In this document: piece after piece, positions 1 to 30,987 of the stretch
How the letters are laid out: the number at the start of each line of letters is the position of its first letter
How positions within the stretch are numbered: the first letter of the stretch is position 1
DNA from: a virus
Length of the DNA stretch: 30,987 bases
Direction: 5' to 3' (one strand)
Virus record (IMG/VR): IMGVR_UViG_3300046028_006108
Coordinates: 1 to 30,987 of that record
The notes under the pieces: generated by a model
What the model was told of the DNA's origin: nothing
Databases searched by the model: none
The model's input: only the letters and a program-made list of their open reading frames with translations
Program-made: the position numbers and the translations under genes

Positions 1-1
1 T

Positions 2-544
2 GGTGTTTGTAATATTACGATTAATGGTGATTCGATTCTTCATGTTAAAGGTAATAGAAAAGAGATTGTTGAAAAAGATTACAATCTTATTGTTAAAGGT
101 AAATACAATCTTGTATCACAAGGTGAAGCTAGTATATTGTCAAAAGAAGATATGACTATTGGTGCTGGTGGTGATGTTTTAGGTGGTGGAGGTTCTCTAA
201 ATATTAAAACTGGTGACCACTTATTAATAACTGGTGATTTGGAAGTTGACGGGCACCTTGAAGCTTACTCAGTTGGTGCTGTTAGGGTTGATGCTAGAGC
301 TGGTCTTTCTTGTGGTATAGGTGATCCTGGTAATCCACTCAAAGGTAGATTACCAACACCACCTTTAGGTATATTTTCCGCAACAACAGTTACAGCTGTG
401 CTTTCTGTGGCAGCTCCGCTGGGAACTTTTGGTTTCATGAATGCTGTGCTGATGACAGACACAGTAAATACAGCACTTCACAATGCTCATTTCCATTTTG
501 CTAAGTTTGGCCCAACAACTCCGCCAATACCAAAAATGATTTAA
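2..544 (+). CDS. gp5: Baseplate central spike protein, gp5-like C-terminal part (5' truncated)
   Basis: The frame is open from base 2, so the gene starts upstream of the window and only its last 180 residues are seen. The first ~75 residues have recurring V/I-x-G patterns (HVKGNR, IVKGKY, LVSQGE) at roughly 8- or 16-residue spacing. This resembles the VxGxxxxx octad repeats of the T4 gp5 triple beta-helix. A Gly-rich stretch and an apex-like C-terminus follow, with the motif AHFHF at 485-499. The role inferred is the membrane-piercing spike under the tail tube. No lysozyme domain lies in the visible part. The gene ends nine bases before the next one, as expected for baseplate genes upstream of gp25. 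The spike assignment is fairly secure; which N-terminal domains exist upstream is unknown. An internal TTG at 137 is not needed as a start because the frame continues upstream. Confidence 0.75.
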   Translation, partial: GVCNITINGDSILHVKGNRKEIVEKDYNLIVKGKYNLVSQGEASILSKEDMTIGAGGDVLGGGGSLNIKTGDHLLITGDLEVDGHLEAYSVGAVRVDARAGLSCGIGDPGNPLKGRLPTPPLGIFSATTVTAVLSVAAPLGTFGFMNAVLMTDTVNTALHNAHFHFAKFGPTTPPIPKMI

Positions 545-553
545 GGATATATT

Positions 554-1459
554 ATGGCAACTTTATTTGATAAAACAGGTTTTAATTTTACTGACACCTC
601 TGGTATAATAACCACACTACCAAACACAGCTATTAATCAGTTGAACACCGCACCAGCTTTGTTACCAAATCAATGGATGGTTAATGATTTGGTCAATGAT
701 GATGCTAACGGTTATCATACAAACCCTGTGGCCGCTTCTTGTAACACTATTTGGGCGTCTTCTAACACACTAATTAATATCACAAGCAGTTTACAAGGTT
801 CTGGTAATCTAACGGCTTTATGGTCAACAATTAATCTCGATTTAAAAGCTATTACTGGATATAATGTTACAACTGGAGATGCTGAGAATCCACCAATTGT
901 CACCACAAAATATACTGGCCAAATGGAAGAATTTTTAGCTCACACATATCGCATTTCTGGTGTTGTTCCTATTACTGCAAACGTAGATGCGGCCTCAAAA
1001 CCACACCTTGAACAAGCTATGCAAATTGGTCGAGCTCTGATGTATCTGGTATATCAAACAGATGGCCGAGAAGATAATGCACCTATGTTGGGTAGTTTTA
1101 CTAGTATTTTGGTCGCTAATACAATTAATGATTATGCTAATATTATTGTTACATATGCCAATACAATCAATGCAAGCATTACAATAACTACTGAAACTGT
1201 TGGTGAAGATGTAATTACAACAAAAACCTCGAATTTATCATATGCGGCCGTAAATACTATTGCTAGTACTGCAAATAGTTTAATCACTTTAGTTCGTGAT
1301 AGGCGAGTACATGATGAGAATTTTTATACCAATTCAAATCAATTGGTTAACGATGCAAAATCTATCCGCAGATATGCTTCATTAGGTGCATCTGAAAGTA
1401 GTTTAATTGATAATTTGGTTGGTTCCGACAAATTAAAATCTAGGCTTGCCCAACCGTAA
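554..1459 (+). CDS. Virion structural protein between spike and gp25, function unknown
   Basis: This is a 301-aa protein with an AAGGATAT ribosome binding site directly before the ATG. It has no signal peptide or membrane segment. The N-terminal third is Asn/Thr/Ala-rich. The middle (about residues 120-165) reads as helical (GQMEEFLAHTYRISG, then KPHLEQAMQIGRALMYL). The C-terminal ~70 residues are again helical and charged (LITLVRDRRVHDENFY, then SIRRYASLG). I do not recognise a named domain. Marine T4-like phages often have one structural protein at this spot between the spike and gp25, so a baseplate or tail-tip role is inferred from position only. It could also be a spike-associated or hub accessory protein. 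Confidence 0.6.
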   Translation: MATLFDKTGFNFTDTSGIITTLPNTAINQLNTAPALLPNQWMVNDLVNDDANGYHTNPVAASCNTIWASSNTLINITSSLQGSGNLTALWSTINLDLKAITGYNVTTGDAENPPIVTTKYTGQMEEFLAHTYRISGVVPITANVDAASKPHLEQAMQIGRALMYLVYQTDGREDNAPMLGSFTSILVANTINDYANIIVTYANTINASITITTETVGEDVITTKTSNLSYAAVNTIASTANSLITLVRDRRVHDENFYTNSNQLVNDAKSIRRYASLGASESSLIDNLVGSDKLKSRLAQP

Positions 1460-1467
1460 CATAAATA
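1460..1467 (+). promoter_or_regulatory. T4-late-type octamer CATAAATA upstream of gp25
   Basis: The octamer lies between the stop at 1459 and the ATG at 1472. By T4 spacing the transcript would start near 1473, at the gp25 initiation codon itself. It would give either a leaderless gp25 message or a message mainly for gp6 and beyond. The location is suggestive but function is uncertain. Confidence 0.4.
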
Positions 1468-1471
1468 GAAA

Positions 1472-1876
1472 ATGGCAACAGTAATAACAACAACAAGCAG
1501 AGAATGGCAGGACCTGGATTTGAATTTTGCAATTCATCCGGTTCGTAAAGATATCAACAAACATAAAGGTGAACTGGCTGTTATCAATTCAATTAAGAAT
1601 TTAATTTCAACCAATCACTATGAAGTCCCGTTCCAACCAGAACTTGGTTGCAATGTGAGAAAACTTCTATTTGAACCATTAGATATGGTCACATCAACTT
1701 TAATTGAGCGTGAAATTATAGAAACAATTAATAATTTTGAGCCTAGAGCAAGTGTTTCTAAAGTTATTGTCAAACCAGATTTCGATAATAATGGATTTAA
1801 AGTTGAACTATTGTTTCAAATTGTCAATAGAACCGACCCGGTAGCAATCAAATTTTTCTTAGAGCGAGTCCGATAA
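1472..1876 (+). CDS. gp25: Baseplate wedge subunit gp25
   Basis: The product is 134 aa, close to T4 gp25 (132 aa). Typical gp25/GpW-family features are visible: an N-terminal DLNFAIHPVRKDI segment, the helix GELAVINSIKNLI, the signature VPFQPELGCNVRKLLFEP at about residues 51-68, then an alpha/beta C-terminal half ending in FFLERVR. In T4, gp25 joins the inner baseplate wedge with gp6 and gp53 and contacts the sheath. Its stop codon abuts the start of gp6 (TAAATG), which suggests translational coupling. Upstream is a CATAAATA octamer only four bases before the ATG, and there is no strong Shine-Dalgarno sequence. Confidence 0.93.
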   Translation: MATVITTTSREWQDLDLNFAIHPVRKDINKHKGELAVINSIKNLISTNHYEVPFQPELGCNVRKLLFEPLDMVTSTLIEREIIETINNFEPRASVSKVIVKPDFDNNGFKVELLFQIVNRTDPVAIKFFLERVR

Positions 1877-3928
1877 ATGGCAGATAATCGTCTACAAGTT
1901 GCAGAACTTGATTTTGATACAATCAAAACCAACTTAAAATCATATTTAAAACAACAGTCTGAGTTTCAGGACTATGACTTTGAGGGCTCAGGCCTTGATG
2001 TGCTAATTAATCTTTTAGCATACAATACTCACTATAACGCATACTATCTAAACATGGTAGCTAATGAGGCATTTTTAGATACCGCACTACTGAGAGATTC
2101 TGTTGTATCACATGCTAAAACATTAGGGTATGTTCCTTATTCCAAATCAGCTTCTAAAGCCGTGATTAATATGACAGTTGAATCTGGTAGTACCACAGTA
2201 GATACTGTAACAATACCAAAAGGTTTTGTTTTGTTGTCCAATACCATTGACAATCAAACTTATAACTTTAATGTAATGGCTGATACGACCGTTACTAAAA
2301 GTGGAACAAAATATTTCTTTGAGAACTTAGAAATTAAAGAAGGACAATTCGTAGCATATTCATTCACACAAGATGAATCTGCAAATCCAAAAGCTATTTT
2401 TGAAATACCAGATGCTGACGTTGATACCAACACAATCTCGGTTTCAGTTAGACCATCTTCAAGTAATTCACAGGTAACAATATACAATAAAGTTACGGAT
2501 ATTTTAGATGTTACTGGTTCTTCTGAAGTGTACTTTTTACAAGAGGCTCGAGGTGGTAAGTTTAAGATTTATTTTGGTGACAATGTTATCGGTAAAAAGA
2601 TTAATAATGGCGCAATTATCAATGTAACTTACTTGTCAACAAATGGAAAAGCTGCAGATAAAGCTTCATCTTTTACTGTAAGTGCTGCTATTGGTGCTTT
2701 AACTAATATTATAGTTGATACGGTATCTGTTGCTGCTGGTGGAACAAACAGAGAAACGGTTAGTGAAGTAAAGTATAATGCCGTAGCTCAATTTGCTACA
2801 CAAAACAGGTTGGTTACTTTCAAAGATTATGAATCCTACATTACTAAAAATTATCCATCACTAGACTCGATTTCAGTTTGGGGTGGCGAAGAAGAAACTC
2901 CTCCAGTTTATGGCAAAGTTTTTATATCAATCAAACCAAAAACTGATTACTATATTTCTGAAACTGAGAAGCAAAGAATTTTGGATGATATTGTTAAACC
3001 AAAATCAATTGTCTCTGTTCAAACAGAGTTTAGAGATCCAGAATACTTATATTTGTTAGTTAACAATTACATACAATACGATCCAAAGAAAACAACTGTA
3101 AGTGCAGATGGTATTAAAAATAACATTAGAAATGCTATTATAGGATATAGAAATTCCAAATTGAATAAATTTGGCGCTAAGTTTATCCTATCTAAAATGC
3201 AAGATTCAGTTGATGCTACAAATTTGAATTCTATTATTGGTTCTGAAACAATCGTGCGATTACAGAAAAGATTTTTGCCTGTATTGAATCAATCTAAAAA
3301 TTATACAATTATTTTTAATGCGCCTTTACATCGTGGTACAATCACAAACAAACTAACATCCACAAGTTTCAATGTTTTGGATATGGATGGTGTTGAAAGA
3401 ACTGTTATCCTTGATGAGATACCACAGTCATATTCAGGTGTTACTTCAATCGGTGTTACTGACGCAGGCACTGGTTACACCTCTGCACCAACGGTAACCA
3501 TTACAGGTGATGGCACTGGCGCATTAGCGGAAGCCGTTATTGTTAATGGTAGAGTTCAAAATATTAATATTACAAATCGGGGAACTGATTACACACGAGC
3601 TGTGGTAACAATTACAGGCGGTGATGGATATGGTGCCAAAGCAGTTGCTATTGTAGATGGTCGAGTTGGAACACTTAGAACAATTTATTACGATTCAGCT
3701 GCACAGAGACAAATTGTTGATACTAATGTTGGTGAAATTGATTATGATTCTGGAACAATTAACATTTATGATATTAATATCTTATCTGTTCTTTCGGATG
3801 ATGGTTATATAAGGTTATCATTTGAGTCGGAAAAAGGCATTGTTGAAACTATTAGAAATACAATTATTACAATTGATGAGAATGATCCTACATCCATCAC
3901 AATTGACTTGACTAAAATATCCGATTAA
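1877..3928 (+). CDS. gp6: Baseplate wedge subunit gp6
   Basis: The protein has 683 aa against 660 in T4. The N-terminus is characteristic of gp6/baseplate J-like proteins: DFEGSGLDVLINLLAYNTHY at residues 34-53, then YLNMVANEAFLDTALLRDSV. The central part has VYFLQEARGGKFKIYFGDN and the conserved KDYESYITKNYPSLDSISVW (316-335). In T4, gp6 dimers join the wedges into the inner ring of the baseplate. Residues ~521-600 hold two copies of a Gly-rich beta module (GTGYTSAPTVTITGDGTGA, then GTDYTRAVVTITGGDGYGA) that T4 gp6 is not known to carry and that recurs in the next genes. The ATG follows the gp25 stop directly. Confidence 0.93.
   Translation: MADNRLQVAELDFDTIKTNLKSYLKQQSEFQDYDFEGSGLDVLINLLAYNTHYNAYYLNMVANEAFLDTALLRDSVVSHAKTLGYVPYSKSASKAVINMTVESGSTTVDTVTIPKGFVLLSNTIDNQTYNFNVMADTTVTKSGTKYFFENLEIKEGQFVAYSFTQDESANPKAIFEIPDADVDTNTISVSVRPSSSNSQVTIYNKVTDILDVTGSSEVYFLQEARGGKFKIYFGDNVIGKKINNGAIINVTYLSTNGKAADKASSFTVSAAIGALTNIIVDTVSVAAGGTNRETVSEVKYNAVAQFATQNRLVTFKDYESYITKNYPSLDSISVWGGEEETPPVYGKVFISIKPKTDYYISETEKQRILDDIVKPKSIVSVQTEFRDPEYLYLLVNNYIQYDPKKTTVSADGIKNNIRNAIIGYRNSKLNKFGAKFILSKMQDSVDATNLNSIIGSETIVRLQKRFLPVLNQSKNYTIIFNAPLHRGTITNKLTSTSFNVLDMDGVERTVILDEIPQSYSGVTSIGVTDAGTGYTSAPTVTITGDGTGALAEAVIVNGRVQNINITNRGTDYTRAVVTITGGDGYGAKAVAIVDGRVGTLRTIYYDSAAQRQIVDTNVGEIDYDSGTINIYDINILSVLSDDGYIRLSFESEKGIVETIRNTIITIDENDPTSITIDLTKISD
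3437..3676 (+). repeat. Two Gly/Tyr beta modules in gp6
   Basis: Residues ~521-600 of gp6 contain two related units (GTGYTSAPTVTITGDGTGA and GTDYTRAVVTITGGDGYGA), each followed by an A-rich strand and VDGRV or VNGRV. The same pattern is found in the proteins at 3933, 6486 and 8097. Confidence 0.7.
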
Positions 3929-3932
3929 TTAA

Positions 3933-6476
3933 ATGTCCAATTTAAAAACATCCCTACTTGTTGCACAACAAGTACCTGAATATGTATCGGATGAATATCC
4001 GTTATTTGTTTCTTTTCTTGAAGCTTACTATGAGTTTATGGAAACAGCCCAAGGAACACAGAAAAATGATGTATTATCTTTAGGCAAAAAAATGAGATAT
4101 GTGTCCGATGTGGATGTATCCATTGGCGCATTTGAAAAAAGTTTCTTTAACAACTTTGCTTCTTTAATTCCTAGAGATGTTGAAATAAACAAAGAAACAC
4201 TTATTAAAAATGTTTTGCCCCTCTATATTTCTAGAGGTAATGAAAAATCGTTTAAGTTGTTGTTCAGAATGTTGTTCAATGATGAAGTTGATGTTATTTT
4301 ACCAAAGAATAATATTCTGCGAGTATCGGATGGTAAATGGACAGTTGACAATATTCTAAAGTTAGAAACCGATATTCGTAGCACCTACACGGGAACAGGT
4401 TCAAATACCACATTCTATTTGGCTCAACAGGTTGATTCTACTGCCGTTGATGTTTATGTTGATGATGTATTAAAAACAATTGATACTGATTATACGATTA
4501 GAAAAGAATCAAGAAAGTTGGTTTTTAATACTGCGCCGGATTCAAATACCACAATTAAGGTTGTGTATGATGATTTTGATGTTACTCTATTAAACAATAG
4601 AAAAATTACAGGTCAAACATCTGGCGCATCTGCTATTATTGAAAGTGCTTCGAAGCGTATTATTACCGACCGTTTGAACTTTGGTTTGCCATTTGAATTG
4701 ATTATTGATAAAAGAACTTTAAGTGGATTATTTACCAATGGTGAACAAGTTATAACGGATATTATTGACCCTAACGGAACAAAAATAACACTTGTTGCGG
4801 ACACATTCTCCATTTTAACATCTATTCTGGTTACAGGTTCTGGTGCTTCATACAATGTTGGTGATACTGTTACTATTCTTGGTGGCGGCGCCACAAGCGT
4901 TTCTACGGCCGAAGTTGAGTCTGTAACAGCGGGTGTTACCAATCGTATTGTTGTTGAATATGGTGGTGCTGGTTTTCACACAGCTAGTATTATTACACGA
5001 CAAGAAGAACAAACAACAGCAATTATTGGTGCTGTTGATGGTGTTGATACTTCTGGTGCAAATACAAATATCTCATTTTTATTAACTGATGACATTATCA
5101 ATACTTACGCAAATATAACTTTATCAGCTGCCGATTATGGATTTCCATCACAGGTAATTCCAGCAGGTGAGAATATTAATACAAGAATTTTTGATGCATT
5201 AACCACACTTACAATTACAGACCTTGGCCCAATGACCAATGCTGTTGTGCTGTTTTCAAATACATCTATCAATGTTTCATCACTTGATTCAGAAGGTGCT
5301 CGTTATCTTCTTGGTTCTACCATTTATGATATTAAATCGTTCCGTGCAATTGGTAGAATTGATGTAAATAATGGCGGAGTAAATTATAAAGTTGGTGATG
5401 AAATTATTTTTGGTTCAAATCCTCCAGGTACATTTGGATATGGCGCTGCTGCTGCGGTTACCGAAGTAGCTGGTTCAGGAACAATCACAAAGATTAAAGT
5501 TCAATCTCAGAGAGTTGCTGGTACTGCAAATGTTTTAAATAACTCAACTATTATTGTTGGAACAGGAACATCTTTTGGTACAGCAGGAGAGCCTGGTGTT
5601 GGAGATAAGATTACTATTAGAAGCCAAGAACGATTTATTAATGCAGTCACATCTTCCACTAGTGCTACTGTAAATGCGGCATTCTCATTTAGTGATGGCA
5701 CAGTTTGGTCAAATAATGCACCTATAGGTTCTTTGTCAAGGGGTGTTGTTGGTGGTATTAACTATACACAAGGCACTTTTCCAAATGTTACTGTTTCATC
5801 TTCTAATGGTTCGGGTGCTAATATTGCAATCACAGCTTTGATAGGTGACGGTGAAAGATTGAACGCACTTACCGATACTGTTCCTGGCCAAATTTTATCG
5901 ATTAAAGTAACATCAGGTGGTGCTGGTTACCAGTACATTCCACAAGTTGATTTGACAAACTTTGGAGATGGTTCTGCAACAGCAACAGCTCAAGTTGGTA
6001 ACTCTTATTCCACCTTATCCGGCCGTTGGACAACATCTGATTCCATACTGTCAAGTTCTGAAAGAAAACTTCAAGGTAGTGATTACTACGTGGATTATTC
6101 TTACATAACATCTTCTCTGACAGAATTCACAAGATATAAAGATGTACTCCGTCAACTTTTACATCCATCGGGATTCGTAAATTATTCAGACTTGAATAAG
6201 AATCTAACAATAACACAAAAAGACACATCTGTTTCTAGAACTATTATCAACCAGATTTCTGGTACAGTATCAGTATCAAACGGAAAAATTTATGTGGATG
6301 GAGTAAATACCAAATTCAATATTGCAAACTCACTTGGAACAATTACAATTGGTACCAATATTGCAGTTAATGGTGAATTGAGAATTGTAACTAGTATCCT
6401 AAGTAACACAAATATTTCTGTTTCTTCTGCATGGACTATGAATGCCAGCGGCGAACCTTTAAATATAGTGACATAA
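3933..6476 (+). CDS. Baseplate wedge-type protein at the gp7 position
   Basis: This 847-aa protein follows gp6 by four bases. The N-terminal ~150 residues match a conserved marine T4-like domain: VPEYVSDEYPLFVSFLEAYY at residues 14-33, then VLPLYISRGNEKSFKLLFRM and the SDGKW motif. Near the C-terminus (about 718-752) lies DYYVDYSYITSSLTEF followed by RYKDVLRQLLHPSGF, also common in phage tail proteins. Between them are beta-rich repeats including three Gly/Tyr modules (about residues 297-350, 473-530 and 658-690). Gene order makes this the positional counterpart of T4 gene 7 (1032 aa). Sequence similarity to T4 gp7 itself is not obvious to me, so I give no symbol. The stop codon lies within a late-promoter-like octamer. 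Confidence 0.8.
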   Translation: MSNLKTSLLVAQQVPEYVSDEYPLFVSFLEAYYEFMETAQGTQKNDVLSLGKKMRYVSDVDVSIGAFEKSFFNNFASLIPRDVEINKETLIKNVLPLYISRGNEKSFKLLFRMLFNDEVDVILPKNNILRVSDGKWTVDNILKLETDIRSTYTGTGSNTTFYLAQQVDSTAVDVYVDDVLKTIDTDYTIRKESRKLVFNTAPDSNTTIKVVYDDFDVTLLNNRKITGQTSGASAIIESASKRIITDRLNFGLPFELIIDKRTLSGLFTNGEQVITDIIDPNGTKITLVADTFSILTSILVTGSGASYNVGDTVTILGGGATSVSTAEVESVTAGVTNRIVVEYGGAGFHTASIITRQEEQTTAIIGAVDGVDTSGANTNISFLLTDDIINTYANITLSAADYGFPSQVIPAGENINTRIFDALTTLTITDLGPMTNAVVLFSNTSINVSSLDSEGARYLLGSTIYDIKSFRAIGRIDVNNGGVNYKVGDEIIFGSNPPGTFGYGAAAAVTEVAGSGTITKIKVQSQRVAGTANVLNNSTIIVGTGTSFGTAGEPGVGDKITIRSQERFINAVTSSTSATVNAAFSFSDGTVWSNNAPIGSLSRGVVGGINYTQGTFPNVTVSSSNGSGANIAITALIGDGERLNALTDTVPGQILSIKVTSGGAGYQYIPQVDLTNFGDGSATATAQVGNSYSTLSGRWTTSDSILSSSERKLQGSDYYVDYSYITSSLTEFTRYKDVLRQLLHPSGFVNYSDLNKNLTITQKDTSVSRTIINQISGTVSVSNGKIYVDGVNTKFNIANSLGTITIGTNIAVNGELRIVTSILSNTNISVSSAWTMNASGEPLNIVT

Positions 6477-6479
6477 ATA
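6472..6479 (+). promoter_or_regulatory. T4-late-type octamer CATAAATA upstream of gp8
   Basis: The octamer overlaps the stop codon at 6474-6476. The inferred start, near 6485, falls one base before the gp8 ATG, the same arrangement as at gp25. The gp8 start has only a weak ribosome binding site. Confidence 0.42.
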
Positions 6480-6485
6480 GATTTT

Positions 6486-8087
6486 ATGGCAGCAATAACT
6501 AATAAAAAATTATCGTTTAATACGGCAGAACAATTCAAAGAATCGTTCTCAGAAGGTAATCCAACAATAGCATATGTTACTGTTGGAAACCATGTTCCTT
6601 ATGCAAATGAGGCCTCTCCAGATTCTATTGCTGATACTATATCAGCAGAAAAGAATACTTGGGACAACATCTATGCTGCAAAGAGAGCAACAGGAAATGA
6701 TGTTCAATTGGTGGTTCCACGGATTAACTGGACCTCAAACACCAGATATCGCCAGTATGATGACACAATTGATGTTTCAACATTAGTGTCTTCGAATACT
6801 ACACAAAATTTGAAACCGATGTATGTAATCACATCGGCAAGAAATGTTTACAAATGTGTTTCTAATAACGCATCTGCAAACTCCACAGTTGAACCTTCTG
6901 GTGACTATACAACTTCTAATGGCAACATCTCTACAGGTGATGGGTTTGTTTGGAAGTATATGTACAATGTCAAGCCATCAAATAAATTTTTAACAACGGC
7001 ATGGATACCAGCTCCAACATCTACTTCTGCATTGGATTATGGAGTCAATAGTTCTGGTGTTGTTGATGGAGAATTAACCACAATTGTGGTTACAAATCCA
7101 GGTGTCAATTATAGACAAGCTTCTAACATCAGAGTTGACTCCTTTACTTCTGGCCAAACTTCATTGAAGTTGTCGAACACTTCATTAACTTTATCTATAT
7201 TCAGTATTCCAGCTCTATCTAATTTAAGCAATTTATCAATTAGTGGAACAGGTATACCGAGCGATACTTACATCAGTTCTATTTCCAATACAACAGGTAT
7301 TATAACATTATCAGCCGCAGCAACTGCAATTGGTGGCAATGCTAATAATATTACAATTTCAACCAGAGTTTATATTTCTGGTGATGGTATTGGTGCTGTT
7401 GCAAGTGCTACACTTTCTAACACATCATCTGGTGCCTCAGCCGCTCAAGCTAATATATCAAAGATTGTTGTATCTACTATTGGTTCTGATTATACCACAG
7501 CAAATGCGTTCATTTACGGTTCGGGCTCTGGTGCTCAAACTAGAGTTATTTTACCGCCAAAATTTGGCCATTCTTTTAATCCTGCTAAAGAATTAAGTGC
7601 AAATAATGTAATGGTTTCTGTAAGGATTGGCGAGATTGATTCTACTGAACAAGGGTTAATTTCAGTTGATACCTCATTTAGACAGATTGGTTTATTGAGG
7701 GATCCATATAAATATGGTTCAACTGTTGTAGCAAATACTGCTACAGCTAATTCTGTTATCTCACAAACTACTGATTTGGATGTTGTTGCTGGAACTCCAT
7801 ATTCTTTGAATGAATATGTTTATCAAGGCTCAGTATCTAATCCAAATGGATATGGTTTTATTAATGCTCAAACTACAAATGGTGTTCGTATAACAAAAGT
7901 TAAAGGCACATTTGTTACGGGTCTTTCACTCATTGGTTCCACTTCTGGTTCATCCAGAACAGTTACCTCAGTAACGCAACCAGAATTTGAACCATATACA
8001 GGTGATATAATGTATACGGAAAATATAACAAAACTCGACCGGGCAGATGGCCAGGCGGAAAATATTAAACTAATCGTAAGTTTTTAA
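6486..8087 (+). CDS. gp8: Baseplate wedge subunit gp8
   Basis: The protein has 533 aa against 334 in T4. Several blocks align with T4 gp8: TIAYVTVGNHVPYANE (T4 FITFGRSEPWSSNE), VQLVVPRINW (T4 DAVIPRRDW), RNVYKCVSNN (T4 WLVYRCLD), TGDGFVWKYMYNV (T4 PGDGYVWEYLFEI), and the C-terminus GDIMYTENITKL followed by GQAENIKLIVSF (T4 GEMIYMENRPPI and EEINILFTF). Gp8 is a dimeric wedge protein linking gp10, gp7 and gp6 in T4. The ~200 extra residues are mostly a beta-rich insertion at about residues 200-350 that carries two Gly/Tyr modules. The start is the ATG seven bases after a CATAAATA octamer; the Shine-Dalgarno sequence is weak. Confidence 0.88.
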   Translation: MAAITNKKLSFNTAEQFKESFSEGNPTIAYVTVGNHVPYANEASPDSIADTISAEKNTWDNIYAAKRATGNDVQLVVPRINWTSNTRYRQYDDTIDVSTLVSSNTTQNLKPMYVITSARNVYKCVSNNASANSTVEPSGDYTTSNGNISTGDGFVWKYMYNVKPSNKFLTTAWIPAPTSTSALDYGVNSSGVVDGELTTIVVTNPGVNYRQASNIRVDSFTSGQTSLKLSNTSLTLSIFSIPALSNLSNLSISGTGIPSDTYISSISNTTGIITLSAAATAIGGNANNITISTRVYISGDGIGAVASATLSNTSSGASAAQANISKIVVSTIGSDYTTANAFIYGSGSGAQTRVILPPKFGHSFNPAKELSANNVMVSVRIGEIDSTEQGLISVDTSFRQIGLLRDPYKYGSTVVANTATANSVISQTTDLDVVAGTPYSLNEYVYQGSVSNPNGYGFINAQTTNGVRITKVKGTFVTGLSLIGSTSGSSRTVTSVTQPEFEPYTGDIMYTENITKLDRADGQAENIKLIVSF

Positions 8088-8096
8088 GGACGGTCA

Positions 8097-11000
8097 ATGG
8101 CTCTTGATACCAATTTTAATGTAAATCCATATTATGATGACTATGACGAAAATAAGAAATTTCTTCGTATGTTGTTTAAGCCAGGCTATGCTGTTCAGGC
8201 TCGTGAATTAACACAGCTTCAATCAATTTTACAACAACAAGTACAAAGATTTGGTAATAATGTATTTAAAAACGGCTCTGTTGTCACAGGCGGCCAAACT
8301 TTTTTCCAAGAGGTAACTTATCTTAAATTGGATTCCACATTCTTGGGTAATGCTGTTACTGTAGACAACTTTGTTGGTAAAACATTAGTTGATGATAATA
8401 CAAATCCAACTAAGCGTGCGATGGTTATGAAGGTGTTTGATGCCGATGCTGGCACAGGCGACCCAAAAACTCTATTGATTAAACCAATTTTTGGTGATCC
8501 ATTTGCATCTGGTGATACAATTAAAACTTTCGAAACAAATACTATTTCAGCTAATGTTTCAGCCGCTGGCGTTGGTACTGGCCAAATCTTTTCAGTTAAT
8601 GAAGGTGTTTTTTATTACGAAGGATTCTTTGTTAAGAGCGATGCACAAACTATTGCTGTTTCAAAATACACCGCTGATTCAAATACAAGAGTTGGTTTTG
8701 AAATTACCGAATCTACAGTATCATATGCATCAGATACATCATTGTTGGATCCAGCACAAGATGCCTCCAACTATCAAGCTCCTGGTTCCGACCGTTATAA
8801 AATTACAATGACATTGGCTCAACGAAGCCTTGCGTCTATCGATGATACTCAATTTATTGAATTAGCTAGAATTGCTGAAGGCAAGTTAGCAAAGTATAAC
8901 CGAGAGCCAATCTATTCGGTGTTGGAAGAAACACTAGCTCGTAGAACATATGATGAATCTGGTAACTACACCGTTAGACCATTCAATTTGACATTGAACA
9001 CATCTTCAGCTAACTCAGCTAACATGGAAGTAATCTTGTCTCCAGGCAAGGCGTATGTTTATGGTTATGAATATGAATCAGTTACACCAAAAAAACTTAT
9101 TGTTCCAAAACCAAGAAGTACAAATAGTGTCAGTAACAAACGTATCACCGCAGACTATGGATACTATGTCTATGCAAATACGCTTTATGGAACTCTGCCA
9201 ATTAACAGTCTCCAAACTGTTGACCTGCATTGTGTTCCAAACTCATCAATTAATGTAACATCTACTGCAACCATTTCCAACACAAAAATTGGTACTGCAA
9301 GAATTAAATCTATTCAGTTTGATTCGGCAACAAACACATCCAATTCTGCGACATATCAATACAAGACTTTCTTGTTTGATGTGAATGTTGGTTCATTGAC
9401 GGGTGTAGTTAATACAGCTATTAACGTAAGTGCTGTTCAAATTGCTAACACTTTGATTCCATCTGATAATAGAATGACAACCGATAATGCTTATATTGGT
9501 GCTAAATTTAGAATTACTAGTGGACCTGGTGCTGGCGAAAATGCTAAGTTAATTACAAATTATAGTGGTGTAAACGCTACTATTACTCTATCTGATCCAT
9601 TTATTGCACCATTAACAAATGCATCTCAATATTCTATTGACTTTGAATTCAATGATGTTAATTCTATTGTTGTTACAAGTGGTGCCGGCGCATCTGCAAG
9701 AGTTGCCGCAATGGACATTGACCAACGCTCTAAAGACCATTCAACAACATTTGATGATGTGTTTATTAGTGACACAAACTTAGAAGCATTAATCTTTAAA
9801 CTTGGCGAAAATTACATTGCCAATAGTTCAATTAGTGGTCTTTCATTGTCATACCGAAGGTTGTATGAATCACAAACATTTGCAGCTGGTTTATCTCCTG
9901 CATTAGGTTTAAGTAGCGGCGAAGCATTGTCCACAGCTTCTTCCACTACAACAAGACAAGCAAACTATCAAGTTGTTGTTACATCTGCAGGATCCTCTGG
10001 ATATGAAGTTGGCAAAGCTATTCCTGCTGACCAATTCACAGTTGATTTGGCTACTAGAAAGATTACAGTCACAAGCGGTTTAAATTTAACTGCAAACATT
10101 TATGCGACTATTGATGCTACTGCACCAAATCCAAAAACCAAAACTTATGTTGAGGCAAATACTTCGTTGCAGTTATCGGCTGGTGTAAACTTATTTGGTA
10201 ATGGTGCTGTTACATTGTACACATCCAATGGCCAAATTCAGATTGCCGCTAACACGGTTGTTAAATCACCTACTGTTTCTCAATCTTTATATGTTCCAGA
10301 TGTTATTAGAATTGTTTCGGTACTAGATTTTAATAATAACAACATCACTCAGGCAAATGTTGGTTCTGCCATTGATGTTACCACAAGATATTCACTTGAT
10401 AGTGGCCAAAGAGATTCTTATTATGACCATTCATCTATCAAATTAAAACCTGGTAATGCAGCACCGATTGGACCATTGGTTATCAAATTTGATAGATTCT
10501 CATCATCTGGTGCAGGATTCTTTACAAACGATTCATACAACACTTATTCGTATGAAAATATTCCAAATTTTACATCTTCAAGTGGTACCAACTATTCGTT
10601 GCGTGATTGTTTAGACTTTAGGCCAATTCGTTCAGCTGCAACAGCTGCAACAGCAAACTCTGTTGTGTTTGATGTGGATTCATCAACAACTGGTCCTAAG
10701 ATTCCAGAAAATGGCTCAGATATTATTTTGAGTTATAATTATTATTTGCCACGAAATGATAAAGTTGTTCTCAATAAAGACCGCACTTTCGAAGTTGTGA
10801 GTGGCGTTCCATCTTTATATCCAGAAGATCCAAAAGACAGAGACAACTCTATGACATTATATGTCTTGCGTAGTCCTGCATATGTGGCAAACACATCTAA
10901 TGTGTCAACACAGTATATAAATCACAGACGTTATACCATGAGAGATATTGGTACTATTGAAAAACGTATTGAGAATTTGGAATACTACACATCATTGTCA

Positions 11001-14000
11001 TTGTTGGAACAAAGCACAGTTTCTAAACAAGACTTAACAATTATAGATTCACAAAATTTACCAAGATTTAAAAATGGTATTATTGTAGATTCATTTACCG
11101 GTTCAGGTGTGGCTGATGTGGCACAACCAGATTATCATGCATCTATTGATTCCAAATTACAAGAATTGCGTCCATCATTTACTACAAGCGCAGTAACTTT
11201 AGAATTTGATTCCGCTAATTCTTCTGGCTTTACACAAAATGGAACTTCTCTCGTTGTAAGCACTACTGATACTCCTTTCATTGACCAATCTAAAGCGTCA
11301 AAAGCATCAAATATTAACCCATTTAATATTACCAACTATATTGGTAAAATTGCAATTGACCCAACAACCGATATTTGGTTAGATACAAATCGTCAACCAG
11401 ATGTTCTGATTAATCTTGGTGGTTCTGCTGATGCATGGAATAGAATTACCTCATTGACTTCTCCATATGATTATGTATGGGGTGCATGGGAAAATCATTG
11501 GACAGGAACAAGTACGCAAGTTCAAAGCTTTCAAACAAGAACTGGTAACTTAGGCTTTTGGGGTGGTGATGGTAATACACAAGGTATGGCTCAAATTATT
11601 GATACGTATCAAACAACAACTACACAAACTGGCACATCTACTCGCTCGGGTATTGTGTCTAGGGTCGTTCCAGAAACCATCACACAAAACATTGGTGATA
11701 GACTAGTTGACTTATCTATTATTCCTTATATGAGAACTAAGGGTATTGTAGTGGTTGCTACTGATTTCAAACCTAATGTAACATTGTTTCCATTCTTTGA
11801 TACAATACCTGTTGAATCATTTACTGCTCGTGCTAATAAATTTACATTACAAAACAATAACCTTAGTTATAGAACTGAGGTTGGCAATTTTGAACAAGTA
11901 ACTATTTTTAATAATGGTACTGCATCATCTGTTGGTACTGCGTTCATAGTTAGAACATCAAATACTGAAGCTTTCATTGTTAATAATCAACCAACTGGTT
12001 CTTACAACCTCGCTTCTGCAAACTTGATTGGTCAATCTACAGGAACATCTTCTAAGATTGTCCGCTATGAACACTATACAGGTCGAGTTGCTGCGGCCAA
12101 TACAAATTCGATTACATTGGCCTTAGATGCTGATTCTGCAAACAATGTTTCTGATTATAATACATCGCCAATTTTTGTGGTTTCAGGAACTGGCGCTGGC
12201 CAAACTGCAACAATTACATCATACAATCCTGCAACAAGAATTGCTATGATTTCTGGAACATGGGGAACAACTCCTATTGCCAACGATTCATTCTATTCTA
12301 TTGGTAGATTGAAGACAACTGCGGCTGGTGATGTTGCTGGTATCTTTACGATTCCTGCCTCAACATTCCGTATTGGTGAAAAGAAACTTCGTTTAATTGA
12401 TAATAACATTAACGATATTGTGGCTTCTACCACAAACGGAGATGCATCATTCTTTGCTCAAGGTGCTGTACAAACAGTTGAGGCCTCAATTCTTTCTATT
12501 ACGCAGCCTACAATCCAAAGAACAACGGTCCAACAAGAACAACCAATCTCCAGAGTTGCTGGTACAACAAGAACGGATGTGGTTGTTGGATGGTATGACC
12601 CACTCGCACAAACATTCTTGATTGATCCGATTGCATATCCACAAGGTGTGTATATCAGTAGGTTGCGTACTTGCTTTAAGTCTAAAGATGATACTATTCC
12701 AGTTACTCTGCAATTGCGTCCAACTGTGAATGGATATCCGTCATCATCTGTAATTTATCCAAATGGCTCTGTTACATTAACACCAGATAAAGTTAAGATT
12801 ACAGATTCTCCAAGCTTGGATGATGCAACCAAATTTACAGAATTTAAGTTCGATTCACCAATCTTTATGCAACCAGGTGAACATTCGTTTGTATTGTTTG
12901 CCAACTCGAATAAGTATGAGGCATACGTTGCTGAAGTTGGTAAGTTGGATATCGTCGGACAACGACAGATTTCAGAACAGGCCTATGGTGGTTCACTATT
13001 CTTATCACAGAACGGCTCTACATGGACAGCTGACCAAACATCAGACATGTTATTCAGAATATACAGAAATGTATTCTCTACAGCGCCTGCTACTCTACAA
13101 TTTAATGTTGTAGCGCCGTCAGCTAATGTGCCTTATGACTTGATGCATTTGATTACAAATGATTTGACTATTGCCAATACATCTGTGTCTTATACATTCG
13201 ATTCAACAAGAGATGGATTAGGTTCTAAAACAGGCTTCTTGCCAATCACTCAACTGCGTAACTATACGATGGATGATGGCTTTGGACGCCGTGTTATTAC
13301 CGGTGCTAATACATCATTGGTGTTGAAGGCTACGATGGCAACATTGAATCCTGCCGTTACGCCTGTACTTGATTCATCTCGTTGTGGTGCTATTCTTGTT
13401 CAAAACATAATCAACAACTTGCCATTAAGCAACTCAGGATTATTTGTTACATCTTCTGGTACAGGCTATGCAAACACTACTGACATTACTGTAACTATTA
13501 CAGGTGGAGGTGGTACAGGTGCAACTGCTGTGGCAAATGTTGTATCTAATACAGTTAATTCTGTGTACATCACAAACGGCGGTTCAGGTTATACAACTTC
13601 TCCAACAATCACATTAACTCCTGGATCAGGTGGTGGTTCAGGTGCGGTTGTAGTGTATAATGGTGAAGACAAACAACTTGGTGGTAACTCTGATGTGCGC
13701 TATATGACACGTAAAGTTATTTTGAATGATGGTTTTGATTCTGGCGACCTTCGTGTTTACCTGACTGCGTATAAGCCATCTAATGCAAACATCCATGTGT
13801 ACTACAAGATTTTATCCAAATCCGATAATGATTTGTTTGATAATAAAAACTATCAGTTGATGACAGAACTTGGTAATGAAAACTATGTTGCAACTAACAA
13901 AAATGATTTCCGTGAATTAGTGTTTGCACCTGGACTTGGAGGTGTTGCGAACAATTCTGTTAGTTATACAACTGATACAACTGGATTTTCAACATTTAGA

Positions 14001-14093
14001 ACCTTCGCAATTAAGATTGTGATGGCAGGAACAGATACAATTGATGTTCCAAAAGTCCGTGATGTTCGTGCAATTGCATTCCCAGCAGGTTAA
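8097..14093 (+). CDS. Large DUF4815-type baseplate/tail protein
   Basis: At 1998 aa this is the largest gene in the window, with a clear AAGGA ribosome binding site. Residues ~10-70 ([20 protein letters not shown], then [20 protein letters not shown]) are the hallmark start of DUF4815-type proteins of marine T4-like phages. Around 1470-1620 a second conserved block reads [33 protein letters not shown], then VNGYPSS. Most of the rest is Thr/Ser/Asn-rich beta sequence, as expected for a long structural protein. Residues ~1782-1856 carry two Gly/Tyr modules ([20 protein letters not shown] and [20 protein letters not shown]). The position right after gp8 corresponds to T4 genes 9-10, so a peripheral baseplate role with fibre attachment is inferred. 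It could instead be a tail fibre base. Confidence 0.82.
13441..13665 (+). repeat. Two Gly/Tyr beta modules in the DUF4815-type protein
   Basis: Residues ~1782-1856 contain [20 protein letters not shown] and [20 protein letters not shown], each followed by an Ala/Val strand. They are close in pattern to the gp6 pair although the host proteins are unrelated. Confidence 0.7.
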
Positions 14094-14094
14094 T

Positions 14095-14322
14095 ATGACA
14101 CTAGTTAAAGTTGATGATACTTCTTTTGTTCGGGACACCCATTCCAAAGCCATTCTAAATACGGACAGGAATGGGTTGAACGAATACTATATGAAACGGG
14201 AACTTGCTAAAAGACAGGCTATAGAAAAGCAACAAGACAAGGCTCGATTGGATAAACTAGAAGAAGATATGCAAGAAATAAAACAGTTGTTGCAACTTAT
14301 TGCCGCAAATCAGGATAAGTAA
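14095..14322 (+). CDS. Small coiled-coil virion-associated protein
   Basis: The product has 75 aa. I chose the ATG at 14095, one base after the upstream stop and preceded by AGCAGGTTAAT, rather than the in-frame ATG at 14041 inside the DUF4815 gene. The N-terminal part (TSFVRDTHSKAILNTDRNGL, then NEYYMKREL) resembles a small protein family I have seen in T4-like phages, where RD...KA(I/L)NTDR..L..Y is typical. Residues ~38-75 are strongly heptad-like and charged (RLDKLEEDMQEIKQLLQLI), which predicts a coiled coil. The last base of its stop is the first base of the next ATG (TAATG), so translation is probably coupled to the fibre gene. The exact role is unknown. Confidence 0.75.
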   Translation: MTLVKVDDTSFVRDTHSKAILNTDRNGLNEYYMKRELAKRQAIEKQQDKARLDKLEEDMQEIKQLLQLIAANQDK

Positions 14323-15272
14323 TGTCTATAATTTCACAATTAAATACCGCAAATACCTTTAGTCAATGGTTAACGGGTACGCAAGACCTAATCAGTAAAG
14401 TCAATGAACTGGCTGAGGGTGGAAATAATTTTATTTTCTATTCGAATACCAACCTTTCGGTTGCAAATAATGTGACGATTGGTGGAGACTTGACAGTCTC
14501 AGGTAACATTGTTTTGGATGCAATTGGGTTTGATGATATTAATGCAAACGGATCAATTACTGCTGCTAATAATTTATCAGTTGGTGGCCAAACAACATTA
14601 ACCGGTAATGTAGCAATTGGTGGCAATTTAACGGTATCAGGAAATATTATCCTTGATGCAATTGATTTTGATGATATCAACTCTAATGGTTCAGCTTCTT
14701 TTGCAAATAACTTAACAGTTTTAGGTACATCAAATCTTAATACTATTATTAGTACCACTGGTCTTTTAAGTGTTAACTCAAATGTCTTTGTTAATGGATT
14801 TGCATTTTCTTCAAATGCTAATGTAAGAACTGGTGTTACTACTTTTGCTGTTACGAATTCTGGTTCAGGTGCTTATGTATTTGACCAATATTCTGGTAAC
14901 AATCCTGACATATATTTACATCCTGGCCAAACAGTTTCATTCAACATTAATGCTGTCGGGCATCCATTTTTAATAAGACAGTCAAATGGTGGAACACTAT
15001 ACAGTAATGGTCTTACTCATGTTTCAACAACAGGTGTTGTTACTGTTGGAAGTGATGCTCAAGCAAAACAAACTGGAACACTCATTTGGAAAGTTCCTTT
15101 TGAATTAACAGGTAACACTTATGTTTACCAGTGTCAGGTTCATAGCGGCATGGTAGGCAATTTAATTATTCAACCTACTGTTACTTCAGTTAACGCAACT
15201 GCTGTGGCAGCTTTTGCAGCAGCTAATGCATCTACTGCTGATTCTCTTGCCTTTGCAATCGCATTGGGATAA
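14322..15272 (+). CDS. Tail-fibre-like protein with stalk repeats and cupredoxin-like domain
   Basis: This is a 316-aa protein in three parts. Residues 1-40 (TFSQWLTGTQDLISKVNELA) look like the base segment of marine-phage fibre proteins. Residues 50-141 are two 46-aa repeats (GGDLTVSGNIVLDAIGFDDI and GGNLTVSGNIILDAIDFDDI), typical of a trimeric beta stalk. Residues ~171-286 read as a cupredoxin-like beta-sandwich: PGQTVSFNINAVGHPFLI contains His214, and YVYQCQVHSGMVGNL contains Cys271, His274 and Met277. These four match the type I copper ligand set, and the C-x2-H-x2-M spacing equals that of amicyanin. Whether metal is bound is inference. An Ala-rich tail follows. The stop lies in a tandem late-promoter-like sequence. 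Confidence 0.78.
   Translation: MSIISQLNTANTFSQWLTGTQDLISKVNELAEGGNNFIFYSNTNLSVANNVTIGGDLTVSGNIVLDAIGFDDINANGSITAANNLSVGGQTTLTGNVAIGGNLTVSGNIILDAIDFDDINSNGSASFANNLTVLGTSNLNTIISTTGLLSVNSNVFVNGFAFSSNANVRTGVTTFAVTNSGSGAYVFDQYSGNNPDIYLHPGQTVSFNINAVGHPFLIRQSNGGTLYSNGLTHVSTTGVVTVGSDAQAKQTGTLIWKVPFELTGNTYVYQCQVHSGMVGNLIIQPTVTSVNATAVAAFAAANASTADSLAFAIALG
14469..14744 (+). repeat. Two tandem 138-base coding repeats (46 aa each)
   Basis: Residues 50-95 and 96-141 of the gene at 14322 align without gaps. The first halves are nearly identical in protein (LTVSGNI-LDAI-FDDIN-NGS) and the second halves more diverged. The units run 14469-14606 and 14607-14744. They look like an internal duplication lengthening a fibre shaft. 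Confidence 0.8.
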
Positions 15273-15283
15273 ATAGATAAATA
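15268..15283 (+). promoter_or_regulatory. Tandem T4-late-type promoter octamers
   Basis: The sequence GATAAATAGATAAATA holds two adjacent NATAAATA octamers (15268-15275 and 15276-15283). T4 late promoters are defined by TATAAATA about 6 bases before the start of transcription, read by the phage sigma gp55. Starts would fall near 15281 and 15289, leaving a short leader with AAGGATATT before the ATG at 15305. The stop codon of the upstream gene lies inside the first octamer. Confidence 0.6.
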
Positions 15284-15304
15284 CAATATCAAGGATATTA
15301 AAAC

Positions 15305-15622
15305 ATGGCAAACACATTTAAAAATTATTTTGGTAAAGCTGTCACAGCAAACTCGACAATCTTTACCGCAGGCGCAGGAGTACAGGCTACGGCTATTGGT
15401 ATGACAATTGCAAATTTGACTACCTCACCAATCACAGCCAACGTATTTCTAACGGCTGGCGGTACTGACTACTATATGGTTAGTCAGGCCACAATTGCGG
15501 TTGGAGGTGCTTTAGTACCAATTGGTGGTGACCAGAAACTTGTTCTGGAAGCCGCTGATGCTATTAAGGTTTCAACATCGGGAACTAGTGACGTTATTTT
15601 ATCGGTCTTGGAGATTAGTTAA
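15305..15622 (+). CDS. Small beta-rich virion protein (small beta family, member 1)
   Basis: The product is 105 aa with ribosome binding site AAGGATATT. It reads as a compact beta domain: IGMTIANLTTSPITANVFLT, then GGALVPIGGDQKLVLEAADA, then a C-terminal strand ending SVLEIS. Small proteins of this kind (ANLT...V.V...., VGG.LV..GGDQK..LE.GD...V) are common among virion proteins of marine T4-like phages. It shares the pattern of central I/V-A-N strand, a hydrophobic VP/VGG turn and a C-terminal EIS/ETIT with the proteins at 16169 and 24820. It overlaps the next gene by one base (TAATG). A capping or collar role next to fibre proteins is inferred only. Confidence 0.65.
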   Translation: MANTFKNYFGKAVTANSTIFTAGAGVQATAIGMTIANLTTSPITANVFLTAGGTDYYMVSQATIAVGGALVPIGGDQKLVLEAADAIKVSTSGTSDVILSVLEIS

Positions 15623-16152
15623 TGTATCTAGGCAATACACCAACCACTCAAGCATTCGTAGCTCTTACCGAAAGATTTAATGGTAATGGTAGTGCGACTA
15701 CTGTTACTTTGTCTAGAGCGGTGTATAATGCTTCTGATATTGAAGTTCTTGTTAACAATGTTCAACAGGATCCGTTTGAAGCCTATACAGTAAACGGAAC
15801 TACAACTCTCACATTTACTGAGGCACCATCTTCTGGTACTGGTAACATCATTGTAACATATAGAAGTTACCTTATTTCTAGGATTGTTCCTGGCGAAGGT
15901 ACTGTAACTTCTTCGGCAATTGGAACTGGTGCAATCACTGGTGATAAGATTGTTGCAAACACAATTGGTTCTTCAAACCTAACTATTACTGGTGTTTCTG
16001 CTGGTACATATGGTGGTACAGGTAACACTCCAAGTTTAATCATTGATGCACAAGGTCGTGTGACCGCAGCAATCAATGTGGCAACAACTTCAAGTGGTGG
16101 CGGTACAAGTTCTGCGAAATCAATTATATTGAATGCTGTCTTCGGCGGCTAA
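15622..16152 (+). CDS. YLGN-type tail fibre stalk protein
   Basis: This 176-aa protein starts at an ATG overlapping the previous stop, with GGAG upstream. Residues 1-8 are MYLGNTPT, an N-terminal tag seen in other genes here and in many marine phage fibres. Residues ~10-90 form a fibre beta-domain (FNGNGSATTVTLSRA, then VLVNNVQQDPFEAYTVNG, then LTFTEAPSSGTGNIIVTYR). Then come AITGDKI stalk repeats and the module GVSAGTYGG with IIDAQGRVTAAINVA, which is shared with the protein at 21118. It ends SIILNAVFGG, close to the SIVFGG end of the 24254 protein, its apparent paralogue. Its neighbours (small beta protein, then Gly-rich protein) are repeated around 24254. It is probably a distal fibre connector. 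Confidence 0.72.
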   Translation: MYLGNTPTTQAFVALTERFNGNGSATTVTLSRAVYNASDIEVLVNNVQQDPFEAYTVNGTTTLTFTEAPSSGTGNIIVTYRSYLISRIVPGEGTVTSSAIGTGAITGDKIVANTIGSSNLTITGVSAGTYGGTGNTPSLIIDAQGRVTAAINVATTSSGGGTSSAKSIILNAVFGG

Positions 16153-16168
16153 TTAAGGAAAAATACAA

Positions 16169-16582
16169 ATGGCAAATCCAAATATGGCAAACTCGGTGTT
16201 CATTTATGGCAGTACTGCCTATTTGACACCAGCTACAACGGCAACAAATACATCATTCCTATATGCTTCGACAGCAAACGGTATCACATCAATTACTGGA
16301 TTGACACCACCTGTTGGAAGTATCAATAGAATTGGTAGTATTCTTGCTACTAACATTACACCAAACACAACAAACGTAACTGTTGGTGTATCAAATCAAG
16401 CTCCATACTCAGCAACTGGTGTAAACTTTATTGCTTATCAAGTATCAATTCCTGGTAACTCTACTTTGATTGTTACAGATAAGAGTGTACCTGTATATGT
16501 TACAGAATATCAAGCTCTTGGTGTTACTACAGGTGTTGCTAACTCAGTAAGCTTTGTTGTCAACTTAGAAACTATTACCTAA
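16169..16582 (+). CDS. Small beta-rich virion protein (small beta family, member 2)
   Basis: The product is 137 aa with ribosome binding site AAGGAAAAA. It has no recognised named domain. The C-terminal half (VSIPGNSTLIVTDKSVPVYV, then GVANSVSFVVNLETIT) aligns clearly with VSVPADATLILTDKSTSFYL and GSANGLSVLCSWEEIS in the 24820 protein, and both start MA-PN--N. They are paralogues. Composition and alternation suggest an all-beta fold. The gene sits between a YLGN stalk gene and a Gly-rich adhesin gene, as does its paralogue, so the three products may assemble together. It overlaps the next ATG by one base. Confidence 0.65.
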   Translation: MANPNMANSVFIYGSTAYLTPATTATNTSFLYASTANGITSITGLTPPVGSINRIGSILATNITPNTTNVTVGVSNQAPYSATGVNFIAYQVSIPGNSTLIVTDKSVPVYVTEYQALGVTTGVANSVSFVVNLETIT

Positions 16583-17448
16583 TGTCTAATCGTTACTTCG
16601 GTGGAAATTTAACCAATTACGGCGAAGCACCAACGACAGTAGAGTATTTGGTTGTAGCTGGCGGAGGCGGTGGTGGTTGGAACTTTGGCGGCGGTGGCGG
16701 TGCTGGTGGACTTTTAACTGCAACTGGTTTAGCAGTAACCATTGGTTCTTCTATTACTGTAACTGTAGGTGCTGGCGGCGCAGGGTCAGCTGATACTAGT
16801 GCTGGTAGCAATGGTGTTAATTCTATTTTTAGCTCCATTACCGCAACTGCTGGAGGAGGTGGTTCTAGTAATAGTTATCAAAATGGTCGAAGTGGCGGCT
16901 CTGGCGGTGGTGGAGGCGGCCCTGATGGAAATTCAACAACTGTAACTGGAGGTGCTGGCACTTCTGGCCAAGGCTTTGCTGGTGGCAATGGTTCAAGATT
17001 AACCACTGGTGTTACTCAAGGTGGTGGCGGTGGTGGCGGCTCTGGTTCTACTGGTATTTCAAATAATCAAGCAAGACAAGCGGGTAGTGGTGGCGCAGGA
17101 ACCGCATCATCTATTTCTGGTGCACAAATTCAATACGCTGGTGGTGGAGGCGGTGGTGGATATAACAGTTATCCTGTATTACCTGGTCTTGGCGCAGCTG
17201 GTGGTGGTAATGGTTCTTCGGCAGATGCCGTAAATGGATTTAGTGCTTTAGCAAATACAGGCTCTGGTGGCGGTGGCAATGCTGGTGGTGGTGTTGGTAT
17301 TGGCGGCAATGGTGCGTCAGGCATTGTAATCATCCGCTACCCCGCATATTTTGCGGCCGCTAAATCAACAACAGGTTCTCCTTTGACATATAAGACTGGT
17401 TTTTACCGAGTATATGTTTTCAATGCATCAGGTACAATAACATTCTAA
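16582..17448 (+). CDS. Glycine-rich tail adhesin 1 (YFGG tag)
   Basis: This is a 288-aa protein. Tag MSNRYFGG at 1-8; scaffold entry VEYLVVAGGGGGG at 20-32; variable loop WNF; then GGGGGAGGLL. Further polyglycine runs alternate with loops: TVTVGAGG, GTSGQGFAGG, SSISG...YAGGGGGGGY, NTGSGGGG. It closes with GIVIIRYP (247-254) and a C-terminal beta end FYRVYVFNASGTITF. Alternating glycine runs and loops recall the polyglycine-II adhesin gp38 of phage S16 and the glycine-rich domain of many marine phage tail proteins. Receptor binding through the loops is therefore inferred. The start overlaps the upstream stop (TAATG) with a weak ribosome binding site, so coupling is likely. Confidence 0.75.
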   Translation: MSNRYFGGNLTNYGEAPTTVEYLVVAGGGGGGWNFGGGGGAGGLLTATGLAVTIGSSITVTVGAGGAGSADTSAGSNGVNSIFSSITATAGGGGSSNSYQNGRSGGSGGGGGGPDGNSTTVTGGAGTSGQGFAGGNGSRLTTGVTQGGGGGGGSGSTGISNNQARQAGSGGAGTASSISGAQIQYAGGGGGGGYNSYPVLPGLGAAGGGNGSSADAVNGFSALANTGSGGGGNAGGGVGIGGNGASGIVIIRYPAYFAAAKSTTGSPLTYKTGFYRVYVFNASGTITF

Positions 17449-17456
17449 GGTGAATA

Positions 17457-18971
17457 ATGGCTGGTATTTTTACACAACGTAACATAAATCAATTAAGAAC
17501 TCTTGGTGGATTACCAGGAGTTGCACCCACTTTTGTTGAATACCTTTGCGTTGCTGGTGGTGGCGGTGGTGGTACGGCTCAGCAAAATACTTATAATGCT
17601 GGTGGGGCGGGTGCTGGTGGTTTATTAACGGGCATGATTCCTGTTACGGCTGGTGCTTCTTATACAGTAACTGTTGGTGCTGGAGGCACAACTAATACTG
17701 TAGGCGTAAATTCTGTATTTGGTGCAATTACATCCAAAGGTGGTGGGTCAGGCGGTTCTGGTAGTTCAGGTGCGGTTGGTGTCAATGGTGGTTCTGGCGG
17801 TGGTGGAGCAGGTCACAATGATGTTGGCTCAAACAACGGCACAGGAATTTCAGGTCAAGGCAATAATGGTGGTTCTGGGTCAAGTTCCGCTGGTGCAGGC
17901 GTTTACGGCGGTGGTGGTGGTGGCGGCGCAGGAACAGTTGGTTTAAACGGAACACCAGGTACTGGTGGTAATGGCGCCGCTGGTATTGCATCATCAATAT
18001 CTGGAACAGTAACCATTTATGCTGGAGGTGGTGCTGGTGGAGCATCTTCTAGTCCTGCTGGTACGGGTGGCGCTGGTGGCGGGGGTAATGGTAACGCTGG
18101 TGCTGTTGGTTCTCCCGGTACAGTCAATACAGGTGGTGGAGGAGGCGGTGGTTCTGGGATTGGAGGAAGTTTTGCTGGTGGCACAGGCGGCGCAGGCTGC
18201 GTAGTAGTCAGATATCCTGGCACAACTCAGTTTTACACCGGTGGTAGTGTTTACACAATAGGTGGATATGTTGTACATCGGTTTCTGTCATCAGGTACTT
18301 TAACACCAACAACGCCAACTCCAGCCACAGTAGCTCCTTCAGTTATTGGCCAAGCATTCCAAGGCGGATTCTACGCTGGCATGATTGCGGCTAACGGTAG
18401 TGGATTTCCTACGCACTATTTGGTTGTTGCGCCAAAGGCATCTGGTGAATCATCAAAACAATGGAAAAATGCTACAACTGATACACCCAACGCAGACAGC
18501 TTTATTGATGGGCCACAAAACACGGCAGACATGGTTGCTGACGGAAACTCTACTGTTTACCCTGCGGCTCATTTCTGCAATGATTTGGTTATAGGCGGAT
18601 ACTCAGATTGGTATATGCCAGCACGAAACGAATTGGAAGTTTGCTATTACTTTTTAAAGAATGGAACTCAAAATAATTATATAGCGTCTGGAAATAAAGG
18701 AAATAATCCAAATGCAGTATTTCCAGAACCTATTTCTACGAATTACACAACCACTGTACCAGCGCAAACTACCGCAACGGCGTTTCAAGTTGGAAATTCT
18801 GAAGCGTTTCAAGATACGACTTATTGGAGTAGTACAGGGATGGGACACACTTATCCGGGAACCGACAATGCTTGGGGCCAACTTTTTTTCTCGGGTCAAC
18901 TAGGCGACCAAACAACATTTGGCAAGACAACTTCATATGTGGCTCGTGCAGTTAGAAGGGTGGCAATATGA
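17457..18971 (+). CDS. Glycine-rich adhesin 2 with Lcl/DUF1566-like lectin-fold domain
   Basis: This is a 504-aa protein with ribosome binding site AAGGTGAATA. N-terminal tag AGIFTQRNINQLRTLGG; scaffold VEYLCVAGGGGGG at 27-39; polyglycine and loops to ~254 (VVVRYPG). After the usual SGTLT point a Thr/Pro linker (TPTTPTPATVAP, 282-293) leads into a second domain, ~298-504. This has SDWYMPARNELEVCYYFL at 383-400, YWSST at 456-460, AWGQLFF, and VARAVRRV at the end, the pattern of Lcl/DUF1566 domains, which have a C-type-lectin-like fold. The phage probably uses it for receptor binding. Its stop overlaps the next start (ATGA). The Lcl call is fairly firm from motifs; the ligand is unknown. Confidence 0.78.
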   Translation: MAGIFTQRNINQLRTLGGLPGVAPTFVEYLCVAGGGGGGTAQQNTYNAGGAGAGGLLTGMIPVTAGASYTVTVGAGGTTNTVGVNSVFGAITSKGGGSGGSGSSGAVGVNGGSGGGGAGHNDVGSNNGTGISGQGNNGGSGSSSAGAGVYGGGGGGGAGTVGLNGTPGTGGNGAAGIASSISGTVTIYAGGGAGGASSSPAGTGGAGGGGNGNAGAVGSPGTVNTGGGGGGGSGIGGSFAGGTGGAGCVVVRYPGTTQFYTGGSVYTIGGYVVHRFLSSGTLTPTTPTPATVAPSVIGQAFQGGFYAGMIAANGSGFPTHYLVVAPKASGESSKQWKNATTDTPNADSFIDGPQNTADMVADGNSTVYPAAHFCNDLVIGGYSDWYMPARNELEVCYYFLKNGTQNNYIASGNKGNNPNAVFPEPISTNYTTTVPAQTTATAFQVGNSEAFQDTTYWSSTGMGHTYPGTDNAWGQLFFSGQLGDQTTFGKTTSYVARAVRRVAI

Positions 18972-19366
18972 AAATAGTAATTACAAACATTGACGCTGAT
19001 ACAGGTATTCTTTGCACAGCAGAGCCTATGCGTACAGGGCCAGCGTTTCCCAATGTCAAAGGCTTTCAGTGGATTTGGCAAGATGAATCAAATTGGCCTG
19101 TAGCTACCATAGGCGGTGTGTATCAAACAGCACCAAAGTATTACGGAACTTGTGATGACGATGCAGACACAAGCCTCGTTGGTGTATTGGGTGTATTGAG
19201 TGATGCTGAATATGCCACACTAAAGACAGCAGAACATCAAGCCCGCAAGCCTTTCCCAAGTTGGATTGGCAACGAAGAAACAATGACATGGCAAGCTCCA
19301 GTAGCTAGACCTAACGGGTTATATCGGTGGGATGAAGCAACAATTTCGTGGATAAACTATGAGTAA
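18968..19366 (+). CDS. Unknown fibre-associated protein with KNYAGIG-family C-terminal module
   Basis: This 132-aa protein overlaps the previous gene by four bases and the next by eight. The N-terminal ~95 residues (MKIVITNIDADTGILCTAEP, then GFQWIWQDESNWPVATIGGV) are not recognised. The last ~37 residues (FPSWIGNEETMTWQAPV, then LYRWDEATISW) match the end of the protein at 29484 (ASWVLNENTCLWAAPV, YRWDEPTTSW). The shared tail with a different front suggests domain swapping. The gene is embedded between two adhesin genes, so a role as fibre-tip accessory or assembly factor is inferred. No catalytic motif is visible. Confidence 0.6.
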   Translation: MKIVITNIDADTGILCTAEPMRTGPAFPNVKGFQWIWQDESNWPVATIGGVYQTAPKYYGTCDDDADTSLVGVLGVLSDAEYATLKTAEHQARKPFPSWIGNEETMTWQAPVARPNGLYRWDEATISWINYE

Positions 19367-20201
19367 ATATCTTGGCGGTCTTGTGACTGCAACAATTAAT
19401 CCACTAGGTAAGAAACCAACTGAAGTTGAATACTTAGTGGTAGCTGGTGGTGGTGGCGGAGGAAATATTACTCCAAGTGCCGCACAAGGCGGAGGAGGCG
19501 GAGCTGGAGGCCTTCTATCTGCGGCAGGTTTTGCTGTAGCGGCAGGTTTTGCTTTGACCATTACTGTAGGCGCTGGCGGTTCCGCAGAAACATCTGGTGG
19601 TAATTCTGCTTTTTCTAATATCACTACTTTTGGTGGTGGTTATGGTAGGGATAGGGATTATGCTGGCGTTGCTGGTGGTTCTGGCGGTGGTGCGGGTGAT
19701 AGCACTTCGGGAACCGTATCTGGCGGCGCAGGTACATCGGGTCAAGGTTTTGCTGGCGGTAATGCAGTATACCCTGGCTCTGGAAACACAGGCGGTGGTG
19801 GAGGTGGTGGCTCTGGCTCTGTTGGTGGAAATGCAACTGTAGGTGCTGTGGCGGGAACCGCTGGAGCAGGTACTTGTTCAACCATTACAGGACAAAGAGT
19901 TTTTTATGCTGGTGGTGGTGGCGCATCAGGTTATCCAGTTGGTGGTTTAGGAAATTCTGGCGGTGGTACTGGTGCGGTGTTCAACTTACTTCCAGCCACT
20001 CCTGCATTATCAAATTCTGGTAGTGGTGGAGGCGGCGGATCATCACCTTATCCGCCTACTGCTGGCGGCTCTGGTATTGTAATTATCCGCTACCCACAAA
20101 CACTTTCTCCTCCAGCAGCAGTTACGGGAAATGTACAGATTGGTTATGCTGCAGGATATCAAATATATACTTGGACTTCTTCAGGTACAGTTACATTTTA
20201 A
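19359..20201 (+). CDS. Glycine-rich tail adhesin 3 (YLGG tag)
   Basis: The product is 280 aa and overlaps the upstream gene by eight bases, with no strong ribosome binding site, so reinitiation is likely. Tag MSKYLGGLVT; scaffold VEYLVVAGGGGGG at 23-35; variable loop NITPSAAQ; then GGGGGAGGLL. Charged loops (YGRDRDYAGV) and Pro/Tyr loops (SSPYPPTAGG) interrupt the glycine runs. GIVIIRYP (~239-246) and the end YQIYTWTSSGTVTF match adhesin 1. It forms a YLGG-then-GIxT pair with the next gene, like 16582 and 17457. The role inferred is polyglycine adhesin at the distal fibre. Confidence 0.74.
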   Translation: MSKYLGGLVTATINPLGKKPTEVEYLVVAGGGGGGNITPSAAQGGGGGAGGLLSAAGFAVAAGFALTITVGAGGSAETSGGNSAFSNITTFGGGYGRDRDYAGVAGGSGGGAGDSTSGTVSGGAGTSGQGFAGGNAVYPGSGNTGGGGGGGSGSVGGNATVGAVAGTAGAGTCSTITGQRVFYAGGGGASGYPVGGLGNSGGGTGAVFNLLPATPALSNSGSGGGGGSSPYPPTAGGSGIVIIRYPQTLSPPAAVTGNVQIGYAAGYQIYTWTSSGTVTF

Positions 20202-20207
20202 ATTACA

Positions 20208-21083
20208 ATGACTAAACACTCAGGCATCTTTAGACAATCAGACGTAGGTCAAGCAATAGCTGATAACAATTGGGTTGGCACTGCACCACCTAGTATTGAG
20301 TACCTTGTTGTTGCAGGAGGTGGCGGTGGTGGGCAAGGAAATGGTGGGTCAGGCGGCGGTGCTGGAGGTTTGCTTGCAGGATTTTCTGGTATAACTGCTG
20401 GTTCATCCGTTACTGTCACAGTTGGTGGCGGCGGTACGGGAGGAATATTTGGCGGGGCTGCTGCAACTAACGGTAGTAACTCTGTATTTAGCATAGTGAC
20501 TGCAACAGGAGGAGGCGCCGGAGCTAGAGGCTCCAGTAGTGAAGAAGCCGCAGGTTCTGGTGGGTCAGGCGGTGGCGCTGGTAGTGGAGCCACTAAATCA
20601 GGCGCAAGCGGAATTCGTGGGCAAGGTAATAGTGGGTCTGCGGCATATTCTGGTTCGAAGTATCCTAGTGGTGGAGGAGGGGGTGCAGGAACAACAGGAA
20701 CTGATCCTGGATCAAACGCATACGACTCCGGCAACGGTGGCGGAGGTATAGCTTCTGCGATAAGTGGAACTGTAACAACTTACGCTGGTGGTGGAGGCGG
20801 TGGTGCCACAGCAGCAGGAGCACTTTCTGGAACAGGTGGAGTTGGTGGCGGCGGTGCTGGAGCTTCTCCCGGAACTACTGGAACTACTAACACTGGCGGC
20901 GGTGGTGGTGGCAACGCTGGAAATAACGCTGGTTCAGGCGGTGCTGGCGGCTCCGGTATTGTAATCATTCGCTACCCATCATACTATGCAGATCCAATTT
21001 TCACAACTGCCACAAAGACAAATAGTCCTGATGCACAATGGAAGATATTTACTTTCACATCATCTGGATCGATATCCTTCTGA
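20208..21083 (+). CDS. Glycine-rich tail adhesin 4 (GIFR tag)
   Basis: This is a 291-aa protein. N-terminus HSGIFRQSDVGQAIADNNW, related to the GIFT/GIWT/GVWT tags of other genes here; scaffold IEYLVVAGGGGGG at 30-42; loop QGNGGS; then GGGAGGLL. Further loops include RGSSSEEAAG, GSKYPSG and DPGSNAYDSG. It closes with GIVIIRYP and the end WKIFTFTSSGSISF. The glycine runs use many GGT/GGC codons, which produces a long proline-rich antisense frame that is only a shadow. A perfect TATAAATA follows immediately after the TGA stop, so this gene probably ends an upstream transcription segment. Function inferred as for the other Gly-rich adhesins. Confidence 0.74.
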   Translation: MTKHSGIFRQSDVGQAIADNNWVGTAPPSIEYLVVAGGGGGGQGNGGSGGGAGGLLAGFSGITAGSSVTVTVGGGGTGGIFGGAAATNGSNSVFSIVTATGGGAGARGSSSEEAAGSGGSGGGAGSGATKSGASGIRGQGNSGSAAYSGSKYPSGGGGGAGTTGTDPGSNAYDSGNGGGGIASAISGTVTTYAGGGGGGATAAGALSGTGGVGGGGAGASPGTTGTTNTGGGGGGNAGNNAGSGGAGGSGIVIIRYPSYYADPIFTTATKTNSPDAQWKIFTFTSSGSISF

Positions 21084-21091
21084 TATAAATA
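21084..21091 (+). promoter_or_regulatory. T4-type late promoter, perfect TATAAATA
   Basis: This is the exact T4 late octamer, located one base after the stop of the upstream gene and 26 bases before the ATG at 21118. A transcript would start near 21097 and include the AAAGAGAATAAG leader. Of the intergenic octamers in the window this is the one that matches the T4 consensus fully. Confidence 0.68.
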
Positions 21092-21117
21092 AAGAATAAC
21101 TAAAAGAGAATAAGAAA

Positions 21118-21717
21118 ATGGCACTAACAAGAGTTAACGGTAATTTAATTTCAAGTGGCACCATCACAGGTAATTTGTTTCTAAGTAACACGATTACAAG
21201 TGATAAACTTGCAAATACTGGTGTTTCTGCCGGTTCATACGGTGGTGCAACACAGATTCCAGTCATTACAGTTGGTACAGATGGTCGTGTATCATACTCA
21301 GCCAACGTAGCATTTAGTGCCGTTCCAACATTCTCAAGTGGACCATTTGCGGTTGGTAATACATCAGGTGCAATTGCTAATACGACACTAGATGTTTATG
21401 GTGGTGTTGCTATGAACGTGGTAACATTGGCAAATACAAGTAACACAGTCAACGTGGCACTTGCCAATTACTTTGTTTGTACTCCAGCAGGAACAACAAC
21501 ATTTGTATTCACAGGTGTACCAGTTTCCAGAGATAGTTCTTTCGTGATTGAGTTGACGAATGGTGGTGCATATACTGTTTCTTTCCCTTCTTCAGTAAGA
21601 TGGCCTGCAAATACGGCACCAACACTTACTTCATCAGGTAAAGACTTACTAATCTTCTCTACAGCTAATACCGGGAGCACATGGCGTGCTTCTTCTCTAA
21701 TCGGTTACACAGCATAA
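21118..21717 (+). CDS. Tail fibre stalk protein with conserved C-terminal beta domain
   Basis: This 199-aa protein lies behind a perfect late promoter octamer. Residues ~5-35 are stalk repeats (GNLISSGTITGNLFLS, NTITSDKLAN). Residues ~36-66 hold GVSAGSYGG with VITVGTDGRVSYSANVA, shared with the 15622 protein and frequent in phage tail fibres. Residues ~105-199 form a beta domain (YFVCTPAGTTTFVFTGVP, ELTNGGAYTVSFPSSVRW, then SSGKDLLIFSTANTGSTWRA) of a kind seen at the end of many phage fibres and related to the C-terminal half of the 29846 protein. It is probably a short fibre segment preceding the DUF7483-like protein. Confidence 0.7.
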   Translation: MALTRVNGNLISSGTITGNLFLSNTITSDKLANTGVSAGSYGGATQIPVITVGTDGRVSYSANVAFSAVPTFSSGPFAVGNTSGAIANTTLDVYGGVAMNVVTLANTSNTVNVALANYFVCTPAGTTTFVFTGVPVSRDSSFVIELTNGGAYTVSFPSSVRWPANTAPTLTSSGKDLLIFSTANTGSTWRASSLIGYTA

Positions 21718-21720
21718 ATT

Positions 21721-23670
21721 ATGTCAATTACAGCTAAAAGATTAATGCGTGGTGCCGGCGGCGCCGGTGCTCCAGAAAAATATATTGAAAATTTGTTTAG
21801 CACATTTCTTTATACAGGTACAGGTACAGGTTATGCTGGCAATGAACAAAATATTATTAATGGAATTGATGTTTCTGGTAAAGGTGCTCTTATTTGGATT
21901 AAAGCAAGAGAGTCAACAGCCGCATACAACTCATATTGGAATCGGCATCAGTTATATGATACCAATAGAGGTATCACTTTTGCTTTAAATAGTAATACTA
22001 CTGATGCTCATGGCGATACAACAGATTCCATGAGCACTAGAGCAGACGGGTTTAGATTAGCAAGTGGTGGTTCTTACTATCAGCAAAATTTTTCAGGAGT
22101 TAAATATGTCTCCTGGACATTCCGCCAGGAACCAAAGTTCTTTGATATTGTGACTTATACGGGAACAGGTTCTGACCGTACTGTTGCCCATAGTCTTGGT
22201 TCTACTGTAGGTTGCATTTTTATTAAAGCTGTTTCAGGAACTGGAGCGGGTGATGAAGGGTGGCGTGTTTATCACAGGTCACAAGGTGCTACAAAATATG
22301 CAATGCTTCAATCAACTAATGCTTTTGCAACAGCTTCATCTGTTTGGAATAATACCGAACCCACATCATCTAATTTTACAGTTGGAACTGATACTGGTGT
22401 TAATGGCAGTGGTCTTACTTTTGTGGCATATATATTCGCCCATGACGCAGGAGGCTTTGGCCTAACTGGTACAGACAATGTGATTTCGTGTGGAACATAC
22501 ACAGGAACAGGCTCACCACTTGATGTAACTTTAGGCTATGAACCACAATGGCTTCTTGTTAAAAAAACAAGTGCTACAGGAGATTGGATTTTAATGGACA
22601 CCATGCGTGGTATGTCCATGACCACGTCTCAATGGTTATATCCAAATGCCGCAACTATTGAAGATGCTTCTGGCACTCAATTAAACCCAACTGCTACAGG
22701 ATTTACTGTTACATCTACAGGCTCAGGTTTAAATGGTGGCGGTGCTACCTACATCTACATAGCCATTCGCAGAGGCCCGATGAAAGTGCCTACTGTGGGT
22801 ACAAGTGTGTTTAGTCCTGAAGTGCAGACACCAGGTGGCGGTTTTTTCACAGCGGCGGCTAATAGTGGCTTCCCAATTGATTGGTTGCCAACAAGACAAA
22901 AAGGTGTTGTAACTGATTGGTATCAGACAAGTCGGTTAACTAACAACTATATGTCGCCAAATACAACTGCGACGGAAGCGGCTTACACATACGGTTTTGA
23001 TTTAATGCAAGGCGTTAGGGCCGAATGGTCTACTAACACAACTGTTTCATATGCATTTCGGCGTGCTCCAGGCTTCTTTGATGTTGTAGCTTACACAGGA
23101 ACTGGAGCAGGCGGCCGAGTTTTAAATCATAATTTAGGCGTTGCGCCAGAGCTCATGATATTTAAAAGTAGGGCATCAACAAGTGACAATAACTGGAGCA
23201 TCCAGTGTGCTTTTGGACCTTCAGGCAAAGTGTATAACCTTAATGGTACTGGCAACTATAACGGCACTCTTGCAACTTCGTTGAGTGCATCAAGCATAAC
23301 ACTAAGCGATAACACAACAAACAATACTGTGGCTTACGTTGCGTATTTATTTGCAACTTGTCCTGGCGTTTCCAAAGTAGGTTCATACGCAGGCTCAGCT
23401 TCAGCAGTTCAAGTTGACTGTGGTTTTACAACAGGGGCGAGATTTGTTCTTATCAAGTATGCGGACGGAACTGGTGGTTGGATTGTATTTGACTCAGCCC
23501 GTGGCATCATTTCAGGAAATGACCCCTACTTAGAATTTAACAACACAAACGCAGAAATTACATCAGAAGATTACATTGACCCATACAGCGCAGGGTTTGA
23601 GATTTCGGCTGCTGCGCCGGGCGTACTCAATGGTATCAATCGTACATTCATATTTTTGGCAATAGCATAA
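21721..23670 (+). CDS. DUF7483-like repeat virion protein
   Basis: This 649-aa protein is made of about six related units of ~95-105 residues, near 30-135, 140-240, 255-350, 375-460, 460-555 and 560-649. Each unit combines a YTGTG start (DIVTYTGTGSDRTVAHSLG, SCGTYTGTGSPLDVTLGYEP, DVVAYTGTGAGGRVLNHNLG), a W-rich central part (GWRVYHRSQGATKY, GDWILMDTMRGM, GGWIVFDSARG) and an end strand such as TFVAYIFA, YIYIAIRR, AYVAYLFA or TFIFLAIA. This resembles the DUF7483 family of marine phage tail proteins, possibly a jelly-roll carbohydrate-binding repeat. The name is from memory. The N-terminus has a small GAGGAGA stretch. The stop lies in a CATAAATA octamer. Confidence 0.7.
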   Translation: MSITAKRLMRGAGGAGAPEKYIENLFSTFLYTGTGTGYAGNEQNIINGIDVSGKGALIWIKARESTAAYNSYWNRHQLYDTNRGITFALNSNTTDAHGDTTDSMSTRADGFRLASGGSYYQQNFSGVKYVSWTFRQEPKFFDIVTYTGTGSDRTVAHSLGSTVGCIFIKAVSGTGAGDEGWRVYHRSQGATKYAMLQSTNAFATASSVWNNTEPTSSNFTVGTDTGVNGSGLTFVAYIFAHDAGGFGLTGTDNVISCGTYTGTGSPLDVTLGYEPQWLLVKKTSATGDWILMDTMRGMSMTTSQWLYPNAATIEDASGTQLNPTATGFTVTSTGSGLNGGGATYIYIAIRRGPMKVPTVGTSVFSPEVQTPGGGFFTAAANSGFPIDWLPTRQKGVVTDWYQTSRLTNNYMSPNTTATEAAYTYGFDLMQGVRAEWSTNTTVSYAFRRAPGFFDVVAYTGTGAGGRVLNHNLGVAPELMIFKSRASTSDNNWSIQCAFGPSGKVYNLNGTGNYNGTLATSLSASSITLSDNTTNNTVAYVAYLFATCPGVSKVGSYAGSASAVQVDCGFTTGARFVLIKYADGTGGWIVFDSARGIISGNDPYLEFNNTNAEITSEDYIDPYSAGFEISAAAPGVLNGINRTFIFLAIA

Positions 23671-23673
23671 ATA
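23666..23673 (+). promoter_or_regulatory. T4-late-type promoter CATAAATA
   Basis: The octamer overlaps the TAA of the upstream gene. A transcript would start near 23679, at the left arm of the hairpin at 23678-23698, and reach an AAGGTATTATAA ribosome binding site before the ATG at 23722. It matches the T4 late consensus at seven of eight positions. Confidence 0.55.
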
Positions 23674-23677
23674 AACA

Positions 23678-23698
23678 GTTAGAGATTTTCAATCTAAC
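23678..23698 (+). other. Small hairpin in the 5' leader
   Basis: GTTAGA (23678-23683) and TCTAAC (23693-23698) are perfect reverse complements around a nine-base loop. No T-run follows, so it is not a classical terminator. It would form the very 5' end of an RNA started from the octamer at 23666, where such a stem could protect the transcript. Confidence 0.35.
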
Positions 23699-23721
23699 AA
23701 CCGAATATCAAGGTATTATAA

Positions 23722-24225
23722 ATGGCAAATTTTAGAATCAGAGAAACAGGTGAAGTTGTTTCACAAGGCGAGCTCCGCCGTAGGCATTGGAATACATCAT
23801 TTCCAGCCGTATGGGACCAAGGTGTATTTGAACATATTGGTATTGACCCAATCTTTGCAGCACCACAACCAACAAATACTGACCCACTTAAAACAATTCG
23901 TCAGAATGGTGTTGTACAAGATAGTAATGGAAATTGGATTGAAAATTGGGAAGTTGCTGATTTGTTCGCAGACACCACAGTTGAAGGTGTTACAACAACT
24001 AAAGCTCAACATGAAGAAACTTATATTACTGCTCGCAATGCAACTCAATGGGTCGCAATCCGTTCAGACAGAGATAATCTTTTGAAAGAAACTGATTGGG
24101 TTTCTATTCGTGCCGCTGATACTGCCACTCCAATGTCAGCCGAATGGTCAGCATATCGTCAGGCATTAAGGGATGTTACAACTCAAACCGATCCTTTTAG
24201 TATTACTTGGCCAACCAAACCCTAA
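23722..24225 (+). CDS. Tail assembly chaperone-like protein (Phage_TAC type)
   Basis: This is a 167-aa protein with ribosome binding site AAGGTATT. The last ~65 residues follow the pattern of phage tail assembly chaperone proteins: IRSDRDNLLKETDWVSI, then EWSAYRQALRDVTTQ and DPFSITWPTKP. In the family, R.RD.LL..TDW....D...W..YRQALRD......P....WP is typical. The N-terminal ~90 residues (FRIRETGEVVSQGELRRRHW, then FEHIGIDPIFAAPQP) resemble the front part seen in several marine phage proteins of this type. Such proteins are thought to assist folding or attachment of tail fibres. Here it sits between a DUF7483-like virion protein and a YLGN stalk gene and has its own late-promoter-like octamer. 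Cytoplasmic; not obviously a virion component. Confidence 0.72.
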   Translation: MANFRIRETGEVVSQGELRRRHWNTSFPAVWDQGVFEHIGIDPIFAAPQPTNTDPLKTIRQNGVVQDSNGNWIENWEVADLFADTTVEGVTTTKAQHEETYITARNATQWVAIRSDRDNLLKETDWVSIRAADTATPMSAEWSAYRQALRDVTTQTDPFSITWPTKP

Positions 24226-24231
24226 TAAATA
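24224..24231 (+). promoter_or_regulatory. T4-late-type promoter AATAAATA
   Basis: The octamer overlaps the stop codon of the 23722 gene. The inferred start near 24237 leaves a leader of about 17 bases containing AAAGGATAAT before the TTG start at 24254. Seven of eight positions match the T4 late consensus. Confidence 0.5.
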
Positions 24232-24253
24232 GATAATATAAAAGGATAATAAA

Positions 24254-24814
24254 TTGGCCTACCTAGGAAATCAACCCACATCATCGACCTTTGCTATTGA
24301 CTCCTTCAATGGTGACAATAGCACAGTCAACTTCACCTTGCGTGAAGCACCATTAGCTACTTCTTCGATTCTAATATTCGTTGGTGGTATTCGCCAGCAT
24401 ACAGATACATATTCGGTATCTAGTACAACACTTACTTTCTCAGAAGCACCGCCAACAGGCACAAATAACATTCAAGTATTGTTCCTTGGAATTGGTGCTA
24501 GTCCACATATTCCATCAGATTTTTCTGTATCCGCAGTTAAGATTCAGACTAATGCTATTACTGGTGACAAGATTGCACCAACAACAATTACATCCAATCT
24601 AATTGCATCAGCAACTATTACTGGTGATAAAATCGGTCTTACAGCTATTACATCTAATTTGATTGCATCAGCTGCTATTACAGGCGACAAGATTGGCCTG
24701 ACAGCAATCAACGCAAATAACATCGTTGACGCAACAATTACAAACGCAAAACTTGCCACACCCGGCGCAACAACAGGAAAGGCAATAGCTATGTCTATTG
24801 TATTCGGAGGATAA
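24254..24814 (+). CDS. YLGN-type tail fibre stalk protein, second copy (TTG start)
   Basis: The product is 186 aa. The start is TTG at 24254: AAAGGATAAT lies at good spacing and translation from there gives the expected AYLGNQPTS tag, while no ATG lies between the upstream stop and this tag. Residues ~15-80 are a fibre beta-domain (FNGDNSTVNFTLREAP, then GGIRQHTDTYSV, then LTFSEAPPTGTNNIQVLF). Residues 101-160 are three 20-aa repeats built on ITGDKI...ITSNLIASA. The end is SIVFGG. It is the paralogue of the 15622 protein and has the same neighbours downstream (small beta protein, Gly-rich protein). Inferred role: connector and shaft for the adhesin encoded next. Confidence 0.73.
   Translation: MAYLGNQPTSSTFAIDSFNGDNSTVNFTLREAPLATSSILIFVGGIRQHTDTYSVSSTTLTFSEAPPTGTNNIQVLFLGIGASPHIPSDFSVSAVKIQTNAITGDKIAPTTITSNLIASATITGDKIGLTAITSNLIASAAITGDKIGLTAINANNIVDATITNAKLATPGATTGKAIAMSIVFGG
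24554..24733 (+). repeat. Three tandem 60-base stalk repeats
   Basis: The units at 24554-24613, 24614-24673 and 24674-24733 each encode 20 residues beginning A/T-ITGDKI. The first two end ITSNLIASA and the third ends INANNIVDA. A partial fourth unit (TITNAKL) follows. Synonymous differences between copies show they are not brand new. Confidence 0.85.
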
Positions 24815-24819
24815 ACTAA

Positions 24820-25194
24820 ATGGCCGCACCAAATATTGTCAACGTAGCACTAATTAATGCTAATTCGAACACACAAATATTAACCTCAAATACTGAGATT
24901 GGTTTACTAAGTAATCCAGCTTCAAGTGGAAAAGTATATAAAGTAAATACTATTCTAGTAGCAAATAAAGACGGAGCTAATGCTATTGATGTAACTTGTA
25001 ATATATACTCAGAAGCAGCTTTAGCAGGAACTGGTTTTCCAATTGCTTTTACAATTAGTGTTCCCGCTGATGCTACTTTGATTCTTACTGATAAATCCAC
25101 ATCTTTCTATTTGGAAGAAAATCGTTCAATAGGAATTAAATCCGGATCAGCAAATGGTTTATCCGTTTTATGTTCTTGGGAAGAAATTAGTTAA
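24820..25194 (+). CDS. Small beta-rich virion protein (small beta family, member 3)
   Basis: This 124-aa protein has a strong GGAGGATAAAC ribosome binding site that overlaps the end of the previous gene. It reads as an all-beta protein: KVNTILVANKDGANAIDVTC, then ISVPADATLILTDKSTSFYL, then GLSVLCSWEEIS. The second half aligns with the 16169 protein (SIPGNSTLIVTDKS, VANSVSF..NLETIT), and the general plan with 15305. It follows a YLGN stalk gene and precedes a Gly-rich gene, repeating the order at 15622-17448. No enzyme motif is visible. A structural collar or adaptor role is inferred from position. Confidence 0.66.
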   Translation: MAAPNIVNVALINANSNTQILTSNTEIGLLSNPASSGKVYKVNTILVANKDGANAIDVTCNIYSEAALAGTGFPIAFTISVPADATLILTDKSTSFYLEENRSIGIKSGSANGLSVLCSWEEIS

Positions 25195-25204
25195 AGTATA
25201 ACAA

Positions 25205-26314
25205 ATGTCCGAACGCTACCTAGGCGGTTTCATTACCGCTTCTTATACTGGATTGAAAGTGCCTGATGCGCCCACGATTGGCACGGCTACTGCTGGGAAT
25301 ACTACTGCGAATGTAGTTTTTACAGCTCCATCAAATTCTGGAGCCAGCAACATTACAAGCTATACAGCAACTTCAAATACTGGTATTACAAGTTCAAACA
25401 CATCTTCTCCAATTGCATTTACTGGTTTGACTAACGATATAGCTTATACATTTACAGTAAAAGCTACAAATAGTTTTGGTAGTGGCCCTGCAAGTGCGGC
25501 TTCTAATAGTGTGATTCCAGCTGCACCAACTGGAACTCTTGCTGAGTATCTTGTTGTTGCTGGAGGTGGAGGTGGAGGTGGCGGCGGCGGTGGTGCCGGT
25601 GGTTTGTTAACTGCTGGAAACGGCACGGCTTTATTTAGCGGCACGTATACAGTCACTATTGGTGCAGGCGGTGCGTTCTCTGGAAATAATAATGGCGCAG
25701 CAACGGCGGGTAGCGGTGCAAACTCTCTAATAACAGGATATACTGCAATTGGCGGTGGAGGCGGTGGTTCTTACTCTAATGCTGGCGTTGCTGGCGGTTC
25801 TGGAGGCGGGGGTTCTTATGGTTCAACTAGCGCCGCAGGAGTTAGTGTAGGCGGAACGGGAACATCAGGTCAAGGAAATAACGGTGGCACAGCAACCAAT
25901 GTGGGCGTTTATCATGGCTGGATAGCTGGCGGTGGTGGCGGTGCAGGAGCGGTGGGCGGTAGTGCTACAAACTACGACACAGGTAATTCTTCTCCTTTTG
26001 GGCCTCTTGGAGGTGCAGGTGCGCCATCATCTATTACAGGTTCTGGTGTAACTTATGCGGCTGGTGGACAGGCCTACTATTCAAGCACTGTTAGCGGAGA
26101 TGCTACTGCAAATTCAGGAAATGGCGGAGGCGGTGCTAAGTCTCAAAACGCCGGAAGTAGCGGATGGAATGGTGGGTCTGGTGTTGTCATTATTGCTTAT
26201 CCCAATACATCTCCTGCACTAACTATTGGTGGTGGTTTAACCTACGACCAACCATCACGTTCTGGTTACAGGGTTTATAGATTCACTGCTGGTACAGGCA
26301 ATATTACTTTCTAA
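25205..26314 (+). CDS. FN3-containing glycine-rich tail adhesin 5 (YLGG tag)
   Basis: This is a 369-aa protein. Tag MSERYLGGFIT at 1-11; a fibronectin type III domain at ~19-108 (PDAPTIGTATAGNTTANVVF, ITSYTATSNTG, GLTNDIAYTFTVKATN, GPASAASNSVIPAAP); then LAEYLVVAG. An unbroken run of 11 glycines (120-130) follows and leads into AGGLL. In the sister proteins this run is split by a loop. Later loops include VYHGWIAGG and SPFGPLGG. The closing part is GVVIIAYP, then YRVYRFTAGTGNITF. FN3 domains in phage tails are thought to aid surface binding or act as spacers. The FN3 domain closely matches that in the 28021 protein. The ribosome binding site is weak. Confidence 0.77.
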   Translation: MSERYLGGFITASYTGLKVPDAPTIGTATAGNTTANVVFTAPSNSGASNITSYTATSNTGITSSNTSSPIAFTGLTNDIAYTFTVKATNSFGSGPASAASNSVIPAAPTGTLAEYLVVAGGGGGGGGGGGAGGLLTAGNGTALFSGTYTVTIGAGGAFSGNNNGAATAGSGANSLITGYTAIGGGGGGSYSNAGVAGGSGGGGSYGSTSAAGVSVGGTGTSGQGNNGGTATNVGVYHGWIAGGGGGAGAVGGSATNYDTGNSSPFGPLGGAGAPSSITGSGVTYAAGGQAYYSSTVSGDATANSGNGGGGAKSQNAGSSGWNGGSGVVIIAYPNTSPALTIGGGLTYDQPSRSGYRVYRFTAGTGNITF

Positions 26315-26324
26315 GGAATAAAAA

Positions 26325-27293
26325 ATGCCTAGTTACACGGGAATTTGGACAATCACACAACAGATGCAGGCTGTAGCAGCTAACACTTGGACGGGCCTAA
26401 GCAGTACGAGTCCGAGTCCTACTACTTTGCCAGTATATACTACTCAAGGTGCAAGTAGTTACATAGCTTCTCCGACTGGCACTATAAATGGCACGCCTTA
26501 TAAACTTATGGGTGCTTCTTCAAATATGGGTTTGGCAAACACCACATATTTAGATTCACATACTTATTATTGTACGGATTCTCTTGGAACTAACTGGTAT
26601 ATTGCCGCCAATTGGGGATATGGATTGCCATCACGGTGGAGTGGCGTAAATCGAATGGGCGGCCCTGGAAGTGGCGCAGACACAGCTCCTGCATACACCA
26701 CGGCGGATGGAATACCAGTTAATCTAACCAACTTAAATTTAAATTATGTACGTACTGGTACTGCTGCTAATACAATTGTATTCACAAGTGATTACTCCGC
26801 TAATAGTAGTTCTTTAAAACCTGGTTCATTCCAATTTGATGCGCTTATTTTTGGTAACCAATCAGGACCTGGTTTTGCAAATTGGTACGCTGATTCTAAT
26901 AAGGCCGCACAAACTTATCCGAGTATTGTTACAGCAGTACATAACAATTGGAATGGAGCTTCAGCTGTTCAAACCTATGATAGCGCTCCACAAGGAGATG
27001 ATAACGGGGGCTGGCTATGGTGGAGACCGCCACTAAAGACTAGTGAGGTTATGATAGATTTTGGAAATTCCTACGACAACAATCCATGCCGGTTGTTTGT
27101 TTGGAATAACTTCACAGGGGCAGTAGTTTTGATTGTAAATTATGGTAAGAATGGTAATGTTGACGTATCGGCTAATGCAATTAATGACCAATATACTAGA
27201 ACAATTATTATCAAACATACTGAAGGATTTGTTTATTTTATGGGCGATTTGGGCCCAACAATTGCAGGCTCTCATTATTATTTGTACAGATAA
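26325..27293 (+). CDS. Aromatic-rich distal fibre candidate with GIWT tag, novel body
   Basis: This is a 322-aa protein with ribosome binding site AAGGAATAA. Residues 5-22 (TGIWTITQQMQAVAANTW) match the GIFT/GVWT tag of other genes in this array. The remaining ~300 residues are unrecognised, beta-like and rich in Trp and Tyr (TNWYIAANWGYGLPSRW, then GGWLWWRPPLKTSEVMID), with a C-terminal part VYFMGDLG...HYYLYR. No glycine scaffold is present although the gene occupies the place where GIxT Gly-rich genes stand in earlier pairs. Two cysteines are present (near 83 and 255). A receptor-binding domain or an enzyme acting on surface glycans are both possible; no catalytic motif is recognised. Confidence 0.6.
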   Translation: MPSYTGIWTITQQMQAVAANTWTGLSSTSPSPTTLPVYTTQGASSYIASPTGTINGTPYKLMGASSNMGLANTTYLDSHTYYCTDSLGTNWYIAANWGYGLPSRWSGVNRMGGPGSGADTAPAYTTADGIPVNLTNLNLNYVRTGTAANTIVFTSDYSANSSSLKPGSFQFDALIFGNQSGPGFANWYADSNKAAQTYPSIVTAVHNNWNGASAVQTYDSAPQGDDNGGWLWWRPPLKTSEVMIDFGNSYDNNPCRLFVWNNFTGAVVLIVNYGKNGNVDVSANAINDQYTRTIIIKHTEGFVYFMGDLGPTIAGSHYYLYR

Positions 27294-27302
27294 GGAATAA
27301 TT

Positions 27303-27653
27303 ATGGCACATTATGCATTTTTAGATTCTAATAATATTGTTACAGAAGTCATCGTTGGCAAAAATGAAGGCGAAGATGGTATTGATTGGGAACAACACTA
27401 TGGTGAATTTCGTGGTCAAACTTGTAAACGAACAAGTTACAATACTTATGGCGGCGTTCACCTAAATGGTGGTACACCATTACGTAAAAATTATGCTGGT
27501 ATTGGTTTTACATATGATTCTATTCGTGACGCATTTATTCCACCAAAACCACACCCTGATTTTCTATTGAATGAAGATACTTGCACTTGGTACACAACAA
27601 ATCCAGCCTTGTATTACGGCGATGTTATGGTAACACCTGTTGAGGAAGCATGA
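27303..27653 (+). CDS. KNYAGIG-family marine phage protein, copy 1
   Basis: This 116-aa protein has ribosome binding site AAGGAATAA. N-terminus MAHYAFLDSNNIVTEVIV and central PLRKNYAGIGFTYDSIRDAF with FIPPKPH match the 29484 protein closely. This family is very common in cyanophages and other marine phages, usually unannotated and near fibre genes. The C-terminal part (FLLNEDTCTWYTTNP) keeps the LNE-T--W core but lacks the APV...YRWDE segment present in the 29484 and 18968 proteins. The stop overlaps the start of the cupin gene (ATGA), tying it to that gene in translation. Function unknown; an accessory factor for adjacent adhesins is my inference. Confidence 0.7.
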   Translation: MAHYAFLDSNNIVTEVIVGKNEGEDGIDWEQHYGEFRGQTCKRTSYNTYGGVHLNGGTPLRKNYAGIGFTYDSIRDAFIPPKPHPDFLLNEDTCTWYTTNPALYYGDVMVTPVEEA

Positions 27654-28024
27654 AGACTTTTGAACTTGGTTACTTTGGTAACATTTGGGTTAAACAAAAT
27701 GTTCTCGAACATGCAGGCGAAGCCTTTGATGGACACGAACACAAATTTGACCACGTAACCTTATTAGTGTCAGGTAAGGTCAGCGTTCAAATTAAAGATA
27801 ATACACCTAAAGAATTTACGGCTCCAACTTTTATTGTGATTCGCAAAGAACATCAACACAAAATTACTGCGCTTGAAGATAATACAATTTATTATTGCGT
27901 GTATGCGTTGCGTGATTTAGATGGAGAAACAATGGAAATATTTGGTGACCAACATGATCCTGAATATGCAAGCACTAGAAGCGATGGATATTGGGAAAAA
28001 GTTAAAGAATTGGAAAATACATGA
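27650..28024 (+). CDS. Cupin-fold protein
   Basis: This 124-aa protein is linked by four-base ATGA overlaps on both sides. The cupin pattern is visible: GHEHKFDHVTLLVSG at 28-42 gives His29, His31, His35 and Gly42. This fits cupin motif 1 (H-x-H-x3-E-x6-G), but with His at the usual Glu position. A second His cluster, KEHQHK at 66-71, could supply the motif-2 ligand, followed by TALEDNTIYYCVYALRD. The proline-glycine of classical motif 2 is missing. Metal binding in a small beta-barrel is likely. Substrate unknown. Being sandwiched between a KNYAGIG gene and an FN3 adhesin gene suggests it acts on, or assembles with, fibre components. It could alternatively act on a host metabolite. Confidence 0.75.
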   Translation: MKTFELGYFGNIWVKQNVLEHAGEAFDGHEHKFDHVTLLVSGKVSVQIKDNTPKEFTAPTFIVIRKEHQHKITALEDNTIYYCVYALRDLDGETMEIFGDQHDPEYASTRSDGYWEKVKELENT

Positions 28025-29370
28025 GTAAAAAGTATCTTGGCGGCCTAATCACTAAGACTCCAGTTACGCCAACCACAAATTCTGCATCTGGTGTTTGGAC
28101 AATTGACCAAGCGGCTTATTGGAGAAAAATTAATGTGTGGCCTTTTCCTTCAAGAATTCCAGGTGCTCCTACTATTGGCACGGCTACAGCTGGTGATACG
28201 TCCGCAAGTATAGCCTTTACAGCACCAGCCGACTTAGGTATACCAGCAACAATTACCAGTTACACAGCAATATCAAGTCCTGGTGGACTTACTGGTACTG
28301 GCGCATCTTCTCCTGTTACGGTTTCAGGATTAACAAATGGTACTTCCTATACATTTACGGTAACTGCAACAAATTCTTTTGGCACAGGCCCAGCGAGTGA
28401 AGCTTCTAATAGTGTAAGTCCAGCTGCTTTCAATGGAGCAATACAATTCCTTGTTGTTGCAGGCGGAGGATCTGGCGGTATGCAAGGTAATCGTTCAGGT
28501 GGTGGCGGTGGTGCTGGAGGACTTAAATCATCTTACACAGCTGGCGGTGGTCCTAGCGGCTCACAGTTGAGTGTTATTACTGTGACTCCAGGAACCAATT
28601 ACACAGTAACCGTTGGTGCTGGCGGTGCATCAACAACTGCTGGCCAGCCGCAACACGGATTGCCAGGTTCCACTTCGGTGTTTAGTACAATCAGTACTAC
28701 TGGCGGTGGTGGCGGTGGTGGTATTACTGACTACGGCACATCTTCACCAGCTTCAAGAAAGAATGGTGGTTCATCCGGTGGTGCTAATGGATATGAAAAT
28801 ACTCCTGGTACTCCAGTTGCAGATGAAGGATATACCGGTGGTACTGGTCAGTCAGCAGAAACTAATGGCGGTCTTACTGGTTATGCTCAAGGCTCAGGCG
28901 GTGGTGGCGGCGGAGCAAATGCTGCTGGTGGAAATGGATCTGGCAGCTCTAGTAGCTTACTTGGTGGTAATGGTGGTGCTGGAAGAACTTCTTCCATTAC
29001 TGGAAGTTCTGTAACTTATGCTGGTGGTGGCGGTGGAGCAGCTACTAATTATCAAGGAGCTAAAACTGCTGGTGTTGGTGGGTCTGGCGGTGGCGGTGCT
29101 GGCGGTATAAGCGGATCTACAGGCACAATGAATGGTACAGCTGGTGATCCAAATACTGGCGGTGGCGGCGGAGGTGCTTCTCAACATCCTGAAAGTGGTT
29201 CAGGTTGGCCAGGTCGTAGTGGTGCTGGTGGTTCTGGCGTAGTTATTCTTAGATATGCAGGTGGAATGACAATTACACTTGGTGCTGGATTAACAGGCAC
29301 AACTGCAACAGATGGAGCTAGCAAAGTCACAACAATTACTGCTGGTACAGGTAATGTTTCTTGGACTTAA
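28021..29370 (+). CDS. FN3-containing glycine-rich tail adhesin 6 (YLGG and GVWT tags)
   Basis: This is a 449-aa protein starting in an ATGA overlap. Residues 1-12 hold the YLGG tag (MSKKYLGGLIT) and residues 22-41 hold a second tag, ASGVWTIDQAAYWRKINVW, so two tags that usually start separate genes stand in one protein. FN3 domain ~46-136 (PGAPTIGTATAGDTSASIAF, GLTNGTSYTFTVTATNSFG, GPASEASNSVSPAA), then IQFLVVAGGGSGG, loop MQGNRS, then GGGGGAGGLK and many glycine runs with loops (YGTSSPASRKNGG, QHPESGSGWPGRSG). It closes with GVVILRYAGG and AGTGNVSWT. Roles inferred as for the other Gly-rich adhesins. Confidence 0.77.
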   Translation: MSKKYLGGLITKTPVTPTTNSASGVWTIDQAAYWRKINVWPFPSRIPGAPTIGTATAGDTSASIAFTAPADLGIPATITSYTAISSPGGLTGTGASSPVTVSGLTNGTSYTFTVTATNSFGTGPASEASNSVSPAAFNGAIQFLVVAGGGSGGMQGNRSGGGGGAGGLKSSYTAGGGPSGSQLSVITVTPGTNYTVTVGAGGASTTAGQPQHGLPGSTSVFSTISTTGGGGGGGITDYGTSSPASRKNGGSSGGANGYENTPGTPVADEGYTGGTGQSAETNGGLTGYAQGSGGGGGGANAAGGNGSGSSSSLLGGNGGAGRTSSITGSSVTYAGGGGGAATNYQGAKTAGVGGSGGGGAGGISGSTGTMNGTAGDPNTGGGGGGASQHPESGSGWPGRSGAGGSGVVILRYAGGMTITLGAGLTGTTATDGASKVTTITAGTGNVSWT

Positions 29371-29483
29371 ATAATGGATTATAATTTTTCATTAGATTCA
29401 ATTACATTCTAACTAAATACAGTAATCAATGACACAGTAAGTATCTTATTAGATACAGTAACTTTTTAAATGGACAATAAAAT
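29371..29483. other. Intergenic leader with possible gene-end remnants
   Basis: These 113 bases are the longest gap in the array. One frame reads a 12-codon ORF at 29374-29412 ending LDSITF-stop and then, in the same frame, a second stretch ending LDTVTF-stop at 29469. Both ends resemble the SGTITF-stop C-termini of the Gly-rich genes. ATACAGTAA occurs twice (29417-29425, 29453-29461). ACTAAATA at 29412-29419 could be a weak late promoter for the 29484 gene. A remnant of a deleted adhesin gene is one reading; chance is another. Confidence 0.3.
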
Positions 29484-29837
29484 ATGGCACATTTTGCTAA
29501 AGTAGAAAACGGTATCGTTACACAAGTAATCGTTATCGACCAAGAAACATTAAACACCGGACATTGGGGTGACCCAGCATTGTGGGTTCAGACCTCGTAT
29601 AATACACAAGGCGGCCAACATCCAGAAGGCCGTCCTTTGCGTAAAAACTATGCAGGTATTGGTTACAGTTATGACTCTGGCCGTGATGCATTCATTCCGC
29701 CAAAACCATATGCTTCATGGGTTTTAAATGAAAATACATGTTTGTGGGCAGCACCAGTTGCTATGCCAACAGATGATAAGATGTATCGTTGGGATGAACC
29801 AACAACATCATGGGTTGAAGTAACTACACCAGCATAA
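29484..29837 (+). CDS. KNYAGIG-family marine phage protein, copy 2
   Basis: This 117-aa protein has N-terminus MAHFAKVENGIVTQVIVIDQ, then WVQTSYNTQGGQHPEGRPL, then RKNYAGIGYSYDSGRDAF with FIPPKPY, and finally SWVLNENTCLWAAPV and YRWDEPTTSW. This is the full form of a family widespread in T4-like cyanophages and other marine phages. It is paralogous to 27303 along most of its length and shares its C-terminal ~35 residues with 18968. It stands between an FN3 adhesin gene and a stalk gene. No signal peptide or membrane segment is seen. The repeated neighbourhood supports a fibre-related accessory function, unproven. Confidence 0.72.
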   Translation: MAHFAKVENGIVTQVIVIDQETLNTGHWGDPALWVQTSYNTQGGQHPEGRPLRKNYAGIGYSYDSGRDAFIPPKPYASWVLNENTCLWAAPVAMPTDDKMYRWDEPTTSWVEVTTPA

Positions 29838-29845
29838 TAAGAATT

Positions 29846-30475
29846 ATGGCACTCTCAAAAATCACAGCAGCAAGTATCACATCAAATGTAATCTCAACAG
29901 CACTCATTGCTGATGGTGAAATTACTTTTGCTGATATTGCAAACAATACAATTACCTCCGCACTGATTGCCGCTAACGCTATAACTACAGCGGCAATTGC
30001 AGATGGTTCAATCAATACTTCTGAACTAGCTGCAGGAGCTGTAACAGGTGATAAGATATCTTCAACGGCAACATTAGGTAATTTAAATGTTTCTGGAGCT
30101 ACAACATTCCTAAGTTCTACTTTAGAATCAGCAAATATTACCACATCAATGAGTGCTACTTTGAATATTAATATTGCACAACCATATGTTGTCTTTACTG
30201 CAAATTCATCTGCAAACAGTACTGTTAACTTTACTGGGTTATCTGGTGTTCCAGTTGGTAATAGTGCTACATTTATTGTAGTTGTGCCAAACAGTTCTAC
30301 TGCATACTATATCAATACATATCAAGTTGATGGTTCTGGAACAACTGTGAAGTGGGCAGGTGGTGTACCAATTGGCGGCACTTCAGCTAATACAGACATA
30401 TATTCTTTTAACATTGTCAAAACTTCGGCAACACCAACTTACAATGTGTTTGCATCTGTACAAAGTTATTTTTAA
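29846..30475 (+). CDS. Tail fibre stalk protein with repeat shaft
   Basis: This is a 209-aa protein. Residues ~5-70 are short shaft repeats (ITAASITSNVISTALIADGE, ITFADIANNTITSALIAANA, ITTAAIADGSINTSELAAGA, VTGDKI) with isoleucine at regular spacing, as in trimeric beta-stalks. A segment LGNLNVSGATTF follows. The C-terminal ~110 residues form a beta domain (VNFTGLSGVPVGNSATFIVV, then GTTVKWAGGVPIGG, ending YNVFASVQSYF) comparable to the end domain of the 21118 protein. It precedes another Gly-rich gene by two bases, as a stalk-then-adhesin order. The start is an ATG after AAGAATT; upstream stops exclude a longer form. Confidence 0.7.
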   Translation: MALSKITAASITSNVISTALIADGEITFADIANNTITSALIAANAITTAAIADGSINTSELAAGAVTGDKISSTATLGNLNVSGATTFLSSTLESANITTSMSATLNINIAQPYVVFTANSSANSTVNFTGLSGVPVGNSATFIVVVPNSSTAYYINTYQVDGSGTTVKWAGGVPIGGTSANTDIYSFNIVKTSATPTYNVFASVQSYF

Positions 30476-30477
30476 TC

Positions 30478-30987
30478 ATGCCATTTCAAAGATTTAATGT
30501 TGGTTCAGCAAGGGCTTTTCGTAAGAAGCGTAGTCTTGGCGGCAGTGGTGTTCTACTTGAGTACCTTGTAATTGCTGGCGGTGGCGGCGGTGGTGGTGGT
30601 CCTTATGCAGGTGGCGGCGGCGCAGGCGGTTATAGAACAGCCTCTGGAATTGCATTTTCAACTGCAACAAACTACACAGTAACTGTTGGCGCCGGTGGCC
30701 CTCCTAGTACTCAAGGCAGTAATTCTGTATTTAGTTCTATAACTTCTGCTGGCGGAGGTTGGGGTAATAATGGCGGGAGTGGCGGTTCTGGGGGTTCTGG
30801 TGGAGGTGCTTATGGATACCCTAATGGTGAGAATACTGGTGGCGCTGGAAATACGCCAAGCACTGATCCATCTCAAGGTAATAATGGTGGTAATGGAATT
30901 TCTGATAATGTTTCCTACACAAACAGCGGTGGCGGTGGCGGTGCAGGCGCAGTAGGCGGTAATGCCACATCATCCAGAGGTGGTATC
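30478..30987 (+). CDS. Glycine-rich tail adhesin 7 (3' truncated by window)
   Basis: The frame is open from the ATG at 30478 to the window end (170 codons). The start lies two bases after the previous stop. The N-terminus is basic and unlike the YLGG or GIxT tags (MPFQRFNVGSARAFRKKRSL), then GVLLEYLVIAGG leads into eight glycines, loop PYA, and GGGGAGGYR. TVTVGAGG and a Gly/Ser-rich run follow, then a loop with YGYPNGENTGG and a last visible polyglycine run. It belongs with the other six Gly-rich adhesins. The end domain is not visible. Confidence 0.72.
   Translation, partial: MPFQRFNVGSARAFRKKRSLGGSGVLLEYLVIAGGGGGGGGPYAGGGGAGGYRTASGIAFSTATNYTVTVGAGGPPSTQGSNSVFSSITSAGGGWGNNGGSGGSGGSGGGAYGYPNGENTGGAGNTPSTDPSQGNNGGNGISDNVSYTNSGGGGGAGAVGGNATSSRGGI

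Follow-up and report, generated by a model that had tools for sequence, protein, structure and literature searches.

Known cupredoxins and the phage connector family

Amicyanin and plastocyanin are soluble electron carriers of the periplasm or lumen. The cupredoxin fold of the amicyanin/plastocyanin-azurin group (PF00127, TIGR02657, TIGR02656) and its ligand order, His...Cys-x2-His-x2-Met, are shared by the phage domain described here, which, in contrast, is part of a virion protein. In small cupredoxins the first His is usually followed by Asn; with Pro at this place, the Cys sulphur has one backbone hydrogen bond fewer. The T1 sites of multicopper oxidases likewise have His-Pro, and the His-Pro-Phe of the phage domain, which departs from the His-Asn of small cupredoxins, resembles the T1 His. 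In nitrite reductases, an extra cupredoxin is tethered to the catalytic NirK core (N-terminally in the three-domain enzymes 2dv6 and 6tfd, C-terminally in the NirK of 9cck and 6hbe), whereas the phage domain is tethered to a fibre shaft devoid of any enzyme.

The domain lies in a window of 30,987 nt, the whole stretch of DNA that was analysed (positions 1 to 30,987 of IMG/VR virus record IMGVR_UViG_3300046028_006108). On the phage side, its described counterpart is PHROG 677, the "baseplate wedge tail fiber protein connector" of T4-like cyanophages. This family is matched by all 33 divergent relatives of the domain (best E value 1.4e-56), and the domain corresponds to its C-terminal part. In the window protein, the match is confined to the second half of the profile (aa 90-286 against positions 240-411 of 412, E 3.9e-21); the first half is left unmatched, and aa 1-170 have no match at E<=1e-3 among phage records. 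A literature search, mainly of open-access coverage, found no description of a phage-tail cupredoxin domain. In a study of the evolution of cyanophage S-PM2d (PMC9910659), no mutation attributable to the cupredoxin-bearing gene was found.

Gene context and domain organization

The domain is encoded by an ORF at 14322-15272 (+), whose product is a protein of 316 aa. The interval 14832-15179, which the earlier note had assigned to the domain, translates exactly to aa 171-286, and the four proposed copper ligands (His214 in VGHPF; Cys271, His274 and Met277 in YQCQVHSGMVGNL) all occupy the positions claimed for them. The description as a C-terminal domain applies insofar as it lies near the C-terminus; it is not at the extreme end, since 30 residues follow. 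The main features are as follows.

1472-3928, +: baseplate wedge subunit genes, phrog_261 at 1472 and phrog_219 (gp6-like) at 1877 (profile match)
6486-8087, +: baseplate wedge subunit, phrog_438 (profile match)
8097-14093, +: large DUF4815/VrlC-like structural protein, phrog_358, the upstream neighbour (profile match; syntenic)
14095-14322, +: small virion structural protein, phrog_473 (profile match; synteny)
14322-15272, +: putative cupredoxin-bearing fibre/baseplate protein (ORF; phrog_677; synteny in 16 IMG/VR records)
14322-14456, +: tentative N-terminal anchor, aa 1-45, with predicted helices 2-8 and 13-32 and the motif TANTFxQWL (alignment; low-confidence full-length model)
14475-14555, +: tentative shaft repeat 1, aa 52-78, TIGGDLTVSGNIVLDAIGFDDINANGS (translation; repeat number differs among relatives)
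14613-14693, +: tentative shaft repeat 2, aa 98-124, AIGGNLTVSGNIILDAIDFDDINSNGS (translation; missing in several relatives)
14832-15179, +: predicted cupredoxin domain, aa 171-286 (AF2, Foldseek, VIA-align)
14961-14963, +: His214, predicted first ligand, in GHPF (translation, conservation)
15132-15134, +: Cys271, predicted thiolate ligand (translation, conservation)
15141-15143, +: His274, predicted second His ligand (translation, conservation)
15150-15152, +: Met277, predicted axial ligand (translation, conservation)
15180-15269, +: Ala-rich linker of variable length and terminal LAFAIALG, aa 287-316 (alignment of 10 sequences)

A long fibre cassette lies downstream of the gene. The order DUF4815 protein, phrog_473, cupredoxin protein and ORF15305 is kept in 16 IMG/VR records, most of which also have ORF15622 in place, and it persists even where the DUF4815 proteins are only 35% identical. 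Among named phages, the closest relatives of gp6 are those of Methylophilales and Pelagibacter phages (~39% identity), followed by cyanophages. The proposed association with a tail fibre thus agrees with the phrog_677 match, the syntenic records and the position of the gene within a baseplate/fibre module. From this context we infer that the product belongs to the baseplate or a short fibre of an uncultured, aquatic T4-like myovirus; its identity as a tail fibre likewise comes from gene context.

Across relatives the N-terminal anchor, the cupredoxin domain and the final LAFAIALG are conserved (A310, F311, I313, A314, L315 and G316 are invariant in 10 aligned sequences), whereas the shaft and the Ala-rich linker differ in length. 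A full-length monomer model from a shallow alignment reached a pLDDT of 48.9 and indicates at most a helix and a repetitive shaft; the description of anchor and shaft is tentative because this model is poor.

Several other features of the region were observed. With the listed TTG start at 14041, which is probably too early, the phrog_473 gene would run into the DUF4815 gene; its likelier start is an ATG at ~14095, directly past the DUF4815 stop. Between 16582 and 29370 there are six paralogous glycine-rich fibre proteins (PF21722/phrog_2295; at 16582, 17457, 19359, 20208, 25205 and 28021), of which that at 17457 also has a terminal Lcl_C domain; they are accompanied by repeated small phrog_7759-like proteins at 18968 and 29484. 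Hydrophobic C-terminal peptides ending in Gly recur in several ORFs of the fibre region, including those at 15622-16152 and 24254-24814 (LAFAIALG, window 15243-15269; SIILNAVFGG; AIAMSIVFGG), and perhaps represent a shared assembly signal. A small His-rich, cupin-like ORF (EHAGEAFDGHEHKFDHV) at 27650-28024, within the fibre cassette, looks as if it could bind metal.

Predicted fold and copper ligands

The domain was modelled with AF2 from an alignment of 44 window and IMG/VR sequences, giving a mean pLDDT of 96.6 and a pTM of 0.89. When the model was compared with the PDB by Foldseek, there were 37 matches at E<=1e-3 and every one was a blue-copper or multicopper protein, among them AcoP, rusticyanin, NirK, laccases and the two proteins with which comparison had been proposed, plastocyanin and amicyanin. 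In VIA-align 2, the highest scores were obtained with Geobacillus NirK (9kvl; Z 11.1, 2.3 Å over 105 residues), the N-terminal cupredoxin of the Hyphomicrobium three-domain NirK (2dv6; Z 10.4, 1.9 Å over 91 residues, 24% identity), and rusticyanin (2cal; 2.0 Å over 92 residues) and AcoP, both at Z 9.7. Values of Z<8 can reflect merely a common arrangement, and those of the domain (9.5-11.1) exceed this level. The cupredoxin-like fold suggested earlier is therefore borne out by model confidence, by the uniform list of matches and by Z scores of up to 11.1, and the domain almost certainly has a cupredoxin fold.

In the model, the first-ligand His (model residue 44) sits in a loop between strands 34-40 and 46-49, C101 ends strand 96-101, and H104 and M107 are in the loop ahead of strand 108-113. 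This predicted placement is that of the type 1 ligands in cupredoxins. As modelled, the domain has both the fold and the ligand order of type 1 (blue) copper proteins, which strongly suggests that His214, Cys271, His274 and Met277 would close a mononuclear type-1-like copper site. Cys271 is the sole Cys of the whole protein and Met277 its sole Met besides M1. The trinuclear motifs of multicopper oxidases, HCH and HxH, are absent from the protein, which has one Cys only.

Conservation of the ligands was assessed in two sets. The first comprised 33 divergent relatives with a mean column identity of 39%; in it the four ligands, Pro215 and Tyr269 are invariant, and nothing else is. In a non-redundant set with a mean pairwise identity of 37.5%, the Cys, the second His, the Met and Tyr269 are present in 37/37 sequences and His214 and Pro215 in 36/37, the lone exception being a misaligned extra copy (L037/L072). 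(The table for this set is numbered +1, as the stop-to-stop ORF begins one residue earlier.) All four ligands are within the 6 best-conserved of 95 columns; random placement of four ligands in the top six has a probability of 15/3,183,545, or ~5e-6. The IMG/VR members of this set (L071-L150) were collected with the His motif NAVGHPF alone as search seed, and the isolate-phage members by tblastn without a seed, so that conservation of Cys, His and Met is independent of the search. The ligand order and spacing originally proposed are thus complete and conserved across divergent relatives. Exceptions among the relatives are a copy cut at a contig end (L143), the misaligned extra copy above, and a degenerate copy in S-CAM1 (L174, 1826-4081) that keeps the His-Pro-Phe half and has lost the C/H/M loop. 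Among close relatives, dN/dS for the domain is ~0.04-0.27; the domain is under purifying selection.

Two other candidates were considered. His200 and His233, conserved in close relatives only, were rejected as ligands. A disulphide in place of a metal was rejected because the protein has one Cys.

Relationship to cupredoxin families

A phmmer search of the PDB with the single window domain gave no match, so that profiles were needed. Both the protein (13.0 bits, E 0.14) and the domain (15.4 bits, E 0.025) miss the gathering cut-off of PF00127 (21.2 bits) as single sequences, and a first-pass genome search found no PF00127 in the window's own record; 12 of the 33 relatives match this model at E<=0.1. 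A profile of the 33 divergent sequences, searched against the PDB at E<=0.01, retrieved only copper nitrite reductases (5.4e-5), plastocyanins (1.1e-4), amicyanins (6.8e-4) and rusticyanins (0.0037). Against curated models, the relatives gave best values of 2e-6 for amicyanin (TIGR02657, matched by 3 of them), 3.4e-5 for rusticyanin and 1.3e-4 for plastocyanin (TIGR02656), and the window domain itself had no NCBIfam match at E<=0.01, TIGR02657 included. The At5g54830-like domain (PF25489) is matched weakly by 6 relatives (best E 5.4e-4), below its cut-off.

The resemblance to amicyanin extends to the C-x2-H-x2-M loop (CQVHSGM at 271-277), as had been suggested: its length is the same, and HMM alignments pair it directly with that of amicyanin, as well as with the extra domains of NirK. 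In the plastocyanin alignment the first His is displaced by ~2 residues, and its equivalence therefore rests on the fold. The extra cupredoxins of 2dv6, 6tfd, 9cck and 6hbe are the best PDB profile hits; at 24-26% they have the highest identity to the phage domain among the top structural matches (rmsd 1.9 Å, 90-91 residues). Within the cupredoxin superfamily, the domain is most aptly described as a phage-virion subfamily that belongs to PHROG 677 or lies close to it.

Distribution

With the window domain as query, 208 phage records match; with relatives as queries the number is 337-353, nearly all of them Synechococcus or Prochlorococcus phages. The earlier remark that similar segments occur in structural proteins of marine phages but seldom bear a name is in line with these numbers, as most are not named as cupredoxins. 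The usual annotation is "baseplate wedge tail fiber connector", gp9, or sometimes gp10, and in most gp9-like connectors examined the domain ends 1-7 residues from the C-terminus. Other carriers are a subtilisin-like structural protein, with the domain at its C-terminus, proximal fibre and spike proteins, where it is internal, and a podovirus; there are several copies per phage, at differing positions in long proteins. Non-cyanophage carriers are two Pelagibacter phages and one actinomycete phage. The sole non-phage gene, found with a single-protein query, encodes a secreted collagen-like protein of a Bacteroidetes MAG (L151, 5020-8043), in which the cupredoxin domain is flanked by Gly-rich repeats; a query with a smaller alignment found no cellular relatives, and a plasmid search found no copy. 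The domain is not cyanophage-specific.

In five of the cyanophages examined, the next baseplate gene past the gp9-like connector bears a second, divergent H...C-x2-H-x2-M copy (L164, 3737-4111; L168, 3944-4198; ORFs at L170, 2750, L171, 2755, and L172, 2750). A 168-aa homologue in S-SCSM2R (PQ898602.1; L176, 2794-3300) has been labelled "PetE" by one depositor. It sits in an adhesin/S8-peptidase cluster, and the S-SSM7 homologue past the S8-peptidase gene (L177, 2069-2803) is labelled "gp9 connector"; the S-SCSM2R gene is probably not a true petE, the plastocyanin auxiliary metabolic gene.

Possible functions

We favour, with a probability of roughly 0.6, a T4-like baseplate or short-fibre protein that would carry a type-1-like copper site with a mainly structural role. 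The protein would start with a helical anchor, continue in a short beta shaft of repeats whose length varies, and carry the cupredoxin domain near the C-terminus. The ligands would come together at an end of the beta-sandwich, between two of its loops, to form the mononuclear site, and copper, acquired from the lysate or the water, would join these loops and stiffen a docking module that packs on neighbouring fibre or baseplate subunits without electron transfer. Binding of copper (or of another soft metal) in the virion is likely and, given metal binding, the role would probably be mainly one of structure and docking. A docking role is preferred because the domain and the ends of the protein are conserved while shaft length varies. 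It is favoured further because the domain is not diversifying like a receptor tip, occurs in several copies and positions, and has no redox partner or enzyme nearby, and it is supported by a relative (L013) in which the domain is 81% identical at a DUF4815 identity of 36%, and by the domain's position at the end of connectors. On the other hand, a purely structural role would leave unexplained the retention of a full redox-type ligand set rather than a disulphide. The single-sequence PF00127 score of the domain below the cut-off (15.4 against 21.2 bits), and Pro instead of the usual Asn after the first His, also speak against this explanation.

The His2-Cys-Met set, together with the conserved Tyr269, is of the type of electron-transfer proteins rather than of a generic structural metal site, and cyanophages predominate among isolates. 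Both points would suit a fibre that acts in redox chemistry or sensing, whose site would be in its oxidised form in the water, would then be reduced by a donor at or in the cell envelope, and which would signal a live cell, through a change in copper state or loop conformation, or pass an electron to a host partner. Such a role is nevertheless unlikely, as the window holds no visible redox partner or enzyme domain, several copies occur per phage at varied positions in long proteins, and the domain is also present in Pelagibacter and actinomycete phages and in the bacterial collagen-like secreted protein. The more specific idea of a photosynthetic redox partner finds no support: the domain is also carried by phages whose hosts are non-photosynthetic and by the bacterial secreted protein, and the nearest baseplate relatives come from Methylophilales and Pelagibacter phages. 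A search of the 16 IMG/VR relatives for psbA/D by PF00124 found none, which is weak evidence as these records are fragments.

Similarly unlikely is a generic beta-sandwich domain for adhesion or decoration, with ligands that bind another metal (e.g., Zn), or none, in the virion. The score under the PF00127 cut-off and the one degenerate S-CAM1 copy without C/H/M would be compatible with such a domain. However, the four ligands are strictly kept in very divergent copies, which is hard to explain without selection for a metal, and their order and spacing are those of a type 1 site.

Copper might instead mediate attachment, with the loaded domain docking on a host receptor for copper uptake or a copper chelate, a copper counterpart of the "Ferrojan horse". 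The fibre/baseplate location fits, and there is a precedent for iron, for which potential metal-binding tail fibres have been proposed (PMC11705849). Receptor-binding tips usually diversify, though, whereas purifying selection acts on this domain, which is better conserved than the shaft and often lies inside longer proteins; attachment of this kind is very unlikely. Chance resemblance or mis-translation is refuted by conservation, predicted structure and purifying selection, and its probability is negligible.

Implications for aquatic phages

The distribution of the domain suggests that many phage particles may carry overlooked copper sites. If the domains hold copper, hundreds of sequenced cyanophages and their freshwater relatives would bear tail metal centres that are not named in the literature found, and the discussion of metals in virus particles, which has so far concerned iron, would extend to copper. 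The conserved end of the cyanophage connector family PHROG 677 gains a likely identity, and some of the phage genes called "petE" may encode tail domains. Blue colour and EPR would offer a visible, testable handle on virion appendages. It is conceivable, albeit doubtful, that a virion-borne type 1 copper centre, in several copies per particle, is a general baseplate/fibre part of aquatic tailed phages, and that its copper state controls attachment or baseplate triggering. If such control existed, whether through occupancy of the site or through its oxidation state, the copper chemistry of the water would affect the infectivity of these phages.

Follow-up and report, generated by a model that had tools for sequence, protein, structure and literature searches.

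Organisation of the fibre array and of its aromatic-rich gene

The window analysed here (the whole 30,987-nucleotide stretch of IMG/VR record IMGVR_UViG_3300046028_006108) contained a T4-like baseplate module with wedge genes at 1472 (phrog_261), which we take to be gp25-type, and at 1877 (phrog_219). The gp numbers of the baseplate genes are our assumption, save for the gp6-type wedge at 1877, which was named by sequence match. The nearest relatives of this wedge, at 39% identity, were those of Methylophilales phage Melnitz (PMC9004378) and Pelagibacter phage HTVC008M, cultured phages whose hosts are Methylophilales sp. H5P1 and Pelagibacter HTCC1062. A match to a "baseplate wedge tail fiber protein connector" was found at 14322, and from 15 kb onward lay a tail-fibre array with glycine-rich, fn3, DUF7483 and Lcl_C domains (Table 1). 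Variable host-recognition clusters of this kind are known in pelagimyophages (PMC7029224). No tRNAs were found in the window. The gene at 17457-18971 carried an Lcl_C domain (PF07603, 36.5 bits, cut-off 34.9) fused to a glycine-rich body, a further head arrangement in the array. The small protein encoded at 27650-28024 gave weak matches to AraC_binding (E 0.03) and phrog_34170 (E 4.5e-5) and was read as cupin-like, and the small MAAPN gene at 24820-25194 matched nothing in Pfam or PHROGs; its probable counterpart in Phage DSL-LC04, paired by eye, is annotated "putative lectin".

Table 1. Features of the fibre region and of related loci.
Feature	Coordinates	Strand	Evidence
Partner gene: YLGG tag 25205-25255, fn3 ~25256-25519, glycine-rich body 25520-26311	25205..26314	+	Pfam fn3 and Gly_rich_2
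Aromatic-rich tail-fibre gene, 322 aa	26325..27293	+	ORF; ATG start; AAGGA-like sequence upstream
GIWT attachment tag, residues 1-22	26325..26390	+	64% identity to second-gene tags of L005 and L006 (other body there)
Linker, residues 23-34, without fn3 (relatives have fn3)	26391..26426	+	
Orphan aromatic-rich body, residues 35-322 (288 residues); presumed host-binding head	26427..27290	+	72%/70% identity to relatives; no family match
phrog_7759-like small gene, candidate fibre chaperone	27303..27653	+	phrog_7759, E 8.7e-28
Later adhesin with fn3 and a glycine-rich body behind a YLGG plus GVWT tag	28021..29370	+	Pfam fn3 and Gly_rich_2; tag by motif search
MAHYA/MAHFA-type genes	window 27303-27653, 29484-29837; L005 6661; L006 7029; L013 5954; L033 9001, 11631		motif search
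MAHYA/MAHFA-type genes (others)	L034 5928; L035 5001; L036 5001; L037 5001; L066 4587		motif search

The product of the 26325-27293 gene carried GIWT at residues 6-9, followed about 13 residues on by a conserved W, the pattern of a GIxT tag. The initial annotation had described this gene, from its letters, as an open reading frame rich in Trp and Tyr, with the motifs WYIAANWGYG, GGWLWWRPP and HYYLYR and no glycine scaffold, and the sequence and composition counts bore this out. All three motifs were found, and Trp plus Tyr made up 10.2% of the protein (33/322) versus 4.85% for the 27 other listed genes pooled (binomial P 5e-5), the highest value among listed genes of at least 200 residues; the small array genes at 29484, 18968 and 27303 were similarly rich (9.5-10.3%). 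The remark on glycine was right because the content of 10.2% lies far under the 24-32% of the glycine-rich neighbours; Gly_rich_2 in Pfam was not matched, so that no glycine-rich distal domain was recognised. Across the three available body sequences, 24 of the 30 body Trp/Tyr residues were invariant versus 191 of all 288 positions, an excess that was not significant (P 0.067). Both Glu and 9 of the 15 Asp were invariant as well. No internal repeat was found within the body.

Small genes whose products start with MAHYA, MAHFA or a similar string (MAHYA/MAHFA-type) recur beside such fibres. The set was assembled by motif search (14 rows, from which two L013 rows repeating the window were dropped), and in 10 of the 12 distinct cases the gene lay directly behind a glycine-rich fibre gene, the exceptions being window 27303 and L034 5928. 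The window members belong to phrog_7759, whose function is not annotated. By analogy with gp25, which serves gp24 in Pam3, their products may be chaperones of these adhesins; a PDB profile search with a MAHYA/MAHFA-type protein did not show a chaperone identity. In DSL-LC04, a 2OG-Fe(II) oxygenase gene immediately precedes the MAHFA gene.

Exchange of bodies between tags and between phages

A motif search yielded 17 distinct GIxT-tag proteins of at least 200 residues in 12 loci, a non-random sample in which L007-L011 had been fetched through the tag itself. Fourteen of the 17 bore glycine-rich bodies (24-34% glycine), one a DUF7483 domain (L011), one six Laminin_G_3 domains (L034, Phage DSL-LC04; PMC10611076) and one the orphan body. 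The bodies on the tag are therefore exchangeable, and at least one belongs to a known lectin family. The DSL-LC04 protein (OR003939.1) resembles the window adhesins in having a YPGG plus GVWT tag, 56% identical over 41 residues to that of the window gene at 28021, and differs in its laminin-G domains, which had no detectable similarity to the orphan body.

The relatives of the orphan body in L005 and L006 were not on the GIWT-type gene. There the body sits on the preceding gene, after a YQAS/YQAG tag and an fn3 domain, and the GIWT-type gene bears fn3 and the glycine-rich body that the window places on the tag of its upstream gene. We compared these parts pairwise, labelling the window W, L005 A and L006 B, with 1 and 2 for the first and second genes. 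The tags stayed in their slots, with window-to-relative identities of 64-76% (W1-A1 65%, W1-B1 76%, W2-A2 64%, W2-B2 64%; 65-88% for W1-A1-B1 and 64-68% for W2-A2-B2 when the A-B pairs are included). The bodies matched crosswise: W1-A2 77%, W1-B2 74%, W2-A1 72% and W2-B1 70% (74-77% for W1-A2-B2 and 70-86% for W2-A1-B1 with the A-B pairs), whereas bodies in the same slot were at background (W1-A1 25%, W1-B1 27%, W2-A2 25%, W2-B2 30%). The DNA gave the same borders, with the L005 match to the orphan body running from window 26425 to the stop codon at 27293 and that to the glycine-rich body covering 25267-26322, ending just past its stop. Thus, at both the protein and the DNA level, the C-terminal body was exchanged apart from the N-terminal attachment part, which shows a two-module build of tag and body and an exchange of bodies between tags. 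The initial annotation had placed the body in the slot of an adhesin behind an adhesin tag, and its trade with a glycine-rich body supports that placement. The W1 fn3 domain was 64% and 66% identical to those of A2 and B2 versus 60% to each of those of A1 and B1, a weak hint that fn3 may have moved along with the glycine-rich body. One exchange event suffices for the pattern, since among the three sequences L005 and L006 are near each other (86% body identity). Four further contigs (L001-L004) encoded a protein identical to that of the window in near-identical DNA, so no head switching was seen inside the population that they represent. Separately, the fn3-coding stretches at 25267-25524 and 28164-28427 shared 72% DNA identity and could act as recombination sites for body exchange.

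The L006 contig (60,977 bases) encoded a portal (phrog_1216) and a large terminase (phrog_38), and the gene order of its fibre region resembled that of DSL-LC04 when compared by eye. The protein encoded at L006 10277 was nearest to the DSL-LC04 stabilization protein (40%) and to Pelagibacter phage HTVC023P (37%), and no T4-type baseplate family was found among the 17 proteins of this contig that were scanned. Judged from sequence, the L006 phage thus appears to be DSL-LC04-like, in morphology as well, and unrelated to the T4-like window phage. The L005 flanks looked like those of L006 by eye, and the DNA similarity of L005 and of L016 (the L006 contig) to the window was limited to window 25205-29826. 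With a T4-like phage on one side and a seemingly unrelated one on the other, the cassette would therefore have crossed lineages too.

Searches for relatives and known families

The 26325-27293 gene had no match in Pfam, PHROGs or NCBIfam, and in PHROGs version 4 the body, its relatives and its fragments gave only chance-level hits. When relatives and fragments were scanned singly, phrog_10123 (E 0.047-0.081), phrog_16812 (E 0.11), Tape_meas_lam_C (E 0.13) and DUF3934 (E 1.9) appeared and were set aside as chance. No match was found among PDB sequences for the body or for its glycine-rich partner body; antibody heavy chains (best E 0.018), which share a DSxxYYC-like string, and ACE2 (E 0.69) were likewise dismissed. 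None of the four collections gave a confident match to a known tail protein family with a different function, the outcome that would have refuted the initial annotation. Its description of this gene as the one with the least known relatives in the array nearly held: of ten array genes scanned with an E limit of 1, only this one and the 24820-25194 gene had a match in neither Pfam nor PHROGs.

The body is rare in IMG/VR. A whole-protein scan of the viral contigs returned 11 loci, six with the body (L001-L006) and five with the tag only (L007-L011), and scans with the body alignment recovered the same six records. With the window this makes seven IMG/VR records and three distinct sequences: the window and L001-L004 (100%), L005 (4657-5517, 72%) and L006 (5013-5876, 70%). 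A loose WYxAxNxGYG pattern found those six records and contig L042, which was body-like over 14 residues only. The pattern TEGFxYFxG occurred in 27 stretches, namely the six known records and 21 others, none of which matched the body profile (E up to 1). No relative of the body was found by tblastn in 50,697 phage records or in the GTDB genome contigs scanned, and profile searches across the fetched loci gave no additional body. A viral-contig scan with the glycine-rich partner body gave at least two weak loci. More remote relatives of the orphan body may exist because the scans require short near-exact peptides or clear similarity. For the three pairs of body sequences, dN/dS (NG86) was 0.203/0.696, 0.222/0.646 and 0.078/0.464, or about 0.29, 0.34 and 0.17. 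These values are well under 1, so the protein is under constraint (purifying selection).

Proposed role and comparison with known systems

The body is probably an exchangeable receptor-binding head of a tail-fibre or baseplate adhesin. Its gene lies in the array of tail-fibre genes that follows the T4-like baseplate module, and the presence of the same head on the tag of the neighbouring gene in two other phages suggests an interchangeable host-recognition head. The short N-terminal tag would dock the adhesin on the phage tail and the C-terminal aromatic-rich head of 288 residues would contact the host, where the neighbouring genes encode glycine-rich heads instead. Recombination, perhaps assisted by the repeated fn3 segments, would trade heads between tags and between unrelated phages and could let a phage alter what it binds. 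The target may be a glycan, and sugar binding by the body itself is a guess from its composition. Counting against this reading, the excess of Trp/Tyr conservation over other residues lacked significance, the swap rests on three sequences of which two are close to each other, and the association with phrog_7759 fits glycine-rich heads better than the orphan head.

Aromatic-rich surfaces suit sugar clefts, and this, together with the invariant acidic residues and the shared adhesin slot, would also fit an enzyme, a small tail-bound depolymerase or esterase trimming the polysaccharide on the host surface. We regard this as improbable: no enzyme family was matched in Pfam, NCBIfam or PHROGs, no known catalytic or beta-helix domain was recognised, and most known beta-helix depolymerases are larger than the 288-residue body. 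A structural or protective fibre module (a spacer, cap or chaperone-like domain) rather than the part that meets the host is similarly improbable. Chaperones that may serve as caps are indeed known from phage fibres (PMC10579305), but the body is C-terminal and swaps with a glycine-rich body, a kind of domain to which host recognition is ascribed in Pam3 gp24 (PMC9608196), and no chaperone family was matched in Pfam or PHROGs.

Somewhat less remote, though still doubtful, is that the body is a ConA-like or laminin-G lectin that has drifted past sequence recognition. DSL-LC04 does have a laminin-G body behind this kind of tag, and as a lead only, the likely strand order in residues 230-308 (a W-rich strand, GN, RLFVWNN, LIVNYG, IND and RTIIIKHTEGFVYFMGD) recalls what we take to be the arrangement of laminin-G domains. 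That pattern was not supported: a profile comparison with the six DSL-LC04 laminin-G domains gave a probability of 1.9, and three C-terminal fragments did not match the Pfam laminin-G models at E up to 10. This alternative overlaps with the preferred one, as such a domain would be a receptor-binding head of known fold. AlphaFold models of the full-length protein (with three sequences) and of its C-terminal 158 residues had mean pLDDT values of 27.2 and 31.7, too poor for a fold search. Returning to the receptor-binding head, a bolder form of that reading is also doubtful. In it, the body would be a new head fold with no glycine lattice, no beta-helix and no lectin domain of a known kind. Such a head would bind or trim a glycan on the surface of some abundant aquatic bacterium and, by tag swapping, would pass between contractile-tailed phages and phages of other types.

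Most receptor-binding proteins of phages that infect abundant aquatic bacteria lack annotation. Here, a natural head exchange between two adjoining tags marks the module borders within a few residues, without a structure, and draws attention to a head family missing from the searched libraries. The same head on two tags and the same tag with two heads make a ready-made test set for head recognition. A limited search of the open-licence literature, made by text rather than by sequence, found no description of the orphan head or of the tag.

The window shares the tail-fibre slot with adhesins of the Pam3 gp24 and S16 gp38 type, and the partner gene also shares their glycine-rich body (Gly_rich_2); the orphan body differs, as glycine makes up 10% of it and its sequence shows no glycine lattice (PMC9608196 for gp24 and gp38). 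In that source, host recognition by Pam3 gp24 is attributed to its glycine-rich and TNF-like domains, and its N-terminal part docks to the baseplate. Host-recognition modules common to morphologically distinct phages have been described in Alteromonas phages, where A5 and V22 (PMC10579305) resemble our case in sharing a host-recognition cassette between distinct lineages; there a fibre and its chaperone are shared, whereas here two heads also traded tags between adjoining genes. Head exchange in receptor-binding proteins was already known from work on domain mosaicism, and the shuffling of protein fragments outlined in PMC10684548 is the general process to which our case belongs, with the difference that PHROGs version 4 contains no match to the orphan head. 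What is new is a head family missing from the libraries searched, together with an exchange that defines its borders.
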